A model generated the notes under the pieces. The model did not search any database. It had not been told where the DNA came from and saw nothing but the letters and a program-made list of their open reading frames with translations. Below are positions 1-64,000 of a stretch of DNA of 64,000 bases, one piece after another. Location of the stretch: the NCBI GenBank assembly GCA_002709295.1, contig PAQL01000012.1, positions 50,298 through 114,297 of the forward strand. Direction: 5' to 3'. Positions within the stretch are counted from its first letter, which is position 1, and every line of letters begins with the position of its first letter. A program made the translations under genes and the position numbers. The stretch comes from Phycisphaerae bacterium. Its GTDB lineage: Bacteria > Planctomycetota > Phycisphaerae > Phycisphaerales > SM1A02.

Positions 1-1667
1 AGGAAGACCTGGCCGTCGAAATCCCCGGCGAGGTTCACGGTTCCCGACAGGGCGTCGCCATCGTTCAGGGAGTTGAACACCCATTCGTTGGCATTCGCGA
101 GCCCGGCGGCGTCGGGATCGACCGAGTCGATGTTGAAGGTCGAATCAGCGAACAGGCTGAGGTCGATCGTGAGATTCGGAGCCCCCGAAATCGTGCCGCC
201 GCTGAGTGAGATGGTGCTCTGACTGGTGACCGTGCCGTCGACATCGGCGCTGCCGATCAGCAGGTTGTAGCTTCCGGCGCTGAAGAAGGCGTTGCCGTTG
301 ACCGACACCGTGTCGGAGGCCTCGTCGGTCAGGAAGCCCATGTTGACGACGTCGATGCCCGATGCGACCGAGAAGCTCCGGGAACCGCCGAGGGTGACGG
401 TGGCATTGCCGGCCCCCCGGGTGTCGAGCAGGAAGTCGCCGCCGAACTCGGTGTTGCCCGTCCAGTTGATGGTCTGGGCGGCGGTCCCGTTGGCCAGCAG
501 ATTGAACGCCCCGGCCATCACCGATTCCCCGGTCACCCTGAGCGTGCCGGCCGAATCGCCGCCGAGAGTGAAGGTGGCTCCGTCGACGAAGTTCACGCCG
601 CCGGTGAAGTCGACCGTCTGCTCGCCGTTCATGAACAGGGTGAAGTCCCCGCCGAAATCGACGCCACCGGCGAAGCTCGCCGAGGCCGCCAGCGGTTCGT
701 CCGAACTGAAGCTGTCGCCGGAGACCGTCAGGCTCGCCCCGTCGATGAACGTGGCCCCGCCCCCGAAGATCACCCGGGAGAGATTCCCGGTGACGGTCGT
801 GTCGTTGAAGACGAGTTCGTGGCTGCCGTTGAAGACCACCGTCTCGGTGAAGTTCGCGGCATGACCGTTGTCGAAGATGAATCCGTAGTCGTTCTCGAGC
901 GTGACGGCACCGGTGAAGTTGGCGATTCCCCCCGAGAAGGTCGCGTTTCCGGGATTCCCGTCTCCGAAGGTCGTGGTTCCGTTGAAGTCCACCTGACCGC
1001 TGTTCAGCAGATCGAAGGCGACATCTCCCGCGGAGGTGAAGGCACCGTTGAAGGTGAAGCCGCCGTTGTTGGCGACCCACTGGGTGCCGGCACCCGAGAC
1101 CACCCCGCCGTTGAACTCCAGCGTGCCGTCGTTCGCGGTGATCGAACCGCCGTTGGTCGTGAAGCCCTGATTGAAGACGACGTCGCCGTCGATCAGGTTG
1201 AAGGTCATGTCTCCGAGGGCCGTCACGTCGAGATCGAAGGTGAAGGAGCCCGCTCCGGGATCGATCACCGCGCCACCCGCGAACTGGAAGCTTCCGCCTC
1301 CGGAGCCGTCGAAGATGATGTCTGCGTCGTCCGCGGTGTTGTCCAGGTCACCGATGTTCAGGATGTCCGCGTTCACGAAGATGGTGGGATTGAGTCCGGG
1401 ATCGTCGAAGAGGAAGATGATGCCGTTCCCACCGAAGTCGGTGCCCGGATCGACGTCGTTGAGCCAGTTGTCCGCGAAATTGAAGTCGGTGTCCTCCGGG
1501 AAACCGCCGCCATCGAACGTCTGGTCCTGACCACTGGCCGCGGAGGTCATGCCACCGATGGCGGTGAGGACCGCAGCGACTCTGAGTCCCGGGCGGAGGC
1601 ACTGCCTTCGCGGCGAGGGGACGGTCACGGGGTTCGGATCTTCCGGCGTCTGGACGCTGACGGGCAT
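1..1667 (-). CDS. Secreted beta-strand-repeat protein, N-terminal part (runs off window)
   Basis: The frame stays open from an ATG at 1667 to the left edge, giving 555 codons, so the C-terminus is missing. The N-terminus is basic (PSPRRQCLRPGLRV), then a hydrophobic AAVLTAIGGMTSA stretch ends in AASG-QDQ, a likely signal-peptidase site. The rest is low-complexity beta-rich sequence dominated by G, N, D, T and F, with phrases such as NFADNWLNDV, VTANDGTLEFNGG-like units and SVNGNAFFSAG. That is typical of very long planctomycete beta-strand-repeat or autotransporter-like surface proteins. I cannot name a function. It could be an adhesin, an S-layer-like protein or a PEP-CTERM-type exported protein, and the sorting domain would lie outside the window. 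Basis: frame and composition seen; class inferred. Confidence 0.75.
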   Translation of the reverse strand, partial: MPVSVQTPEDPNPVTVPSPRRQCLRPGLRVAAVLTAIGGMTSAASGQDQTFDGGGFPEDTDFNFADNWLNDVDPGTDFGGNGIIFLFDDPGLNPTIFVNADILNIGDLDNTADDADIIFDGSGGGSFQFAGGAVIDPGAGSFTFDLDVTALGDMTFNLIDGDVVFNQGFTTNGGSITANDGTLEFNGGVVSGAGTQWVANNGGFTFNGAFTSAGDVAFDLLNSGQVDFNGTTTFGDGNPGNATFSGGIANFTGAVTLENDYGFIFDNGHAANFTETVVFNGSHELVFNDTTVTGNLSRVIFGGGATFIDGASLTVSGDSFSSDEPLAASASFAGGVDFGGDFTLFMNGEQTVDFTGGVNFVDGATFTLGGDSAGTLRVTGESVMAGAFNLLANGTAAQTINWTGNTEFGGDFLLDTRGAGNATVTLGGSRSFSVASGIDVVNMGFLTDEASDTVSVNGNAFFSAGSYNLLIGSADVDGTVTSQSTISLSGGTISGAPNLTIDLSLFADSTFNIDSVDPDAAGLANANEWVFNSLNDGDALSGTVNLAGDFDGQVF

Positions 1668-2027
1668 GCTGGCTTCCCGGGTGAGGGCGGTCGGCAGGAA
1701 GCCGAACAGCCCTGGAAGGGCGAATATTCAGGATCGCGATCCTCCAGGAATCGCGGGTCTTCGCTGAAATATCGACCGGGAGGGGACCCCTTCCCCACGA
1801 ATCTTGATGATTAAGGGCACGATGTTCTCGGACCTTGCTGTGCTTTCCTCATCCACCATTTCCACCAGTGACCGACGCTGGCCGGGCACGTGAAGTCCAT
1901 CGCGACCGCCATCGCTTCAAGCCCCAAAATCATCCTTCAAGGCATCGAAAAGTGGGTTTCAGGGCCATCCACTCGAGACCGGCCGACCGGCTGCGTCGAG
2001 ATGCGGTCGGTCGGCGGCATCCCGGAG
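1668..2027. other. Intergenic region upstream of the beta-strand-repeat gene
   Basis: These 360 bases lie between the start of the beta-strand-repeat gene and the stop of the redoxin fusion gene, both on the minus strand. No convincing coding frame is present. The only clear structure is a perfect 14-bp palindrome, AGGATCGCGATCCT, at 1730-1743, about 63-76 bases upstream of the repeat-gene start. A promoter for the repeat gene is expected here, but I cannot assign -35/-10 boxes with confidence. Confidence 0.5.
1730..1743. promoter_or_regulatory. 14-bp perfect palindrome, possible operator
   Basis: AGGATCGCGATCCT is identical to its own reverse complement and sits upstream of the large secreted repeat protein. 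The position suits a dimeric regulator, but GATC- and CGATCG-rich sequence is common in this genome, so it may be chance. Confidence 0.25.
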
Positions 2028-4037
2028 CTAGCGGTTCTCGAGGCCCCGCTCGAGTTCCTCCCAGGTGACTCGGCGGTCGCCGTCCCGGTCGAGCCGCTCG
2101 AAGATCTCCCGGTAGCGCCTCGGACATTCCCGACGAGCGATCTCCCCGTTCCCATCCCGATCGAGCAGAGCCATGATCCGCGCCGCGGTCATGCCCCGTC
2201 CCGCCGCGAGATCCCCCTCCGTTCGACGGGGCACGAGGTACTCCACGTATCCGAGCATCATCTCCTCGTAGGTCTGGTCCCCCCACCGGACCTCCGCCTC
2301 GGGATCCGGATTGGCGGGGTTGCCGACCGAGTTGTCGAAGGTGGCGAAACCCTCGAGCAACGATCCCGCGGGAATCGACTTCGGCGTGGCCTGCACGTAG
2401 CTCAACTGCCAGTTGAAGTCGTAGTTCGGAACGTCGAGGAGCACCTCGCGTCGACCTTCGGGGTCCACCCATTCGTAGCGGTAGGAGCGACCCCGGACAT
2501 GCATGTGCGGCAGGAGGGCGAGGATGCGGATGTCCTGCGGCACGCGGATCCTTGCCTCGACGGGATGGGCATCCGCGTTGGGGGGGATGCGAAATCGACG
2601 GTTCGCGATGCTCGTCACCATGACCTCGGTCTCGGGAGGTCCTTCGGCGAATCGGAGACCGAGCCGGGTGCGATCGGAGGTCGCGCGACCGTTCGGGGTG
2701 TAGTGCAGCTGGAAGTACAGGGTCGCGCCCGCCGGGAGTCGCTTGGCCATCGTCCTTCCATCCGAGATGCCGGGATCGGAGTAGTCCATCGATCGGTGAC
2801 CGGGGACGTAGGCGGCCACGAACCCGTCGCGATCGGCCTGACCGGTCGCGGGATCACGCACGAACACGAGCACGTGGTGGACCGCATCCAGCGCCGTCGG
2901 AACGACCTCCCACGCCTCGATCCAGCGGTCCTCGGCGAAGTCCGTCTTCACGGTCAGGTTCACGTAGTCGAGATAGCCCTCCGCGGGAATCGCGACCTCC
3001 CTGGGGATCTCCAGCACCAGATCCGGTTCTCCGATCGACCATGATGCGACGGATCCGTGGCGACGGCGATCCACGACTTCCATCCGCGGACCCATCGCGG
3101 GATCGCCGGAAGGACGTGCATTCCGGGCCCAGGCGAGGATCGCAGATCGTTCATCGTCGGCCAGCGAGCGATCGTTGATCCATGGCGAAGGCCCCCCGTG
3201 GGCGGGCGGCGCCGCGAACCAGGGCGGCATGAGACCACGGTCGACCTGACGGGCGATCATCCCGGCATTCGCGACGGCTTCCGCCTCGTCGTCGAGCGGA
3301 AACGGACCGACACCTCCATCGTGATGGCAGCCGACGCAATGGGTGGCGAAGAGTCTGGAGATCGTCCCGTGCCAGGTCGGTCGCTCCTCGAGAACCGGAC
3401 GATCGACATCCAGTCCGAGCTCGCATCCCGGCGCGGTTGTCGCTGCGACCGCGATGACCGAGCCGTCGATCACCGCATCGACCGCATCGACCAGGGGAGT
3501 GATCCGAGGCTCGGCCCGCGTGTAACCGAGGCCGATCCGATCATCGACGGCGCCTCGATACCGAATCGTCCCGCGATCATCGATGAGGAAGGCCTCCGTG
3601 GTCGTGGACGCACCCAGTGCCGTCGCGATCCGGCGATCCGGGTCGTGGATCGCCTCCCCTTCGTATCCACCCTCTCGAAGCAGCCGACGAAGATCCTCCA
3701 CCCCGTCGTTCCCCTGGACGTCGACGAGAATCGTGCGGACCCCGCGGTCCGCCCAGGTCGATTCGAGCCCGGCGAGGACCGGAACCCAGCGGCGACTGAG
3801 CGGACACGACGTGCTCGTCATGACCAGGACCGTCGCGGGCGGAGCGACTGCAGGCACGAGGGCCTCACCATCGATGGTCGGGATACCGGGCAGGACCGCC
3901 CGCCGACCGACCCCGACTCGATCACCGGACAGCACCCGGGGAGCCTCGCGGACCGGAGAGGCGTCCTGCTGCGGATCCGCGGCGGCATCCAGCACCGGGA
4001 ACATCAGAGCAATCGCGATCAGCTGGATACGGAACAT
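2028..4037 (-). CDS. Redoxin - cytochrome c - copper monooxygenase-like - EF-hand fusion protein
   Basis: 669 aa. A signal peptide (about 1-20) is followed by a thioredoxin-fold redoxin domain (about 45-195) with a single active-site cysteine, C78 in TSTSCPLSRRW. A c-type heme site CVGCH lies at 234-238. A domain resembling copper type II ascorbate-dependent monooxygenases (PHM fold) follows: it keeps a His-His pair (H387-H388 in VHHVLVF), H445 in LHYTPNG, H511 and H513 in PHMHVRG, and methionines M593-M594 in EEMMLGY, matching the usual ligand pattern. Two EF-hand loops close the protein (DRDGNGEIARRE about 626-637 and DRDGDRRVTWEE about 650-661). The start is well supported by AGGAGG four bases upstream of the ATG. 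The protein is probably periplasmic. The substrate is unknown. Domain content is seen; catalytic activity is inferred. Confidence 0.85.
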   Translation of the reverse strand: MFRIQLIAIALMFPVLDAAADPQQDASPVREAPRVLSGDRVGVGRRAVLPGIPTIDGEALVPAVAPPATVLVMTSTSCPLSRRWVPVLAGLESTWADRGVRTILVDVQGNDGVEDLRRLLREGGYEGEAIHDPDRRIATALGASTTTEAFLIDDRGTIRYRGAVDDRIGLGYTRAEPRITPLVDAVDAVIDGSVIAVAATTAPGCELGLDVDRPVLEERPTWHGTISRLFATHCVGCHHDGGVGPFPLDDEAEAVANAGMIARQVDRGLMPPWFAAPPAHGGPSPWINDRSLADDERSAILAWARNARPSGDPAMGPRMEVVDRRRHGSVASWSIGEPDLVLEIPREVAIPAEGYLDYVNLTVKTDFAEDRWIEAWEVVPTALDAVHHVLVFVRDPATGQADRDGFVAAYVPGHRSMDYSDPGISDGRTMAKRLPAGATLYFQLHYTPNGRATSDRTRLGLRFAEGPPETEVMVTSIANRRFRIPPNADAHPVEARIRVPQDIRILALLPHMHVRGRSYRYEWVDPEGRREVLLDVPNYDFNWQLSYVQATPKSIPAGSLLEGFATFDNSVGNPANPDPEAEVRWGDQTYEEMMLGYVEYLVPRRTEGDLAAGRGMTAARIMALLDRDGNGEIARRECPRRYREIFERLDRDGDRRVTWEELERGLENR

Positions 4038-4076
4038 GGAACCTCCTCTTGTCCCGCCGTTCGATTCCGGGGACGT

Positions 4077-5324
4077 CTACTTGACCGAGCTCATCCGGAT
4101 CGGGGTTCGCTCGCGGGCCGAGAGGATCGCGGCCTCGAGGACCCGCTGGGTCTCGAAGGCATCCTCGAAGTCGGGCATCGTGACCTCGGGCTTCCTTCCG
4201 CCGAGCATGCGGACCGTGTCCGCCACCTGACTCACGAATCCATGCTCGTATCCCAGCCCGTGAGCGGCCGGCCAGTAGGACTCGACGTAGGGATGGGCAC
4301 CGGCCTCGGTGCACATGATGCGACTCCAGCCCCTCAGGCCGGGCTCGAGGGTGTGGTCCCACCACTCGAGCTCGTTCATCCTTTCGAAGTCGAACTTGAT
4401 CGATCCCTTCTCGCCGTTGATCTCGATGTTGTTCCGGTTGAGGTTTCCCGTGGCCATGCGGGTGGCCTCGAAGCTCGCGACCGCCCCCTGCTTGAACTTC
4501 GCGAGGAAGAGCACCGCGTCATCGACCGTGGAGCGACCGGTCTTCGCCTTGCCACCCCGTCCTCGGGAACCCTTGATCGCCGCCCCGGCATCCCCCACCA
4601 GCTCGCGACGGGTGACGAAGGTCTCCTCGACCCCGCCGATGACCTCGGCGACCTCGTCGCCGGTCAGGAAGCGGGCGAGATCGATGATGTGCGCATTCAG
4701 ATCCCCGTGAGCGCCGGAGCCGGCCTGCTTGGAGTCGAACCGCCAGACCAGCGGAGTGTCGGGGTGCCCCCAGTCCTGGAGGTAGCTGGCCCGGACATGG
4801 AAGATCCGGCCCAGCCGACCCTTCGCGATCAGCTGATGGGCGAACGCGAGGGCCGGGACCCGTCGGTAGTTGAACCAGACGAAGGTCTGCTGCCCCTTCC
4901 GCTTCGCCTTGCGGGCCGCGTCGCGCATCTCCCTCGCGTCCTCGAGCGTGCCGGCCAGGGGCTTCTCGCAGGCGACGTGCTTTCCGGCCGCGAGGGCCTC
5001 GACGGACATCGGAGCGTGAAGGTGGTTCGGAGTGCAGACATCGACGAGATCGACTTCCGGATCGGCGACGAGTTCATGCCAGTCGTCGGTGCTCGTCCTC
5101 CAGCCCCAGTTCTCCGCGAACCGGCAGGTCTCCCTGGCATCCCGCCCACTCGCGGACTGCATGACGATTCCGCGGGGGAGATCGAAGAATCTCGATGCCG
5201 AGAGCCAGGCGTTGGCGTGAGCCTTGCCCATGAACTTCGTGCCGATGATTCCAACCCTGACGGGACCGGTGGAGGCCCGCCCCGATGCTCGCTTCGACGT
5301 TCCTCGCTGTGCGGTCCTGGCCAT
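4077..5324 (-). CDS. Gfo/Idh/MocA family NAD(P)-dependent oxidoreductase
   Basis: 415 aa. After a basic N-terminal tail of about 20 residues, a Rossmann motif GIIGTKFMGKAHANAW (about 25-40) binds the nucleotide. The family signature CEKPLAG lies at 119-125, its lysine being the usual catalytic lysine. The C-terminal alpha/beta domain includes the GAHGDLNAHIIDLARF segment typical of the substrate side. Such enzymes oxidise or reduce sugars, inositols or related polyols; the substrate cannot be read from sequence. The gene is separated by 39 bases from the redoxin fusion on the same strand, so co-transcription is possible. An AGGAGAG ribosome site precedes the ATG. A lysine/glycine-rich insertion lies near residue 250. 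Confidence 0.88.
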   Translation of the reverse strand: MARTAQRGTSKRASGRASTGPVRVGIIGTKFMGKAHANAWLSASRFFDLPRGIVMQSASGRDARETCRFAENWGWRTSTDDWHELVADPEVDLVDVCTPNHLHAPMSVEALAAGKHVACEKPLAGTLEDAREMRDAARKAKRKGQQTFVWFNYRRVPALAFAHQLIAKGRLGRIFHVRASYLQDWGHPDTPLVWRFDSKQAGSGAHGDLNAHIIDLARFLTGDEVAEVIGGVEETFVTRRELVGDAGAAIKGSRGRGGKAKTGRSTVDDAVLFLAKFKQGAVASFEATRMATGNLNRNNIEINGEKGSIKFDFERMNELEWWDHTLEPGLRGWSRIMCTEAGAHPYVESYWPAAHGLGYEHGFVSQVADTVRMLGGRKPEVTMPDFEDAFETQRVLEAAILSARERTPIRMSSVK

Positions 5325-5503
5325 GTTCTGAGTCTCTCCTCGGGTCCGGCCGGCCCCGAAGGGGCTCGGCTCCGGATCTGTTCATGACGAATCCCGGCGT
5401 GGATGGCCGGTCCGGCGACGGTCCGGACCGCCACGGTCGGTATCCTACCGGCCGCGCGACGTGTCGCCGGAACGCGACGACATTCGCGTTTCGGAGCCTC
5501 TTG

Positions 5504-6943
5504 ATGACTGACAGACCTGCCGCCTCCACCCGTGATGACCTCGCCGGACGACTCGCGACCCTCGAGATGTCGCTGGATCGGGAACGAGACCGCCGCCGCA
5601 GACTCGAGAGAGTGCTGCTCGGCGGCGTCCTCTTCGCGGCCGGGTTCGGCGCCCTCGCCGCGGGAGGATTCTCCAACGTGACCGAGGTCGTCCAGACCCG
5701 CCGGCTGGAGATCATCGATGACAACGATCGGGTCGTCATGCTGGCGACCGCCGCCAGGCATGGCGGCCGACTCGACGTCTGGGACGCCGCCCAGCGCAAC
5801 ATCGCCCGCCTCACCGGGAACGGGGTCGGCGGCGATTTCTCCCTCTTCGATCGAGGCGGGCGCCCGGTCGCAGGCATGTACGCCGCAGGAACCGCCGCGA
5901 GGATCGAGGTCAGCAATCCGGAGAACGGCTCCGCCGCCGCGGTGCTCACCGCCGACGAACGAGGGGGCTTGGTGACGACCGCGGACGACCAGGGACGACG
6001 GGGCACGAGAATGTCCACCCGCAACGGTCGCGGGATGGTGGCGGTCGGCACGCCCGAGCGCGATCTGGCGATCCTGGACATGACCGACTCGACCGGTCGG
6101 ATCACCACCAGACCTCTCGACGGGGAGATCGAGACCCGCCTCGAGGATCGTGGCGTCCTGGTGATGTCTCCCTCCCACACCCTCGCCTCGCTCGGCCCCT
6201 CCGAGGACGGAGGTCGACTGGAACTGCGGGACGACAAGGGTCGGCTGCGAATGTCGGGGGTCGCGGACTCGGACGGCGGACGACTCGAGACCCTCGATGG
6301 CGACGGCACGGCGCGGGTGTCGCTGGGGCTGGGAACCGGCGGGACCGGCGTGAGGGTGAGGAACTCCGGGGGCGAGTCGATCATCGCCTTCGGCGAGGAC
6401 TCCACCGGAGGCGGAGCCTTCGAAGTCTCGGACGAGGAGGGCAACCGCTGTCTGACCATGGGGGTCGGCGAAGTCGCCGGGCGAATCGTCATCTCCACCC
6501 GTGAGGGACTTCCCGCCCTCAGTGCCGGAGGGGGTCGTGAAGGCGGCCGTTTCGATGTGAACGACAGAGAGGGAGACGTGGTGGCGACGCTGCGGGGAAT
6601 GGGTGACGGCGGCCGAATCGGCGTCGCATCCGAGACCGCCGGGGTCGGGATCTCCCTGGATGCGACGAGAAACGAGGCCCCGAGCTTCTCCATGTTCACG
6701 CCGACCGGTCGCATCGTGGCCATCGCGGCCACGACCTCCGGCGGCCTGATCAACCTCAATGACGCCACTGGTGCCGTCGCGGTGGCCGTGGGCGCCGCCA
6801 ACGACGCGCCGGGCGGAGTCGTGTCCGTGCGCAACGAGGAGGGCAAGGAGGTCCTGCGGGCCGGAGTCAGGGAAGGCGGCGAGGGGATCCTCGAGGTCTA
6901 CAACGAATCACACACCCGGAAGCGGAGCCTCGTGGCACCATGA
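5504..6943 (+). CDS. Single-pass membrane protein with tandem beta-solenoid-like repeats
   Basis: 479 aa from the ATG at 5504, which has GGAG upstream; the frame is open further 5', but that part looks like a shadow. A short charged helix (about 13-36, coiled-coil-like, ending RDRRRRLER) leads into one transmembrane segment (about 37-56), so the C-terminal bulk should lie outside the inner membrane. From about residue 63 to the end runs a degenerate repeat of about 20-28 residues, centred on GGRLxVxDxxGxxV (DGGRLELRDDKG, EGGRFDVNDREG, PGGVVSVRNEEG and others, about twelve copies). This suggests a beta-solenoid or propeller. The stop overlaps the next start (ATGA, 6940-6943), so it is translationally coupled to the MscS channel. 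I do not recognise a named family. Confidence 0.75.
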   Translation: MTDRPAASTRDDLAGRLATLEMSLDRERDRRRRLERVLLGGVLFAAGFGALAAGGFSNVTEVVQTRRLEIIDDNDRVVMLATAARHGGRLDVWDAAQRNIARLTGNGVGGDFSLFDRGGRPVAGMYAAGTAARIEVSNPENGSAAAVLTADERGGLVTTADDQGRRGTRMSTRNGRGMVAVGTPERDLAILDMTDSTGRITTRPLDGEIETRLEDRGVLVMSPSHTLASLGPSEDGGRLELRDDKGRLRMSGVADSDGGRLETLDGDGTARVSLGLGTGGTGVRVRNSGGESIIAFGEDSTGGGAFEVSDEEGNRCLTMGVGEVAGRIVISTREGLPALSAGGGREGGRFDVNDREGDVVATLRGMGDGGRIGVASETAGVGISLDATRNEAPSFSMFTPTGRIVAIAATTSGGLINLNDATGAVAVAVGAANDAPGGVVSVRNEEGKEVLRAGVREGGEGILEVYNESHTRKRSLVAP

Positions 6944-8982
6944 ATCTGAAGACACCGAATCTCCCCGCAGTCGCCCACCGATTCGTGGGTGTCCTCGCCC
7001 TCGTGATCCTCGCCGGATCCACGGGTTGGATGTCTCCGACCGCCGACGCCGTGCCACCGATCCCGCAATCGAACACCCCGCAGGCGACCGGCAACGAGAC
7101 GGAGAAGCCTGATCCGGAAGCGCGCTCCAAGGTCGAATCGCCTCGAGCCACGCTCAAGACGCTCTTCAACGCGTTCCCGAAGGACGCTCCCGACCAGATC
7201 GCCAAGTCGTTCGGATGCTTCCCCGAGGCCGCGCTGCCTCCGACCATGACGGTGAGGCAGGTGACGATCAGGGAGCTGGTGAGGATCCTCGACTGGCTGG
7301 GCTGGCGCGATCCCGCGATGATCGCTCAGGTGCCCGACTCCGTGCCGGAGGACGCCCCCGGCACCTTCACCCTCCTTCCATGGAGCGGGGGTCCCGACGA
7401 ACTGACCACCAGACGTTCCGACCAGCTGATGAAACTGGTCGGCGATTCCGGAGCCATCGAACTGCGTCGCGGGTCGAACGACGGCTGGCGATTCAACCCC
7501 GAGACCCTCTCGCCGGATCTTCTCGACGAGATGAGGGATGCGATCCGGAACATCCAGAACCAGACCGGCGAGAAACCGGACAGCATCGACGGGCTGGAGG
7601 ACTGGATCGTCTCGCAGGACATCCCCTGGCTCACCAGCAAGGTCGCCTTCATCGAGATCTGGCAGTGGTTCGGACTGGGGAGCATCATCCTCATCGGCCT
7701 GATCGTCGATCTGGTCGTCCGCCTGATCGGCTCGAGGGGCATCGGACATCTCGCACGCAGGATCCACAAGCCGACGGAGGGCATCACGATCAGGCGGGCG
7801 GTCCGGGGACTCGGACTGACCAGCTCGACCGCCACCTGGCTCCTGCTGCTTCCGATGCTCGATCTGCCGCTCGTGGCCTTCGGAGTGCTGCAGCCGGCGG
7901 CCAAGTTCGCCTTCATCCTGGCGCTGTTCTGGTGGGGATGGCGGATGACGGACCTCGCCGGCGAGATCATGGTCGGCCGGGCCAAGCTCTCTCAGACCAA
8001 GGCGGACGACATCCTCGTACCGATGGTCCGCAAGACCCTGAAGGTCCTGCTGGTCGCGTTCGTGCTGGTCAATCTCGCCCCGATGCTCGGACTGAACCTC
8101 GGGCCGCTGCTCGCCGCGATCGGCGTCGGTTCCTTCGGGTTCGCATTCGCCTTCAAGAACTCGCTCGAGAACCTCTTCGGCAGCGTGACGGTGATACTCG
8201 ACCGCCCGTTCCAGGTGGGCGACTGGATCATCGTGGACGGGATCGAGGGCACGGTCGAGACGGTCGGCATCCGCTCGACCAGGATCCGCACCTTCTACAA
8301 CTCCCTCGTCTCGCTTCCGAACTCCAACCTCGTCACCTCCAAGGTCGACAACTACGGTCTCCGGAAGTACCGACGGTGGAAGTCGACGATCGGGATCCTC
8401 TACGGAACCCCGGTGCCGAGGATCGAGGCCTTCTGCGAGGGCATTCGAGAGATCGTCAGGGAACATCCCTACACCCGGAAGGACTACTACCAGGTGTGGG
8501 TGAACGAATTCGGCCCGAGCTCCATCGACATCCTCGTCTACGTCTTCTGGGAGACTCCCGACTGGCAGACCGAGCTTCGGGAACGTCACCGCTTCATGAT
8601 CGACATCATGCGACTCGCCGGGATTCTCGGGGTGGACTTCGCATTCCCCTCCCAGACCATCTATCTCGAGCGAGGGGAGGGAAGAGCCGCCCCGAGGGAT
8701 GAGACGCTGGACGCGACGGCCGATCCCCGGATGGCGTTCCGAAAGGGGCGGAATGCGGTGCGGGAGATGACCAGGGACGAGAGCTGGCGGCAGGAGAAGC
8801 TCCACAAGTACCGGTTCCTCGACGCGGAGGAGACCATGAAGCTCGACTCCATCGACGACGTGGACCATGCCGATAGGATCGAATCACGACTGGAACGTCA
8901 TGAACGCACCGATCTCCCACCCGAAACCGGCCAGGACCCCGACAGACCCGACTTCACCGAGCAGCGGGACGCGGGCGGCTGA
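6940..8982 (+). CDS. Mechanosensitive ion channel, MscS family
   Basis: 680 aa. A signal peptide or first hydrophobic segment (about 13-35) is followed by a periplasmic region of about 200 residues and then several transmembrane helices (about 237-260, 290-345, 365-390). The MscS core is clear: the pore-lining GLNLGPLLAAIGVGSFGFAF stretch, then KNSLENLFGSV, the beta domain FQVGDWIIVDGIEGTVE and RIRTFYNSLVSLPNSNL. The C-terminal cytoplasmic domain continues to about residue 575, followed by a charged tail rich in R, E and D. MscS channels release solutes on hypo-osmotic shock. The extended N-terminus and tail make it much longer than E. coli MscS (286 aa). Coupled by a 4-base overlap to the repeat protein upstream. 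Confidence 0.93.
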   Translation: MNLKTPNLPAVAHRFVGVLALVILAGSTGWMSPTADAVPPIPQSNTPQATGNETEKPDPEARSKVESPRATLKTLFNAFPKDAPDQIAKSFGCFPEAALPPTMTVRQVTIRELVRILDWLGWRDPAMIAQVPDSVPEDAPGTFTLLPWSGGPDELTTRRSDQLMKLVGDSGAIELRRGSNDGWRFNPETLSPDLLDEMRDAIRNIQNQTGEKPDSIDGLEDWIVSQDIPWLTSKVAFIEIWQWFGLGSIILIGLIVDLVVRLIGSRGIGHLARRIHKPTEGITIRRAVRGLGLTSSTATWLLLLPMLDLPLVAFGVLQPAAKFAFILALFWWGWRMTDLAGEIMVGRAKLSQTKADDILVPMVRKTLKVLLVAFVLVNLAPMLGLNLGPLLAAIGVGSFGFAFAFKNSLENLFGSVTVILDRPFQVGDWIIVDGIEGTVETVGIRSTRIRTFYNSLVSLPNSNLVTSKVDNYGLRKYRRWKSTIGILYGTPVPRIEAFCEGIREIVREHPYTRKDYYQVWVNEFGPSSIDILVYVFWETPDWQTELRERHRFMIDIMRLAGILGVDFAFPSQTIYLERGEGRAAPRDETLDATADPRMAFRKGRNAVREMTRDESWRQEKLHKYRFLDAEETMKLDSIDDVDHADRIESRLERHERTDLPPETGQDPDRPDFTEQRDAGG

Positions 8983-9040
8983 GACCTGCAGAGGTATCAT
9001 TCACCCGTACCTGCGGTGAAAACCGTCCCTGGAGCGCTCC

Positions 9041-9445
9041 TTGTCCTCGCCAATCATCGATGAAACCGCCGTCCTCGTCCTCGACTCCATGACCGATGGC
9101 CTTGGAGTCTTCACGATCCCGGGAACCCAGTATCGACTGCACCTGACGGTCTCGGAGGGGCTCGAGGACCTCGTCGGAAGCCGGGTGCGTGGGCGGGTGC
9201 GGGGCCGTTCCCTGAGGATGCACCACTCTCCCGCAGGAGGCAACTTCATAGAGCCTCTGCAAGGACGACCCAGGATCGTCCAGGGGACGGTGCTCGCCGT
9301 CGACCCGGATGCCCACGAGGTCCTGGTGGATCTCGTGATTCCGATCCGCCTCGCCATTCCCGAGGATCAGCCCACGAGCGCCTTCGCCACCGGGGACATG
9401 GTCAACTTCTACATGGAGCCCGGCGCGAGTTTCCATCGCGACTGA
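9041..9445 (+). CDS. Small conserved-type protein of unknown function
   Basis: 134 aa starting at TTG, with GGAG ten bases upstream. No signal peptide or membrane segment. The sequence is beta-rich, with alternating hydrophobic residues and a basic VGSRVRGRVRGRSLRMHH stretch (about 47-64), giving an OB-fold or small-barrel impression. I do not recognise a family. It lies between mscS and the amidotransferase gene on the same strand with short gaps (58 and 30 bases), so it may be part of a loose operon. Confidence 0.6.
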   Translation: MSSPIIDETAVLVLDSMTDGLGVFTIPGTQYRLHLTVSEGLEDLVGSRVRGRVRGRSLRMHHSPAGGNFIEPLQGRPRIVQGTVLAVDPDAHEVLVDLVIPIRLAIPEDQPTSAFATGDMVNFYMEPGASFHRD

Positions 9446-9475
9446 TCCCCACTCTCCGCTCGACCGGCGTCTCCG

Positions 9476-10054
9476 ATGCTGCTGCTCATCGACAATTACG
9501 ACTCCTTCACGTGGAACCTCGTGCAACGCTTCGGCGAGATCGATCCCGATCTGGAGATCCGCGTGGTGCGCAACGACGCGATCGATCCCGACGAGGCGGA
9601 GGAGATGAACCCATCGCGACTCGTCGTGTCACCGGGCCCCTGCACTCCCCGCGAGGCCGGGGTCAGCGCCGCGATGATCGAGCGGTTTCGTGGTCGCATA
9701 CCGATCCTCGGCGTCTGCCTGGGTCATCAGACGATCGGCGATCTGCACGGGATGACCGTGCGTCGTCATGATGTGCCGGTGCATGGGAAGACCTCGATGG
9801 TTCATCACGACGGACGCGGCGTCTTCCGAGGTCTGCCGAATCCGTTTCAGGCGACCCGGTACCACTCGCTGGTCGTGGAGAGGAGCACCATCCCCGCGGG
9901 ATGGGAGATCTCCGCATGGCTTGAGGACGGACTCGTCATGGGTCTGCGCAGCGAGGGCGGCGGCCCGGGAATCGAGGGCGTGCAGTTCCACCCGGAGAGC
10001 TTCCTGACCGTCGACGGGCCCCGGCTGCTCGCGAACTTCCTGTCCGACGACTAG
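9476..10054 (+). CDS. pabA: Class I glutamine amidotransferase, anthranilate/aminodeoxychorismate synthase component II
   Basis: 192 aa, the normal length for TrpG/PabA. It hydrolyses glutamine and passes ammonia to the chorismate-binding component I, for tryptophan or folate synthesis. N-terminal LLLIDNYDSFTWNL, the oxyanion motif VVSPGPCTP, the nucleophile C81 in GVCLGHQ, and the H172/E174 pair in FHPES are all present. No trpE or pabB is adjacent, so the partner is elsewhere and trpG versus pabA cannot be decided; many bacteria share one subunit. The final four bases overlap the end of the convergent DUF1444 gene. Confidence 0.9.
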   Translation: MLLLIDNYDSFTWNLVQRFGEIDPDLEIRVVRNDAIDPDEAEEMNPSRLVVSPGPCTPREAGVSAAMIERFRGRIPILGVCLGHQTIGDLHGMTVRRHDVPVHGKTSMVHHDGRGVFRGLPNPFQATRYHSLVVERSTIPAGWEISAWLEDGLVMGLRSEGGGPGIEGVQFHPESFLTVDGPRLLANFLSDD

Positions 10055-10839
10055 GCGGCGGTTCCGGCTACACCGTCCCTGGTCACCACGAAGAGATCCG
10101 GCGTGATGGGGTAGGGAAGTCGGCGGTAGTCCTGATCGACGCGTCGCTGAAGTCGGTCGACGAACTCCGAAGGACCGGAGGTCATCGCCACGAACATGTC
10201 ACGGGCCGGAGTGGCCACGAGGAAGTCGCCGTCGAGCTCCGGAGCAAGACGCTCGTGGAGGCGCCCGAGAAGGACCCTCGCGGCGTCGTAGCCGTCGTGC
10301 TCGTTGACGATGGCGGCACGGCCGCCATCCTTGCTCTCCACCAGCTGGATGCTGAGATCCGGCGAGTAACGCTCGAGGTTCTTCCTCGAGATCTCGTCGA
10401 GATCATCCATGGTCAGTCCCCATCGCACGACCTGCTCCACGGTCAGCGAGATCGTGACCTGGGGCATGTCGAGCACGAAGACGATCGCGGTTCCGTTGAC
10501 CCAGGGAACATGCGCGACCTGCTCCTGATCGAGCTGCGAGAAGATCGACTCCGGCTGGATCCGGGGCATGATCCGATGCTTCGCAAGCTCGAGCGGAAGC
10601 ACCGTCGATCCGAGGTCGTCACCCTCGAGAATCTTCTCGAGGTAGTCCTCCACGATCTCGGTGCCCCGTTCGGGATCACCGAGCACCATGCGATAGACGT
10701 TCTCCAGACCGAGATGACGTCCGTCGACCACGAGATCGAACGGCCCGGTCAGGGTGGCGCCGCGATCGGGCCAGTGGCGATTCAGGATCTCCAGGACCTG
10801 CTCGCCGAACGCCTCCGGTTCTCTGGGAAGATGTGCCAT
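10051..10839 (-). CDS. DUF1444 family protein
   Basis: 262 aa, cytoplasmic, no membrane segments. The sequence resembles the DUF1444 (YtpQ-like) family: an N-terminal LPREPEAFGEQVLEILNRHWP helix, a central IMPRIQPESIFSQ segment and a conserved region with YSPDLSIQLVESKDGG. No biochemical function is established for the family as far as I know. The start has AAGGAG nine bases upstream. It is transcribed convergently with the amidotransferase and divergently from kdsA. Confidence 0.7.
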   Translation of the reverse strand: MAHLPREPEAFGEQVLEILNRHWPDRGATLTGPFDLVVDGRHLGLENVYRMVLGDPERGTEIVEDYLEKILEGDDLGSTVLPLELAKHRIMPRIQPESIFSQLDQEQVAHVPWVNGTAIVFVLDMPQVTISLTVEQVVRWGLTMDDLDEISRKNLERYSPDLSIQLVESKDGGRAAIVNEHDGYDAARVLLGRLHERLAPELDGDFLVATPARDMFVAMTSGPSEFVDRLQRRVDQDYRRLPYPITPDLFVVTRDGVAGTAA

Positions 10840-11055
10840 GCCTCGAAGCTCCTTCGGACCTGGATCAGGACGCGAGACGTCCTCGCCTCCAATCTGATCG
10901 GCTCGATGTCCAGGCTCCTTCCCTGAGGTACGCTCGATCGCGCCGATTGGTTTGCAATCACCGGTGGCTCTCGGACCAGAGACTGGTTCCTGACCTGCCA
11001 GAAGGCCCGATAACCTTTTCTGCGACGATCCTCCACCAAATCCGAGACCTGATCC

Positions 11056-11931
11056 ATGTCAGCCTCCCCCCGCCTTGACCATCCCGATTCGACGCTCGAA
11101 CGACTCCATGCCTGGTGGGATCGCGGCGCGGTCGATCCCACCCGCCCGCTGATGGTCATCGCCGGGCCCTGCGTGCTCGAGGACGACTCGGTCAACCACG
11201 TGATCGCCGAAGGCCTTCGAAAGGCGTGCGACGATGCGGGTGCCCTTCTCGTCTTCAAGGCGAGCTTCGACAAGGCGAATCGTTCCAGCATCCATTCCGA
11301 CCGCGGGCCGGGGCTGGACCTGGGACTCCGCCAGCTGGAATCGATCCGCACCGCCTTCGATGTGCCCGTACTCACCGACGTTCACGACTGCAGTCAGGCC
11401 CAGCCGGCCGCCGAGGTGGTCGACATCCTGCAGATACCTGCGTTTCTCTGCCGCCAGACCGATCTTCTGGCCGCCTGCGGTGCCACCGGAGCCGTGGTTG
11501 CGGCGAAGAAGGGCCAGTTCCTCTCCCCCTCAGAGATGCGGCTGGTCCTCGAGAAGCTCCGGGAGTCCGGATGCACCCGCATGATGGCCACCGAGCGGGG
11601 GACGTTCTTCGGCTATCACCGACTGGTCACCGACCTGATCGGACTCGGCGACCTGATCGAGATCGCCGCGGAGTTCAACGCCCCCACCTGCTTCGACGCG
11701 ACACACAGCACTCAGCTTCCCGGAGGCGGTGGAACCACCAGTGCCGGTCGACCCGAGCGGGCTCCGATGCTCGCAAGATCCGCCGTCGCCGCCGGTCTGG
11801 ACGCGATCTTCCTGGAAACGCATCCCGACCCCACCCAGGCCCGCAGCGACAAGGCCACCGTCCTCCCCCTCGAGGGAATCTCGGAACTGCTCGAGACCCT
11901 GACGCGGATCAGAACCGCCGCCAGCGGTTGA
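11056..11931 (+). CDS. kdsA: 3-deoxy-D-manno-octulosonate 8-phosphate synthase (KDO8P synthase)
   Basis: 291 aa, normal length. It condenses phosphoenolpyruvate with arabinose 5-phosphate, the first committed step to KDO in lipopolysaccharide core synthesis, in the cytoplasm. Visible motifs are VIAGPCVLED (about 34-43), KASFDKANRSS, TDVHDCSQ, AAKKGQFLSP, ERGTFFGYHRLVTDL and DATHSTQLPGGG. C39 in AGPC matches the metal-dependent class of KDO8P synthases; the metal-independent class has asparagine there. FFGYHRL replaces the commoner SFGYNNL. Implies a Gram-negative outer membrane with KDO-containing LPS. Confidence 0.93.
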   Translation: MSASPRLDHPDSTLERLHAWWDRGAVDPTRPLMVIAGPCVLEDDSVNHVIAEGLRKACDDAGALLVFKASFDKANRSSIHSDRGPGLDLGLRQLESIRTAFDVPVLTDVHDCSQAQPAAEVVDILQIPAFLCRQTDLLAACGATGAVVAAKKGQFLSPSEMRLVLEKLRESGCTRMMATERGTFFGYHRLVTDLIGLGDLIEIAAEFNAPTCFDATHSTQLPGGGGTTSAGRPERAPMLARSAVAAGLDAIFLETHPDPTQARSDKATVLPLEGISELLETLTRIRTAASG

Positions 11932-11995
11932 ACGAGCGCGTTGATGACTCGAACTTCGGCCGTTTGCCTGCCCGGCCCCCCACCCGCCCGCTATT

Positions 11996-12508
11996 GTGAA
12001 GTCTCTCATGAACCCCAAATGCGACAGATGCGACCGGCCGGCCGAAGTGCACGAGATCGACGTCAAGAAAGGCGTCCAGATCCACCTCTGCCGTGAATGC
12101 GCCATCGAGGCGGGATTCCAGCTACCCGACTCGCCGCCGGTCACCAAGGTCCTCTCCGATCTGGCGAGCATGCAGGTCCAGATCGCGACCGGAAGCGGTC
12201 AACGAGCCAGTTCCTGCTCCAGCTGCGGCACCACCTTCGGGCGTTTCAGGAAGACGGGCCTCCTCGGCTGTCCACAGTGCTACGAGACGTTCGCGAAGCA
12301 GCTCGAGCCGGTGATCGCCCGATCCCAGAACGGTGCCGGCACGCACGTGGGTCGCCGGCCCGACCGGGATGCCGATCGCGCGGATCACCAGGCGCTGCGA
12401 CGTTCCATCCTCGACGAGATCGAACGTGCGGTGGCGAGCGAGCAGTACGAGCGGGCGGCGAAACTCCGGGACCGCCTCCAGTCCATCGCCGAGGGGCCGG
12501 CCTCATGA
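11996..12508 (+). CDS. mcsA: McsA-like protein, UvrB/UvrC-motif zinc protein, partner of arginine kinase
   Basis: 170 aa from GTG 11996; an in-frame ATG at 12008 is an equal alternative and neither has a strong ribosome site. Two zinc-ribbon-like CxxC pairs occur in the N-terminal half (C9/C12 with C32/C35, then C74/C77 with C92/C95). The C-terminal segment (about 130-165, LDEIERAVASEQYERAAKLRD) is a UVR motif. This is the McsA layout. In Firmicutes McsA activates the protein-arginine kinase McsB and works with ClpC/CtsR; neither clpC nor ctsR is in the window. The stop overlaps the mcsB start by ATGA, supporting a coupled pair. Confidence 0.88.
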   Translation: MKSLMNPKCDRCDRPAEVHEIDVKKGVQIHLCRECAIEAGFQLPDSPPVTKVLSDLASMQVQIATGSGQRASSCSSCGTTFGRFRKTGLLGCPQCYETFAKQLEPVIARSQNGAGTHVGRRPDRDADRADHQALRRSILDEIERAVASEQYERAAKLRDRLQSIAEGPAS

Positions 12509-13569
12509 AACTCGAGCGGGGAGGCCCGTGGATCGAGACCGGAGGACCGGAAGGTGACGTCGTGGTCTCCAGCCGGGCACGGCTCGCGCGGAACCTCGTC
12601 GGCTTCCCCTTCGTGAACCAGGCGAGCGGCGATCAGTGCCGCGAGATCCTCCGTCTCGTGCGAACGCTTGATCTTTCGGACCACTCCATGCAGTGGCTCG
12701 ACGTCATGGATCTCGACGATGCCGATCGACAGCTCCTCGTGGAACGCCATCTCGTCTCGAGAAACTTCATCGATGCCGACACGCCCAGAGGCCTGTTCAT
12801 CGGTGACGGTGAACGACTCAGCATGATGGTGAACGAGGAGGACCACCTGCGAATGCAGGTCCTCCTTCCCGGATGCGAACTCCGGGAGGCGTGGCGACGC
12901 GCCTCGGACATAGACCGGAAGCTCGAGCAGAACGTCGAACTCGCCGTTCATCCTCGATGGGGCTACGTCACCGCCTGCCCGACGAATGTCGGGACCGCCA
13001 TCCGGTTCTCGGTGATGACTCACCTTCCGGCCCTGCGAATGACCAACGAGATCGAACGTCTCCGGCGGGCCGCCAACGCGCTCGATCTCGCGGTCCGCGG
13101 CTTCTACGGCGAGGGGTCCGAGAGCACCGGCGACTTCTACCAGGTCAGCAACCAGATCACCCTCGGCGTCTCGGATGCCGATCTGCTGGAGCGCTTCATA
13201 GAAACCATCGTGCCGAGGATCGTCGAATACGAACGAATGGCCAGACGCATGATGCTCGATCGGAGCCGCATGCAGCTCGAGGATCGAGTCCACCGCTCCC
13301 TCGGCCTGCTCCGGTCGGCGAGACTCCTCGGGGTCGAGGAGGCCATGAAGCATCTCAGTCGAATCAGACTCGGCGTCTCCATGGGACTGCTCGAGGAACT
13401 GAAGCTGAGCACGGTGCAGCGACTCTTCCTCGACGTGCAGCCTGGACATCTTCGGATGAACAATCCCGACCTGTCGAGCCCATCGACCATGGTGAATCCG
13501 GGTCAGACCGGCGAGGAGGAGATCCGTCTCCGCCGGGCCGAGATCGTCCGGAACGCCCTGTCGTCCTGA
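12505..13569 (+). CDS. mcsB: Protein arginine kinase McsB
   Basis: 354 aa, the usual length. Phosphagen-kinase fold: SSRARLARN (22-30) for ATP phosphate binding, NEEDHLRMQ (110-118) and CPTNVGTAIRFSV (158-170), with C158 at the phosphagen-kinase active-site cysteine position. It phosphorylates arginine side chains in proteins, in Bacillus as a degradation tag for ClpCP. The start is the ATG of the ATGA overlap with mcsA; the open frame extends further upstream but only as shadow within mcsA. Probably co-transcribed with mcsA. Confidence 0.92.
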   Translation: MKLERGGPWIETGGPEGDVVVSSRARLARNLVGFPFVNQASGDQCREILRLVRTLDLSDHSMQWLDVMDLDDADRQLLVERHLVSRNFIDADTPRGLFIGDGERLSMMVNEEDHLRMQVLLPGCELREAWRRASDIDRKLEQNVELAVHPRWGYVTACPTNVGTAIRFSVMTHLPALRMTNEIERLRRAANALDLAVRGFYGEGSESTGDFYQVSNQITLGVSDADLLERFIETIVPRIVEYERMARRMMLDRSRMQLEDRVHRSLGLLRSARLLGVEEAMKHLSRIRLGVSMGLLEELKLSTVQRLFLDVQPGHLRMNNPDLSSPSTMVNPGQTGEEEIRLRRAEIVRNALSS

Positions 13570-13598
13570 AACCGTCGTCCTGAAGACGACCGACGACC

Positions 13599-13886
13599 TC
13601 AGTCCGCGTAGAGACGGTCACAGTCCCGTGCGAAGTCCACGTCCCGCTGGGACAGGCCGTTCGCATCATGAGTCGACAGGGTCAGGGTGACCTTGCTGAA
13701 TCGAATCAGGATGTCCGGATGATGCTGGACCTCCTCAGCCCGTTCGGCGACCCGACCCACGAAGTCGATCGCGGCTCGAAATCCACCGAAAGCGAAGGTC
13801 CGCTGGATGGCATCTCCGCTCCGAGACCATTCCGCGAGCTCACCAAGAGCGGCCTCGACGGCCTCGTCCGAGAGCTTGTCCACCAT
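13599..13886 (-). CDS. phhB: Pterin-4a-carbinolamine dehydratase
   Basis: 95 aa from the ATG at 13886, chosen because AGGAG lies six bases upstream; in-frame ATGs at 13904 and 13982 have no such site. The family pattern is visible in EEVQHHPDILIRF with the paired histidines, followed by LSTHDANGLSQRDVDFARD. The enzyme dehydrates 4a-hydroxytetrahydropterin formed by aromatic amino acid hydroxylases. No phenylalanine hydroxylase is nearby, so the physiological partner is unclear; related proteins are often found without one. Confidence 0.87.
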   Translation of the reverse strand: MVDKLSDEAVEAALGELAEWSRSGDAIQRTFAFGGFRAAIDFVGRVAERAEEVQHHPDILIRFSKVTLTLSTHDANGLSQRDVDFARDCDRLYAD

Positions 13887-13960
13887 GTGAGGCTCCTGAG
13901 TCATGAACGTGTCACTATACCGCCACTGGCCGGGGAGCCTCACCGCCCCGCAACCGAACC

Positions 13961-14977
13961 ATGAGTGCGAATGAACGATCAATGACCGCAGAGTCGGACA
14001 CCAGCATCCACCATCCCGGGTCGGATTCGAGGCCCCGGACCAGGCTCGCCCCGAGTCCGACCGGAGATCTGCACCTCGGGAACGCCCGGACGTTCCTCTG
14101 CAACTGGGCGCTCGCCCGCCGGCTCGGCTGGTCGATCATCCTCCGTCACGAGGACCTTGATGCGAGCCGGGCCGTCCCCGGCTCGTGCGAGCGAATCGAG
14201 GCGTCCCTGCACTGGCTCGGCCTCGACTGGGACGGACCGTCCCGACTGCAGTCGGAGAATCTCGACCCCTACATCGATGCGATGAGGACTCTCGCGGGGG
14301 GCGACCTCGTCTTCAGATCGGATCTGAGCCGGCGGGAGGTCCGGGAGGCGATCGGCGCGCCGCACGGGGGGGAACTCGTCTTTCCCGCCACGCTTCGCCC
14401 GATCGAACGGGATCGCTGGGGCTTCATGGATCGGTCGGCTGGCCATCGCTTCGCCATGCCCGGGGGTGAGGAGGTCGTGCGGGACGAGATCTTCGGCACC
14501 TGCACCTTCGATCCGGCGAAGGAGGGAGGCGATCCCGTGGTCTGGACCCGGGATGGACGTCCCGCCTACCAGCTCGCGGTCGTGGTCGACGATCTGCTGG
14601 ACGGAGTCACCGACATCGTTCGCGGAGACGACCTGCTCAGCAGCGCCGCACGACAGCAGAGACTGGGACAGGCCCTCGGCCGGGGAACACCCCCTCGCTG
14701 GTGGCATCTGCCGCTGGTTCACGATCAGGATGGACGTCGACTCTCCAAACGAGACGGCGATCTGGGGCTCGACGCCCTTCGAACCGCCGGAGTGAGCCCC
14801 GAAAGAGTGGTGGGACTGCTGCTACACCTCGGCGGCTTCGTCCCCGAACCGGCGCCGATCCACGCTCGGGATGCCGTGGGCTTGATCAATCCCGAGCGGT
14901 TGACCACACTGTCGGAGTCGGAACGAGGCAGCCCCTGTCGGCTCGGCCAGGAGGATCTCGATTGGTTGCGAAGCTGA
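13961..14977 (+). CDS. gluQ: Glutamyl-Q tRNA(Asp) synthetase (truncated GluRS paralogue)
   Basis: 338 aa, slightly longer than typical (about 300). It has the class I catalytic domain of glutamyl-tRNA synthetase without the anticodon-binding domain: RLAPSPTGDLHLGNART carries the HIGH-like HLGN motif, LRHEDLDASRAV follows, and RRLSKRDGD is the KMSKS-like motif. GluQ enzymes attach glutamate to queuosine in tRNA-Asp. The zinc-binding cysteines of E. coli GluQRS are absent: the region reads LVFRSDLSRREVREA. The start is uncertain (ATG 13961 or 13982; no clear ribosome site). Confidence 0.87.
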   Translation: MSANERSMTAESDTSIHHPGSDSRPRTRLAPSPTGDLHLGNARTFLCNWALARRLGWSIILRHEDLDASRAVPGSCERIEASLHWLGLDWDGPSRLQSENLDPYIDAMRTLAGGDLVFRSDLSRREVREAIGAPHGGELVFPATLRPIERDRWGFMDRSAGHRFAMPGGEEVVRDEIFGTCTFDPAKEGGDPVVWTRDGRPAYQLAVVVDDLLDGVTDIVRGDDLLSSAARQQRLGQALGRGTPPRWWHLPLVHDQDGRRLSKRDGDLGLDALRTAGVSPERVVGLLLHLGGFVPEPAPIHARDAVGLINPERLTTLSESERGSPCRLGQEDLDWLRS

Positions 14978-15516
14978 AGTACGACCTGCACGCCACCGGT
15001 GCCTGGCTCCTGCTCCTGATCGTGGCGATCACGGTGATCATGCTCGGGGGCTGCGGTGACACTGCTCCGGCTTCGGATGGCGACATCGAACGCGTGACCA
15101 TCGGGGACCGGAGCTTCAACCTCGAGCTCGCCATGGTCCGTGAAAGCCGGCGAAGAGGACTCGGCGGACGGGAGAGCCTTCCCGATGACGGCGGAATGTT
15201 CTTCGTGTTTCCGGACGCCCAGCTCCGACGGTTCTGGATGTTCGACTGCGTGATCTCCATCGACATCGCCTTCATCGATCCGATCGGATACGTCACCGCC
15301 GTGCACACCATGCCACCCGAGGAACTTCGGGCCGAGAACGAGTCCCTCATGGAATATGAAGCCCGGCTTCCAGGGTACTCCAGCGCCTACCCCGCCCAGT
15401 TCGCGATCGAACTTCCGCCCGGGTCGTTCGAGTCGCTCGGCATCAAGGCGGGCGATCGGATCCCCATTCCTCCAGAACGACTCAAGATGCTCGGCAGGGC
15501 TGCCGAACCGGATTGA
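14962..15516 (+). CDS. DUF192 family lipoprotein
   Basis: 184 aa from a TTG at 14962, supported by CAGGAGG seven bases upstream; the start lies inside the end of gluQ (16-base overlap). A basic N-terminus and hydrophobic helix end in the lipobox MLGGC, so it is a predicted lipoprotein. The remainder matches DUF192: MVRESRRRGLGGRESL, the MFFVFPDAQLRRFWM core and ISIDIAFIDPIGYV. The function of the family is not established. Probably co-expressed with gluQ. Confidence 0.85.
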   Translation: MVAKLKYDLHATGAWLLLLIVAITVIMLGGCGDTAPASDGDIERVTIGDRSFNLELAMVRESRRRGLGGRESLPDDGGMFFVFPDAQLRRFWMFDCVISIDIAFIDPIGYVTAVHTMPPEELRAENESLMEYEARLPGYSSAYPAQFAIELPPGSFESLGIKAGDRIPIPPERLKMLGRAAEPD

Positions 15517-15585
15517 GGTCGACCGGGCTTCTCCGCCTCGTCGGCCGTCCGCCATTCGGCGGACTCCGGGGGGGAGGCGGATCGA

Positions 15586-16878
15586 ATGCAGCGAGTGAAC
15601 GTCATCATGATCTCCACGCCGGCGACGGCGGGACGAATGCGACTGCTGCACGAGTCCCTGTCGAGCAGCTGCGCAGCCATGCCGGAACCCCACCCGGTTC
15701 CGGTTCTCTCGACCGCCGAGGAGGTCGATCCGACATCGCTTCGTGATGCCGCCGCGATCGTCCTCATCGACGAGGACGAGGCGCCGGTCGAGCTTCGCAG
15801 GATCATCTCCCGACTCTCCTTCGACGCGGTCGTGACCACCGTCCGAATCGGCGGTCCTCCCCGAAGTGATGCCCTGGTCCTTCCCGAAGACGTCGACCCA
15901 TCCTCGATTCTGACCTGTCTTCGCACCATCGTGCATCGCCAGATCGAGATCGATCGTCTCCAATCGGAACTCTCGACCACGGCGAGAATCGCCGCCGGCG
16001 TTCAGGAGGAGATCTCCCGGGTCGACGAGGAGCTGCAGATGGCCGCCATGGTCCAGCGGGAGTTCCTTCCCCGCGAACTGCCCGCGATCGGAGGCACCCG
16101 TCTCGCCGCGATGTGGAGGCCGGCGAGCTACGTCTCGGGCGACATCTACGACATCAGCCGGCTCGACGAGGATCACATCGGCCTCTTCGTGGCGGATGCG
16201 GTCGGCCACGGCGTGCCGGCGGCCCTGATGACGATGGTCATCTGCCGCAGTCTGCCCACGCGGGAGGTCGCGACCGACGGATACCACCGGATCATTCCTC
16301 CGGGCGAGGCGCTGGCCAGACTCAATCGCTTCATGGTGTCCCGCCAGGGCAGGAGCGCACGGTTCGCGACCGCCGTCTACGTCGTCTACAACGCTCGAAA
16401 TCGAACCGCCCGGATCGCCTCCGCCGGCCATCCGGCGGTCATGCATCTCGCTGCAGCCGAGGTGGGGGGCGACATGAGGGAGATCCCGTCGACGGGAGGA
16501 CTCCTCGGCATCTTCGACGACGAGCGATACGGGGAGACCGAGGTCGTTCTCGCCCCCGGGGAGGGGCTCGTGCTCCACTCCGACGGATTCGAGCAGGCCT
16601 TTCCACACGATCTCGCGAATCACACGCAACGCCGGATGCCCAACGAGCACTATCGCGAGGTCATCAGGAACCTCACCTCCAGGGCGGAGCCGGAGGAGAT
16701 GATCAGCGGGGTGCGCGCCCTTCTCGACACCCATGGTGGCTCACTGCACCAACCCGACGATCTCACGATGATCTGCCTTCGCGCGGCAGCCGAGTCGGAG
16801 ATCCGGGATGGGGACGCAACATCGGATTCGATCCCCATGACCCTTCCGGATCGAGGGCTCGACCGGGCCGCGGGCTGA
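15586..16878 (+). CDS. SpoIIE/RsbU-type PP2C serine phosphatase
   Basis: 430 aa. Residues about 1-110 look like a degenerate receiver-type alpha/beta domain (AAIVLIDEDEAP), residues about 115-155 form a coiled-coil linker, and the rest is a PP2C phosphatase of the SpoIIE/RsbU class. Metal-binding motifs are present: VSGDIYDISRL, ADAVGHGVPAALMT and ASAGHPAVMHL, and the C-terminal QPDDLTMICLR is the family end motif. Such enzymes dephosphorylate anti-sigma-factor antagonists in partner-switching pathways; no anti-sigma kinase or STAS protein is nearby. GGAGG lies about 11 bases before the ATG. Confidence 0.9.
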   Translation: MQRVNVIMISTPATAGRMRLLHESLSSSCAAMPEPHPVPVLSTAEEVDPTSLRDAAAIVLIDEDEAPVELRRIISRLSFDAVVTTVRIGGPPRSDALVLPEDVDPSSILTCLRTIVHRQIEIDRLQSELSTTARIAAGVQEEISRVDEELQMAAMVQREFLPRELPAIGGTRLAAMWRPASYVSGDIYDISRLDEDHIGLFVADAVGHGVPAALMTMVICRSLPTREVATDGYHRIIPPGEALARLNRFMVSRQGRSARFATAVYVVYNARNRTARIASAGHPAVMHLAAAEVGGDMREIPSTGGLLGIFDDERYGETEVVLAPGEGLVLHSDGFEQAFPHDLANHTQRRMPNEHYREVIRNLTSRAEPEEMISGVRALLDTHGGSLHQPDDLTMICLRAAAESEIRDGDATSDSIPMTLPDRGLDRAAG

Positions 16879-16888
16879 ACGAACCGAT

Positions 16889-17512
16889 TCAGTCCCCACG
16901 ATCGGCGAGAATCCGCTCGACATGGGCGGCGATCATCTTCGCCATCGCATCCGCTTCCAGATTGACCTCGTCACCGACCTTGCGATCCGCAAGGGTGGTC
17001 CGGGCCAGGGTTTCGGGAATCAGCGCGACCTCGAACCCCTCGACCTCGCCATCCGGGTTCCGGAGAACCCTGGCAATCGTGAGAGAGACCCCGTCGATCG
17101 CGATCGAACCCCGATCTACCAGGTGGGGCCGGACGGCCTCCGGGGCCCGGATCATGATTCTCCAATCCCCACCCTCCTGGACCCCGGCCACGGTTGCGGT
17201 GCCGTCGACGTGACCCTGGACCAGGTGGCCGCCCAGAAGCGTGTCGAGGGTGGCGGCCCGTTCCAGATTGACTCGGGATCCCTGCTGAAACACCCCCAGC
17301 GTGGTCATTTCCAGGGTCCGATGGACCACGTCGAAGCGGAGAAGCCCGGGTTCGATGGAAACCGCGGTGAGGCAGCATCCGGATACGCAGACGGAGGCCC
17401 CCTGCTCCGGAACGTAGTCCCATTCGCCGGTATCGATCTCCAGCCGACAGCCGGCGGGCGTGGATTCGACCCTTCGGACCTCCCCGACGGCTTCAACGAG
17501 TCCGGTGAACAT
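16889..17512 (-). CDS. ribE: Riboflavin synthase, alpha subunit
   Basis: 207 aa, the normal length. The start is ATG 17512, giving the canonical MFTGLVEAVGEV; the frame stays open upstream but only as shadow of the convergent region and the propeller gene. Two tandem lumazine-binding domains are seen (about 1-95 and 96-195), with GCCLTAV and DGVSLTI, and the NLERA and NLEADAMAK repeats. It dismutates two 6,7-dimethyl-8-ribityllumazine molecules to riboflavin. No ribD, ribBA or ribH is adjacent. Confidence 0.95.
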   Translation of the reverse strand: MFTGLVEAVGEVRRVESTPAGCRLEIDTGEWDYVPEQGASVCVSGCCLTAVSIEPGLLRFDVVHRTLEMTTLGVFQQGSRVNLERAATLDTLLGGHLVQGHVDGTATVAGVQEGGDWRIMIRAPEAVRPHLVDRGSIAIDGVSLTIARVLRNPDGEVEGFEVALIPETLARTTLADRKVGDEVNLEADAMAKMIAAHVERILADRGD

Positions 17513-17674
17513 GGGTGCAGCGTAGCGGGTGGACGGGCCTCCAACCCCGCCGGAAGGGGCTGAAGGCCCGTTTCGGTCCACCGGGCCGAGGAACAGGTCC
17601 CCCGGATCGACCGAGTCGCCGATACACTGCCCAATTCGCGACCATTCGCGAATCTTCAAGGAGTCGAACCAGCC

Positions 17675-18886
17675 ATGACCGCTTCGCCGCTTCGCCGGAC
17701 CCTTCTGGCAACCCTTGCCATCCTGCCCGCACTCTCCGCCGCCTCGATGGCCCAGGACGAGAACGCGACCCGAGACCGGGAGCTTGCAGAACGGCGGCAG
17801 GAGCTGGATCGCCTCTACACCTTCGGCCCCACCGCCGCCCGATCCCTCGGATACCGGATCACCTGGCAGTCCTCGATGGACACTCCCATCAAGCGCATGG
17901 ACGTGGTGGGTCCCGACGTCTACGTCATCGACGATCGAAACGTGATGACCAGGATCGATCGAGCGAACGGCAGCCCCGTCTGGTCGGTCACCGCCGCCGA
18001 TCCGAACGACACGGTCTGGGGCGTGACCGAAGGCATGACTCCGATCAACGGTCTGCCCTGGGGGCAGAACGACGGCGACAAGCTGTACGTGACCACCGAT
18101 CCCGTGGTCTTCGGCATCGACCATGCGACCGGCGCGATCGTCGAACGCCAGGATCTCGAGCAGATCCCCTCGACGGACGTCCTACGGTGGCGCAACTACC
18201 TGATCTTCGGCACCCGGCACGGTCGGGTCGTCTGGCACCAGTACGTGGTCGGTCACGAGTGGCGTGCCAACCAGCTCGCGGGTCCGGTGGTGGCCATGCC
18301 GACCCTGGTCGGCGACAGCCGCATCGCCGTGGCGAGCCTCGGCGGGAACGTCCTCATGCTCAGCGCCAAGTCCGCGGGACGAGTCTGGGGCGACAAGACC
18401 TTCGCTGCGGTGAAGGCTCCGATGACCACCGGCGGGGGCCTGATCTTCGCCGCCTGCGAGGACCAGTATCTCTGGACGTTCGATGCGGATCGCGGCGACG
18501 TCGTCTGGCGCTACTTCACCGAGAGCAAGCTCGACACCCAGCCCACCTACGTCGAAGTGAACACCGCGGATGGAAACCAGGGTCGGGTCCTGCAGTGGGT
18601 CGAGACCGAAGGTCTCGTCTGCCTGGAGGCCGATCCCGAGAACTCGATCGAAGGAAAGCCCCTCTGGAAGATCCGCGACGCCCGCGGAGAGGCCGTCGGC
18701 CTGATCGGCGACCACGTGGCCCTGTGGGACGATTCCAAGCGGGTGCTTCGTACCATCGACGCGGCCCAGGGTTCGATCGTCCAGACCATCAAGCTTCCCC
18801 AGGTCAGGTCTCTCACCATGCATGATGACGTGATCTACGCGACCAGCGATGACGGTCGGATCATCCGTCTCGACCCCATCGGCTGA
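17675..18886 (+). CDS. PQQ-like beta-propeller protein, exported
   Basis: 403 aa. Signal peptide (about 1-26, ending SAASMAQ). The mature protein has repeated blades with WSVTAAD, GNVLMLSAKSAGRVWGDK, YLWTFDADRGDVVWRY and ATSDDGRIIRLD, the PQQ/BamB-type WD-like repeat. No enzymatic PQQ-dehydrogenase residues are evident, so a scaffold role, for example BamB-like outer-membrane assembly, is possible. There is no lipobox, unlike E. coli BamB. AAGGAG lies upstream at a rather long spacing. purH follows after only 10 bases. Confidence 0.78.
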   Translation: MTASPLRRTLLATLAILPALSAASMAQDENATRDRELAERRQELDRLYTFGPTAARSLGYRITWQSSMDTPIKRMDVVGPDVYVIDDRNVMTRIDRANGSPVWSVTAADPNDTVWGVTEGMTPINGLPWGQNDGDKLYVTTDPVVFGIDHATGAIVERQDLEQIPSTDVLRWRNYLIFGTRHGRVVWHQYVVGHEWRANQLAGPVVAMPTLVGDSRIAVASLGGNVLMLSAKSAGRVWGDKTFAAVKAPMTTGGGLIFAACEDQYLWTFDADRGDVVWRYFTESKLDTQPTYVEVNTADGNQGRVLQWVETEGLVCLEADPENSIEGKPLWKIRDARGEAVGLIGDHVALWDDSKRVLRTIDAAQGSIVQTIKLPQVRSLTMHDDVIYATSDDGRIIRLDPIG

Positions 18887-18896
18887 ACGGGAACGA

Positions 18897-20492
18897 ATGA
18901 ACCGGCTTCTTCCAGTACGTCGCGCCCTTCTCTCCGTCAGCGACAAGACGGATCTCATCCCGTTCGCACGAGCACTCACCGATCTCGGGATAGAGATCGT
19001 CTCGACCGGGGGCACTCACAAGGCACTCGTGGAAGCGGGCCTTGAACCGATCGCGATCGAGGAGCTGACCGGATTCCCCGAGATGATGGACGGCCGGGTC
19101 AAGACCCTGCATCCATCGGTCCACGGCGGCATCCTCGCCCGAAGGGATCTCGAATCGCACACCGCCGCCATGGAGGAGCACGGCATCCGGGGCATCGACC
19201 TCGTGTGCGTGAACCTCTATCCCTTCGAGCGGACGATCCGCAACGAAGGCACGACCATGGACGAGGCGGTCGAGCAGATCGACATCGGCGGCCCCTCGAT
19301 GGTGCGGTCCGCCGCCAAGAACCACGATTTCGTGGTGGTGGTGACCAGCCCCTCCCAGTACGACCAGCTGGTGAGCGAACTCGAGGAGAACGACGCCTCG
19401 ACCTCGATCGAACTCCGGCGAGAGCTCGCCGCCGCGGCCTTCGCGAGAACCGCGGAGTACGACGCCACGATCGCGGCCTGGATCGGAAATCGATCCGGCA
19501 CCGGGTTCCCCAACGTCCTCCGGCTCAACTTCATCGGGCACCGGGAGCTTCGATACGGGGAGAATCCGCACCAGCTGGCCGCGGTCTACCGCGATCCCGA
19601 CTTCCGCGGCCCGAGCGTGGTGGGCGCGGAGCTCCTCTCGGGCAAGCCACTTTCCTACAACAACCTCCTCGATGCGGCCGCCGCCCTCGAACTGGTCCAG
19701 GATCTTCACGATGCGCGGCCCGACTTCGCCGCGGCCGTGGTGGTCAAGCACACGAATCCCTGCGGGGCGGGTGTGGCAGGCACCCTTGCGGAGGCCTTCC
19801 ATCAGGCCCACGAGGGGGACCCCCTCGCCGCCTTCGGCGGGATCGTGGCCCTCGACCGACAGACCGATCTCGAGACGGCCCGTGCGATCTCGGAGACCTC
19901 GAAGTTCCTCGAGGTGATCGTCGCCCCCGGCTTCGATCCTGATGCGGTCGAGACCCTCTCCGGGAAGTGGCCGAACTGCCGTCTTCTCGCGGTGGGACCT
20001 CTGGATGATCACGGCATCGACGGGCTCGGTCTCCGCTCCCTCCCCGGCGGGATGCTCGCCCAGGAGCGGGACAGCCACCCGTTCTCCCCCGACGATCTGA
20101 GGCACGCCGCCGGCCCGAAGCCGTCCGATGATCTTCGACGGAACGCCGGCCTCGCCTGGACCGTCGTGAAGCACCTCAAGTCCAATGCCGTCTGCCTCGC
20201 CAGCGGAGAACGACTGCTGGGCGCCGGAGCCGGTCAGATGGACCGGGTCGCCGCCTGCCGGATCGCGGTCGAGAAGGCGGGCGACCTCGGTGCCCATGCT
20301 TCCGCCGGCCCCCTGATCGCCGCCAGCGACGCCTTCTTCCCCTTCGACGACGGCCCGAGGATCCTGGCCGACGCCGGGATCCGCTGCATCGTGCACCCGG
20401 GCGGATCAAAGCGGGACGAGGACACCTTCAAGCTCTGCGAGGAGCGTGGCGTGACCTGTCTCCTGACCGGAGTCCGGCACTTCCGGCACTGA
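18897..20492 (+). CDS. purH: Bifunctional AICAR transformylase / IMP cyclohydrolase
   Basis: 531 aa from ATG 18897, the usual length. The N-terminal MGS-like IMP cyclohydrolase domain shows RRALLSVSDKTDLIPFAR, IVSTGGT, GFPEMMDGRVKTLHP and HGGILARR. The C-terminal transformylase domain has RYGENPHQ, LLSGKPLSYNNLLDA, VVVKHTNPCG and FAAVV-type segments, ending with KRDEDTFKLCEE. It performs the last two steps of IMP synthesis. It may be co-transcribed with the propeller gene upstream (10-base gap). Confidence 0.95.
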   Translation: MNRLLPVRRALLSVSDKTDLIPFARALTDLGIEIVSTGGTHKALVEAGLEPIAIEELTGFPEMMDGRVKTLHPSVHGGILARRDLESHTAAMEEHGIRGIDLVCVNLYPFERTIRNEGTTMDEAVEQIDIGGPSMVRSAAKNHDFVVVVTSPSQYDQLVSELEENDASTSIELRRELAAAAFARTAEYDATIAAWIGNRSGTGFPNVLRLNFIGHRELRYGENPHQLAAVYRDPDFRGPSVVGAELLSGKPLSYNNLLDAAAALELVQDLHDARPDFAAAVVVKHTNPCGAGVAGTLAEAFHQAHEGDPLAAFGGIVALDRQTDLETARAISETSKFLEVIVAPGFDPDAVETLSGKWPNCRLLAVGPLDDHGIDGLGLRSLPGGMLAQERDSHPFSPDDLRHAAGPKPSDDLRRNAGLAWTVVKHLKSNAVCLASGERLLGAGAGQMDRVAACRIAVEKAGDLGAHASAGPLIAASDAFFPFDDGPRILADAGIRCIVHPGGSKRDEDTFKLCEERGVTCLLTGVRHFRH

Positions 20493-20577
20493 AGGGTCGC
20501 CGGCGGGGAATCCCGGTCGGGGACTGCTAGGATGATCACGACCCGACCGCAGGATCCAGCCACCCGAGAGACCACCC

Positions 20578-21144
20578 GTGTCCGACCCCGCCTCCGACAT
20601 CTTCCACGATCACCCCGACCTTGCCCGCGTCAAGGCGGCCTTTCCCGACGCCCGTTTCCGGGTCTCGGAGTTCCGTGGCCAGGCGACCCTGATCGTCACC
20701 CGGGACAAGGCCCACGAGGTGCTTCGGTTCCTCCGCGACGATGCCGACTGCAACTTCGACTTCCTCTGCGACGTCACCGCCGCCGACTACCTCGACTATC
20801 CGGTCGAGACGGAGGGTCGATTCGGCGTGGTCTGGGTGATCCAGAGCCTGACCACCGAACGGCGGCTCCTCGTGAAGACGTGGCTCGACCCGACCGTGGA
20901 CACGGAGGGCGTGGACGAGGATCCCGCACTCGAGGTGGACAGCGTCTGCGACATCTGGCCGGGTGCCGAATGGATGGAGCGGGAGGTCTTCGACATGTTC
21001 GGAATCCGCTTCCAGAACCATCCGGACCTTCGTCGAATCCTTCTCTGGAAGGACTACCCCGCCTATCCCCTTCGCAAGGACTACCCCCTGCGTGGCCGGG
21101 GCGAACGAGAGTACTACGCGGTCCTCGATCGAGACGACCGCTGA
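20578..21144 (+). CDS. nuoC: NADH-quinone oxidoreductase subunit C (30 kDa)
   Basis: 188 aa with a GTG start. Matches the complex I 30-kDa subunit: CDVTAADYLDYP, the central WLDPTVDTEGVDEDPALEVDS segment, then AEWMEREVFDMFGIRFQNHP and WKDYPAYPLRKDYPLRGRGE. It forms part of the peripheral arm. It stands alone here, with purH upstream and a saccharopine-dehydrogenase-like gene 19 bases downstream, not in a nuo operon. It may be the sole nuoC, split off, or part of a dispersed set. Confidence 0.92.
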   Translation: MSDPASDIFHDHPDLARVKAAFPDARFRVSEFRGQATLIVTRDKAHEVLRFLRDDADCNFDFLCDVTAADYLDYPVETEGRFGVVWVIQSLTTERRLLVKTWLDPTVDTEGVDEDPALEVDSVCDIWPGAEWMEREVFDMFGIRFQNHPDLRRILLWKDYPAYPLRKDYPLRGRGEREYYAVLDRDDR

Positions 21145-21163
21145 CATCAAGGGGTTCTGAACA

Positions 21164-22336
21164 ATGACCACCAAGGCTGTCGTCCTCGGAACCGGCATGG
21201 TCGGTTCGGTCATCGCCGCCGACCTTGCAAGGACCCGGGGCTGGAAGGTCCACGCCTTTGACGCGAACGAGGAGGCCCTCGAACGGTGTCGGTCACGGTG
21301 CGAGGTCCATGGCGCCAAGCCGACCTCGATCAGGACCGACCGGGCCGATCTCTCCGACACCGATGTGATCGCCGAGATCATCGAGCCTGCGGACATCGTG
21401 GTGGGCGCCATGCCGGGCCGCTTCGGTCTCGCCACCCTCGAGACCGTGATCAAGGGGCGGAAGGACTACTGCGACATCTCGTTCATGCCGGAAGACCCCC
21501 TGCAGTTCGACGAGCTCGCTCGCAGGAGAGGAGTGACCGCGGTGGTCGACATGGGCGTGGCTCCCGGGATGTGCCACCTCCTGTCGGGCCTTGCCTGCCG
21601 GACCCTGGACGCGGTGGACCGCATCGAGATCCTGGTCGCCGGCCTGCCCCGATACCGCCACTGGCCCTTCGAATACAAGGCGGGCTTCTCCCCCTCCGAC
21701 GTGATCGAGGAGTACATCCGACCATCCCGGGTGATGGAGAACGGCCGGGTGGTCGTGAAGGACGCCCTCTCCGAGCCGGAGCTCGTCGACTTCGAGGGGC
21801 TCGGCACGCTCGAGGCCTTCAACACCGACGGCCTTCGCAGTCTGATAGACACCCTCGACGTCCCGAACATGGTCGAGAAGACCATGCGGTATCCGGGACA
21901 CATCGAGCTGATGAAGGTCTTTCGAGAGACCGGTTTCTTCAGCGACGAGGAGATCGAACTCAAGGACGGCACCCGGGTCCGCCCGCTGGACGTCACCGAA
22001 CACCTGCTCTTTCCCAAGTGGACCTTCGAGGACATGGAGCCGGATGTCACGGTGATGCGGGTGACCGCCGACGGCATGCACGGCAAGGTGCCGACCCGGA
22101 TGCGCTGGGATCTGGTCGATCACCTCGATCCCGCCACCGGATTCACCAGCATGTCCCGGACCACGGCCTTCCCCGCTGCGGCGATGGCCCGGATGATCGC
22201 CGACGGCACCTTCAAGAGCCGCGGCGTGATCCCGCCGGAGCACATCGTCAAGCGCAAGGGGATCGTCGATCTACTCATGAAGCAGCTCGCCGCCCGCGGC
22301 GTGAGGTTCGAGGCCGGGGTCGAGACCCTGTCATGA
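21164..22336 (+). CDS. Saccharopine dehydrogenase-like oxidoreductase
   Basis: 390 aa. N-terminal Rossmann motif VVLGTGMVGSVIAADLA (about 6-22), then IVVGAMPGRFGLATLETVI, CDISFMPEDP and VVDMGVAPGMCHL. The layout is that of the saccharopine dehydrogenase / lysine-ketoglutarate reductase family (NAD-binding domain plus catalytic domain with GLPRYRHWPFEYKAGFSP). Bacterial members act in lysine metabolism, carboxynorspermidine synthesis or unknown steps; the substrate cannot be fixed. It follows nuoC at 19 bases. Confidence 0.82.
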   Translation: MTTKAVVLGTGMVGSVIAADLARTRGWKVHAFDANEEALERCRSRCEVHGAKPTSIRTDRADLSDTDVIAEIIEPADIVVGAMPGRFGLATLETVIKGRKDYCDISFMPEDPLQFDELARRRGVTAVVDMGVAPGMCHLLSGLACRTLDAVDRIEILVAGLPRYRHWPFEYKAGFSPSDVIEEYIRPSRVMENGRVVVKDALSEPELVDFEGLGTLEAFNTDGLRSLIDTLDVPNMVEKTMRYPGHIELMKVFRETGFFSDEEIELKDGTRVRPLDVTEHLLFPKWTFEDMEPDVTVMRVTADGMHGKVPTRMRWDLVDHLDPATGFTSMSRTTAFPAAAMARMIADGTFKSRGVIPPEHIVKRKGIVDLLMKQLAARGVRFEAGVETLS

Positions 22337-22424
22337 CCGGACGGGTCGCGAACTCCGCCCGTAGCATCAAGGAAGTTTCGATACCGACACCCAGGGAGAT
22401 CGCGGGCCACCGCGTCGCACCGCC

Positions 22425-23156
22425 ATGACGAGATACTGGCTCTACACCGCACAGCAGGAGACGACCGGCCCCTTCACCGTCGACGAGCTTCGGGAGAAGA
22501 TCGGAGCCGGACTGCTGGACTCGGACACCCAGGTCTGCCTGGAGGGCACCGAGACCTGGATGCGGGCCGGAGACGTGAAGGAGATCGAAGCCGTCCTCAG
22601 CCTCCGAACGGCGCCCGAGTCTCCGGAAGTCGGGATCGTCGGCGATGCATCACCGAAGACCCATCCCCCCACGGCCGTCGCTCCCGAGGACCAGATACCC
22701 ACGCTCCGCTTCTTCGAGGGGTTCAAGCAGAGCGTGAGGAACTACGGTCGCTTCAGAGGCCGGTCCCGCCGAAGCGAGTTGTGGTGGGGGCTCCTTGGAA
22801 GCACCCTTCTGGGGATCCCCGCAATGATCCTTTTCGTCATCGCGACCGCGCTGGCCTCGAGGGTCTCGGATGAAGCCGCCGTTGCCACGGTCCTGATCCT
22901 CTATCTGCTCATGATCGGAGCGTGGGGCATTCCGTGGTGGATGGCACTCTGCGTCCGACGCCTTCACGACATCGGCAAGAGCGGCTGGTGGTTGGTCCTG
23001 ATGACCGTGATCAGCATCCTCCCCTTCGTCGGCATCATTGGAACGGTCTTCCTCGTGGTGTGGTACTGCACCGACAGCGAGAAGGGCGAGAACCGCTGGG
23101 GCCCGAATCCCAAGATCGCGGTGGATCCCTCGCACGCAGGATCATCCCCCGCCTGA
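22425..23156 (+). CDS. GYF_2 domain plus DUF805 membrane protein
   Basis: 243 aa. The N-terminal GYF_2 (DUF4339) module (about 3-52) has the motif TTGPFTVDELREKI and TWMRAGDV. A linker follows, then a DUF805 domain (about 95-230) beginning RNYGRFRGRSRRSELWW, with four hydrophobic helices and the RRLHDIGKSGWWLV signature, ending WGPNP. GYF modules bind proline-rich peptides in eukaryotes; here it probably faces the cytoplasm. Function unknown. Confidence 0.85.
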   Translation: MTRYWLYTAQQETTGPFTVDELREKIGAGLLDSDTQVCLEGTETWMRAGDVKEIEAVLSLRTAPESPEVGIVGDASPKTHPPTAVAPEDQIPTLRFFEGFKQSVRNYGRFRGRSRRSELWWGLLGSTLLGIPAMILFVIATALASRVSDEAAVATVLILYLLMIGAWGIPWWMALCVRRLHDIGKSGWWLVLMTVISILPFVGIIGTVFLVVWYCTDSEKGENRWGPNPKIAVDPSHAGSSPA

Positions 23157-23195
23157 AGAGCACCCGGGCCACGGCCGGCCCTGCGGAGATGAAGC

Positions 23196-24176
23196 ATGGA
23201 AAGCTTCGCCCATCTCGAACTCAAGAGACTCGCGGTCGCATGGCTGGCGAGACTCGGCTGCCAGGCCATCGCCACCGAGGTCCGCTGCCCGATCTCCAAG
23301 TACCGCATCGACGTGGCCGGCTGGCTGGATCATGCCGACGGCGAACTCCTGGATGCCGGCGGACTCGAGGCGGAACGCCCCGGCATCGCGGCATCCCTGT
23401 TCACCAATCGTTCCCGAGGACCGCGATCGAAGGGACCCCGCCGCCCCCGTACCATCGTCGTCGAGTGCAAGAGAAGTCGCCCCGACTTCATCCGAGACGA
23501 TCGCGATGCGGACCGACTGAAGGCCCGGCTGGAATCGCTGCGCCGAACACGGACGAAGTTCGAGCGGGATCTGATACCCCGAAGCGAACCGCACCTCCGG
23601 GAGTCCGGCTCCTCCCTCTTCCCCGATCTCGAGACCTGGGATTTCGAAGGCAGCCGCACCTCCGCCTATCGCCGGTTGCTTCGAACCATCGAACGGATCG
23701 AACGGCGGCTCCACGGGGAGACGAAGTTCCACACCATGCCCCGCTATCGACTCGCCGACCACTTCTATCTCTTCACCCCGACCGGCCTGCTCAAGCCCCG
23801 GGAGCTCCCCGATGGATGGGGACTCGTGGAGTGCGGCCATCGCTCACTGAGGGACGGCGCGGGCACGCTCGGCGAACTCGACGCCCTGCCGCTTCGCGAA
23901 CGGGTCGCCTGTCCCTCCATCGACAGCCCCATGGAACGCCGGCATCGGATGCTGAGAAACATCGCCGCAGCGGCCGGACGATCGGTGATCGCGGACGCCG
24001 TCCGGTCTGCGCCGACTCCCGAGTCCCCGAGAAGCCCCGCCCGAGGGGACCGGCCCCGGGAGCCCCGGATTCACGGGGCGGAACCGGCCGAAACCCCGCG
24101 CACGACCCGACCCGGACCCGGCCGCCCGGACGGCGGAACGACCTCATCGAATCCAGCGTCCCGCCACCATCGGTGA
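23196..24176 (+). CDS. PD-(D/E)XK nuclease-like protein, uncharacterised
   Basis: 326 aa, cytoplasmic. GGAG lies seven bases before the ATG. The N-terminal half resembles the MmcB-like PD-(D/E)XK group: KYRIDVAGW supplies the acidic residue and TIVVECKRSRPDF supplies the E-x-K pair. Further on, ADHFYLFTPTGLLKPRELPDGWGLVEC resembles the closing strand of that fold. An Arg/Glu-rich helical insertion (about 105-185) sits between them, and the last 60 residues are Pro/Arg-rich and look disordered. Function unproven; a DNA repair or restriction role is possible. Confidence 0.6.
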   Translation: MESFAHLELKRLAVAWLARLGCQAIATEVRCPISKYRIDVAGWLDHADGELLDAGGLEAERPGIAASLFTNRSRGPRSKGPRRPRTIVVECKRSRPDFIRDDRDADRLKARLESLRRTRTKFERDLIPRSEPHLRESGSSLFPDLETWDFEGSRTSAYRRLLRTIERIERRLHGETKFHTMPRYRLADHFYLFTPTGLLKPRELPDGWGLVECGHRSLRDGAGTLGELDALPLRERVACPSIDSPMERRHRMLRNIAAAAGRSVIADAVRSAPTPESPRSPARGDRPREPRIHGAEPAETPRTTRPGPGRPDGGTTSSNPASRHHR

Positions 24177-24233
24177 GGGGCGCATCCCTCGATCTCCCTC
24201 CGGCGGACCGGGGTCGATACGATGACGGTCAAG

Positions 24234-24307
24234 GCCCCGGTAGCTCAGTTGGATAGAGCAGCGGACTTCTAATCCGCAGGTCAAAGGTTCGAATCCTTTC
24301 CGGGGTG
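24234..24307 (+). tRNA. tRNA-Arg (anticodon TCT)
   Basis: A complete 74-base cloverleaf: acceptor GCCCCGG with CCGGGGT, D-stem GCTC/GAGC, anticodon stem GCGGA/TCCGC around loop CTTCTAA (anticodon TCT), T-arm AAAGG-TTCGAAT-CCTTT, discriminator G. The 1:72 pair is G-U. CCA is not encoded. It reads AGA codons, expected to be rare in this GC-rich genome. Confidence 0.95.
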
Positions 24308-24396
24308 TTTCAGGCCGCCAGCCCACATCCCGACGTCGGCCACCGCGATCAACATGAACGCGATCCGGGATGCAGACACCATGCAGGGGGTCGCCT

Positions 24397-25659
24397 TCAA
24401 CGGGTTCGAGGGAGTTCGTCCCATCGCGTGGTGTAGCGGGGGGAGCGACACCGCTGGGCCATCATCCATCCCCGCTTCCGGAGGCCGCCGACCGCAGGGC
24501 GGACCGTGCCCGCCCCCATTCTGAGGTTCACCTGGTCCATCGCCTCCATCAGTCGGTGATCCCGTTCATGATCACGGACATCGAACAGCATCCCCTGATC
24601 GTGGCCGAAGGTGATGTCCGAGAGCATCACTCCCGCCTTCTTGTAGTGGTAGCCGTCCTTCCAGAGCCCTCGTCCGATGGCCAGGGCCTGCTTGAGGATC
24701 ACCGGCGTGGTGCTCGTGGCGGGCATCATCGCCTCCGAACCACTGCGGTGGTACTGGGGAAGGTCCTCGCGGAACCGGTTGGTGGACATGAAGACCGACA
24801 GCTGAGCCGCGCGGGCGCCTTCGAGCCGGAGCTTCTCCGCGGCCCGGATCGCGTGGGTGGCGATCGCCTCCGCCATCTCCGACCACTCGGTGACCATGGT
24901 GCCGAAGGACCGTGATCGAACCATGGTCTTCCGAGGGAGGGCGACGTCCTGCACGTCCAGGCAGGACTCCCCCCGCAGTTCGAGACCGGTCCGCATCGCC
25001 ACCACGTTGAAGCATCGACGGAGTTCCGTCGTGGGCATCCGACTCAGGTCGAGGGCGGTGTGGACGCCGAGTTCGCGAAGCCGCGAGGCCCAGCGACGAC
25101 CGACCCCCCAGACATCCTGGACGTCGATCGCGGCGAGCATGTCCTCCCGCGCCGCCTTCTCATCCGGAAGGCGGCAGACTCCGTCGAGTTCGGGATCCCG
25201 CTTCGCGATGCGGTTGGCGATCTTCGCGAGGGTCCGGGTGGGACCGATCCCGACCGAGATCGGGATGCCCGTCCACCGACCGACCGCGGTCCTGGCCTGC
25301 CGACACACCATCTCGAGGTCCCGCCCCGCCAGCGGATCGAGATCCATGAAGACCTCGTCGATCGAGTAGATCTCGATGTCGGGCACGAAGTGCGACAGCG
25401 ACTGCACCACGCGCTGGGAGAGGTCGTGGTAGAGGGTGTAGTTGGATGACCGGACCACGATGCGGTGTCGGCGGATGCGGTCGCGGCACTTGAAGACCGG
25501 CTCTCCCATCGCGATGCCGATCGACTTCGCTTCCTGGGATCGGGCCACCACGCACCCGTCGTTGTTGGAGAGCACGATCACCGGACGGCGTTCGAGACTC
25601 GGGTCGAAGACGCGTTCACAGGACGCGTAGAAGTTGTTGCAGTCGGCCAGGGCGTACAT
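24397..25659 (-). CDS. umuC: DNA polymerase V catalytic subunit UmuC (Y family)
   Basis: 420 aa, full length. Y-family active site: D6 in [15 protein letters not shown], and D101-E102 in [10 protein letters not shown]. The fingers segment [11 protein letters not shown] and helix-hairpin-helix [13 protein letters not shown] are also visible, with a UmuC-type C-terminal little-finger region and DUF4113-like tail ([16 protein letters not shown]). It performs error-prone translesion synthesis with UmuD' after SOS induction. GAGAGG lies eight bases before the ATG. It follows umuD by 12 bases. Confidence 0.95.
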
Positions 25660-25671
25660 CGCAGGAACCTC

Positions 25672-26097
25672 TCATGGTCGATGGATCACCGCGGCGACCA
25701 CGCCCCAGATCCGCACCTCGGTGTCGGGGCCGATCGGAATGGGTTCGTACCCCGGATGCTCGGCGGCGAGCACCATGCCCTCCCCTGCGACGGCGAGCCT
25801 CTTGACGGTGAACTCGCCGTCGACCACCGCCACCACCACCATCCCGACGTCGGCCTCGATCGAACGGTCGACCACGAGCAGATCGCCATCGTGGATGCCC
25901 GCACCCTGCATCGAACAGCCCCCCGCCCGGAGGAAGTACGTGGCGGCGGGATGGCGGATCAACTCCTCGTTGAGGTCGAGGGACCGCTCGACGTAGTCGT
26001 CGGCGGGGGACGGAAATCCGGCCTGGACCCGAGATGCGAGCAGGGGCCGGGCGATCACCCGGGCCCCGGTGACCGGTCTGGAGACGTCGAGAGGCAT
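25672..26097 (-). CDS. umuD: DNA polymerase V accessory/auto-cleaved subunit UmuD
   Basis: 141 aa. S24-family self-cleaving protein: the probable cleavage site is A26-G27 in VQAGFPSPADDY (E. coli has Cys-Gly), with the catalytic serine S62 in GGCSMQGAGI and lysine K99 in EFTVKRLAV. RecA-stimulated cleavage produces UmuD', which activates UmuC. There is no DNA-binding domain, so it is UmuD rather than LexA. AGGA lies seven bases before the ATG and overlaps the second copy of a direct repeat described separately. Confidence 0.93.
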   Translation of the reverse strand: MPLDVSRPVTGARVIARPLLASRVQAGFPSPADDYVERSLDLNEELIRHPAATYFLRAGGCSMQGAGIHDGDLLVVDRSIEADVGMVVVAVVDGEFTVKRLAVAGEGMVLAAEHPGYEPIPIGPDTEVRIWGVVAAVIHRP

Positions 26098-26105
26098 GGT
26101 GCGAT

Positions 26106-26123
26106 CCTAACATGCCCCTAACA
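26106..26123 (-). promoter_or_regulatory. Direct-repeat operator candidate for umuDC
   Basis: Reading on the minus strand, TGTTAGG occurs twice with a four-base spacer (copies at 26117-26123 and 26106-26112), an exact 11-base period, or about one helical turn. The proximal copy runs into the umuD ribosome site (TTAGGA). Neither the CTGT-N8-ACAG nor the GAAC-N4-GTTC LexA box is present, so this may be the SOS repressor site of this lineage. Repeat seen; role inferred. Confidence 0.5.
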
Positions 26124-26133
26124 GAATCGCCCC

Positions 26134-26145
26134 CACGAAATCGTG
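26134..26145. promoter_or_regulatory. Inverted repeat in umuD promoter region
   Basis: CACGAAATCGTG has five-base inverted arms around AA, 38-49 bases upstream of umuD and ten bases beyond the direct repeat. It could be a second protein site or part of the core promoter. Confidence 0.3.
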
Positions 26146-26191
26146 ATGTGGAAAAGTCCGCGGGCCGGCTTCACCCCCCCGGACAGCCTGA

Positions 26192-27781
26192 TCAATCGCC
26201 CTCGGCTCCGGCATCGGGATCGGGCTCGGGCTCGGGACCGACGATCATCAGATCCTCACGGCCCTGACGTGCCGCCACCACCCCGGCTGCGGTGACATCC
26301 GAGTCACCGCAGTACAGACGGGTCAGTCCCGGATGAGCCGCCAGACGGGCGAGTCCGGCGTCGGTGAGCTTCGTCCCGTACATGTTCAGCCATTCCAGCG
26401 ACGGCAGGGCCAGCAGGATGTCGACCGCCCCGTCCCCGAGTTCGGTGTTGTCGAGTCGGAGCCTGGTGATGCGATCGAAGTCTCCGAGCCGAGCGATGCC
26501 CGCGTCGGTCAGGCCGCTCCGGGCGAAGTTCGCCCAGATCAGGACCGACTGCAATCCATCGAGTCGAGCGAGATCCTCGTCGGAGAAGGGAGGCTTGACC
26601 AGGCTGGCGTTCACCTCGAAGTAGGGGTCCGACTGCGAGATCGGCCCCACCACGACCTTGCGATCGCGGAGCGATGCCACCGCGGACTGGATCAACGCGG
26701 CCGAAGGCGGAGACGCGACCGGAGCCGGCGTGACCGCGTCCGACACCTCGGTCTCCGGTGCCGGAGGGTCCTGCCCGGCCTCTTCGGATGCCGGCCCCGG
26801 TACCGAGCCCGCATGGGGAGCGCCGGCGGCGATCCAGTTTCGAAGGATGTCGATCTGATCCGAGGTCAGGAGATCTCCCTTGGGAGGCATGACGTCCGGA
26901 TCATCGGCCGGAAGCTCGACACGCTGGACCAGAAGGCTGTCTTCGGGCTGCCCGGCGATCACGGACCAGAACTCGGGGTCGCCCGCGAAGATCTCCGCGG
27001 CCGAATCGAGTCTCAGGCCTCCCTTGACCTTGTCGGGTCCGTGGCATTCGACGCATCGGGCCTCGAGAATCGGAAGGACGTCCGCGGTGAAGGAGACGGT
27101 CTTCACCGATGCATCGTCGACCGGAACCCCTTCGTCCTCGGGCCCGGGCTTGGCGACCGCTTCGGCGGGTACCGCGGCCTCGTTTCCGTCGGCATCGGTT
27201 TTCGTTTCCGGTTCGACGGCAGTCGTGCCATCGGTGGAGGCGAGCTTCCTCGCCTCGGGCGGGAACAGGACCCTGGTCAGATATCCGTTGCCGTAGACCA
27301 TCGCGCCGCCGAAGTGGGAACCCACGCCGACCAGCACGGCGCAGACGATCAGTCCCCACCGATATCCATTGAACGCCTTGACCCTGGATCCATCGCGGCC
27401 GACGATCCCCACGAAGAAGACCAGCACCAGTCCCGCCGCGGCGAGAATTCCAAGCCAGCGGTGGAGAAAGAGCGTGTTGTCGGCCGCCGCCCCCTCGAAG
27501 TCCGCGTTCAACCATCCGAACCAGGCCGCCAGACAGGCGGCGACCGCGGCGAATCCGGTGGCGGTGAATGCGAACGGCGAGGCATCGCGGCGACGCCGGA
27601 TGATGTTCATCAACTCGACCGCGGCGGCTGCGATCGCGAGACCGATCGGAAAGTGCACGATCAGCGGGTGAAGTCGACCGAGAAATCGCCACCATCGCTC
27701 GTCGGTCGCCGCCTGCTCGCCGAGCAGGAGAGAGAACTGCGAGGACAGGTCGGGAAGCATCCAGAGTGGGAAGTCGGTCAC
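26192..27781 (-). CDS. DUF2231 membrane protein with PSCyt1-type cytochrome and leucine-rich repeats
   Basis: 529 aa from GTG 27781, which has GGAG eight bases upstream; an ATG at 27850 would add 23 residues. The N-terminal half is a DUF2231-type four-helix membrane domain (GRLHPLIVHFPIGLAIAAAA, then three more helices). A linker leads to a c-type heme site CVECHG in a planctomycete PSCyt1-type domain (VKGGLRLDSA, then VMPPKGDLL). The C-terminal third has leucine-rich repeats (LTDAGIARLGDFDRITRLRL, LTDAGLARLAAHPGLTRLY). The protein is probably an inner-membrane electron carrier with an exposed LRR; function unknown. Confidence 0.85.
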   Translation of the reverse strand: MTDFPLWMLPDLSSQFSLLLGEQAATDERWWRFLGRLHPLIVHFPIGLAIAAAAVELMNIIRRRRDASPFAFTATGFAAVAACLAAWFGWLNADFEGAAADNTLFLHRWLGILAAAGLVLVFFVGIVGRDGSRVKAFNGYRWGLIVCAVLVGVGSHFGGAMVYGNGYLTRVLFPPEARKLASTDGTTAVEPETKTDADGNEAAVPAEAVAKPGPEDEGVPVDDASVKTVSFTADVLPILEARCVECHGPDKVKGGLRLDSAAEIFAGDPEFWSVIAGQPEDSLLVQRVELPADDPDVMPPKGDLLTSDQIDILRNWIAAGAPHAGSVPGPASEEAGQDPPAPETEVSDAVTPAPVASPPSAALIQSAVASLRDRKVVVGPISQSDPYFEVNASLVKPPFSDEDLARLDGLQSVLIWANFARSGLTDAGIARLGDFDRITRLRLDNTELGDGAVDILLALPSLEWLNMYGTKLTDAGLARLAAHPGLTRLYCGDSDVTAAGVVAARQGREDLMIVGPEPEPDPDAGAEGD

Positions 27782-28099
27782 ACGTTGATCTCCGAAGACT
27801 CGGTTGGACTCCAGGATACCCGCCGCCATCTCCGGAATGGCCCCCTCCATCCCGGATTGGGGATCTCCAGGACCGGGGCCTGCGGATGACGGGGCCCCCG
27901 GAAGCATCGGTCCGGAGGCCCCACCGAGGGGGTAAGAGCATCCCCGGCCGCGGATGCGACCCGATCTGGGGGTTCGTTTTGAGGGTTCATGAGGGTGGGA
28001 CTCGACAAGACCGCCGAAGATGCCGACGATCTCTGAAGGATCGAGGTCACGGCCACCGATGCCGGAACCACCTCCAGGCAAGGATTGGAACCGCCCTGC
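27782..28099. other. Divergent intergenic region
   Basis: 318 bases between the DUF2231-cytochrome gene and the GYF membrane protein gene, transcribed away from each other. The left 69 bases may belong to the longer form of the DUF2231 protein (ATG 27850). Several GGGGCC/GGCCCC stretches around 27870-27900 could form a weak hairpin. No RNA gene or convincing small coding frame seen; both promoters should be here. Confidence 0.4.
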
Positions 28100-29101
28100 A
28101 TGAAGTACGTCGTTCGAAGCGTCGATGGAGACGAGTACGGCCCCTTCTCTCGAGAGGAGCTGCAGAACCTCGTGCGCGAGGATCGGCTCGGCCCGGGCGA
28201 CTTCATCCGACGAGAGACGGGCCGGACCTGGAGCCCGTTCGAGAAGATCCCCGGCCTCGGTGACAACGTAGAACTCCTCGCCGGCGAGCCACCGGCCGAG
28301 AGCCCGAGAAAGGCTCCCACGCGACCGACGGTCGGTGCGGAAGTCGTCGCGAACGGCAGGCCGGAGACACCTGCCCTCGAAGCCGCGACCACGAAGGATG
28401 CGGAGGAGTCCACATCGGGGGGCCCGCTCGCACCCGAACCCGAGACGGTCCCGGCCGGCGATCGGGGAACCGCCTCCGCTGGGCCGAATCCGTTTCTCGC
28501 CCATGGCCTCCCCATCACCCTGGACGTGGACGAGGAGGTCCACTTCGTCGCGGGACAGTCGTTCCTCGATGCGTTCCGGGAATCCATCTTCAATGCGGTG
28601 CTGGGTCACCGGGCCACCATGATCTGCACCAGCCGACGGGTGGTGGTGGTTCGACCGTCATCGCTTCGGGCCTCGATGCAGATCGCATGGATCGACGCCA
28701 CCGGAATGGCCGCGATCGAACGCAGACGAAACCTCTTCCGGATGGTCGTCGGCGTCGTCCTCCTCTTCTACGCGATCTCCTCCCTGGCCGGAGGCATGCT
28801 CAGCGGTTTCGCCGCCGGCCTCGCGGGCGGATCGGGGATCGACGGCTCCATCCTGTCCATGGCCAGCAGCGCGGGACTGATCATCGCTTCCGTGGCCGGC
28901 CTGCTCGGACTGCTGGCCATCCTGACCGCCAGTCGACGGGCGATGGTGGTGAGCTGCTCCGGATCCGAGGTTCTCTTCTGCTGCATGGCGATGGGACCAT
29001 GGCATCTGGCCCAGATCGACGCAGCACGACAGTCGCTTTCGAGCGACGCGCCGTCATCGAAGGGTCGGATCGCCCCGCCCACGACGTTCGAGGGCGGATG
29101 A
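28100..29101 (+). CDS. GYF_2 domain membrane protein
   Basis: 333 aa from ATG 28100; a TTG five codons upstream is the alternative. The N-terminal GYF_2 module (about 1-50) contains EYGPFSREELQNLV and TWSPFEKI. An acidic, proline-rich disordered linker (about 55-140) follows, then a PH-like stretch (FRESIFNAVLGHRATMICTSRRVVVVRP) and two hydrophobic segments (about 215-245 and 255-280), the second ending before a short cytoplasmic tail. Architecture only; no function known. Compare the GYF-DUF805 protein at 22.4 kb. Confidence 0.72.
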   Translation: MKYVVRSVDGDEYGPFSREELQNLVREDRLGPGDFIRRETGRTWSPFEKIPGLGDNVELLAGEPPAESPRKAPTRPTVGAEVVANGRPETPALEAATTKDAEESTSGGPLAPEPETVPAGDRGTASAGPNPFLAHGLPITLDVDEEVHFVAGQSFLDAFRESIFNAVLGHRATMICTSRRVVVVRPSSLRASMQIAWIDATGMAAIERRRNLFRMVVGVVLLFYAISSLAGGMLSGFAAGLAGGSGIDGSILSMASSAGLIIASVAGLLGLLAILTASRRAMVVSCSGSEVLFCCMAMGPWHLAQIDAARQSLSSDAPSSKGRIAPPTTFEGG

Positions 29102-29107
29102 GACCGA

Positions 29108-30469
29108 TCAGAGTTCGCCGTGCTCGTCGAGACCCATCCCGTCGAGCGGGTCGGTGCTGGAGTCCTCGATGCGATCCTGTTCGAGGATCTCCGAGCCCGT
29201 GAGCCTCCAGCCCCCGTCGGTGAGTGCCACCGACCAGTCCGCGAGGTACTCGTTGACCCGGGTGTGAGCGTGCCCCCAGTGGCTGACCACGCCCTCGACC
29301 TGCCACCGACAGCGGACGTTGAAGGCCGGCATGGCACCGGACTCGCCCCCGTCCACCACTCCCGATTCGCCCACCTCGATCTCGATCGGTCGAACGTCGG
29401 ATATCCGAGCGACGGCACCCCCCTCCTCCTGCATCACGAGACTGCGGAAGATCGTGCGATACAGGTCGTCGAGGAAGGCTCCGTCCACGCTCCTCGAGAG
29501 GGCGTCGTAGATGTCCTCCTCCTCGATGAAGTCGAAGGCCCGGTACACGTTCGCATGCAGAGGCTTGAAGATCTCCTCCGCCTCGGCTCGATCCGGAGGC
29601 TGGAGACCACCCCCCATCGTCATCATGCCCACCTTGTGGATCAGGGCGAGGACTCCACCGACGATCAACGGTCCCTCGATCAGGGAGGCGACGGCGATGG
29701 GAACGCCGGATCCGGTCGATCTCGAGAGGAGGATGCCGACCAGGATCACGATCCCCCCGATCACGAAGAGAGCGATCGCCAGGACCGGAACCTCGGTCCC
29801 CAGGTCCGTGACCGGAGAGGGAACGACCAGCAGTCGTGATTCCACGTCGGCGCCGGTGGCGTGCCAGGTGTGCCCCCGCTCGATCGTGTTGAAGGTCACC
29901 GGAGTCCGGATGCCCTCGGCGTCGAGTTCCGCGGCGATCACCAGCGGCGGCGGATCCTCGGGATCCACGAGGATGTTGGGAGGAAAGGTCGACCACTCGA
30001 ACGAGACCTGCGAGGGTGGAGGCGACGACACCGCATAGACCAGTTCGAAACGGATCTTGCGGAGCCCACGCTCCCCGGACACCGGGAAGAGCGGCAGCAG
30101 TCGAAGATCGGGATCGTTGATCTGAAGCTTCTCGAGAGTCGGCTCGACGACCGTTCCGTCGATCGAGACCGGATGCGCGCTGCTGAAGAACGACTCCAGT
30201 GCCGGCCGGAGATCCACCCACTCGACAGTGGAGACCCGCTCGCTGGTCTCGCGGGGGAAATCGATCATCTCGTCGAGAAAGACGAGGTTCATCTCCAGCC
30301 GTACCCGGACCTCCTCGTCGGTGATGATGAGCCGCACGTCGACGTGCGGACCGTCCTGCGGATGGAGGCTCCCCCTCGAGGAGACCGCCTCCGCCGACGA
30401 GATCGGGGCGATTCCGACCAGCAGGAGCATGGCCAGTGCGAACGCCGACATGAGCCGTGGAGAAGGCAT
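29108..30469 (-). CDS. Exported membrane protein of unknown function
   Basis: 453 aa. Signal peptide (about 1-27, ending SSAEA). The extracytoplasmic N-terminal domain (about 35-225) is beta-rich. Two hydrophobic segments follow (about 230-255 and 260-285), then an alpha/beta C-terminal domain starting at about 300 with IFKPLHANVYRAFDFIEEEDIYDALSR. That tail recalls lipid-transport or Tim44-like folds but I cannot assign it. It converges on the GYF protein gene, six bases apart. Confidence 0.7.
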   Translation of the reverse strand: MPSPRLMSAFALAMLLLVGIAPISSAEAVSSRGSLHPQDGPHVDVRLIITDEEVRVRLEMNLVFLDEMIDFPRETSERVSTVEWVDLRPALESFFSSAHPVSIDGTVVEPTLEKLQINDPDLRLLPLFPVSGERGLRKIRFELVYAVSSPPPSQVSFEWSTFPPNILVDPEDPPPLVIAAELDAEGIRTPVTFNTIERGHTWHATGADVESRLLVVPSPVTDLGTEVPVLAIALFVIGGIVILVGILLSRSTGSGVPIAVASLIEGPLIVGGVLALIHKVGMMTMGGGLQPPDRAEAEEIFKPLHANVYRAFDFIEEEDIYDALSRSVDGAFLDDLYRTIFRSLVMQEEGGAVARISDVRPIEIEVGESGVVDGGESGAMPAFNVRCRWQVEGVVSHWGHAHTRVNEYLADWSVALTDGGWRLTGSEILEQDRIEDSSTDPLDGMGLDEHGEL

Positions 30470-30641
30470 CGGGGGAGTCTACGTCCCCTGAACCGTTGAA
30501 ATGTCCGACTGAAGGGGGTTCTGGTGCGTTCCAGGGCTTGTTTCAGCAGCGGAAGATCGGCTCGGGACCTATGCTCTTGAGTCGCTCCGGGGAGAGACAG
30601 CCGCTCTTCCCCCTTCGCACCCAGAAAAGAAAGTACTGACC

Positions 30642-32540
30642 GTGACCCGATCCACCATTCGCTGCTTCATCGCTTCGACCCTCGTCACACTCGGATCAGC
30701 GGCCACCGTCACCGCAGCCGCGGAGGACGGCGACCTGATCCGCGAGGCCATGAACGAGGCTCCGATCGCGGAGCGAGTCTTCAACGAACACATCACCGTC
30801 CTGTCCAGCCCCTGGATGGAAGGCCGGCTTCCCGGCACCAAGGGCATGGAGTACGCGAGGGACTACGTGATCTACTGGTTCGACCAGGCAGGTCTCGAGC
30901 CCGGATGGGTCGACCCGGCGACCGGCGAACGATCGTGGAAGCAGCCCTTCCCCCTCGGAAGCGAGAACATCTTCACCGACCAGGTCGCCAGCGTCAGTGG
31001 CGCCGGCGAGGACCTCGAACTCGAACTCGGAGAGGAGTTCGAGCTGACCGGACTTGGTGGCGACGGCGTGGTCGAGGGCGAGATGGTGTTCGTGGGCTAC
31101 TCCATCGACGACGGCCCCGACGACTACCAGTCGTTCCCCGAGGACCTCGACCTCGAGGGTCGCATCGCCGTGATGCTGCGATTCGAGCCGATGAACGAAG
31201 AGGGCGGCAGCCAGTGGACCGAGCGGGCTCGACGATGGTCGCGGAAGTCGACCTTCGCCAGCAAGTTCGGCGCCGTGGCCGATCGCAATCCCGCGGCGGT
31301 GATCCTGATCAACACTCCCGGAGCGGACGACGACCGGGTCGGCACCCTGATGAAGAACACCTCGCAGGTGATCGACGACGTGCCGGTGGTGATGCTGACC
31401 CCCGAGGCGGGTCGCAGACTGATCGCGGCCACGGACACCGAGGGCCGGTCCATCGACGATCTGCGTCGCATGGCCGACGAGGGCACGACGATCGTCGATC
31501 TCAAGGGAACCGCCAGGGTGGGCGGACGTGTCGAGAAGAAGACGCAGTACGCCGAGAACGTCCTCGGGCTGCTTCCCGGCAAGGGGGACCTCGCCGACGA
31601 GGTCGTCATCATCGGCGGCCACCTCGATCACCTCGGCATGGGTGATTTCGGCTCCCGAAGAGGATCCGGCAACCTGCACCCCGGCGCCGATGACAACGCC
31701 TCCGGGGCCGCCGCCCTGATGATGCTCGGCGAGAGCCTCAGGAAGGCCTACGACGAACTGCCCGAGGGAGCCTCGGCCCGCAGCGTCCTCCTCGCCGCGT
31801 TCGACGCCGAGGAGAGCGGACTCAACGGATCCAGGTACTACGTCGACAATCCCACCTTCGACCTCGACGACATCCAGCTGATGATCAACTTCGACATGAT
31901 CGGCCGGGTGACCAACGACAGGCTGAGCGTCTCCGGCGTCGACTCCGCCAATGGCATGTCGGAGTGGGTGCAGCCCATGTTCGACGCCTCCGGCCTCGAG
32001 GTCGTGACCAACTCACGCGGCGGCGGCGGCAGCGATCACGCTTCGTTCCTTCGTCGCGGGATTCCGGTCCTCTTCGCGATCTGCGCCGATTTCCACGACG
32101 ACTACCACACTCCTGACGACACTCCCGACAAGATCTACCGGACCGCCGGCGTCAAGACCGTCGACCTCTTCCACGAGATCGCCCTCGGAGCCTCCACTCG
32201 TTCGGACAAGTTCGAGTTCGCGAACGAGGAGACCGGTGCGAGCCGACGCCAGGGCCCCGCCCGACCGAGGGCACTCAAGGTCCGACTCGGACTCCGGACC
32301 CGGGAGCTCCCGGACGGAGCGGGACTGCGGGTCATGAACGTGACCGAGGATTCGACCGCCGACGTGGCGGGCATCCAGGTCGATGACGTGATCAAGAAGT
32401 GGGCGAAGATCCCGCTGAAGTCGCGTGCGGACCTCGTCGGTCGACTCGCCGAACTCGATCCCGGTGACGAGGTCCAGGTCGTGATCGAGCGTGACGGCGA
32501 GGAACAGGTGATGTTCCTGAAGATGAAGGCCGCTCCCTGA
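30642..32540 (+). CDS. M28 family zinc aminopeptidase with PA insert and C-terminal PDZ domain
   Basis: 632 aa from GTG. Signal peptide (about 1-26). The N-terminal part includes a PA-like insert (about 120-260). The M28 catalytic core shows the di-zinc ligands in IGGHLDHLG, HPGADDNASG, FDAEESGLNG, INFDMIGRV and YHTPDDTPD. The C-terminal PDZ domain (about 540-632) contains GLRVMNVTEDSTADVAGIQVDDVI and PGDEVQVVIERDG. It probably trims peptides in the periplasm or outside the cell. A strong hairpin follows 25 bases after the stop. Confidence 0.93.
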   Translation: MTRSTIRCFIASTLVTLGSAATVTAAAEDGDLIREAMNEAPIAERVFNEHITVLSSPWMEGRLPGTKGMEYARDYVIYWFDQAGLEPGWVDPATGERSWKQPFPLGSENIFTDQVASVSGAGEDLELELGEEFELTGLGGDGVVEGEMVFVGYSIDDGPDDYQSFPEDLDLEGRIAVMLRFEPMNEEGGSQWTERARRWSRKSTFASKFGAVADRNPAAVILINTPGADDDRVGTLMKNTSQVIDDVPVVMLTPEAGRRLIAATDTEGRSIDDLRRMADEGTTIVDLKGTARVGGRVEKKTQYAENVLGLLPGKGDLADEVVIIGGHLDHLGMGDFGSRRGSGNLHPGADDNASGAAALMMLGESLRKAYDELPEGASARSVLLAAFDAEESGLNGSRYYVDNPTFDLDDIQLMINFDMIGRVTNDRLSVSGVDSANGMSEWVQPMFDASGLEVVTNSRGGGGSDHASFLRRGIPVLFAICADFHDDYHTPDDTPDKIYRTAGVKTVDLFHEIALGASTRSDKFEFANEETGASRRQGPARPRALKVRLGLRTRELPDGAGLRVMNVTEDSTADVAGIQVDDVIKKWAKIPLKSRADLVGRLAELDPGDEVQVVIERDGEEQVMFLKMKAAP

Positions 32541-32564
32541 TCGACCCCTTCGGCATCGAACGTG

Positions 32565-32597
32565 ACGGCCCGCGATCCGAGGATCGCGGGCCGTCCT
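32565..32597. terminator. Hairpin terminator, likely bidirectional
   Basis: A perfect 13-bp stem (ACGGCCCGCGATC / GATCGCGGGCCGT) around a CGAG tetraloop lies between the convergent M28 peptidase and dinB genes. Low U content downstream, but the stem is very stable. Confidence 0.75.
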
Positions 32598-32615
32598 GAT
32601 TCCCGGGGCCCCGGA

Positions 32616-33821
32616 TCAATCGGCCTCGCGTTCACCACCCTCGCTCCGGCCCTTCGCGGCCCCGGGAGGGAACGCGGAGGCGGTTCGAGAGATCGCATCC
32701 CCACCGAAACGGGCCCGGATCTCATCAGTGGCCTCGTCGAGTCGCCTCCTGCGGACATCCTCCCCGTCGGACCGGGCGAAGAGCGACTCCCCCGTCTCCT
32801 CGAAGCGATCGACCGAGATCCCGATCAGACGGACGGGCCGGAACGGCCACTCCCGGAACAGCTCGCGAGCGGTGCTCCAGATCAGATCCGTGCGATCGGT
32901 CGATTCGACGAGGGTTCGAGAGCGGGTGTTGGTGACGAACTCCCCGTCCCGCACCTTGATGGTGACGCATCGTGCCTGTCGACCGTGTCTGCGCAGCCGG
33001 GTGGCGACCCGCTCGACGTGCCGAAGCAGCACCGCCTCCACCTCCTCGGCGGAGGAGAGATCCACCCCGAAGGTCTGCTCGTGGCCGATGGACTTCGCGA
33101 TCCGGTCGCAGACCACGGGGCGATCATCCCTGCCGTGGGCGAGATCGTGAAAACGGGCCGCCGACTCCCCGAGCGATCGTGACAAGGACTCCGGACTCCG
33201 GCGCTGAAGATCACCGAAGGTTCGAATGCCTCGGGCCTCGCACCGGGCGGCGGTCCTCGGACCGATGCCCCACATCCGGGTGATCGGCAGAGGGGCAAGT
33301 CGTTCCGAGAGTCCCTCGCGTTCGATCACGACCAGTCCATCGGGCTTCTCGAGATCCGAGGCGATCTTCGCGACGAACTTGCTGGGCGCGACACCGACGC
33401 TCGCGGTCAGGCCCAGCTCCTCCCTGATCCTGTTGCGAAGAAGAATCGCGATCGTCCGCCCGTCTCCCAGCAGGCGAAGGCTGCCGGTGACGTCGACGAA
33501 CGCCTCGTCCACGGACAGCGGCTCGACCAGCGGCGAAGCCGTCTCGAGGATCTCCATGATCCGTCGGCTGTCCGCCTCGTAACGACCGAAGGAAGGCGAC
33601 ACCACGATCGCGTCGGGGCACTGCCGGAGAGCCTGCGTCATCGGCATCGCGGATCGGCAGCCGAATCGGCGGGCCTCGTAGCTCGCCGCCGCGACCACGC
33701 CGCGCCCCCCCCGGCCACCGACCAGCACCGGACGACCGCGGAGCGCCGGATCGTCACGCTGCTCCACGGATGCGAAGAACGCATCCATGTCGAGGTGCAG
33801 GATGGTCCTTGACGTCTTCAT
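32616..33821 (-). CDS. dinB: DNA polymerase IV (Y family)
   Basis: 401 aa. Active-site acids: D11 in ILHLDMDAFFASVE and D105-E106 in SVDEAFVDVTGS. YEARRFGCRSAMPM (fingers) and ITRMWGIGPRTAARCEARGI (helix-hairpin-helix) are typical of Pol IV. GESLF near residue 350 may be a degenerate beta-clamp motif, and the last 35 residues are charged. It performs translesion synthesis. It is separate from umuDC, so this region carries two Y-family polymerases; no direct repeat like that before umuD is seen upstream. Confidence 0.95.
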   Translation of the reverse strand: MKTSRTILHLDMDAFFASVEQRDDPALRGRPVLVGGRGGRGVVAAASYEARRFGCRSAMPMTQALRQCPDAIVVSPSFGRYEADSRRIMEILETASPLVEPLSVDEAFVDVTGSLRLLGDGRTIAILLRNRIREELGLTASVGVAPSKFVAKIASDLEKPDGLVVIEREGLSERLAPLPITRMWGIGPRTAARCEARGIRTFGDLQRRSPESLSRSLGESAARFHDLAHGRDDRPVVCDRIAKSIGHEQTFGVDLSSAEEVEAVLLRHVERVATRLRRHGRQARCVTIKVRDGEFVTNTRSRTLVESTDRTDLIWSTARELFREWPFRPVRLIGISVDRFEETGESLFARSDGEDVRRRRLDEATDEIRARFGGDAISRTASAFPPGAAKGRSEGGEREAD

Positions 33822-33845
33822 TCGAGATCACGTCGTTTCGAAGGG

Positions 33846-34901
33846 TCAGTCATTTCCCGGCGAACCGTCCGGTCCGGGCACGCCCTCGGAGGAATCGGGT
33901 TCGATCTCCGGATTCACGAACAGCCTGCCGACACCGGTGCGCCGCTCCTCCGTCAACTCACCGATGGTGACCAGCTGCTCGAGCAGGGTCTTCCATCGGT
34001 CCTCGCTCATCCATCCGAGTCGATGGCTCTCGGTGTCCGGAGAGCGGACGAATGCGGGCAGCCGTGACGCCGCGAGCTCGAGGGTCGCGGATGTGAAATC
34101 GGGGTTCAACTTCGCGATCACCGCATTGGTCGACGCGGGATCCTCCAGATAGTCCTCCCACCCCCCGGTCAGGGCGGTCACGAATCGTCGGACCGTATCG
34201 GGATCGTCTTCCAGAAGATCATCATGGACCGCGAGCACCACGTCGTAGGGGTCGTATCCGGTGTCCGCGGTGAGGAACGTCCGGACGGACTTCCCCTCCG
34301 CCTCGAGCTGCACGGGTTCGGCGGTGGCGAAAGCCTGCATCGCCACGACCTCGCCGGAGAGGAAAGGAGCGAGCGAACCCGCGTAGGGAACGAATCGAAG
34401 CTTCGTGTCCCCGAACCTGTGATTCACCCATCGCGTCCACGGAAGACCAGCATCCGCCATGATGCGTCCTTCACCGGCCCACAGCGACTCGAGCGAGTCG
34501 TACTTCGAATCCTCCTTCACCACCACCGCCCGAGGGGCCTTCTGGAACGATGCGAAGACGGCGGTCGCACGACCGCCCTGGGCTCGGAGCGTGACCAGCT
34601 GGGCCGCGGAGACCACCGCGATCTGAACCGATCCGCTGGCCACCAGCTGGCCGGCGGGGACGTCGGCCCCCCCCTTCACCAGTTCGACTTGCAGACCCTG
34701 GGCCTCGAAGTGGCCGTTCTCCTTCGCCGCGTAGAGCCCGCCGAATTCGGGTTCGGGGAACCAGTTCAGCTGGACCGTGAGTCGACGAGGCCCCGATCCC
34801 TCGTCGGATGATCCGGTGTCGCCGCATCCGGCGATGAGGAACACCCCGAGAGCAAGCGCGGTGATCGAGACGGAGGCGCGACGCAGGGAGGAATGAAGCA
34901 T
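33846..34901 (-). CDS. ABC transporter substrate-binding lipoprotein, NMT1/THI5-like
   Basis: 351 aa from ATG 34901. The signal peptide ends in the lipobox FLIAGC. The mature protein starts LTVQLNWFPEPEFGGLYAAKENGHF, the NMT1/THI5-like fold that binds pyrimidines, riboflavin, nitrate or sulfonates in different relatives. GGADVPAGQLVASGSVQIAV is the typical second strand. It is the last gene of a three-gene importer operon running leftward. The substrate is not determined; WFPEPEFGGLY resembles the pyrimidine-precursor and riboflavin group more than SsuA. Confidence 0.88.
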   Translation of the reverse strand: MLHSSLRRASVSITALALGVFLIAGCGDTGSSDEGSGPRRLTVQLNWFPEPEFGGLYAAKENGHFEAQGLQVELVKGGADVPAGQLVASGSVQIAVVSAAQLVTLRAQGGRATAVFASFQKAPRAVVVKEDSKYDSLESLWAGEGRIMADAGLPWTRWVNHRFGDTKLRFVPYAGSLAPFLSGEVVAMQAFATAEPVQLEAEGKSVRTFLTADTGYDPYDVVLAVHDDLLEDDPDTVRRFVTALTGGWEDYLEDPASTNAVIAKLNPDFTSATLELAASRLPAFVRSPDTESHRLGWMSEDRWKTLLEQLVTIGELTEERRTGVGRLFVNPEIEPDSSEGVPGPDGSPGND

Positions 34902-34950
34902 CAGAGGATTCCGACTTGCAGATGCGGGATCCGGCCCTCTCCTCGACGCC

Positions 34951-35733
34951 TCAGACCTTCGAGGCATGCCATCGACGAAGAAGCACCCAGCCCGCGACGT
35001 TGACGATACCGAAGAGGAGGAAGCCGAGAGCCGAGGCGAGAACCACCGCTGCGAAGACGACCTCCGTGCGGTTCTGACGCAGGGCGCTGGTGATGACCGA
35101 ACCCAGCGGCGCCTGATCTCCGCCGTACGCACCGACGAACTCCCCCACCACCGCTCCGATCACCGAGAGTCCGGCGGCGATCCGAAGACCCGTGAAGATG
35201 CTGGGAAGCGACCACGGAAGCCCCAGCAACCACCAGGTCCTGATCCGTCCCGCCCGGTGAGTGTGGAACAGCTCGAGAAGTCCCTTGTCCACCGACTGCA
35301 GACCGTCGAGGGTCCCCGCGATCACGGGAAAGACCGAGACGATGCAGGCCGCCGCCACCACGCTGGGAAGGCCGTAGCCGAACCAGATGACGAGCATCGG
35401 TGCGATCGCCACCAACGGGACCATCTGCAGGAGCAGGGTCAGCGGATAGATGCCGCGCCTCGCCAGAGGCACGATCGACAGCAGGCTGCCGGAGATCACG
35501 CCGATCACCGCACTCGCGAAGAAGCCGATGCCCGTGGCGAGGGCGGTCCGACCCGTGGCGGGAAGCAGACGATCGGATTCCGACCAGAGCACCTCCACCA
35601 CCTCGTGGGGAGCGGGAAGGAGATAGAGCGGGATCCCGAAAGCGACGACCACCAGCTCCCAGGCGAGGATGAAGATCCCCACGAAGACGAGGGGCGGCCA
35701 GACGACCGACCATGTCGAGCCCATGCGATTCAC
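34951..35733 (-). CDS. ABC transporter permease, BinDPdT (SsuC/ThiX) family
   Basis: 260 aa with six predicted helices. N-terminal helix PPLVFVGIFILAWELVVV, then LLQMVPLVAIAPMLVIWFGYG and the cytoplasmic EAA-loop-like segment LLELFHTHRAGRIRTWWLLGLPWSLPSIF. Its start overlaps the stop of the ATPase gene by four bases, and the substrate-binding protein gene follows after 49 bases. Confidence 0.92.
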   Translation of the reverse strand: MNRMGSTWSVVWPPLVFVGIFILAWELVVVAFGIPLYLLPAPHEVVEVLWSESDRLLPATGRTALATGIGFFASAVIGVISGSLLSIVPLARRGIYPLTLLLQMVPLVAIAPMLVIWFGYGLPSVVAAACIVSVFPVIAGTLDGLQSVDKGLLELFHTHRAGRIRTWWLLGLPWSLPSIFTGLRIAAGLSVIGAVVGEFVGAYGGDQAPLGSVITSALRQNRTEVVFAAVVLASALGFLLFGIVNVAGWVLLRRWHASKV

Positions 35734-36476
35734 GACACGGCCTCCATCCCGCCTCGAAGGACGTCGTAGATCCGTGACTGCAGTCGGGCGAACTCTCCGG
35801 TACCGCGAAGGGCGGCATCCCGATGTCCGAGCCCGATCTCGAAACGCTCCAGGATCCGGGTCGGACGCGGACCGAGCACGATCACCTCGTCGGCGAGGAA
35901 CACCGCCTCGGAGATCGAGTGCGTCACCAGGACCACCGTGGGACCGGCGTCACGCACGAGTTCGGCGAGCTCCTCGTCGAGTCGGTATCTGGTCACCTCG
36001 TCCAGTGCCCCGAACGGTTCATCCAGAAGCAGAAGCGAGGGATCGGTCACCAGCGTCCTCGCGACCGCAGCCCGCATCTTCATGCCCCCCGAAAGGGCCG
36101 CGGGCAGACGTTCCGCGGCATCGGTGAGACCGACGGTCTCGAGCTGTCGGTCCACACGCTCACGGATCTCCTCCGCAGGCCGGCCGTCCAGCTCGAGAGG
36201 CAGCGCGATGTTCCGGCGGACCGAGCGCCAGGGCAGGAGCCTCGGTTCCTGGAAGCAGAACCCGATGCCGATCCCGGGTTCGACCCGGACCTCCCCATCG
36301 GTCGGCGCATCGAGTCCTCCCAGGACTCTCAGGATGGTGCTCTTTCCACAGCCCGTCGGTCCCAGCAGGGCGGTGACGGTTCCCGCGGCCAGTTCGAGGT
36401 CGATGCCGGCGACGGCCTCGACCGGTCCGGGGAACGTCTTGCGAAGCCCGGTGATGGTGGCGATGGGATCCTTCAT
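35730..36476 (-). CDS. ABC transporter ATP-binding protein (SsuB/TauB/ThiZ-like)
   Basis: 248 aa. Walker A GPTGCGKST, Q-loop FCFQEPRLLPWRSV, signature LSGGMKMRAAVARTL, Walker B LLLLDEPFGALDE and switch histidine VTHSISEA. The signature is LSGGM rather than LSGGQ. AAGGAG five bases before the ATG marks this as the first gene of the operon. No recognisable TPP or FMN riboswitch is seen in the upstream 270 bases. Confidence 0.94.
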   Translation of the reverse strand: MKDPIATITGLRKTFPGPVEAVAGIDLELAAGTVTALLGPTGCGKSTILRVLGGLDAPTDGEVRVEPGIGIGFCFQEPRLLPWRSVRRNIALPLELDGRPAEEIRERVDRQLETVGLTDAAERLPAALSGGMKMRAAVARTLVTDPSLLLLDEPFGALDEVTRYRLDEELAELVRDAGPTVVLVTHSISEAVFLADEVIVLGPRPTRILERFEIGLGHRDAALRGTGEFARLQSRIYDVLRGGMEAVS

Positions 36477-36748
36477 GCGGGCTCCTTGGCGGCAATCCTA
36501 CTGATCTGTGGGGGGATCACCACCGGCGGGATGCGGATCACGGAACCCGGGGTCATGAAGGTGCTCGAGCCACGAAAGCACTCTTTCCGGGATGTGGGGC
36601 GCGGATCCGTCCCCTCCTGCTTCTCGCAGTCCCCAACCGAGGCCCGATGCTCGGACCAGTTCTCTGGAAATCACGATCGATCCCGAGGCGACAATGCCCC
36701 TCTTCAGTGGGGTCCGAACCCCGGTTCGGCCGATGACTCTCACCGACC

Positions 36749-37444
36749 ATGACCGACTGGACCTCCCGTTATTGCGCCTCCCTGACCGAGCTCGACCGGT
36801 TCAGGGATCTCGTGGACTCGGTGCTGGCCCTCGCCGCTCACCGGAGACCCGAGACCGATCCCCAGGACACCCAGATGCGGATCGATGCGGTCGCCCATCG
36901 CATTCGAGGTCTGATCCCCCATCTGGCCGGTCGAGGGAACCTCGAGGAACCGCGAAGCGTCGACGGCCTGCTGGCCCATCTGGACGACGCCGTCTTCGTC
37001 GAGCACGGCCTGGGCCGTGTCGAGGAGGTCTCCCTCCATCCCGATGCCATGGATCTGGAACTCGTGCTTTCCGGCGTCCCCGGGCTTCCGGTCACCAATG
37101 CCCTGATCTACTGCTCGATCGCGGAACGGGTCGGACTGGACGTCTTCGGCATCGAAGTGCCCGGAGCCTTTCTCGTTGGCATCCGCGATCGACGGTTCAA
37201 GCGTTTGACGGTGCTGGACCCCAGCCAGAACGGGCGTCAGCTCGATGGCAGCGAGTTCCAGCAATTGGCGATGCAGATCGACGAGACCCTCGATCCACGT
37301 GACTTTCTCAGCCCTGCCTCACCAGCGACCTGGCTGAGACGGTTTCTCAACGACCTTGCGATCACCAGCGGACGCAGCGGAGAAATCCACCTGCTGGACT
37401 CCTGGGCGAGATTGTCCACCGTCACCGAGGACATTCTGGGCTGA
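36749..37444 (+). CDS. SirB1/transglutaminase-like protein
   Basis: 231 aa, cytoplasmic. The central part resembles the SirB1 / transglutaminase-like N-terminal family: HPDAMDLELVLSGVPGLPVTNALIYCSIAERVGL and EVPGAFLVGIRDRR, followed by LDPSQNGRQLD. The usual cysteine-protease catalytic set is not evident, as in most SirB1 relatives. Function unknown; some relatives are near protein-release-factor methylation genes, which is not the case here. Confidence 0.72.
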   Translation: MTDWTSRYCASLTELDRFRDLVDSVLALAAHRRPETDPQDTQMRIDAVAHRIRGLIPHLAGRGNLEEPRSVDGLLAHLDDAVFVEHGLGRVEEVSLHPDAMDLELVLSGVPGLPVTNALIYCSIAERVGLDVFGIEVPGAFLVGIRDRRFKRLTVLDPSQNGRQLDGSEFQQLAMQIDETLDPRDFLSPASPATWLRRFLNDLAITSGRSGEIHLLDSWARLSTVTEDILG

Positions 37445-37583
37445 ACCGAACCCTCTCCTTGATTCAAGACCGTGTTTTCCGGGATCTCGGGCCCGGTGGC
37501 CGGCGTAGAGCCGACGGATCCGCAGCCCCCGGATGGCCCCATGTGGTTTGGCTGCCGGGCTTGAACCTCCTATCCTGAGTGTC

Positions 37584-38447
37584 ATGAAAGCCATGCCCAT
37601 CTCCAGACAAGGACTCGATCGCCGACGCGGCTTCTCCCTCGTCGAGCTGCTCGTGGTGATCGCGATCATCGCCGTGATCATCGCCCTCATCATCGTGAGC
37701 GTCGGCAGCTTTCAGAGCTCTGCACGCCTGACCCGCTGCATGAGCAACCAGCACCAGCTTCAACTGGGTCTGGTGAGCTGGAGCCAGGACAACAACGGCA
37801 AGTTCATGAGTCCGAACAGCCAGTACAACAACTCCAGCAGCGGTGGCATGCAGCCCGGCGGCAGAGGTCTGTACTGGGTGAAGAGCTACAACGTGGACCT
37901 CGACTCCGGAGATCCACTCCGACTGACCGGCGGCTCGGCCAGCGACGACAACTATCCAGAGACCATCTACGCCCTCCGAGACGGCGCTCTCTGGGACTAT
38001 GTCGGTGACGAGAAGATCTACAGCTCGCCGCTCGACAAGTCGGGACGTGTTCGAAGCTACGCCCTCAACGGCTTCATCAGCGACCTCCCCGACAACCCCA
38101 CGAACCCGGTCACGAACTGGGGACCGACGGTCGATCGGATCAGCAAGGTCCGCAACCCCTCCAACACCTTCTACACGATCGCCGAGGAGGATCCCGGCTA
38201 CGCCTACAACCGCGGCGGCTGGGTCCTCGACATCAACAACAACGGAGGCGTCCGCTGGAAGGACGTCCCGGCCATCTGGACCGACGACGGTCGATACGCG
38301 CTCAGCTTCATCGACGGGTCCAGCAAGGTCGTCAAGGCCCGGAATCCCGAACTCGGCGAGATCCTCACCGCCAATGAAATGGCGGTGACCACCGAGACCA
38401 GCGACGACTTCGACCAGCTCGCCGAGTGGCTCGATCCGACCCGCTGA
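37584..38447 (+). CDS. Pseudopilin-like protein with prepilin N-terminal methylation motif
   Basis: 287 aa from ATG 37584. The prepilin signal RRRG-FSLVELLVVIAIIAV has the Gly-Phe cleavage site and Glu+5, then a single hydrophobic helix. The C-terminal domain, including VRSYALNGFISDLPDNP, resembles the type II secretion-like pseudopilins (DUF1559-like) abundant in planctomycetes. A substrate for prepilin peptidase, assembled in the envelope. It stands alone without a pilus operon. A hairpin follows the stop. Confidence 0.85.
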   Translation: MKAMPISRQGLDRRRGFSLVELLVVIAIIAVIIALIIVSVGSFQSSARLTRCMSNQHQLQLGLVSWSQDNNGKFMSPNSQYNNSSSGGMQPGGRGLYWVKSYNVDLDSGDPLRLTGGSASDDNYPETIYALRDGALWDYVGDEKIYSSPLDKSGRVRSYALNGFISDLPDNPTNPVTNWGPTVDRISKVRNPSNTFYTIAEEDPGYAYNRGGWVLDINNNGGVRWKDVPAIWTDDGRYALSFIDGSSKVVKARNPELGEILTANEMAVTTETSDDFDQLAEWLDPTR

Positions 38448-38470
38448 GCACGCTCCACAGTTCCGATACT

Positions 38471-38503
38471 CCCTCTCCGGACGCCGTTTTCGACGTCTGA
38501 GGG
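38471..38503 (+). terminator. Hairpin after the pseudopilin gene
   Basis: CCCTC and GGACG (38471-38483) pair with CGTCT and GAGGG (38494-38503), with a three-base bulge; the loop contains TTTT. It lies 24 bases after the pseudopilin stop and before the carboxypeptidase gene. Confidence 0.5.
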
Positions 38504-38631
38504 GTTGGAATCGGCCATGGGATACCCGAGAATGAGGAAACCAGGGAGTTGCCGGGGGATCTGATCATCCCAGGGCCCTGGTCGCTCCCGAGTCCCGTCC
38601 CGACAGGGTCCAGACAAGGATTCAAGAAGAC

Positions 38632-40893
38632 ATGAACCGCCTCTGCTGCTGCCTCGTGCTCGCTCTCCTCGCCCCGCTCGCCTCCGGCGAGGATCGGGTC
38701 CGCTACGAGGATCGGGTGGTCGTCCGCACCGAGATCGAGAACCTCCGGGAACTTCGAACCATGCTCGCGCTCGGCGGGAGGCTCTGGTCCGAATCAATGG
38801 GCGTGGGCAGCATCGACTTCATGATTCCCGACGACCGGGTCCCCGCCCTCGAACGAACCGGAATCGATTTCAAGATCCTCGTGCCAGACGTCCAGGAGGT
38901 GCTCGACGATGAGCTCGCGAGACTCGAGGCGGCCGAAGGCGGCATCGCCGGAGGCGGCTTCTTCACCGAGTACCAGCAGCGAGAGGACCTGCTCGCCTTC
39001 TATGACGCATTGGAATCCGCGCGGCCCGATCTGGTCACGTCCCGGGTCATCGGAACCAGCGCCGAGGGACGGACGATCAAGGCATGGACCATCAGTGGGT
39101 CCGATCCCGGGACGAGACCCTCGCTCTACATCGTGACGGGCGCTCATGCCCGGGAGTGGATCGCCCCCGCGACGATCGCCTACCTCGCCGATGCCCTCGT
39201 GAACCGGTACGAAATCGATCCACGAGTCACCGACCTCGTGAACAGCATCACCTGGCACATCGTGCCGATGGCGAACCCCGACGGGTACGAGCACACGTGG
39301 AACGTCGACCGACTCTGGCGAAAGACCCGTGCCTCGAACGGCGACGGAACCTTCGGCGTCGACTGGAACCGGAACTTCTCCGCCGGCTGGGGAGGCCCCG
39401 GATCCAGCGGGAGCACCACGAGCGACATCTATCGGGGGACCGAAGCGTTCAGCGAACCGGAGACCCGGGCGATCCGCGACGACGTGCTCTCGACTCCCGA
39501 CATCGCCATGTTCTTCGATGTGCACTGCTACTCGCAGCTCATCCTCTGGCCCTACGGCTACTCCGAGAGCATCCCCGAGGGAACCCCCGGCGAGATTCAT
39601 GAGGCGATCGGACAGGGCATCGCCGCCCGGATCCAGTCGGTGAACGGTGCGAGCTTCAACCCGATCCCCGCCCATGACCTCTATCTGGCCAGCGGGACCA
39701 GCCTCGACTGGGCATGGGACGTGGCGGATGTCTTCTCCTTCACCTATGAACTCCGGGACACCGGACAGTTCGGCTTCATCCTGCCTCCCGAGCAGATCAT
39801 CCCCAGCGGTCAGGAGATCCTCGAGGCCTTCCTCTGGACCGGAGAACAGGTGGTCGGCAGCGCCGTGGTCGATTTCGTGGACCCGCTTCCCGCCACCGCC
39901 GATCCCTTCTCGACCGTGGACGTCCGGGTCAGGCTCGACGCGGTCTTCGCCAGCCTCGATCTCTCCACGGCATCCCTCGTCGTGGAGTCCGCGGACGCCT
40001 CGACCGAACGGATCCCCATGACCCTCCAGGGCGACGGTTCGCTGGCCGCATCCTTCGACACCGGCGTCTGCGGAAGCTCGGTGTCGATCTCGTTCGAGGT
40101 GGAGACCACCGACGGCGTGCTTCTGGCGGTCACCGAACCCACGGCCGGCGAATGGACGATCGACATCGTCGATGAGTCCATGCTCTTCGAGGACGATGCA
40201 GAGAGCGATCTGGGCTGGACCCTCGGCATTCCCGGCGACGACGCCACCACCGGGGTGTGGGTGCGGGTGAATCCGAACGGAACCGATGCCCAGCCCGAGG
40301 ACGACGCCTCCGATCCGGGCACGATCTGCTTCGTGACCGGTCAGGGATCGGTCGGGGGTTCACTGGGCGAGAACGACGTGGACGGCGGCAGCACGACCCT
40401 GGTCTCTCCCGTCATTGCGCTCGGCGGACAGATCTCCACGATCAGCCTCGACTTCGCCTACTGGTATTCCAACGACACCGGAGCCTCTCCGAACGCCGAC
40501 ACCATGCTGGTGGAGGCCCGATTCGGCGAGGGAGGCTGGGAACAGATCCTCGTCATCAGCCAGAGCGCCTCCTCGTGGCGACAGGCCCGGATCGACCTCG
40601 AGAACGACGGCCGCGCCGACAGCGTCCAGTTCCGGTTCGTGGCCAGCGACCTCGACGCCGGCTCGGTGGTGGAGGCCGGCATCGACGATGTGATGGTCTT
40701 CGCCAGCTCATGCTCCGATGCGATCTGCCCGGCCGACATCAATCAGGACGGGGTGGTGAGCGGCCAGGATCTGGGTCTTCTTCTGGCGGACTGGGGCACC
40801 AACCCCGGATCCGCAGCCGATCTGGACGGGGATGGGGAGGTCGGCGGAAGCGACATCGGCCTCCTTCTGGCCTCCTGGGGCATCTGTTCATGA
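38632..40893 (+). CDS. Secreted M14 zinc carboxypeptidase with C-terminal dockerin-like repeat
   Basis: 753 aa. Signal peptide (about 1-20). Propeptide-like region about 25-110, then the M14 catalytic domain: zinc ligands H172 and E175 (TGAHAREWIAP) and H298 (FDVHCYSQL), with catalytic E373 in FTYELRDTG. A beta-sandwich region rich in Asp and Thr follows (about 425-695). The C-terminus is a pair of dockerin-like Ca-binding loops, DINQDGVVSGQDLGLLLADW and DLDGDGEVGGSDIGLLLASW. Likely secreted and removes C-terminal residues from peptides. GGGGC-CAT-GCCCC hairpin after the stop. Confidence 0.93.
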   Translation: MNRLCCCLVLALLAPLASGEDRVRYEDRVVVRTEIENLRELRTMLALGGRLWSESMGVGSIDFMIPDDRVPALERTGIDFKILVPDVQEVLDDELARLEAAEGGIAGGGFFTEYQQREDLLAFYDALESARPDLVTSRVIGTSAEGRTIKAWTISGSDPGTRPSLYIVTGAHAREWIAPATIAYLADALVNRYEIDPRVTDLVNSITWHIVPMANPDGYEHTWNVDRLWRKTRASNGDGTFGVDWNRNFSAGWGGPGSSGSTTSDIYRGTEAFSEPETRAIRDDVLSTPDIAMFFDVHCYSQLILWPYGYSESIPEGTPGEIHEAIGQGIAARIQSVNGASFNPIPAHDLYLASGTSLDWAWDVADVFSFTYELRDTGQFGFILPPEQIIPSGQEILEAFLWTGEQVVGSAVVDFVDPLPATADPFSTVDVRVRLDAVFASLDLSTASLVVESADASTERIPMTLQGDGSLAASFDTGVCGSSVSISFEVETTDGVLLAVTEPTAGEWTIDIVDESMLFEDDAESDLGWTLGIPGDDATTGVWVRVNPNGTDAQPEDDASDPGTICFVTGQGSVGGSLGENDVDGGSTTLVSPVIALGGQISTISLDFAYWYSNDTGASPNADTMLVEARFGEGGWEQILVISQSASSWRQARIDLENDGRADSVQFRFVASDLDAGSVVEAGIDDVMVFASSCSDAICPADINQDGVVSGQDLGLLLADWGTNPGSAADLDGDGEVGGSDIGLLLASWGICS

Positions 40894-40909
40894 CCGGGCA
40901 GGCCCGATA

Positions 40910-40922
40910 GGGGCCATGCCCC
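40910..40922 (+). terminator. Short GC hairpin after the carboxypeptidase gene
   Basis: GGGGC-CAT-GCCCC, followed within ten bases by GTTTT, is placed 17 bases after the stop. Small but GC-only stem. Confidence 0.5.
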
Positions 40923-41043
40923 GGAATCCTGTTTTCAAGGCTGATCCGCCGATGCAAGAATGGTGAGGAAGTCGCGAATGTTGTCCCCGATGGGGGCTTG
41001 CATGCGAATAGCGATCGGACTCGATCGCAGTCGGGAGCGCTTC

Positions 41044-43803
41044 ATGGGACCGATTCGGATGATCAACAAGGGCGGAAGGATGCGCCGGGTCGTTCCGAGC
41101 CTGCTTGTCGGTTTCATCGGAGCCTCCCTGGGCATGTCGCCCCTCTCCCAGGACGGCATGTCGATGGACGACGACATGATGATGGGCGACGGGATGATGG
41201 CTGACGGGTCCGATGTCCGGTTCAGTCAGGAGGAACTCCACTACTTCGAATCCAGGGTCAGGCCGCTCCTGATCGGCGCCTGCTCCGGATGTCACAGCGA
41301 CAACGGGAGCAGGATCCGCGCCGGATTCGAGGTCGACACGAGGGTCGCCATGCTGCGAGGCGGCGATTCCGGTCCCGGGATCGTTCCCGGGGACCCCGAT
41401 GCCAGCCTGCTCATCCAGGCCGTGCGCTACGACGACCCCGATCTTCAGATGCCTCCGCGAGGCTCCCTGAGCCGCGACGAGATCCTGATCCTGGAACGCT
41501 GGGTGGCGATGGGCGCTCCGATGCCCGAGCCCCGCGGCCATGCGGTCGAGGGTGCCGCTCCGGGAACGGAATTCCGATGGAGCGACGAGGACATCGAACA
41601 AGGCCGGCTCCACTGGGCCTACCAGCCGGTGGAGGATCTCGAGACTCCCCGGGTCGAGGACGAGGACTGGCCGAAGGCCGCACTCGATCGACACGTGCTG
41701 GCCGGTCTCGAGTCCCGAGGCATGTCCCCCGCGGGCGATGCCGATCGGGAGACCTGGCTGCGTCGAGTCACCTTCGACATCACCGGCCTTCCCCCGAGCC
41801 CGGAGGAGATCCTCGCCTTCCGCAGGGATCTCCGGGAGGGTGCGAGGGAGCGGGTGGTCGATCGGCTCCTTGAATCACAGGCCTTCGGCGAACGATGGGG
41901 TCGCCACTGGCTCGACGTCGCGCGGTACGCCGAATCGAGTGGCAAGGAGACCAACGTCACCTATCCCCAGGCATGGCGATATCGCGACTGGGTCATCTCC
42001 GCCTTCAATCGGAACCTCCCCTACGACCGATTCGTCACGATGCAGCTCGCCGGAGACCTTCTTCCGGCGAACACCGAGGACGAGGAGGCGGCGAACCTGA
42101 TCGCGACCGGGTATCTCGCGGTGGGATCCAAGAGCCACGCCACCCGTGGCCGGAGTCAGTTCGTCCTCGATCTCGTGGACGAACAGATCGATGCGACCAC
42201 CCAGGGCCTCCTCGCCACCACCGTGGCCTGCGCACGATGCCACGATCACAAGTTCGACCCCATTCCCCAGTCCGACTACTATGCTCTCGCCGGCATCTTC
42301 GCCTCGAGTGAGACTCGTTTCGGCTCGGTGGCCAGCGGCCAGAACCGTCAGGTCAGCGATCTGATCGAGATTCCCGCCGGCGCCGACCTTCCCAACGGAC
42401 CGCGTTTTCCCGAGTCGGCCAGAGCCTTCACCGAGCGGGGCCTGAGCCAGGCACGGAACCAGGTCGAAGCGGCGGAAGCGATCCGCGACGAGATGCGACG
42501 AAGTGGCCGCAACCGATCCCGGAGTCAGAACGCTCGAAATCAGCTCAGTGCCGAACAGCAGCAGGTTCTGGCCAGGGCCAGACGAGCGGAAGGACGGGTC
42601 CGCACCGCCGAGAGCCTGCTCTCCAGATTCGATGCCGACGGGCGACCCACGATCGAGAACTTCTCCTGCATGGGCGTGGTGGAGGGTGATCCCCGCGACG
42701 TGCCCTTCCTCGAGCGAGGAGAACTCGACGGCGCCGGCGAGAAGGTGCCCCGCGGCTTCCCCCGACTGCTCGACGACGGAGATGAGACCGGTTCCATCGG
42801 CAACGGCAGCGGTCGGCTCGAACTCGCCAACTGGATCACCGCGGACGATCACCCGCTGACCGCACGGGTGTGGGCCAACCGCGTCTGGCTGCATCTCTTC
42901 GGCAGCGGCATCGTGACCACGCCGAACAATTTCGGCCTCAGTGGTCGGACCCCGACCAACCAGCCCCTGCTCGACCATCTCGCCACTCGACTGGTGGCCC
43001 TCGACTGGTCGACGAAGGATCTCATCCGGGAGATCGTGCTCTCGAGGACCTATGGCATCTCCTCCCGACCCGACCCGGGGTCGGAACCGGTCGACACCGC
43101 TGAACTCGACGTCCTCACCCACGGCCTGATGCCGCATCGAAGACTGCAGGCCGAGGCCATACGTGACGCGATGCTCTCCGCCGCAGGAATCCTGACCCGG
43201 ACCCCTCCCGTCGGTTCGCCCGTCGGCATCATGGAAGGCCCCGTCAACCCGCAGCAGGTTGATCGGATGCTCGGGCTGACCATGGACGAATACGAGGATC
43301 ACCGAAGCATCTACCTTCCCGTGGTGCGAAGTGCGGTCCTCGAGGAACTCTCGGTCTTCGACTTCCCCGATCCGGACTTCGTCGCCGGCGACCGGGATGA
43401 GACGAATGTGGCCACCCAGGCCCTGTACCTGATGAACGGAGAACGCGTCCAGGAGCTCTCCGACGAGTTCGCTCGACGGGTGATCGACTCGTCGGACGAC
43501 TTCCGGGAGCGAATCGAGCTCCTCTTCCAGCTGAGCTACGGTCGCGATCCGAGCGGATACGAGTTCCGGGCCTGCCGCGACTTCCTCAGGGACGTCGACT
43601 CGGCTCTCGCCACCGATCTGACCAAGCGGTTCTCCGAGGAATCCGGACGCGATCGCAGACGTCGTCTGGCGGAGCGAAGACGCAACGGCGGCCGGGCCGT
43701 GGATCCCGCCGGTGATCTTCGCGGCGATCTCGGCGAGCAGCTCGCATGGTCGTCACTCTGTCAGACCCTCTTCCAATCGAGCGAGTTCAGGACCCTGAAC
43801 TGA
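41044..43803 (+). CDS. PSD1-type cytochrome protein (PSCyt1, DUF1549, DUF1553)
   Basis: 919 aa from ATG 41044, chosen because GGAG lies six bases upstream; in-frame ATGs at 41059 and 41080 remain possible. Signal peptide, then a Met/Asp-rich stretch (DGMSMDDDMMMGDGMMADGS). The PSCyt1 heme site is CSGCHSDNGSRIRAGFEVD. The DUF1549 segment shows RYAESSGKETNVTYPQAWRY and LPYDRFVTMQLAGDLLP, with a CARCHDHKFDP heme-like motif; the DUF1553 segment shows LANWITADDHPLTARVWANR and LLDHLATRLV. These proteins are abundant in planctomycetes and are probably periplasmic electron-transfer proteins. DUF1501 partner follows 16 bases downstream. Confidence 0.92.
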   Translation: MGPIRMINKGGRMRRVVPSLLVGFIGASLGMSPLSQDGMSMDDDMMMGDGMMADGSDVRFSQEELHYFESRVRPLLIGACSGCHSDNGSRIRAGFEVDTRVAMLRGGDSGPGIVPGDPDASLLIQAVRYDDPDLQMPPRGSLSRDEILILERWVAMGAPMPEPRGHAVEGAAPGTEFRWSDEDIEQGRLHWAYQPVEDLETPRVEDEDWPKAALDRHVLAGLESRGMSPAGDADRETWLRRVTFDITGLPPSPEEILAFRRDLREGARERVVDRLLESQAFGERWGRHWLDVARYAESSGKETNVTYPQAWRYRDWVISAFNRNLPYDRFVTMQLAGDLLPANTEDEEAANLIATGYLAVGSKSHATRGRSQFVLDLVDEQIDATTQGLLATTVACARCHDHKFDPIPQSDYYALAGIFASSETRFGSVASGQNRQVSDLIEIPAGADLPNGPRFPESARAFTERGLSQARNQVEAAEAIRDEMRRSGRNRSRSQNARNQLSAEQQQVLARARRAEGRVRTAESLLSRFDADGRPTIENFSCMGVVEGDPRDVPFLERGELDGAGEKVPRGFPRLLDDGDETGSIGNGSGRLELANWITADDHPLTARVWANRVWLHLFGSGIVTTPNNFGLSGRTPTNQPLLDHLATRLVALDWSTKDLIREIVLSRTYGISSRPDPGSEPVDTAELDVLTHGLMPHRRLQAEAIRDAMLSAAGILTRTPPVGSPVGIMEGPVNPQQVDRMLGLTMDEYEDHRSIYLPVVRSAVLEELSVFDFPDPDFVAGDRDETNVATQALYLMNGERVQELSDEFARRVIDSSDDFRERIELLFQLSYGRDPSGYEFRACRDFLRDVDSALATDLTKRFSEESGRDRRRRLAERRRNGGRAVDPAGDLRGDLGEQLAWSSLCQTLFQSSEFRTLN

Positions 43804-43819
43804 AGACCGGGAGTCGATC

Positions 43820-45196
43820 ATGGATCTTTGTGGAAATCGAATCTCGACGGGCATGGATCGAAGGGCGATGCTCCAGACGCTGGCCTTCGGCTTCGGATGG
43901 ACCGCGTTCAACGGCATCGCCGGATCCGCTCCCCGCCTCGACGACCCGCTCGGATCGAATGCGGGACACCATGCCGCCACCGCGAAACGAGTGATCTTCC
44001 TCTACATGAGTGGTGCGCCGAGCCACATCGACACCTTCGATCACAAGCCGGCCCTGGCCGGGCTCGACGGTACCGAATACCGACGCAACGCCAGGCTTCT
44101 GAAGAGTCCGTGGGCGTTCCGGCCTCGCGGCGAGAGCGGCCTGATGATCAGCGATCTCTTCCCGGAAGTCGGCGCCCACGCCGACGACCTCTGCCTGCTT
44201 CGCGGCATGAAGGCCGGCATCCCCGCCCATGCCCAGGCGTCGCTGCAGATGCACACCGGGTCCTTTCAGTTCGTCCGTCCGTCGATGGGTGCATGGTCGG
44301 TGTACGGGCTGGGAAGCGGTAACGAGAATCTCCCCGGATTCGTGACCATCAACCCCAGCGGTGGCGGTGGCGCGGGAATCTATGGAAGCGCGTTCCTTCC
44401 CGCCAGCTATCAGGGAACGCCCGTCGCTCTCGGTCGCAACCAGAACACGAGCGAGGCCCTTCCCAACATCCGCAACCAGCGACACGGCGATGCCGTCCAG
44501 AAGAGACAGCTCACCCTGCTCCGGCAGCTGGAACGGGAGCGTGAACGCCAGGCCGGACGGGTCCGTGACCTCGAAGGCGTGCTCGAACAGTACGAGCTGG
44601 CCTTCCGCATGCAGGCGGAGGTGCCCGACGTTGTGGATCTGGGCACCGAGGATCGGAAGACGCTGGAGATGTACGGCATCGGTGAGGGAGCGACCGACGG
44701 CTTCGGTCGACAGTGCCTCCTTGCCCGGCGTCTGGCCGAGGAGGGCGTCCGTTTCATCGAGCTCTCCGCCGGCGGCTGGGACACCCACCGCAACATGCGG
44801 GAGGCGCTGGCCGGCCGTTGCGAGGCGGTGGACAAGCCGATCGCCGGGCTGCTGGCCGACCTCAAGCAGCGACGCATGCTCGACGACACCCTGGTCATCT
44901 GGGGCGGGGAGTTCGGACGCACGCCCTACGCCCAGGGCGATGACGGCCGCGACCACAATGCTCGTGGATTCACCATGTGGATGGCGGGAGGTGGAGTCCG
45001 CGGCGGCATGAACTACGGCTCCACGGACGAGACCGGCGGCGAAGCCGTGGAAGGCGTCATGGACATTCATGACTGGCATGCCACCGTGCTGCACGCCCTC
45101 GGTCTGGACCACGAGCAGTTGACGTACAACCATGCGGGTCGGGACTTCCGGCTGACCGACGTGCATGGAAACGTCCACCGCGACATCTTCGCCTGA
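43820..45196 (+). CDS. DUF1501 family protein (sulfatase-like fold), Tat-type leader
   Basis: 458 aa. GGGAG lies six bases before the ATG. The N-terminal DRRAMLQTLAFGFGW is a Tat-like leader. The rest matches DUF1501: FLYMSGAPSHIDTFDHKP, GMKAGIPAHAQASLQMHTGS, GWDTHRNMREALAGRC and LVIWGGEFGRTPYAQG, with DHNARGFTMWMAGGGV. DUF1501 proteins are alkaline-phosphatase-superfamily-like and usually pair with PSD1 proteins, as here. Substrate unknown; with its PSD1 partner it may take part in polysaccharide or organic-acid oxidation outside the cytoplasm. Confidence 0.92.
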   Translation: MDLCGNRISTGMDRRAMLQTLAFGFGWTAFNGIAGSAPRLDDPLGSNAGHHAATAKRVIFLYMSGAPSHIDTFDHKPALAGLDGTEYRRNARLLKSPWAFRPRGESGLMISDLFPEVGAHADDLCLLRGMKAGIPAHAQASLQMHTGSFQFVRPSMGAWSVYGLGSGNENLPGFVTINPSGGGGAGIYGSAFLPASYQGTPVALGRNQNTSEALPNIRNQRHGDAVQKRQLTLLRQLERERERQAGRVRDLEGVLEQYELAFRMQAEVPDVVDLGTEDRKTLEMYGIGEGATDGFGRQCLLARRLAEEGVRFIELSAGGWDTHRNMREALAGRCEAVDKPIAGLLADLKQRRMLDDTLVIWGGEFGRTPYAQGDDGRDHNARGFTMWMAGGGVRGGMNYGSTDETGGEAVEGVMDIHDWHATVLHALGLDHEQLTYNHAGRDFRLTDVHGNVHRDIFA

Positions 45197-45202
45197 TCAC
45201 GT

Positions 45203-45520
45203 TCAGCCTCCCGAGAGGCGGATCAGGACCACGCCCGCCACGATCAGACCCAGCGAGACGATTCGCGGGGCGGCAGCCGACTCACCGAGCCGGGAGATGC
45301 CCCATGCAGCGGTCCCGACCGCTCCCAGCCCGGTCCAGATCGCATAGGCGGAACCGATCGGTATCTCCCGGGTCGCCATCGCGAGCAGCCCCATGCTCGC
45401 GGACATGGCCAGCATGAACACGATGGTGGCCCGAGGTCTGCGAAGACCGTCGCTCGCCTTGAGGGAGACGGCTCCGACGCACTCGAAGATCGAAGCCGCG
45501 AACAGGACGAACCAGCTCAT
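45203..45520 (-). CDS. Small multidrug resistance (SMR) transporter subunit
   Basis: 105 aa, four hydrophobic helices. The SMR glutamate lies in the first helix (SIFECVGAVSLKAS), and the IPIGSAYAIWTGLGAVGTA segment is the family fingerprint. A second SMR gene overlaps by four bases upstream, so the two probably act as a heterodimeric exporter of cationic compounds. Compare EbrAB, YkkCD or Gdx/SugE pairs. Confidence 0.9.
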   Translation of the reverse strand: MSWFVLFAASIFECVGAVSLKASDGLRRPRATIVFMLAMSASMGLLAMATREIPIGSAYAIWTGLGAVGTAAWGISRLGESAAAPRIVSLGLIVAGVVLIRLSGG

Positions 45521-45891
45521 GGATGACCTCCCCGGGGCTGGAACAATCGGAGCCCGACCACTCCGGCGACCACCAGGGCGATGCCTGCGATCCGGAGCAA
45601 CGTGGCCGGATCGTCATGCACGAGCCACCCGAGCACCGCGGTCCCCGCCGCTCCTGACCCGGTCCAGACGGCATAGGCAGGACCGATGGGCAGGATGCGG
45701 GTGGCCGATGCGAGCGGCAGCAAGGACGCGATCATCAACAGCACGACCCCGGTCGTCCACAGCGGACGACTGAATCCCTCGGTGAAGGGAAGGCAGGTCG
45801 CCCAACCGATCTCGAATGCCACCGCCAGCACCACCAGGCCCCATGCCCGACGGGTGCCCCGTGGAACCGAAGTGGATCCGGCTTCAGGCAT
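45517..45891 (-). CDS. SMR transporter subunit, Gdx/SugE-like
   Basis: 124 aa; a basic 15-residue tail precedes four helices. The first helix has VAFEIGWATCLPFTEGFSR, close to the SugE/Gdx guanidinium-exporter type (FEIGWA), and ILPIGPAYAVWTGSGAAGTAVLGW is the family fingerprint. It overlaps the propeller gene upstream by eight bases and its SMR partner by four. No guanidine riboswitch is possible immediately upstream because the genes overlap. Confidence 0.88.
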   Translation of the reverse strand: MPEAGSTSVPRGTRRAWGLVVLAVAFEIGWATCLPFTEGFSRPLWTTGVVLLMIASLLPLASATRILPIGPAYAVWTGSGAAGTAVLGWLVHDDPATLLRIAGIALVVAGVVGLRLFQPRGGHP

Positions 45892-46936
45892 CTTCCTTGA
45901 CCAGACGCGTCACTCGTCCGATCGGAACCCACTCCGCCACCAGTATCGATCCGTCCTTGAGGAAGATCGCATCGTGAGGATGGACGAATCGCCCGGGCTG
46001 GAACTCGTCTCGAGGCCTGCCGCGGAGATTCGTCGGATGGCCATCGCCGAGCATGACGATCGGAGCGTTCTTCTCGTCGTGGAGGGTGACCACGCTCTCG
46101 AGATCAGGCACGAGCATGACCCCGTCGCGAAAGTCCATGTCGCAAGGTCGCCGAACTCCCTCACGGTGTCCCGAGACGAGCCTGCCGTCGAGATCGAAGA
46201 ACTGGATGCGGCGATTGCTTCGATCGGCCACCGCCACTCTGGGATCCGCGCTTCGCGGGTCGAGCCACAGCCCGTGCGGACACGCGACCTGACCGTCCTC
46301 CTGACCGGGACGGAGAAAGATCGACTTCCAGTTGCCGTCGGAGTCGTACCGGTGGACGAACGAACGGCCGTACCCGTCACCCACCAGAAGATCGCCGTCG
46401 GGCAGAAAGGCGACATTGGTGGGACACCACTGGTTCTCGTTCTCATAGACCCCGCTCTGCATCGGACATCCCGCCGACCAGATCACGGATCCATCCAGTC
46501 CCGTCTTGACGACCTGCCTTCGACGCGTGTCACAGTGGTAGAGACGCTCCCCATCCGCTTCGATCCTGTGATCGAGACCGTGGGCCCCTCCGGCGAACTC
46601 CGGGCCCCATGCCTCGATGAAACGCCCATCGGAACCGAAGACGCAGACGGCATGCCGTCGAGCGCTCCCCTGTCCCACGGTGTGAGCCACGTAGATCCGT
46701 CCTGCAGCGTCCTGGGCCAGACCGTGGGTGTCTCCGAAGGCGATGCCGTCGGGAGGCAGGAGCCAGTCATGCTCGCACCGCCATCGATTGGAACCCTCTC
46801 CCAGGATGATCGGTCGAGCATCCGACGACCTCGGCTCCTTGCCGGAGTCCTGGAGACCGGGGACGACCGGAAGGACACCCGCCGCCAACGCGGCCCGGGT
46901 GAAGGTGCGGCGATTCGTGTTCGATTCCGACATCAT
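45884..46936 (-). CDS. NHL-repeat six-bladed beta-propeller protein, Tat-exported
   Basis: 350 aa from ATG 46936; the adjacent ATG 46933 has better spacing to GGAG. Leader TNRRTFTRAALAAGVLPVV is a Tat signal. Repeats contain DTHGLAQDAAGRIYVAHT, TNVAFLPDGDLLVGDGYG, HGLWLDPRS and HPHDAIFLKDGSILVAEW, the NHL/SMP-30-like blade pattern. It probably folds in the cytoplasm and is exported. It shares an operon with the two SMR genes, which is unusual. Function unknown. A long Ala/Val-rich upstream extension of this frame is only the complement of the glycine-rich gene. Confidence 0.8.
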   Translation of the reverse strand: MMSESNTNRRTFTRAALAAGVLPVVPGLQDSGKEPRSSDARPIILGEGSNRWRCEHDWLLPPDGIAFGDTHGLAQDAAGRIYVAHTVGQGSARRHAVCVFGSDGRFIEAWGPEFAGGAHGLDHRIEADGERLYHCDTRRRQVVKTGLDGSVIWSAGCPMQSGVYENENQWCPTNVAFLPDGDLLVGDGYGRSFVHRYDSDGNWKSIFLRPGQEDGQVACPHGLWLDPRSADPRVAVADRSNRRIQFFDLDGRLVSGHREGVRRPCDMDFRDGVMLVPDLESVVTLHDEKNAPIVMLGDGHPTNLRGRPRDEFQPGRFVHPHDAIFLKDGSILVAEWVPIGRVTRLVKEDA

Positions 46937-47039
46937 GCTGCTCCGGGATTCCTCAGGGACACCGTGTTCGTGAACGACGCCCGCACCGGCAGGGGTGCGG
47001 GCGTCGAAGATCTCATGCTGAAGGCGTGATCGTGCCGGA

Positions 47040-47540
47040 TCACCAGTCGTCGTTGTCGCGTCGCTTGTCCTTGCCCCGACCTCGACGTCCGGAATCCTTC
47101 TCGAACATCCCACCCCCACCACCTCCGGGAGGGCCGTCGAAACCACCACCGCCGCCGCCACCGCGATAGCCGCCACCGCCGCCACCACCGCCGCCTCCGC
47201 GATAGCCGCCGCCGCCACCCCCGCGATAGCCACCGCCACCGCCGCCGCCGCCACCGCCACCGCCGCGATAGCCACCGCCACCGCCGCCGCCACGTTCCTC
47301 TCGGGGACGGGCTTCATTGATGGTCAGGGGTCGTCCGCCGAAGTCGACGCCATTGAGAGCTGCGATGGCCGCTCGCCCGGCATCATCATCCATCTCGACG
47401 AAGCCGAAGCCACGAGGCCTGCCGGTCTCACGATCCGTCACCATGTGAACGCGGTGAACCTCACCGTGAGGGGAGAAGTGTTCTCGAATCTCGTCCTCAG
47501 TGACGGAAAAAGGGAGGTTCCCGACGTAGATGCTGATCAT
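47040..47540 (-). CDS. Glycine-rich RRM-type RNA-binding protein
   Basis: 166 aa from ATG 47540. An N-terminal RRM domain (about 1-80) shows RNP2 SIYVGNLPF and RNP1 RGFGFVEM. The second half is tandem [10 protein letters not shown]-type repeats, ending in a basic [16 protein letters not shown] tail. This is the layout of cyanobacterial/planctomycete Rbp proteins and plant glycine-rich RNA-binding proteins, often cold-induced. The repeat is the source of the G/C-simple DNA at about 47110-47290. Confidence 0.92.
47110..47290 (-). repeat. Glycine-codon tandem repeat within the RRM gene
   Basis: Runs of GGC/GGT triplets interspersed with TATCGC (Tyr-Arg) units encode the GGGGYRG repeats. Such DNA is prone to replication slippage and length change. 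Confidence 0.75.
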
Positions 47541-47710
47541 GATCGACCGATTCCAAGGTCTCGCCCGTCTGCTGATGCACTCCTCTTCAACCTCGGGCCG
47601 GTTGTGATGGAGAAGCCGTTCATCCCCGAACGGCACCTTGAAATGGTACCAAGAGCCGGGCGACTTCCATACGCTGGATCAGGATCCCCGCCCTGTCACG
47701 GAGCCGTTCA

Positions 47711-49999
47711 TTGACCCGCATTTCAAAGCGCTTTCTCATCGCATTGACTGCGATTCTCGCGACCTGGTCCCTTCCCGGATCTGCAGATGCCCATCTCGAC
47801 GAGCTCGTCAGGAACGAGTCGATCCAACCACGCTGGATCGATGAAGAGACCCTTGAAATCACCCTTGAACTAGGCGGTACACGTCAGCAACGCCGAATTT
47901 CGGCGATATCCGGGGAGGTGCTGAAGGACGACCGGGCGAAGGGAGATCCCGCTTCAGTGAAGCCGTCCAAAGCCGATCGAAGCCGGGGCCGAGGGAACGA
48001 CATTCAGCTGCAGTTCGTGAACGATTTGGACGTTTCTCTGCGGCTGTTCTGGCTCGATCAGCAGGGACGACGACGCGGATACGGCACGATCCCTCCCGGG
48101 GAGACTCACGATCAGCAGACCTTCGGGGGCCACGCCTGGCTCCTCACCGATCCTGATGATCGGTCGGTGATCGGATTCGTCGCACCGGAACACGATGGCA
48201 TCGCGGTCATCGACGACCGAACCCGCGAGGAATGGAGGAACCTCCCGTCGAAGTCGGACCGAAGGCCTCGCCGCGAGAGAGCCTCCTCTTCGAGGCGCGA
48301 ACGAACCGCGTTCGTTCGTGACCACGATCTCTGGTGCCGTGAAGCCGATGGATCGGAACGCGCCTTCACCACCGACGGCACGTCGGAATCTCCCTGGGGG
48401 CGAATCTCCACCTCACCCGATGGGCGTTTCGCCCTCGCGATGAAGACCGATCGTGCCCAGGATCACCCGGTCCACATCTTGGAGGTCGCTCCCGAGGACC
48501 AGGTGCAGCCGAGACTGAAGACCATCGACTACCTGAAGCCCGGTGATCGCATCGCCCGTCCCAGACCGGCGGTCTTCGACCTTGAGACAGGCCGTCGCAT
48601 GGACATCGATCCCGCACTGGTCCCCAACCCGTGGTCCATCAACCGGATCTCGTGGCATCCGGACGGCGACCGGGTCCGCATGCTCTACAACCAGCGAGGA
48701 CACCAGGTGCTTCGCTATCTCGAACTCGATGCCCGCGATGGAAGCACCCGGGTCCTGATCGAGGAGACGTCCCCGACCTTCATCGACTACGCGGGGAAGT
48801 TCTTCCTGCATGTGCTGGAGGGCGGCGATGAGGCGGTGTGGATGTCGGAGAGAAGCGGCTGGAACCACCTCGATCGGGTGAACCTCGAGACCGGCGAACG
48901 AGTCCCCCTGACCCGGGGACCATGGGTGGTTCGTGCCGTCGACGACGTCGACGAGGAGGAGGGCCGGCTCCGCATCAGAGTCCTCGGAATCGATCCCGAT
49001 CAGGATCCCTATCACGTGCACCATGCCATGATCGACCTCGATTCCGGTCGCATGATCCGCCTCACCGAGGGCGACGGCACCCACCGGATCGAATTCTCCC
49101 CCGATGGTCGCTTCTACGTGGACCGCTGGAGCCGCGTCGATCTCCCCCCCGTTCATGAACTCCGTCGCACCGAGGACGGAGGACTCGTCACCACGCTGGC
49201 CCGAGCCGATGCATCCGGACTCCTCGAGATCGGATGGACGATGCCGGAGCGATTCGTGGCGAAGGGACGTGACGGTGAAACGGACGTATGGGGAGTGATC
49301 GTCCGTCCCCGAGGCTTCGAACCGGATCGTCGGTATCCGGTCGTGGAACACATCTACGCCGGACCTCAGGGCCATTTCGTCCCGAAGTCCTGGAGCAGGA
49401 ACTGGAGAATGCGTGATGCCGCGGATCTGGGCACCATCGTGGTGCAGATCGACGGCATGGGCACCAACTGGCGCTCCAAGGCCTTCCACGACGTCGCCTG
49501 GCGCAATCTCGGAGATTCCGGATTCCCGGATCGAATCGCATGGATGAAGGATGCGGCCGAGACACGTCCATGGATGGATCTCGAACGGGTCGGCATCTAC
49601 GGCGGGAGCGCCGGCGGACAGAGCGCTCTCCGCGCCCTGATCGCTCACGGCGACTTCTACGACGTCGCGGTCGCGGACTGCGGCTGTCACGACAACCGCA
49701 TGGACAAGATCTGGTGGAACGAACTCTGGATGGGATGGCCGATCGCGGAGCACTATGCGGAACAGTCCAACGTGGACCAGGCCCACCAGCTCCAGGGCGA
49801 TCTCATGCTGATCCTCGGGGGCCTCGACACCAACGTCGATCCCGCCTCCACCCTCCAGGTCGTCGACGCCCTGGTCAAGGCGGACAAGGACTTCGAGTTC
49901 GTCCTTCTGCCATCCGCAGGACACGGTGCCGCGGAGACTCCCTACGGACACCGCAGACGTCTGGACTTCCTTCGCCGGAAGCTCGTGGACGATCGTTGA
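47711..49999 (+). CDS. S9 (prolyl oligopeptidase/DPP IV-like) peptidase with VHL-like beta domain
   Basis: 762 aa from TTG 47711 with GGAG eight bases upstream. Signal peptide (about 1-27, ending SADA). Residues about 95-165 match the von Hippel-Lindau beta domain: RLFWLDQQG, GYGTIPPGETHDQQT and FGGHAWLL. A DPP IV-type N-terminal beta-propeller follows (about 190-510; INRISWHPDGDRVRMLYNQ). The C-terminal alpha/beta hydrolase domain has the serine in GIYGGSAGGQSAL (about 632), the aspartate in LILGGLDTNVDP (about 705) and the histidine in PSAGHGAAE (about 737). It probably cleaves after proline outside the cytoplasm. W114, Y124, T137, H141 and W143 align without gaps to the human VHL hydroxyproline pocket. 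Confidence 0.92.
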   Translation: MTRISKRFLIALTAILATWSLPGSADAHLDELVRNESIQPRWIDEETLEITLELGGTRQQRRISAISGEVLKDDRAKGDPASVKPSKADRSRGRGNDIQLQFVNDLDVSLRLFWLDQQGRRRGYGTIPPGETHDQQTFGGHAWLLTDPDDRSVIGFVAPEHDGIAVIDDRTREEWRNLPSKSDRRPRRERASSSRRERTAFVRDHDLWCREADGSERAFTTDGTSESPWGRISTSPDGRFALAMKTDRAQDHPVHILEVAPEDQVQPRLKTIDYLKPGDRIARPRPAVFDLETGRRMDIDPALVPNPWSINRISWHPDGDRVRMLYNQRGHQVLRYLELDARDGSTRVLIEETSPTFIDYAGKFFLHVLEGGDEAVWMSERSGWNHLDRVNLETGERVPLTRGPWVVRAVDDVDEEEGRLRIRVLGIDPDQDPYHVHHAMIDLDSGRMIRLTEGDGTHRIEFSPDGRFYVDRWSRVDLPPVHELRRTEDGGLVTTLARADASGLLEIGWTMPERFVAKGRDGETDVWGVIVRPRGFEPDRRYPVVEHIYAGPQGHFVPKSWSRNWRMRDAADLGTIVVQIDGMGTNWRSKAFHDVAWRNLGDSGFPDRIAWMKDAAETRPWMDLERVGIYGGSAGGQSALRALIAHGDFYDVAVADCGCHDNRMDKIWWNELWMGWPIAEHYAEQSNVDQAHQLQGDLMLILGGLDTNVDPASTLQVVDALVKADKDFEFVLLPSAGHGAAETPYGHRRRLDFLRRKLVDDR

Positions 50000-50074
50000 A
50001 AACGCTTCCGGGGCGCAAGACGGTCATGGAAACCCCCTCTGGATTTTTCCCTCCTCGCCGGTCATCATCAAGAC

Positions 50075-51796
50075 ATGAGCACACCAGACCACCAGCGCCC
50101 GATCACGATCCCAGGGCATCTGCTCCTCGCTCTGCTCACCTCGACCAGCGCGATCGCGATGCAGGATCCCGCGGTCTTCACCTCGGGCGACGACGGCTAC
50201 GACACCTTCCGCATCCCCGCCCTGATCGAGGCCGCCGACGGCACCCTGCTCGCCTTCGCCGAAGGTCGGGTCGGTGGTCGCGGTGACTCCGGGAACATCG
50301 ACCTCGTCCTGAAGCGCAGTGGAGACGGGGGCACGACCTGGAGCGACCTCGAGGTGGTCTGGGACGACGGCGGCAACACCTGTGGGAACCCGTGCCCGGT
50401 GCTCGATGCCGTCAGCGGACGAATCCACCTGCTCTCCACCCACAACCTCGGCCAGGACCACGAGTCCGAGATCATCGCCGGGACCTCCGACGGCACGCGA
50501 ACGGTATGGGTGCTGACCAGCGACGATCACGGCGCCTCGTGGAGCGAGCCGCGGGAGATCACCTCGACCACCAAGCAGCCCGACTGGACCTGGTACGCGA
50601 CCGGCCCCGGAAACGGCATCCAGCTGCGATCCGGCGAGCATGCCGGACGTCTGCTGATCCCCTGCGATCACATCGAAGCCGAGACGAAGCACTACTACTC
50701 GCACTGCATCGCCAGCGACGACCACGGCAGGACCTGGAAGATCGTCGGGCGAACCCCGTCCCATCAGGTGAACGAGTGCGCCGTCGCCGAACTGAATGAC
50801 GGTTCCCTGCTCCTGAACATGCGGAACTACGACCGCTCGAAGCGGGCCCGGGCCCTCTCACGATCGACCGACGGCGGTTCCACCTGGAGCGAGGTCACTC
50901 GGACCCCCGCCCTGCCGGAACCCATATGCCAGGCCTCGATGGTGGCGTGTGACGGGGGCCGGACCCTCGTCTTCTCCAATCCGGCGAACCCCGACGGACG
51001 GACCGACATGACGGTCCGCCGAAGCCGGGACGGCGGTCGCACCTGGTCGAAGGGGAACGTGCTTCATGCCGGTCCCTCCGCATACTCCTCCCTCGCCACG
51101 ATGGGAGGCCCCGAACAGCTCGCCGGACTCGCATGTCTCTACGAGGCGGGTGAGAAGCACCCCTACGAGCAGATCCGATTCCGACGCATCGATCGGAGAA
51201 TGCTCGGTCTCGATCGTGATCACGACCGGGTCGCGGACGACTGGACCGAGCTCCTGGTTCCGGACTCCCTCGATGGATGGCACATCCTGCCGGGTGGCAC
51301 GTGGACCTGGAAGGACGGAGTGCTCGAGGGACGCATCACCGGGGACGACCCCCGCCACGGCCTGCTGGTCACGGACCGCGAGTACGAAGACTTCGAAGCG
51401 GTCCTGTCCTTCCGCATCGAGAGGGGCGACTCCGGCTTCTATCACCGGGTCGAGGAACTGGGCGATGCGATCGGCGTGAGCGGCTTCCAGGCCGAGATCG
51501 ACCCGACCCCCGAGGTCGGCGGACTCTACGAGACTCGTGGCCGGGGCTGGGTGATCAAGCCCGAGCCATCGATGATCGAGGAGATGCGTTCCAGAGGCGG
51601 AGAATGGCTTGAGATGCGGGTCCGGGCGGTCGGCGGCGACGTCGATGTGTTCGTCGACGGCTACCCGACCGCAAGCCTGCGCGATGACCCCGGCCGTCGG
51701 CGCGGGCACCTCGCCCTCCAGCTCCACGCCGACATGGACGTCGACGTCGACTTCCGATCGCTTCGGATCCGGGAGATCGAACCGAAGCCCGAGTGA
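50075..51796 (+). CDS. Exo-alpha-sialidase fused to DUF1080 (3-keto-disaccharide hydrolase-like) domain
   Basis: 573 aa. Signal peptide (about 1-28). The sialidase propeller has the FRIP motif (YDTFRIPALIEA) and five Asp-boxes: SGDGGTTW, SDDHGASW, SDDHGRTW, STDGGSTW and SRDGGRTW. From about residue 385 begins a DUF1080 concanavalin-like domain (DGWHILPGGTWTWKDGVLEG, GFQAEIDPTPEVGGLY). The enzyme should remove sialic acids from glycoconjugates; the C-terminal domain may bind or cleave sugars. No sialic-acid uptake or catabolic genes are adjacent. Confidence 0.9.
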   Translation: MSTPDHQRPITIPGHLLLALLTSTSAIAMQDPAVFTSGDDGYDTFRIPALIEAADGTLLAFAEGRVGGRGDSGNIDLVLKRSGDGGTTWSDLEVVWDDGGNTCGNPCPVLDAVSGRIHLLSTHNLGQDHESEIIAGTSDGTRTVWVLTSDDHGASWSEPREITSTTKQPDWTWYATGPGNGIQLRSGEHAGRLLIPCDHIEAETKHYYSHCIASDDHGRTWKIVGRTPSHQVNECAVAELNDGSLLLNMRNYDRSKRARALSRSTDGGSTWSEVTRTPALPEPICQASMVACDGGRTLVFSNPANPDGRTDMTVRRSRDGGRTWSKGNVLHAGPSAYSSLATMGGPEQLAGLACLYEAGEKHPYEQIRFRRIDRRMLGLDRDHDRVADDWTELLVPDSLDGWHILPGGTWTWKDGVLEGRITGDDPRHGLLVTDREYEDFEAVLSFRIERGDSGFYHRVEELGDAIGVSGFQAEIDPTPEVGGLYETRGRGWVIKPEPSMIEEMRSRGGEWLEMRVRAVGGDVDVFVDGYPTASLRDDPGRRRGHLALQLHADMDVDVDFRSLRIREIEPKPE

Positions 51797-51802
51797 TGGC
51801 GG

Positions 51803-53749
51803 TCAATCGGCAGGGGCATCCCGCCAGGTGGGCGTCCGGGGTGCGATCTCCACGCCTTCTCGTGCCGCACGCGCCACGCTGCGACGACCGTCCCGCTTGT
51901 CAAGACTGAGGACGTCGAACAGACGGCCGTTCTCGTCCATGGCCTGGAACTCGAGAATCCCATCGTGGATGCCGCAGTAGACGAAGTGGTGTCGACGCGC
52001 CTTTCGATGGCCGAAGGTGGTGTTTGCGGGGTCGAAGTCCTCCAGGCTTCCTCCGCCACCCGCGGTAGTCACGTAGATGACACCACCCTCGTCCCAGGGA
52101 ACCACGTCGCCGTCGATCAACGGGAAGGTCCGCTCGTAGTCGTGGACATGGCCGCTGAAACAGATGTCGACTCCATGCTTCTCGAGCGTCGAGGTGATGT
52201 TTCGGGCGTTCATGTCCCCCCTCCTCGACGAGGTCTTGAGGGTGTCGCCGTAGTCGTTGGAGTCACTGGTCCATGGCGGCTGATGCAGGATCGCGAACTT
52301 CCACTCGGCATCGCTCGCCGCCAACGCCGCATCGAGCCATTCGAGCTGCTCGGATCGATCCTTCAGCGATCGGTTGCCGTCGATCATGAAGAAGTCCGCG
52401 TCGCCGTAGCTGAAGGTGTACCAACGCTCAGGATCGGGCAGGCTCATGTAGTCGTAGTAGAGCTGCGCGTCCTGTTCGTGGTTGCCCAGGACCGGCATGA
52501 TCGCGACTCGATCGATCAACGGCCTCATGTTCGGGAAGAAGTGATTGACCCAGTGACTCTTGTCACCACCGGTGGTGACGAGGTCGCCGGCGTGGACGAG
52601 GAGGCTCGGTCGGGTCTCGTAGGCCAGATCGGCGATGCGCTTCACGACCTGCGGCTGCGACTGGGTGTCGCCGATTGCCACGAAGGTGAAGGGATCACCA
52701 CGACGGGCCGCGGTCCGGAAGGTCTTCAGACCGCCATCGAGCTCCTGTCCACCGACGTTCGCGACGACCCGGTAGAAGTACTTGGTGTTCGGTTCAAGGC
52801 CGGTGATCCGGAACTCATGGATCTTCTCCCGCTCCTCGGACCGGAAGGTCTCGAAGAAGCGACCGAACTCGTCGCGAACCCGGACCTCCATCGAACAGGG
52901 ACGGGTCGACTCGGCGACCACGCTCATCGCATCGGTCGCAGGCCAGCAGAGAAACGGCTCCACCATCCACTCCAGGGTGTTGTCCACCTCGGGTGGAAGT
53001 GCGGCGAGATCGGCGTGTCGGGCGAATCGGCGACGAACCTCGTCGGCCCCGATCGCACGGGGGATGATCGCGACCTCCTTGATGCGGCCATCGAGGCCGT
53101 GGTCCTCGTTCCGATCGAGATAGCCGCCGATCGCGAGCGGCTCGTCACCCGCATATCTGATCGGGCCGGACTGTTCCCGGCTCTCCCCGGCGAGTTCTCC
53201 GTCGACGTAGATCCTCATCACCGAACCGTCGTAGGTCCCGACAAGGTGATGCCATCGTCCTTCGGTCCAGGGGCGATCCGCCAGCAGATAGGTGATCATT
53301 CCGTCGGCGTCGTCGACACCGGTGCTGGCCAGCGCAAAGGCCGGGCGTTCACCCTCGTATCCGAGCAGGATTCCCGTCTCGGCATTCGCGTTGTCCTGGA
53401 TCGCGCCGATCACCCCTCCCCACCGGGTCGCCATGTCGATGGCGACCCATGCCTCGAGAGTGATCGCATCGGTGGGCATGCCGCCGTCGATGCCGTCGAC
53501 GCGAGGGGCGACGACGAACGGCGTGCCTCGACCCGAGAGCGACAACCCGTGATTCGCCTCCTTGCGAGGCACCGGTCTCGAATCCACGCCGAGCGCGTTC
53601 CCGTCCGCGGGGACGATCTCCGTGCCTTCCGCCATCCATCTCCATTCCTCCGATGCCTGCGCCGGACCGGCGAGCCAGAGACCGGAGAGGGCCGCAAGCG
53701 CGGCCATGCGGACGAATCGGGGCTTCGGATCCAGGCATGGAATCGACAT
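51803..53749 (-). CDS. Exported metallophosphatase with LamG-like and purple-acid-phosphatase N-terminal domains
   Basis: 648 aa from ATG 53749, because AAGGAG is nine bases upstream; an ATG three codons earlier abuts that site. Signal peptide (about 1-33, ending AQA). A LamG-like concanavalin domain (about 70-245; AITLEAWVAIDMATRWGG, DGSVMRIYVDGELAG) precedes a fibronectin-like purple-acid-phosphatase N-terminal domain (about 270-365). The calcineurin-like phosphatase domain has VAIGDTQS, VHAGDLV, LGNHEQD, ILHQPPW and FSGHVHDYER, the metal-ligand set. Probably a secreted phosphomonoesterase or phosphodiesterase. Confidence 0.92.
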   Translation of the reverse strand: MSIPCLDPKPRFVRMAALAALSGLWLAGPAQASEEWRWMAEGTEIVPADGNALGVDSRPVPRKEANHGLSLSGRGTPFVVAPRVDGIDGGMPTDAITLEAWVAIDMATRWGGVIGAIQDNANAETGILLGYEGERPAFALASTGVDDADGMITYLLADRPWTEGRWHHLVGTYDGSVMRIYVDGELAGESREQSGPIRYAGDEPLAIGGYLDRNEDHGLDGRIKEVAIIPRAIGADEVRRRFARHADLAALPPEVDNTLEWMVEPFLCWPATDAMSVVAESTRPCSMEVRVRDEFGRFFETFRSEEREKIHEFRITGLEPNTKYFYRVVANVGGQELDGGLKTFRTAARRGDPFTFVAIGDTQSQPQVVKRIADLAYETRPSLLVHAGDLVTTGGDKSHWVNHFFPNMRPLIDRVAIMPVLGNHEQDAQLYYDYMSLPDPERWYTFSYGDADFFMIDGNRSLKDRSEQLEWLDAALAASDAEWKFAILHQPPWTSDSNDYGDTLKTSSRRGDMNARNITSTLEKHGVDICFSGHVHDYERTFPLIDGDVVPWDEGGVIYVTTAGGGGSLEDFDPANTTFGHRKARRHHFVYCGIHDGILEFQAMDENGRLFDVLSLDKRDGRRSVARAAREGVEIAPRTPTWRDAPAD

Positions 53750-53820
53750 GTCATTCATCTCCTTGAAACGCCGGCACCCGCGTGGTCGGGAACGGACGGC
53801 TGCACGGTACCGTGGTCCTC

Positions 53821-54657
53821 ATGCCGAATCCGACCATCCGGACCCTCACCTTCCTGCTGTGCGGAATGATTCTCCTCGAGACGGGCTGTGCCTCCGACCC
53901 CGGATCCGACCGCCGGGGCCCGCAGGAGCCGAACCCGCTGAAAGTCGCCACCTGGAACATCAAGCACGGCCTGGGCATGGACGGGAGACTCGATCTCGAG
54001 CGAGTCGCAGCCACCATCCGATCCTTCGATGCGGACATCGTGGCCCTCCAGGAGGTCGACGAGAACGTCAGACGAAGCGGCGTCGTGGATCAGGCCCGGT
54101 GGCTTGGAGACCGGCTCGGGATGCATGCCGCCTTCGGTTCCTTCATGGACTACCAGGGCGGTAGATACGGCCTCGCCATCCTTTCCGGATTTCCGATCGA
54201 GAAATCGGAGTCATGGAGGCTGACCGAAGGCAACGAGCCGCGGGTCGCGCTCGCGATCGAGTTGACCCCGGTGAACGGAACCCCGATCACCGTGGTCGGA
54301 GTCCATTTCGACTGGGTCGACGACGATGGATTCCGTTTCGCCCAGGCGAGCGAGACCATGAAACGGCTTCAGGCCCTCGACACGCCGTGGATCGTCCTCG
54401 GGGATTTCAACGACACCCCGGAGTCTCGCACCATGCGGGGCTTCCACGAACTCGGCCGGGATGCGAGCAAACCCGGAAACGCCCGGGCGACCTTTCCCGC
54501 CGACGAGCCCGCGGTCGAGATCGACTTCATCGTGACCGGACCGGCGGACCACTGGGGGACGAATGTCGCTGAAGTGATCGACGAATCGATCGCATCCGAT
54601 CACCGCCCGGTCATCGCCGTCCTCGAGGTCCCGACCGACCGAATCCCCCGGCCGTGA
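53821..54657 (+). CDS. Endonuclease/exonuclease/phosphatase (EEP) family lipoprotein
   Basis: 278 aa from ATG 53821. Signal peptide with lipobox LLETGC, so a lipid-anchored envelope protein. The EEP fold shows KVATWNIKHGLG, DIVALQEVDENVRRSG, GRYGLAILSGFP, VVGVHFDWVDDD, WIVLGDFNDTPES and ASDHRPVIAVL, including the catalytic Asn, Glu, Asp and His residues. Family members cleave DNA, lipids or phosphoesters; the substrate is undetermined. Divergent from the metallophosphatase gene. Confidence 0.92.
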   Translation: MPNPTIRTLTFLLCGMILLETGCASDPGSDRRGPQEPNPLKVATWNIKHGLGMDGRLDLERVAATIRSFDADIVALQEVDENVRRSGVVDQARWLGDRLGMHAAFGSFMDYQGGRYGLAILSGFPIEKSESWRLTEGNEPRVALAIELTPVNGTPITVVGVHFDWVDDDGFRFAQASETMKRLQALDTPWIVLGDFNDTPESRTMRGFHELGRDASKPGNARATFPADEPAVEIDFIVTGPADHWGTNVAEVIDESIASDHRPVIAVLEVPTDRIPRP

Positions 54658-54677
54658 TCACCTCGAAAATGAGAAGA

Positions 54678-54702
54678 CCCCGGGAAGCGATGCTTCCCGG
54701 GG
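54678..54702. terminator. Hairpin between the EEP gene and tRNA-Pro
   Basis: A perfect 11-bp stem CCCCGGGAAGC / GCTTCCCGGGG around GAT lies 20 bases after the EEP stop and nine bases from the convergent tRNA-Pro 3' end; likely terminates both. Confidence 0.8.
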
Positions 54703-54710
54703 CCTCCGAG

Positions 54711-54784
54711 TCGGGCTGACTGGATTCGAACCAGCGACCTCCACACCCCCAGTATGGCGCGCTACCAAGCTGCGCTACAGCCCG
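54711..54784 (-). tRNA. tRNA-Pro (anticodon GGG)
   Basis: A 74-base cloverleaf on the minus strand: acceptor CGGGCTG/CAGCCCG, D-stem GCGC/GCGC, anticodon stem CCATA/TGTGG around CTGGGGG (anticodon GGG), T-arm GCTGG-TTCGAAT-CCAGT, discriminator A; no encoded CCA. It decodes CCC and CCT. Confidence 0.95.
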
Positions 54785-54836
54785 TTGCCGAGTTGTCTGC
54801 CGAAGCGTGCCGAGCCGCACGCATTCGACGAATAAG

Positions 54837-54924
54837 CGGACAGGGTGGGATTCGAACCCACGGTACGGAAAAACCGTACACGGCATTTCCAGTGCCGCTC
54901 CTTCAGCCGCTCGGACACCTGTCC
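54837..54924 (-). tRNA. tRNA-Ser (anticodon GGA)
   Basis: 88 bases with a long variable arm (GTACGG-TTTTT-CCGTAC). Acceptor GGACAGG/CCTGTCC, anticodon stem CGGCA/TGCCG around CTGGAAA (anticodon GGA), T-arm GTGGG-TTCGAAT-CCCAC, discriminator G; no encoded CCA. It is 52 bases upstream of tRNA-Pro on the same strand, so the two may be one transcript. Confidence 0.95.
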
Positions 54925-55057
54925 GGAGCGTCACATTGTATCGCGATGCCCCCTGCCGACAACCGCCACGACGAGTCCGGCCCTCTCCGGGACCGTATGG
55001 ACAGTCTTCTCGAAGGTTCCCGGTCCCACGAAGCCGGATTCGAGGCCGGCACGGGGA

Positions 55058-55744
55058 TCATTCCGGCCGAGGGTCTTCAGTGGAGGCCTCCACCTCGGAA
55101 CCGTCCCGGACCCATGCGGGGAACTTCTCGGATAGCCCGCCGGCCAGGAACTCCATCGCCACCGCAAGCATGATGAGCCCCATGATCCGGGTGACCACGT
55201 TCATCCCCGTGGTCCCCAGCAGGGTCTGCACTCGATCGGCCATCGCGAGGAAGCCCCAGAGCACGATGCAGACCAGCATCACCGCCAGCATGATGGCGAT
55301 CTTTCCCTCGATCGGGTTTGGATAGGTCGCGGCGATGATCATCAGACTGATCGCACCGGGACCGGCGGTCACTGGAATCGCCAGGGGCACGATCGCCACC
55401 GAGCCCCGTTCCGAGGCCTCCTCCATCTCCTCGCTGGTGTGCCTGGTCCGGCTGGTGCGGGCCTGGAGCATCGACCAGGCCATCGAAGCGAGCAGCAGAC
55501 CGCCGGCGATGCGCAGCGCGGGAATGCTCACGGAGAAGATCCAGAGGATGGTCTCACCGAGCAGGAAGGCGGTGATCATCACCACGAAGGCCGCGAACGC
55601 GGTCTTGCGAGGAATGGTCCGACGCTGTTCCTTCGGCATCCCGTCGACCACCGACAGGTAGACGGGGATCGCGACCATCGGGTTCATCACTGCGAACACC
55701 GAGACGATGAAGGCCAGATATGCGGCGAGTTCAGCGCTGTCCAC
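55058..55744 (-). CDS. MarC family (UPF0056) membrane protein
   Basis: 228 aa from GTG 55744, chosen because AGGAGG lies five bases upstream; the TTG one codon earlier is too close. Six hydrophobic helices; FIVSVFAVMNPMVAIPVYLSV and VPLAIPVTAGPGAISLMII are MarC-family signatures. Some relatives were linked to multidrug resistance but the function is not settled. A charged insert RHTSEEMEEASERGS sits near residue 100. Confidence 0.88.
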   Translation of the reverse strand: MDSAELAAYLAFIVSVFAVMNPMVAIPVYLSVVDGMPKEQRRTIPRKTAFAAFVVMITAFLLGETILWIFSVSIPALRIAGGLLLASMAWSMLQARTSRTRHTSEEMEEASERGSVAIVPLAIPVTAGPGAISLMIIAATYPNPIEGKIAIMLAVMLVCIVLWGFLAMADRVQTLLGTTGMNVVTRIMGLIMLAVAMEFLAGGLSEKFPAWVRDGSEVEASTEDPRPE

Positions 55745-55880
55745 CAACCCCTCCTCGGGAGGCCATTCTAGCCATTGTGATCACGTGAGATCGAACCGGC
55801 AACGACCCCGGAGATGACGAGGCCGGTCTGCATTCGCGACCGATCGATGCCCGGGATTCGGGAGGCGGTACCGTACTTCG

Positions 55881-56708
55881 ATGCCCGGTGCCGAAGACCA
55901 GAGACAGGACTCGAACTCGCCATCGTCGGATGGATCCGATGATGCATCCAACGGATCGCGTCGAGCCGCCCGACTGCGAAGACGGGACTCCGCTTCGAAT
56001 CCGCTTCCTGCCGGTGTGGTCGTCATCGACAAGCCCTCCGGCATGAGCTCCATGACCGCGGTGTCGATCGTCCGGCGAAAGGCGGACCTGAAGGCCGGAC
56101 ATGCCGGAACCCTCGACCCGCTGGCGACCGGGGTCCTCGTGATCGGAGTCGGGCGGGCCACGAAGTCCCTCGATCGCTTCATGAAGACCCGCAAGGGGTA
56201 TCTCACCGAGATCGATCTGTCGGCGTTCACCGCTACCGACGATCGTGAAGCCGAACTCGAACCGGTCGACGTCGGTGAACCACCGACCGACGACGTGATC
56301 TCGACCACTCTGCAGGAACGGTTCACGGGCGAATTCATGCAGACTCCTCCGAACTTCAGCGCCAAGAAGGTCCAGGGGCGCCGGGCGTACGCCCGGGCGA
56401 GAAAGGGTGAATCACCCGCACTCGAACCCCGCCCGGTGATGGTTCACCGGATCGAGCTCGAGGACTACCAGTGGCCGATCGCCACCGTCCGGGTCTGCTG
56501 CGAGAAGGGGTTCTACGTCCGAAGCCTCGCCCGTGATCTGGGGCGGGCCCTTGGAACCGGGGGCCATTGCGCCTCGATCCGTCGGACGGCGGTCGGACCG
56601 TTCACGATCGAGCAGGCCGTCGATCCCGACGACCTGCCGAACGAGATTCCGCCGGAGCGGATCATCCCTCTTTCGGAGGCGATTGAGATGCTCGAGGCGT
56701 CGCCTTGA
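55881..56708 (+). CDS. truB: tRNA pseudouridine(55) synthase
   Basis: 275 aa. The catalytic domain begins at about residue 42 with GVVVIDKPSGMSSM; the nucleophile D79 lies in HAGTLDPLATGVLVIGVG. KGYLTEIDLSAFTATDD and MQTPPNFSAKKVQGRRAYARAR are further TruB motifs. An additional Asp/Ser/Arg-rich stretch of about 40 residues precedes the fold. It modifies U55 of the T-loop in tRNAs. The 3' end overlaps the convergent lspA by 47 bases. Confidence 0.95.
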   Translation: MPGAEDQRQDSNSPSSDGSDDASNGSRRAARLRRRDSASNPLPAGVVVIDKPSGMSSMTAVSIVRRKADLKAGHAGTLDPLATGVLVIGVGRATKSLDRFMKTRKGYLTEIDLSAFTATDDREAELEPVDVGEPPTDDVISTTLQERFTGEFMQTPPNFSAKKVQGRRAYARARKGESPALEPRPVMVHRIELEDYQWPIATVRVCCEKGFYVRSLARDLGRALGTGGHCASIRRTAVGPFTIEQAVDPDDLPNEIPPERIIPLSEAIEMLEASP

Positions 56709-57369
56709 CGGACTCCGACGACGGATCGGCTTCGAGGTCCTTCCTCGCCTTGCGATCCGAAAGATGGACGTAGATCAGCAGAAGGCTCATTCCAACCAGA
56801 AGCTCGACGTCCGCGATGTTGAAGACCCACGGAAAGACATGAGTGTCTCCCTGAGGCCATGAGATCCCGAAGGGGAGATCCCGGCGGGGAAGAAGGTTGA
56901 GGAAGTCCCGGACCGCGCCGATCATCAGGCGGTCGTAGAGATTTCCAAGGCCACCAGCAAGAATGAGGCCGATCGCCACATGGGCGACCACCGCCCTGCT
57001 CCGGGTCCACCATCCGAACACCGATATCGCGACCACGATCGCCACCATGGTGAACATGACGAAGGCGAACCGCTGCCCCTGTCCGATGCCGAAGACCGCC
57101 CCACGATTCAGGACCAGCCGGAAGTCCAGCAGATCAGGGGGCACCGCCCGGACACCTTCGTGAAACGGTACCTGTCCCCGCCCGGAGACCACCTCCCCGT
57201 AGTCGAGGATCACCGGGTTCCCTGCGACCGTCCGGAAGGCCCAGTCCTTGCTGACCAGATCTGCCGTGAGGCCGACGACGACCACGAGGATCAGAATGAA
57301 CCAGGCCCGCGGCGATCGCCATGCCGGGCCATCCGAGGGACTTGATGTCAACTGGTCATGGGAGGTCAT
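56662..57369 (-). CDS. lspA: Signal peptidase II (lipoprotein)
   Basis: 235 aa, longer than the typical 160-170. Four membrane helices; catalytic D146 in GNLYDRLMIG and D187 in VFNIADVELL. Residues about 50-82 and about 160-180 are insertions in the periplasmic loops, and the last 30 residues are a charged cytoplasmic tail. It cleaves prolipoproteins, consistent with several lipobox proteins in this window. Downstream of the H1/DksA gene (59-base gap), probably the same operon. Confidence 0.93.
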   Translation of the reverse strand: MTSHDQLTSSPSDGPAWRSPRAWFILILVVVVGLTADLVSKDWAFRTVAGNPVILDYGEVVSGRGQVPFHEGVRAVPPDLLDFRLVLNRGAVFGIGQGQRFAFVMFTMVAIVVAISVFGWWTRSRAVVAHVAIGLILAGGLGNLYDRLMIGAVRDFLNLLPRRDLPFGISWPQGDTHVFPWVFNIADVELLVGMSLLLIYVHLSDRKARKDLEADPSSESVKATPRASQSPPKEG

Positions 57370-57428
57370 CAGGAACGCCCGTTCAACCGACGATCATGCG
57401 TGAACCCCTCGCGAGGCCCATCCCGGCA

Positions 57429-58550
57429 TCACTCTCCGGGAAGACCACGCTCCGCGGCTCTGGCGGCTTCCACCGTGTACTTCGCCCAAGGCTTCGCATT
57501 CAGCCGGGTCTTGGGAATGGGCTTCCCGGTCGTCTGACAGACGCCATATGTCCGATCCGCGATCCGCTGAAGCGCGGCATCGATCTGGACGACCATCTCG
57601 CGTTCCGTCGCAGCCATGCCGAGCGTGAAGTCCTGCTCGAAGACGTCGGTACCGACGTCCGCCATGTGCACCGGCATGTTCGAGAGGTTGCCTCCGGATG
57701 AACGCAGGGCTTCCGTCTCGAGGCCCGAGACCATGCCCATGATCTCTCGACGTCGGAGAATCAGGAGGTCCCGATACTTGTCGAGGTCCTTCTTGGACAG
57801 CTTCGTCTTGACCTTGGAGACGTCGGGCTTCGGCTTGGCCTCCGGCTCGACCGGGGCCGCCTTCGGGCTGCGCTTCTTCTTGGTGCCGGCCCCCTTGGTC
57901 GAGATGGCCCGGACTCGACGGCCGTTGATGTACACGTAGCCGTCGGAATCGGCCTCCGAACTCGCCGCCGCCGCGACCACGGAACGCGGATTCGCAAAAT
58001 CGATCTTGCGGCGAGGAGACTTGGCGGCCGCCTCGGCTTCCGCCTTCTTCTGGAGCTTGCGGCGAGACGGCACCACGGTGGGAGCCACTCGACGATCGTT
58101 CTTCTTCTTCTTGGCGACCGGAGGCTTGATGGGCGAACCGGGCATCGCCGGAGCGACCTTGGTGGCCGTGGCCTTGCGGACGGTGGTCTTCTTCGAGGTC
58201 TTCGCCTTCTTGGACCCCGTGGCCTTGCGAGCCGGAGCCTTCTTGGCGGCCTTCTTCTTGGCGGGGGCCTTCTTGCTGGCCGTCTTCTTCCCGGCAGCCT
58301 TCCTGGTGGACGCCTTCCTGGTGGCCGCCTTCTTGGTGGCGGACTTCTTGGTGGCGGACTTCTTGGCGGGGGACTTCTTGGTGGCAGACTTCTTGGCGGG
58401 GGACTTCTTGGCCGTCTTCTTCTTGGAAGCGGTGGACTTCTTCTTCGACGCGGCCTTCTTGGAAGCACCTCGAGCCGACGACCGGGAGGCCGTCTTCTTC
58501 GGAGCCTTCTTGGCCGTCTTCTTCTTGGAAGCGGTGGACTTCTTGGCCAC
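57429..58550 (-). CDS. Histone H1-like Lys/Ala tail fused to DksA/TraR-type protein with degenerate zinc finger
   Basis: 373 aa from GTG 58550 with GAGGG upstream. Residues about 1-170 are tandem KKSPAKKSATKK-type repeats (histone H1 / AlgP-like). A linker follows, then a DksA/TraR region (about 250-373): KYRDLLILRRREIMGMVSGL coiled coil, ADVGTDVFEQDFTLGMAATE, and the zinc-finger position YGVCQTTGKPIPKTRLNAKPW. Only one of the four cysteines remains. The family name fits DksA (RNA polymerase secondary-channel regulator), but DNA binding through the basic tail and a structural role in place of zinc are inferred. Upstream of lspA and downstream of accA. Confidence 0.88.
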   Translation of the reverse strand: MAKKSTASKKKTAKKAPKKTASRSSARGASKKAASKKKSTASKKKTAKKSPAKKSATKKSPAKKSATKKSATKKAATRKASTRKAAGKKTASKKAPAKKKAAKKAPARKATGSKKAKTSKKTTVRKATATKVAPAMPGSPIKPPVAKKKKNDRRVAPTVVPSRRKLQKKAEAEAAAKSPRRKIDFANPRSVVAAAASSEADSDGYVYINGRRVRAISTKGAGTKKKRSPKAAPVEPEAKPKPDVSKVKTKLSKKDLDKYRDLLILRRREIMGMVSGLETEALRSSGGNLSNMPVHMADVGTDVFEQDFTLGMAATEREMVVQIDAALQRIADRTYGVCQTTGKPIPKTRLNAKPWAKYTVEAARAAERGLPGE

Positions 58551-58669
58551 GCGTCAGAGCCCTCGAATGGACCGCAGCCCCGGCAGGACATCCCTCTTCA
58601 GAGGGGCCTCCGGGGGGGTTGGGTGTGAAATGGTACCGGTCAGATCTGAATAACGCAAATTCAGCAATT

Positions 58670-58691
58670 TTGCAGTGATGTTGCAGCGATC
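58670..58691. repeat. 11-bp tandem direct repeat upstream of the H1/DksA gene
   Basis: TTGCAGTGATG followed directly by TTGCAGCGATC (9 of 11 identical) lies in an AT-richer stretch (58640-58710) about 120-141 bases before the H1/DksA start. It could be a regulator site; role unproven. Confidence 0.35.
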
Positions 58692-58694
58692 ATC

Positions 58695-58708
58695 GCCGAA
58701 AAATCGGC
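58695..58708. terminator. Small hairpin after accA
   Basis: GCCGA-AAAA-TCGGC lies 47 bases downstream of the accA stop. Five-base stem, no clear U-tract on the accA strand; weak candidate. Confidence 0.3.
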
Positions 58709-58754
58709 TTTCTGCCGCGAACTTGCGGAAAACCGGGCCTTTCAGGGTCCGCCC

Positions 58755-59750
58755 TCAGGAATCCTCGGGCAGATCCCGGGACACAACCGGGCCGATCTCA
58801 CGGAACTTCTCGAATCGCCGCCTGACCAGGGTGTCGGGCTGGATGCGGGCCAGCTCGGACAGCTGGTCCAGAATCCATGCCTGAAGCCGATCAGCAGCCC
58901 CTTCAGGGTCTCGATGAGCTCCACCCACGGGCTCATCGATCACCGCATCGACCAGCCCATGCTTGAGGTTGTCGGCAGCCACCAGCCGCAGGGAATCGGC
59001 CGCCTGATTGTTCGTGGTCTCATTGGCCTCTTTCCAGAGGATGGCGGCACATCCTTCGGGACTGATCACGGAGTACCAGGCGTGCCCCAGCATCGCGACC
59101 CGGTCCCCCACGCCGATCCCGAGGGCCCCGCCGGACCCCCCCTCCCCGATCACCACGCTGACGATCGGGGTACGGAGCCGGCTCATCTCCAGGAGGTTCC
59201 GAGCGATGGCCTCGGCCTGTCCCCGCTGTTCGCTTCCGAGTCCGGGGTAGGCACCGGGAGTGTCGATGAGGGTCACGATCGGCAGGCGGTACTTCTCCGC
59301 CAGCTTCATCTTGAGAAGGGCCTTTCGGTACCCCTCGGGGTGGGCACAGCCGAAATGGCAACGGATCTTCTCCTCGGTGGTCCGACCCTTTCGGTGCCCC
59401 ACCAGAAGAACCTTCCTGGATCCGATCCGGCCGAATCCCGTCATGATCGCGGGATCGTCACCGAAGAGCCGATCTCCATGCAGTTCACAGAAGTCCCGGC
59501 ACATCATGCGGATGTAGTCGTCGGAGTGGGGCCGAAGCGGATGTCTGGAGACCTTGACCGTCTGCCAGGGGGTCAGAGCCCCGTAGATCTTGCGAAGGAG
59601 CTCGTCGCGAGTCTGCTTCAGCTGATCGATCTCGGACTCGAATCGATCACGATCGGGGTTCTCCTCGAGACCGTCGATCTGGCGATCGATCTCGAGGACG
59701 GATGACTCGAACTCGAGCTCGTACATCGGGCTGTAACCGGCGGATGGCAT
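58755..59750 (-). CDS. accA: Acetyl-CoA carboxylase carboxyltransferase subunit alpha
   Basis: 331 aa from ATG 59750; MYELEFESS at 59726 is the alternative start. The N-terminal coiled coil precedes the carboxyltransferase core: VKVSRHPLRPHSDDYIRMM, HGDRLFGDDPAI, GHRKGRTTEEKIRCHFG, LIDTPGAYPGLGSEQRGQ and VVIGEGGSGGALGIGVGD. It transfers carboxyl from biotin to acetyl-CoA to make malonyl-CoA for fatty acid synthesis. No accD in the window. Divergent from proC, 92 bases apart. Confidence 0.95.
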   Translation of the reverse strand: MPSAGYSPMYELEFESSVLEIDRQIDGLEENPDRDRFESEIDQLKQTRDELLRKIYGALTPWQTVKVSRHPLRPHSDDYIRMMCRDFCELHGDRLFGDDPAIMTGFGRIGSRKVLLVGHRKGRTTEEKIRCHFGCAHPEGYRKALLKMKLAEKYRLPIVTLIDTPGAYPGLGSEQRGQAEAIARNLLEMSRLRTPIVSVVIGEGGSGGALGIGVGDRVAMLGHAWYSVISPEGCAAILWKEANETTNNQAADSLRLVAADNLKHGLVDAVIDEPVGGAHRDPEGAADRLQAWILDQLSELARIQPDTLVRRRFEKFREIGPVVSRDLPEDS

Positions 59751-59842
59751 GGAGAACGAGTATATGGATCTCTGGCGAAAAGACCCCCATCTCCCCGTAA
59801 ATACCCCGATCCTTCCTCCAACCCCCCCTCCGGAATCCATCC

Positions 59843-60679
59843 ATGAACCGACCGGAAGACGACTCGACCGCTCCGGACCTTGAATTGGCCGTGGTCGGAC
59901 TGGGCAACATGGGAGGAGCGGTTCTCGAGGCGGTCCTCGCCGCGAGGATCATTCCAGCCGATCGAATCGGGGTCTGCGACCCCCTGGAGGATCGGGTGGC
60001 CCGATTCGCCGAGTCCGGCTGTCGACCCGTCGATCCGACCACCGCCGGGCGGAGCCTTCGGATGCTTCTGGCGGTCAAACCCCAGGTGCTCCCGGAGCTC
60101 ACCGGTTCGATCGGCCCGGGGGCGGGACCCCGGCTCGCGATCAGCGTGATGGCGGGACTTCGAAGCCGGCGGATCCTCGAACTCCTCGGAGGCGACACCC
60201 GCATCGTGCGGACCATGCCGAACACCCCGGCCGCCATCGGAGCGGGCGTGACCGCGATCGCTCCCGGTCACGAGGCGACCGAGGACGACCTCGCCTTCGC
60301 ACGCATGATCTTCAATGCGGTGGGGACCACCGTCGACGTCGACGAATCCCACATGCATGCCGTGACCGCGGTGAGCGGCTCCGGTCCCGCATGGGTCTTC
60401 CGAACCGCGGAAGCCTGGATCGCAGCGGCCGTCGAGGCGGGGCTCCCCTCCGAGACCGCCGAGACTCTCGTGATCGAGACCATGTTCGGGGCGGCGAAGC
60501 TTCTTCGTGCATCCGAACAGGATGCATCGGCATTGAGAGAAGCCGTCACCAGCAGGGGCGGGACGACCGCGGCAGGTCTTGCCGCGATGGACCGGACCGG
60601 ATTCGACGATTCGATCCACGCCGCGATCCGGGCCGCGGTCGAGCGAGGACACGAACTCGATGCACCGGACGGATCGTGA
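59843..60679 (+). CDS. proC: Pyrroline-5-carboxylate reductase
   Basis: 278 aa, normal length. Rossmann motif AVVGLGNMGGAVLEAVL, LAVKPQVLPEL, the VRTMPNTPAAIGAGVTAIAP signature and HAVTAVSGSGPAWVF, then EAVTSRGGTTAAGL. It performs the last step of proline synthesis. It ends three bases before the convergent ABC-2 permease gene. Confidence 0.95.
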   Translation: MNRPEDDSTAPDLELAVVGLGNMGGAVLEAVLAARIIPADRIGVCDPLEDRVARFAESGCRPVDPTTAGRSLRMLLAVKPQVLPELTGSIGPGAGPRLAISVMAGLRSRRILELLGGDTRIVRTMPNTPAAIGAGVTAIAPGHEATEDDLAFARMIFNAVGTTVDVDESHMHAVTAVSGSGPAWVFRTAEAWIAAAVEAGLPSETAETLVIETMFGAAKLLRASEQDASALREAVTSRGGTTAAGLAAMDRTGFDDSIHAAIRAAVERGHELDAPDGS

Positions 60680-60682
60680 GCG

Positions 60683-61852
60683 TCAGAAGTCGCGACGACT
60701 GAAGCGCCAGACGCCGAATCCGAGGACCAGCGCCTCGAATCCCAGGCTCGTGCCCAGGATCCAGAGGTAGGAGTGGCTCTCGTCGAGTGCTTCGGCCATG
60801 CGTTCCTTGAACTCTCGTTCCCCGACCATCGCACCGAACTGCCTGACACTGTCGTCGGGGTCGCTGTCGTCCGGGATGGTCAGGCCGGCATACTTGACCA
60901 GCAGTCGCTCGAGGAGACCGATGGTCTCGCCGGTCTTGGGGAGCACGGTGTTCGCGGCATGAAACCAGTCGTTCACCCGGGCCGCGATCTCCAGGGTCTC
61001 CTCCTCGTCCATGAGCTCGTCCCTGGCATCGATCAATCTCGCCGCCCGCAGATCGGACTTGGTGGTGGCCTCGGCGAGCTCCTCCTCCAGCGATTCGTCA
61101 CCCGCCCTGACCTTCTCGCTGAGTTCCAGCCGTTCCGACTCGTAGCGAGCGGCGTTTTCCGAGAGGGTCTCCAGCCTCGCCTGGCGACGCTCCACCGTGA
61201 TCTCCTGGGTGACCCGCCAGGCAAGAGTGACGGTGTCGCCGCTCTGAACGAGGGAGATCGCCATCCAGAACAGCATCACGCCGATCACCGACGCGATGAC
61301 CGACCTGGTCACCAGACCGATCACCGCCTGCACCGCGAAGAGATATGAATAGAAGATCACCACCAGCGGTATCGCGATCAGAAGCCATGGCTCCCAATCG
61401 CCGCCACGGATCCCGATCACGAGGAAGGCGGCGACCGTGAAGACCGTCACCTGAACCGCCGCGAACATCAGGCCGGTGGCGAACTTGGTGAGAAAGAGCC
61501 GGGCTCGCCCGATGGGCTTCGAGAGCATCAGGTCGATCGAACCGCGATCCACGAAGTCGGGGAAGATGCTCGCGGTCGACACCAGCGCGATGATCGAGGC
61601 GATCCACGAGAGCCAGAATCCCACGCCCAGCGTGGAGAATATGAACTTGTAGAAGTCGGCCCTGGGGATGAAGGCGGTGGAGACGAAGGGGAAGGGAATC
61701 GACCAGTGGAAGATGGTCAGACCCTCCTCGTCGTTGCCGACCGCGGCGAAGGCCACGACGATGAAGGCGCTGATGGCGAGCGTCACCCAGAAGAGCTTCC
61801 GGTGATTGAGCTCGCGATAGGCGTCGACGAACAGGGCAAGGGTCTGAGTCAT
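60683..61852 (-). CDS. ABC-2 type transporter permease with coiled-coil insertion
   Basis: 389 aa. Helices at about 23-42 and about 70-95, then SIDLMLSKPIGRARLFLTK, typical of NatB/ABC-2 membrane subunits, and further helices to about 200. A long charged coiled-coil region (about 210-290; RLETLSENAARYESERLEL and SLEEELAEATTKS) is inserted before a last helix (about 365-385). Partner of the ATPase upstream, overlapping by four bases. Substrate unknown. Confidence 0.88.
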   Translation of the reverse strand: MTQTLALFVDAYRELNHRKLFWVTLAISAFIVVAFAAVGNDEEGLTIFHWSIPFPFVSTAFIPRADFYKFIFSTLGVGFWLSWIASIIALVSTASIFPDFVDRGSIDLMLSKPIGRARLFLTKFATGLMFAAVQVTVFTVAAFLVIGIRGGDWEPWLLIAIPLVVIFYSYLFAVQAVIGLVTRSVIASVIGVMLFWMAISLVQSGDTVTLAWRVTQEITVERRQARLETLSENAARYESERLELSEKVRAGDESLEEELAEATTKSDLRAARLIDARDELMDEEETLEIAARVNDWFHAANTVLPKTGETIGLLERLLVKYAGLTIPDDSDPDDSVRQFGAMVGEREFKERMAEALDESHSYLWILGTSLGFEALVLGFGVWRFSRRDF

Positions 61853-62841
61853 GACGTGACCCTCGTGGGCGCGGTGGTTCGAGCCGCTCCGGGAAGGCGG
61901 TTCCTCCCCGTCTCGGGATCCTTGACGAACTTGAGGAAGAGATCCTCGAGAGAATCACGGGCCTGGTTCATCGAGAGGATCACCCGCGATTCCCCGCGGA
62001 GCCGATCGATGAACTTCTGGACATCGGCGGATTCCCTGCCGGGAAGGACGAGAACCGTCTCGCCATCATCGCCGGATTCGGACCGCAGGCCGGCTTCCTC
62101 GACCCAGGGTGGTGGCGGGCCTTGGATTCGAATCTCGTATCGATGACTGTCGCTGGTGAGTTCTCCGATGGTCCCCTGGGCCGCCACCTCGCCCTGGACG
62201 AGGATGGCGACGCGGTCGCATACGACCTCGAGCTCGCTCAGCAGATGGCTGTTGAGGAAGACGCAGGCCCCCCGCTCGCGGATGCGAAGCAGGATGTCGC
62301 GAATGTCCTTCCGTCCCACGGGATCCACCCCGTCGGTGGGCTCGTCGAGCACCACCAGATCCGGTTCGGCGACCATGGCGGCCGCGATCCCCACCCGCTG
62401 CATCATTCCCTTGGAATAGGTCCCGACCAGTCGATCCCCCCAGTCGCTCATGCCCACGAGTTCGAGCAGCTCGAGGGCCCGGGCCTTCCGCGTCGACCGA
62501 CCGACATTCGCCAGCGCACCCGACAACTCGATCGCCTGGCGTCCGGTCAGATAGTCGGGAAATCGATGCTTCTCTGGAAGGTAGCCGACTCGAGCCAGAG
62601 TCGGCTTGTGACCGATCGGCTGGCCGAGGATCGTTCCTGACGCCATGGTGGGACGCACCACCGTCAACATGATCTTCACGAGGGTGCTCTTCCCTGCACC
62701 GTTGGGACCGAGCAGACCGAACACTTCGCCGCGACGGGCCTCCATGCGGATGCCGCGCAGAGCCTCCACCTTGCGGGGGTAGACCTTGCGCACATCATGC
62801 AGATCGACGGCCAGCCCCGGATCTCGTTCCTCGGTCGACAT
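61849..62841 (-). CDS. ABC transporter ATP-binding protein
   Basis: 330 aa from ATG 62841; a GTG one codon earlier is less likely. Walker A GLLGPNGAGKSTLVK, GYLPEKHRFPDYLTG (Q-loop region replaced by YLPE), signature GTYSKGMMQRVGIAAA, Walker B DLVVLDEPTDGVDP and FLNSHLLSELE (switch His). The YSKG signature is common in ABC-2 exporters. The C-terminal 100 residues resemble the accessory domain of Nod/ABC-2 ATPases. First gene of the two-gene operon. Confidence 0.93.
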   Translation of the reverse strand: MSTEERDPGLAVDLHDVRKVYPRKVEALRGIRMEARRGEVFGLLGPNGAGKSTLVKIMLTVVRPTMASGTILGQPIGHKPTLARVGYLPEKHRFPDYLTGRQAIELSGALANVGRSTRKARALELLELVGMSDWGDRLVGTYSKGMMQRVGIAAAMVAEPDLVVLDEPTDGVDPVGRKDIRDILLRIRERGACVFLNSHLLSELEVVCDRVAILVQGEVAAQGTIGELTSDSHRYEIRIQGPPPPWVEEAGLRSESGDDGETVLVLPGRESADVQKFIDRLRGESRVILSMNQARDSLEDLFLKFVKDPETGRNRLPGAARTTAPTRVTS

Positions 62842-62888
62842 CACCGGATGGTACGTCCTTGTGCCGTGTGGGTCGTCCCCACCGGTCC

Positions 62889-62943
62889 GGCCCCCCGGAG
62901 ACCCGTCTTCTGGAGTCGCTCGGGGGGCCTTCCCCCCGGAGAC
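62889..62943 (+). promoter_or_regulatory. Three-segment alternative hairpin upstream of GH9 gene
   Basis: GGCCCCCCG (62889-62897) and CCCCCCG (62932-62938), both within copies of the direct repeat CCCCCCGGAGAC spaced 41 bases, are each complementary to CGGGGGGCC (62921-62929). The middle segment can pair with the first (9 bp, loop 23) or the third (7 bp, loop 4). Such mutually exclusive pairings suit an attenuator, but this could be G/C-rich coincidence. Confidence 0.35.
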
Positions 62944-63060
62944 CGCCCTGTTCGGAGGAATGGCTCACGAAAATCCGGCGTCCCGGGACCCTCAGACCCA
63001 ACGTCCGATTTCTTTGGGAGGAAGATCAAACCTCTCCCATCTCGTCTCGTATCGAGGCCC

Positions 63061-63077
63061 GTTCGAATCCTTCGAAC
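63061..63077. promoter_or_regulatory. Inverted repeat upstream of the GH9 gene
   Basis: GTTCGAA-TCC-TTCGAAC has perfect seven-base arms, ending 30 bases before the GH9 start. Possible repressor site or small hairpin. Confidence 0.4.
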
Positions 63078-63107
63078 ACTCAAGGGGCACCCCGGAGACT
63101 CTCGAAA

Positions 63108-64000
63108 ATGCGATATCAACTTGCACTGGCCGTCCTCCTGACCGGAGCGACGACCACTGGCGTGCATGGCGATTGTCCGAACGATCTCGACGGCGATGCC
63201 ACGGTGGATTCCGCGGATCTCGGCCTGCTCATGGCGGCCTGGGGGGACTGCGACGAGGCATGTCCGGCTGATCTCGATGGAAACGGCCGTGTGGACGGAG
63301 CGGATTTCGGCCAGCTGATCGTCGGCTGGGGCGACTGCCCGGACGAGCCCACGGGACCTTTCAACTACGGGGAGGTCCTGCAGAAGGCCATCACCTTCTA
63401 CGACGCGCAGCGTGCCGGCACCTACCGAGGAAGACTCGACTGGCGATCGGACTCCTTCACCGACGAGATGGCGCAGGAGAACGGCTACTACGAGGTCGAT
63501 GCACGCATTCTCGATCGATACATGGATGCCGGCGACACCCCGACCTTCGTTCTGCCGATCACGTCCTCGATGACCACGCTCGCATGGAGCGGCATCGACT
63601 TCACGGAAGGGTGGGAACGGGCCGGCCAGCGGGATGAACTCGAGGCCGCCCTTCGTTTCCACGCCGACTGGTGCATGGCCGCCCATCCCGAGCCGGACGT
63701 GTTCTGCGGCCAGATCGGCCAGGGTGGGCCGTCGCATGCATTCTGGGGGCCTCCCGAGATCCACGAACAGGCCACGGGGTATGCCCCGAAGATCTGGTGG
63801 CTGAACGAGTCCAACCCCGGATCCGAGCCGGCCGGCGAAGCGGCGGCGTTCCTCGCGGCCATGTCGATGTTCGTGGCGGAGAGCGACCCCGACTACGCCG
63901 CCGAATGCCTCGGGCACGCTCGCGACCTGTACTCGTTCGCCGATGAACACCGGGGAACCTACGTCGACTCCATCCCCGATGCCGTCCCCTTCTACAACTC
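63108..64000 (+). CDS. Glycoside hydrolase family 9 cellulase with N-terminal dockerin-like domain (partial)
   Basis: 297 codons are visible; the C-terminus runs off the right edge. Signal peptide (about 1-21). Directly after it lie two dockerin-like loops, DLDGDATVDSADLGLLMAAW and DLDGNGRVDGADFGQLIVGW (about 25-75). From about 85 begins a GH9 domain: VLQKAITFYDAQRAGTYRG, then the catalytic-aspartate region YMDAGDTPTFVLPIT and SSMTTLAWSGIDF. The later acid residue (in the C-terminal part) is outside. GH9 enzymes cut beta-1,4-glucans. Start ATG 63108 with GGAG upstream at 11 bases. Confidence 0.88.
   Translation, partial: MRYQLALAVLLTGATTTGVHGDCPNDLDGDATVDSADLGLLMAAWGDCDEACPADLDGNGRVDGADFGQLIVGWGDCPDEPTGPFNYGEVLQKAITFYDAQRAGTYRGRLDWRSDSFTDEMAQENGYYEVDARILDRYMDAGDTPTFVLPITSSMTTLAWSGIDFTEGWERAGQRDELEAALRFHADWCMAAHPEPDVFCGQIGQGGPSHAFWGPPEIHEQATGYAPKIWWLNESNPGSEPAGEAAAFLAAMSMFVAESDPDYAAECLGHARDLYSFADEHRGTYVDSIPDAVPFYN

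What the first reader, a model, noticed from the sequence alone, without database searches (positions are those of the whole stretch)
5504..8982. Repeat-solenoid protein translationally coupled to an MscS channel
The first gene encodes one transmembrane helix followed by about twelve GGRLxVxDxxG-type repeats on the far side of the membrane. It overlaps the MscS gene by ATGA, implying balanced expression. A rigid solenoid tethered beside a mechanosensitive channel could sense or transmit envelope strain, an arrangement I do not recognise from described MscS systems.
Basis: partly seen in the sequence, partly recalled or inferred. Interest (0 to 1): 0.5.

Follow-up and report, generated by a model that had tools for sequence, protein, structure and literature searches.

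The report
Membrane-anchored beta-repeat protein beside mscS
An undescribed membrane-tethered beta-repeat protein of planctomycete bacteria shares an overlapping gene pair with a pressure-release channel in one branch of its family; in the rest of the relatives examined the two genes lie apart, so they do not look like an obligate sensor pair.

Summary
RepP (5504-6943, 479 aa) has one N-terminal membrane helix and about 17-18 repeats of 22 residues (11 with a clear GG motif). It overlaps an MscS-family channel gene (6940-8982) by ATGA. AlphaFold2 gives a ribbon of antiparallel beta-hairpins (mean pLDDT 82, pTM 0.48), resembling OspA's single-layer sheet, not a classical solenoid. A conserved heptad pattern before the helix suggests oligomers.

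A dedicated RepP-MscS strain device is not supported. RepP matches occur in 82 of 101 family genomes. Of 91 stretches examined, mscS follows RepP in 10; 70 show at least 1 kb downstream without mscS, 33 of these with the same divergent neighbour gene. MscS relatives elsewhere have no RepP nearby (25 loci). Presence of the two genes is not associated.

A tree puts the pairing on one branch, support 100/99. There the ATGA overlap is kept in 9 of 10 genomes, so translational coupling looks real. Best reading: RepP is an older exported envelope rod of its own; mscS was moved behind it once and became co-translated. Physical contact is untested.

The parts
5504..6943 (+). RepP: 479-aa single-helix, beta-repeat protein
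   Evidence: translation; no Pfam or NCBIfam family at E<=1; 82 of 101 family genomes have a match
5528..5611 (+). RepP residues 9-36: N-terminal segment with a conserved heptad (hydrophobic positions 13, 17, 20, 24) and an arginine-rich end
   Evidence: hydrophobic in 96-100% of 27 members at these four positions; helix in model
5612..5668 (+). RepP residues 37-55: predicted signal-anchor helix
   Evidence: hydropathy
5702..6940 (+). RepP residues 67-479: about 17-18 beta-hairpin repeats of 22 residues
   Evidence: lag-22 self-similarity, 0 of 1000 shuffles; AlphaFold2 strands
6940..6943 (+). ATGA stop/start overlap
   Evidence: present in 9 of 10 paired genomes
6940..8982 (+). MscS-family channel, 680 aa
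   Evidence: PF00924 E 2.8e-22 and PF21082 E 1.2e-8, both above the curated cut-off; solved relatives YnaI and MscS
7135..7614 (+). N-terminal pre-channel region of MscS (about residues 66-225), also aligned in relatives that are not paired with RepP
   Evidence: in 17 of the 25 unpaired relatives held as L076-L100 the match begins at residue 13-66; in the other 8 it begins at 167-231
4077..5324 (-). GFO/IDH/MocA oxidoreductase, divergent neighbour that marks the orthologous site
9476..10054 (+). class-I glutamine amidotransferase (trpG/pabA type), which directly follows RepP in some other genera

Best explanation
RepP is an exported, membrane-anchored beta-repeat rod of the cell envelope that works independently of MscS across the family. 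Its N-terminal heptad segment probably bundles several copies; one helix anchors them; the 22-residue hairpins build an antiparallel ribbon with one apolar face. I infer a homo-oligomeric rod, perhaps a trimeric prism like phage fibres, about 18 nm long if fully extended (38 strands at a recalled 0.48 nm each), acting as an envelope spacer or scaffold. In the ancestor of one branch (two genera among the sampled genomes), mscS was moved directly behind repP and became translationally coupled, which ties the channel's amount to that of RepP. Shown: the repeats, pairing confined to one branch, the kept ATGA. Inferred: relocation rather than another history, oligomer, rod, envelope role, co-regulation.
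For: RepP in 82 of 101 family genomes. Of 91 stretches examined, 10 have mscS next, 70 have at least 1 kb downstream without mscS, 8 have RepP cut by a contig end, 2 have under 1 kb downstream, 1 had no RepP match by tblastn. In 33 of the 70 the divergent oxidoreductase is at the same place, often with the 9041-type, trpG-type, DUF1444 and DAHP-synthetase-type genes near. Pairing needs one change on the tree, support 100/99, 0 of 500 shuffles as low. ATGA in 9 of 10 paired genomes although the CCA proline codon it needs is 5.6% of proline codons in ten window ORFs. No RepP match in the flanks (up to 1.5 kb) of 25 MscS relatives. Presence of the two genes is not associated (Fisher p 0.13 and 0.60). 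Heptad; model; apolar positions 3, 5, 7 and 14, 16 of the repeat.
Against: The keeping of ATGA across the branch may point to more than shared regulation. The oligomer, the rod and the envelope role rest on sequence pattern and a monomer model with pTM 0.48. In L121, L122, L125, L138 and L142 a long unconserved run separates the ATGA start from the signal-peptide-like core, and later in-frame starts exist (for instance ATG 9 bases after the stop in L121, 39 in L122, 57 in L125), so ATGA may not be the true start there. The closest relative by RepP identity, L123, lacks the overlap. The genomes are related, so the nine cases are not independent; CCA is commoner (7-21%) in the pairs of seven relatives.
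Confidence: 0.6

Rival explanations
1. In this branch RepP and MscS form a physical complex in which the RepP rod links the channel to another envelope layer and modulates gating by strain.
For: Overlap present in 9 of 10 paired genomes; both are membrane proteins with presumably exported parts by hydropathy.
Against: RepP is found without mscS in 70 stretches. 17 of 25 unpaired MscS relatives align over the pre-channel region too, so no pair-specific MscS domain is seen. 16 RepP-positive genomes have no MscS match at E<=1e-20, one of them (G067) because its mscS is cut by a contig end (my count).
Confidence: 0.15
2. The gene order is a chance rearrangement: mscS landed behind repP, the overlap is a by-product of compact spacing, and there is no functional link.
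For: The downstream neighbour of RepP varies: of the 72 stretches with RepP's stop seen and no mscS next, the trpG-type gene lies within 150 bp on the same strand in 10, the 9041-type gene within 150 bp on the same strand in 4 and on the opposite strand in 6. The closest relative has no overlap.
Against: ATGA persists in genomes whose RepP is only 42-43% identical to that of the window, with the needed CCA codon rare in the window.
Confidence: 0.22
3. The N-terminal helix is a cleaved signal peptide and RepP is a soluble or surface protein.
For: The helix ends near a nearly invariant Ala (A53), as in a signal-peptidase site (recalled).
Against: A charged segment with a heptad pattern before the helix is conserved, unusual for a cleaved signal (recalled).
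Confidence: 0.15

Closest known systems
MscS-family channels (E. coli MscS, YnaI)
   Same: Beta domain and C-terminal domain above Pfam cut-offs; YnaI versions are the best solved relatives, E about 1e-35.
   Different: Signal-peptide-like start and an N-terminal pre-channel region; genomic place behind repP in one branch only among the genomes examined.
OspA single-layer beta-sheet (Borrelia) and its engineered repeat versions
   Same: Antiparallel hairpins in one layer; the ten best rows have Z 13.1-13.8 over 231-275 residues; family profile matches engineered OspA 3eex at E 1.6e-8.
   Different: rmsd 9.4-11.4 A in those rows, so only the local arrangement agrees, and mainly the C-terminal two thirds of RepP is covered; RepP has one apolar face and a membrane helix; common ancestry not claimed.
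MORN-repeat proteins
   Same: Hairpin repeats of similar length (recalled); many Foldseek matches among viral models are named MORN proteins.
   Different: No Pfam match of P0001 at E<=1; MORN not among the 25 of 33 families printed for 27 members.
Trimeric phage fibres
   Same: Single-layer antiparallel strands per chain in a trimer (recalled); a few tail-fibre models among the weaker matches.
   Different: No PHROG match of P0001, and only two unnamed weak ones, one member each, among 24 members; trimer not tested.

Membership tests
MscS-family mechanosensitive channel (6940-8982) | MS_channel beta domain above curated cut-off | tested here: met
   PF00924 79 bits against cut-off 20.2
MscS-family mechanosensitive channel (6940-8982) | C-terminal MscS domain above curated cut-off | tested here: met
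   PF21082 35.7 bits against 21
MscS-family mechanosensitive channel (6940-8982) | Pore helices TM2/TM3 profile | tested here: inconclusive
   PF21088 E 0.0024, 18.3 bits, below cut-off 23.1; solved MscS chains align from residue 318-324 to about 579
MscS-family mechanosensitive channel (6940-8982) | Tension-gated conductance | not testable with these tools
   needs electrophysiology
Dedicated RepP-MscS partner system | Genes regularly adjacent across orthologues | tested here: not met
   10 adjacent, 70 not with at least 1 kb seen, of 91 stretches
Dedicated RepP-MscS partner system | Correlated presence across genomes | tested here: not met
   Fisher p 0.13 (MscS at E<=1e-20) and 0.60 (E<=1e-80) over 101 genomes (cells counted by me)
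Dedicated RepP-MscS partner system | Physical contact | not testable with these tools
   no co-folding available
OspA-like single-layer sheet (fold) | Antiparallel single-layer hairpin sheet | tested here: inconclusive
   model pLDDT 82, pTM 0.48; Z up to 13.8 but rmsd 9-11 A
MORN repeats | Match to the MORN profile of Pfam | tested here: not met
   no Pfam family at E<=1 for P0001
Trimeric fibre or beta-prism | Homotrimer | not testable with these tools
   monomer prediction only

The most novel reading that the evidence does not exclude
RepP founds a new family of membrane-anchored, oligomeric periplasmic beta-prism rods in Planctomycetota, and in one branch this rod was recruited, by a single relocation of mscS, as a co-translated mechanical partner of the channel.
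Probability: 0.1. Interest if true: 0.65.

Novelty: new variant of a known kind. Interest (0 to 1): 0.33.

Why it matters
It exposes an uncharacterised envelope-type protein, present in 82 of 101 sampled genomes of its family, for which the window's member has no Pfam or NCBIfam match. It also offers a natural experiment: a channel gene placed once into a new translational context and kept there. Comparing paired and unpaired relatives would show whether gene overlap reflects partnership or only shared dosage. The result also corrects an attractive but over-read operon inference.

Tried and rejected
Rejected: RepP as an obligate MscS subunit. Rejected: a classical parallel solenoid. Rejected: filing RepP as an OspA or MORN protein. 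Weak Pfam matches among the 27 members of A1 were scattered over 33 families (25 printed), each in at most 4 members, best E 2.8e-5 in one member; I treat them as chance. Led nowhere: single-sequence search of genome contigs (113 candidates, none confirmed); PDB sequence search with P0001 alone (best E 0.5); clusters of ORFs beside MscS relatives gave no partner that I could interpret. In print: five searches listed no paper on a repeat protein beside mscS in planctomycetes, as far as titles and abstract starts show; of PMC6461901 I saw passages, one sentence of which infers large- and small-conductance mechanosensitive channels in lacustrine Planctomycetes. Trimeric fibres are absent from the VIA-align rows shown. 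In one search the script put the stop of L052 too early (inside the hit); no mscS lies near there either way. One of the ten ORFs used for proline codons (12097-13569) begins upstream of its gene, so part of it is read out of frame. Not done: one of two structure jobs and one of three Foldseek jobs stayed unused; the neighbourhoods of G018 and G076 (2 of 82 RepP-positive genomes) were not fetched.

Full report
What is there. RepP runs from 5504 to 6943 and the channel gene from 6940 to 8982, overlapping by ATGA. RepP has one hydrophobic helix (residues 37-55) after an arginine-rich segment with hydrophobic residues at positions 13, 17, 20 and 24 in 96-100% of 27 relatives, a coiled-coil pattern. 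The rest repeats with period 22: the lag-22 similarity was reached by 0 of 1000 shuffles. Eleven units show the GG motif clearly; the model has about 17-18 hairpins and 38 strands by my count. RepP matches no Pfam or NCBIfam family at E<=1 and has one match, itself, in its own genome at E<=0.001. In 31 relatives whose starts I chose by hand, lengths run from 260 to 529 residues (one of these, L038, was then re-started a few codons on for alignment A1).

Fold. AlphaFold2 from 24 sequences gives mean pLDDT 82 and pTM 0.48: a long antiparallel hairpin ribbon whose overall shape is uncertain. Foldseek finds Rhs/teneurin repeat shells, OspA mutants and viral MORN proteins; the best VIA-align rows are OspA versions, the first ten at Z 13.1-13.8 and rmsd 9.4-11.4 A. 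The tool warns that for repeats Z under about 13 may mean only a common arrangement, so these rows are little above that. Independently, the family profile matches engineered OspA by sequence, best E 1.6e-8. Averaged over 17 units, repeat positions 3, 5 and 14, 16 (and weakly 2 and 7) are apolar while most of their neighbours are not, so one face is probably buried, by rolling up or by oligomerising. That last step is inference.

The channel. Two MscS domains pass curated cut-offs, the pore-helix profile does not, and YnaI and MscS are solved relatives. It starts with a signal-peptide-like stretch and has a pre-channel region.

Conservation of RepP. In the genome's family, 82 of 101 genomes have a match. 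In a phylum-wide draw of 246 genomes with profile A1, 41 (the window's own included) had a match at E<=1e-5, many partial and likely only repeat-level. Of the 11 other genomes printed there as same order, 2 matched, weakly; of the 5 printed as same class, none. For 19 loci of those wider matches, with flanks up to 1.5 kb, no MscS match was found.

Is mscS its partner? I examined 91 stretches: 80 from family genomes (one genome, G084, in two pieces), 10 further named records, and the window; 17 of the 27 named records were copies of the former and were dropped. mscS follows in 10; 70 have at least 1 kb downstream and none; 8 have RepP cut by a contig end; 2 show under 1 kb; 1 had no RepP match by tblastn. 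By my count, 33 of the 70 share the divergent oxidoreductase gene, so they are positional orthologues; among the other 37 some are weak matches and may be looser relatives. Of the 72 stretches with the stop seen and no mscS next, 10 have the trpG-type gene within 150 bp on the same strand. MscS relatives in other genera lie elsewhere, and 25 such loci, with flanks of up to 1.5 kb, hold no RepP match. Across 101 genomes the table (both / RepP only / MscS only / neither) is 66/16/12/7 with MscS at E<=1e-20, p 0.13, and 28/54/8/11 at E<=1e-80, p 0.60 (cells counted by me; three MscS-negative genomes not printed there were inferred by elimination). One of the 16, G067, has its mscS cut by a contig end.

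Origin of the pair. A tree of the neighbouring oxidoreductase (45 rows: 8 paired, 35 not, 2 of unknown state and not counted; L036 and L125 gave no usable row) needs one change for pairing, support 100/99, 0 of 500 shuffles as low. Among sampled family genomes the paired ones fall in two genera (g1, g34); the third g1 genome, G038, is cut inside RepP. Each of G000, G033, G062, G084 and G099 has one MscS match at E<=1e-20, which fits relocation better than duplication; that is inference.

The overlap. ATGA is present in 9 of 10 paired genomes; the exception, L123 (the same record as L031/G067), is the nearest by RepP identity (49%) and has no ATGA. The CCA codon that the overlap needs makes up 5.6% of proline codons in ten window ORFs and 7-21% in the RepP-MscS pairs of seven relatives. 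The genomes are related, so these are not nine independent cases. In some, a later in-frame start is possible.

Judgement. The proposed strain sensor as a conserved pair is not: RepP stands without mscS in most relatives examined. What remains is an uncharacterised envelope-type repeat family and one lineage in which mscS became coupled to it. I hold shared dosage or regulation as most likely, and a physical complex as possible but unsupported.

Noticed in passing
window 9041-9445: A 134-aa protein without a Pfam match at E<=1 recurs near RepP and the trpG-type gene in many syntenic relatives, with its orientation differing between them.
   Followed up: partly
window 2028-4037: Minus-strand protein with a redoxin-like part, weak cytochrome and copper monooxygenase matches and a C-terminal EF-hand; matches to its redoxin-like part also lie near RepP-like repeats in L114 and L116.
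   Followed up: no
window 11996-13569: A small Cys-pair (zinc-finger-like) protein (11996-12508) is followed by an ATP:guanido phosphotransferase domain protein; the order recalls the McsA-McsB protein-arginine kinase pair (recalled, not tested).
   Followed up: no
L102, L103, L104 (G313, G290, G263): Matches to the N-terminal part of the RepP profile in open frames of 157-226 aa in another planctomycete family (L104 has one stop inside); possibly minimal members of the RepP family.
   Followed up: no

Follow-up and report, generated by a model that had tools for sequence, protein, structure and literature searches.

A VHL-type beta domain with a well-kept candidate hydroxyproline pocket on an apparently exported S9-family peptidase

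In animal pVHL, S111 and H115 bind the hydroxyl of 4-hydroxyproline (Hyp) and Y98 its carbonyl (PMC6105673); the functional Drosophila protein naturally has Thr at position 111 (PMC4195687). A bacterial VHL beta domain has been noted in EMK97_00595 of Litorilituus sediminis, which like the protein described here is predicted to be secreted; the paper on it deals with tumour suppression and analyses neither an S9 fusion nor the gene neighbourhood (PMC9002001). Unlike our protein, the Litorilituus protein carries no peptidase. Among peptidases, the closest described enzymes are those of S9B (DPP IV, prolyl tripeptidyl aminopeptidase), in which a propeller is combined with an alpha/beta hydrolase domain. 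Bacterial operons for trans-4-hydroxyproline catabolism comprise an epimerase, a D-Hyp dehydrogenase, a deaminase and a semialdehyde dehydrogenase; we know of no bacterial Hyp operon that includes a VHL-bearing peptidase. The VHL domain in such proteins is already flagged automatically by Pfam. The openly accessible journal literature, searched without preprints, subscription titles or the domain-architecture listings of InterPro, yielded no paper on a VHL-peptidase fusion or on an operon containing one.

The DNA analysed (the window; 64,000 nucleotides of a Phycisphaerae contig) carries at 47711..49999 (+) an open reading frame with a TTG start, encoding a 762 aa S9-family peptidase with a VHL beta domain. 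Residues 1-27 (47711..47791, +) resemble a Sec signal peptide by eye (RISKR, a hydrophobic stretch and A-D-A), and from this N-terminus the protein appears to be exported. The VHL beta domain (~residues 92-165; 47984..48205, +) is followed by a DPPIV_N beta-propeller (residues 191-480; 48281..49150, +; Pfam 115 bits) and a Peptidase_S9 catalytic domain (residues 562-758; 49394..49984, +; Pfam 150 bits). Only mirror ORFs, usual for high-GC DNA, were found on the opposite strand. Nearby, a gene divergent from the peptidase gene at 47040-47636 (-) encodes an RRM protein whose long tail is rich in Gly, Tyr and Arg ([11 protein letters not shown] repeats), two adjoining small multidrug resistance (SMR) genes lie at 45203-45891 (-), and a single protein with a BNR/sialidase-like domain and a 3-keto-disaccharide hydrolase domain is encoded shortly 3' of the peptidase gene at 50075-51796 (+).

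The original prediction of a VHL-like beta domain was borne out by profile, sequence and structure searches. PF01847 (VHL) was matched by residues 97-149 at 23.2 bits (curated cut-off 21; E 7e-5), ahead of DPPIV_N and Peptidase_S9. When the domain segment alone was searched against PDB with phmmer, human VHL was the top match (E 0.004); with a profile built from 63 bacterial relatives, VHL was matched at 5e-15 and the next entry at 0.18. In the AlphaFold model, residues 88-177 form seven strands with a mean pLDDT of 88 (~95 within strands), and the best solved structures for this predicted domain (Foldseek, VIA-align) were all pVHL, including complexes with Hyp peptides. The pVHL fold was thus recovered, with Z 11.2 and 2.1 Å over 81 residues at 25% identity. 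Searches with the full-length model recovered DPP IV-like chains and nothing else (Z 32), and in this model the VHL domain stands ahead of the propeller. Unlike pVHL, the bacterial protein is fused to a peptidase and apparently exported, and no VHL C-terminal family (alpha domain, elongin/cullin-binding box) was matched after the beta domain in the Pfam scan; the propeller stands there instead.

The gap-free alignment to human VHL was likewise confirmed, at a constant offset of 26, with Ser to Thr as the sole change at the five pocket positions. W88, Y98, S111, H115 and W117 of VHL correspond to W114 (48050..48052, +), Y124 (48080..48082, +), T137 (48119..48121, +), H141 (48131..48133, +) and W143 (48137..48139, +), and since this ungapped alignment lies inside a matching fold, the five residues likely form a common pocket in the predicted structure. 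Two further positions depart from pVHL: the pocket residue I109 is Gln in the bacterial fusion, and H110, which contacts the peptide backbone in pVHL, is Gln in the window protein and His in 78/103 fusions.

Conservation was counted over 103 distinct S9-VHL domains collected with the Pfam model alone; 80 relative loci that had been picked by the motif QHT[YF]AGH[VA] were excluded from counts at residues 109-116. The seven most conserved positions (VHL numbering) are N78, Y98, W88, W117, H115, S/T111 and G114. Y98 and N78 never vary, W88 and W117 are each kept in 102 domains and H115 in 101, and position 111 is Thr in 100 domains and Ser in 3. The complete five-residue pocket is present in 99/103 fusions, or 89/93 at <80% identity; the pocket is thus near-invariant among relatives and does not vary freely. 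A five-residue pattern kept in about 100 distinct homologues is not due to chance. W88 and W117 could be conserved for folding alone.

The peptidase half was examined by alignment. The triad Ser633-Asp706-His738 is intact: Ser633 (GGSAGG; 49607..49609, +) aligns with the catalytic Ser of prolyl tripeptidyl aminopeptidase and is conserved, and Asp706 (49826..49828, +) and His738 (49922..49924, +) are conserved in every row that reaches them. The oxyanion residue Tyr549 and Asn708 are also present. With its propeller and its catalytic domain bearing the Ser-Asp-His triad, the protein is a member of the S9 family. The predicted proline specificity was not supported despite the intact triad, and neither was assignment to the DPP IV-type proline-specific S9B enzymes. 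The propeller's double-Glu N-terminus anchor, known from di- and tripeptidyl peptidases, falls in a gap of the alignment to 2d5l, and Tyr631, Tyr662 and Tyr666 of the DPP IV S1 site are replaced by Ala634, Trp669 and Trp673, replacements kept throughout the fusion family; proline specificity is therefore not to be assumed.

In the class to which the window belongs, PF01847 was matched in 65/397 genomes, 63 of them scoring over the curated cut-off; the figures were 62/392 (59 over it) for a phylum sample and 63/141 for one verrucomicrobial order, and none of 14 control genomes gave a match. The majority of matches are S9 fusions, and the bacterial pocket spans at least five phyla. In VHL-less S9 homologues of up to 54% identity the domain is cleanly absent, with no remnant or decayed copy, and its presence requires at least six changes on the S9 tree. 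Two loci from bins titled Proteobacteria and Klebsiella pneumoniae (L164, L177) cluster tightly with Verrucomicrobiota S9-VHL genes, and the bin names are probably wrong. At another locus a second, VHL-less S9 gene (L157:8048-10156) lies directly 3' of the S9-VHL gene.

Other carriers of VHL domains are sulfatases, GH127 beta-L-arabinofuranosidases, SASA esterases and LRR proteins, each with the domain at its C-terminal end; M90 peptidases and kinases also contain it. Residue 115 is His in 91/93 non-redundant S9 fusions and Ala or Asn in 15/18 fusions to glycan-acting enzymes, the 18 being phylogenetically non-independent. On the sulfatases (L295:3846-7735, L290:6872-8770, L297:6896-8749, L298, L307, L313, L315, L316, L321) His115 is mostly replaced by Ala, and the domain sometimes occurs in tandem; in the genomes of L295 and L297, the sulfatase-type VHL gene lies ~7 kb or less from a Hyp epimerase gene. 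Ala115 may leave room for a glycosylated Hyp. GH127 fusions were seen at L078:5924-7939 (-) and L103:1435-2349 (-), and protein kinase fusions with Sel1 or MORN repeats at L257:4377-6647 and L318:2433-4154. HypBA1, active on extensin-derived sugars, belongs to the GH127 family. The substrate sugars of the first characterised GH127 enzyme are released from extensin Ara-Hyp (PMC10850190).

Gene context was surveyed at 80 loci from named genomes and at 60 more from the verrucomicrobial order. Fourteen distinct S9-VHL genes, all in Verrucomicrobiota-type genomes, adjoin genes of Hyp catabolism in at least four gene orders, mostly on the same strand and almost touching. At L204 a deaminase (DHDPS family) comes first, then the Hyp epimerase (PF05544), then S9-VHL, an FAD D-amino-acid dehydrogenase and finally, in the opposing direction, an aldehyde dehydrogenase; the epimerase stop and the S9-VHL start overlap in ATGA, and the dehydrogenase starts six bases past the S9-VHL stop. 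The same order, deaminase, epimerase, S9-VHL and D-amino-acid dehydrogenase, is seen at L196, and all four families of the known operons surround the fusion gene at these two loci. Elsewhere the fusion lies between epimerase and dehydrogenase (L193), 3' of the dehydrogenase (L195, L275), 5' of deaminase, epimerase and dehydrogenase (L265) or in further orders (L164/L216). Across the verrucomicrobial order, 7 genomes have a Hyp epimerase gene within 7 kb of some VHL gene, of whatever kind, against 0.10 expected; in two of the seven (G864, G793) that VHL gene is of the sulfatase type and not S9. Linkage of S9-VHL to Hyp genes takes 8 changes across the S9 tree and so does not stem from a single inherited neighbourhood. 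Among 35 loci from the window's own class, no S9-VHL gene was found beside Hyp genes.

In the window's own genome, one S9-VHL gene is present among 15 S9 matches. Its PF05544 enzyme has both active-site Cys motifs, with P. aeruginosa PA1268 as the closest solved structure, and its gene has as neighbours one of the DHDPS family and one, running convergently, for an aldehyde dehydrogenase; this Hyp-type cluster lies away from the S9-VHL gene. HypE was the best NCBIfam for the epimerases, over 100 bits above proline racemase, with scores of 344.7 bits (own genome) and 418.2 bits (operon), both below the equivalog cut-off of 450. Within the class (397 genomes), the epimerase occurs in 18/65 VHL-bearing and 22/332 VHL-less genomes (Fisher p 5e-6, kinship ignored), and in the verrucomicrobial order in 39/63 versus 36/78 (p 0.09, not significant). 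No match to the prolyl 4-hydroxylase family PF13640 was obtained in the own genome, so any Hyp would come from outside.

Taken together, a real and unusually well-kept VHL Hyp pocket is predicted on a putatively secreted peptidase, and the gene context points independently to hydroxyproline. We consider it probable, with fair confidence, that the protein is a secreted S9 serine peptidase whose VHL beta domain, placed before the propeller, binds peptidyl 4-hydroxyproline and holds the enzyme on environmental Hyp-rich proteins that feed the Hyp pathway. As in animal VHL, Thr137 and His141 would grip the Hyp hydroxyl and Trp114, Tyr124 and Trp143 would shape the pocket; the domain would tether the peptidase to its substrates, and released Hyp would enter the epimerase, dehydrogenase, deaminase and aldehyde dehydrogenase pathway. 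Homology and context make Hyp binding and targeting probable, and the substrate may be algal cell-wall glycoproteins or collagen. Of the original idea of Hyp recognition joined to a proline-specific peptidase, the recognition and targeting part gains from the near-invariance of the pocket across phyla, the presence of fusion genes in Hyp-catabolic operons and the natural Thr of Drosophila VHL; the proline-specific half found no support.

Three other readings were weighed. The pocket may instead bind the enzyme itself or a partner, at a proline loop, the propeller edge or a dimer interface, and so serve assembly; the fixed site of the domain ahead of the propeller, the oligomers common among S9 enzymes and the folding role that W88, N78 and W117 also have would fit, and yet the near-invariant hydroxyl-holding His/Thr pair, the operon link to Hyp genes, the clean absence of the domain from 54%-identical homologues and its reuse on sulfatases, GH127 enzymes and M90 peptidases are all left unexplained, and we regard an assembly role as unlikely. 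Slightly less likely still is a domain that binds proline or small rings generally with no preference for Hyp, the operons then serving the scavenging of proline and Hyp alike. Proline racemases are indeed among the relatives of the Hyp epimerase and the adjoining dehydrogenase is D-amino-acid-dehydrogenase-like, but the two hydroxyl-contacting residues are as conserved as the ring-stacking ones, and the margin of 4-hydroxyproline epimerase over proline racemase in the profile scores also argues against general binding.

That the domain reads the bacterium's own hydroxylated proteins, in quality control or signalling as in animals, seems very improbable. Prolyl 4-hydroxylases do occur in some bacteria, and PF13640 was matched in 5/65 VHL-bearing genomes of the class, but it had no match in the other 60 nor in the window's genome, and the S9-VHL protein is apparently exported. 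Anchoring of a secreted peptidase to external Hyp-rich proteins thus remains our preferred reading.

A broader view can be offered tentatively, and we hold it doubtful as a whole: bacterial VHL domains may be a class of modules that bind Hyp in proteins, comparable to CBMs, on enzymes that dismantle Hyp-rich glycoproteins. The pocket would come in two types: peptidases would carry His115, for free Hyp, and sulfatases, GH127 enzymes and esterases mostly Ala115, perhaps for O-glycosylated Hyp; animal VHL may descend from such a Hyp-reading module. If the preferred reading is true, the fusion would represent a bacterial hydroxyproline-reading domain used for substrate targeting, a role without description in the searchable literature, and the domain could serve as a small reagent of bacterial origin for binding Hyp. 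Choanoflagellates reportedly lack VHL (PMC9618697), while bacteria of at least five phyla have this pocket, so that one could then test where the oxygen-sensing reader of animals came from. For the organisms themselves, the fusion would go some way to explaining the attack of Planctomycetota and Verrucomicrobiota on Hyp-rich proteins.
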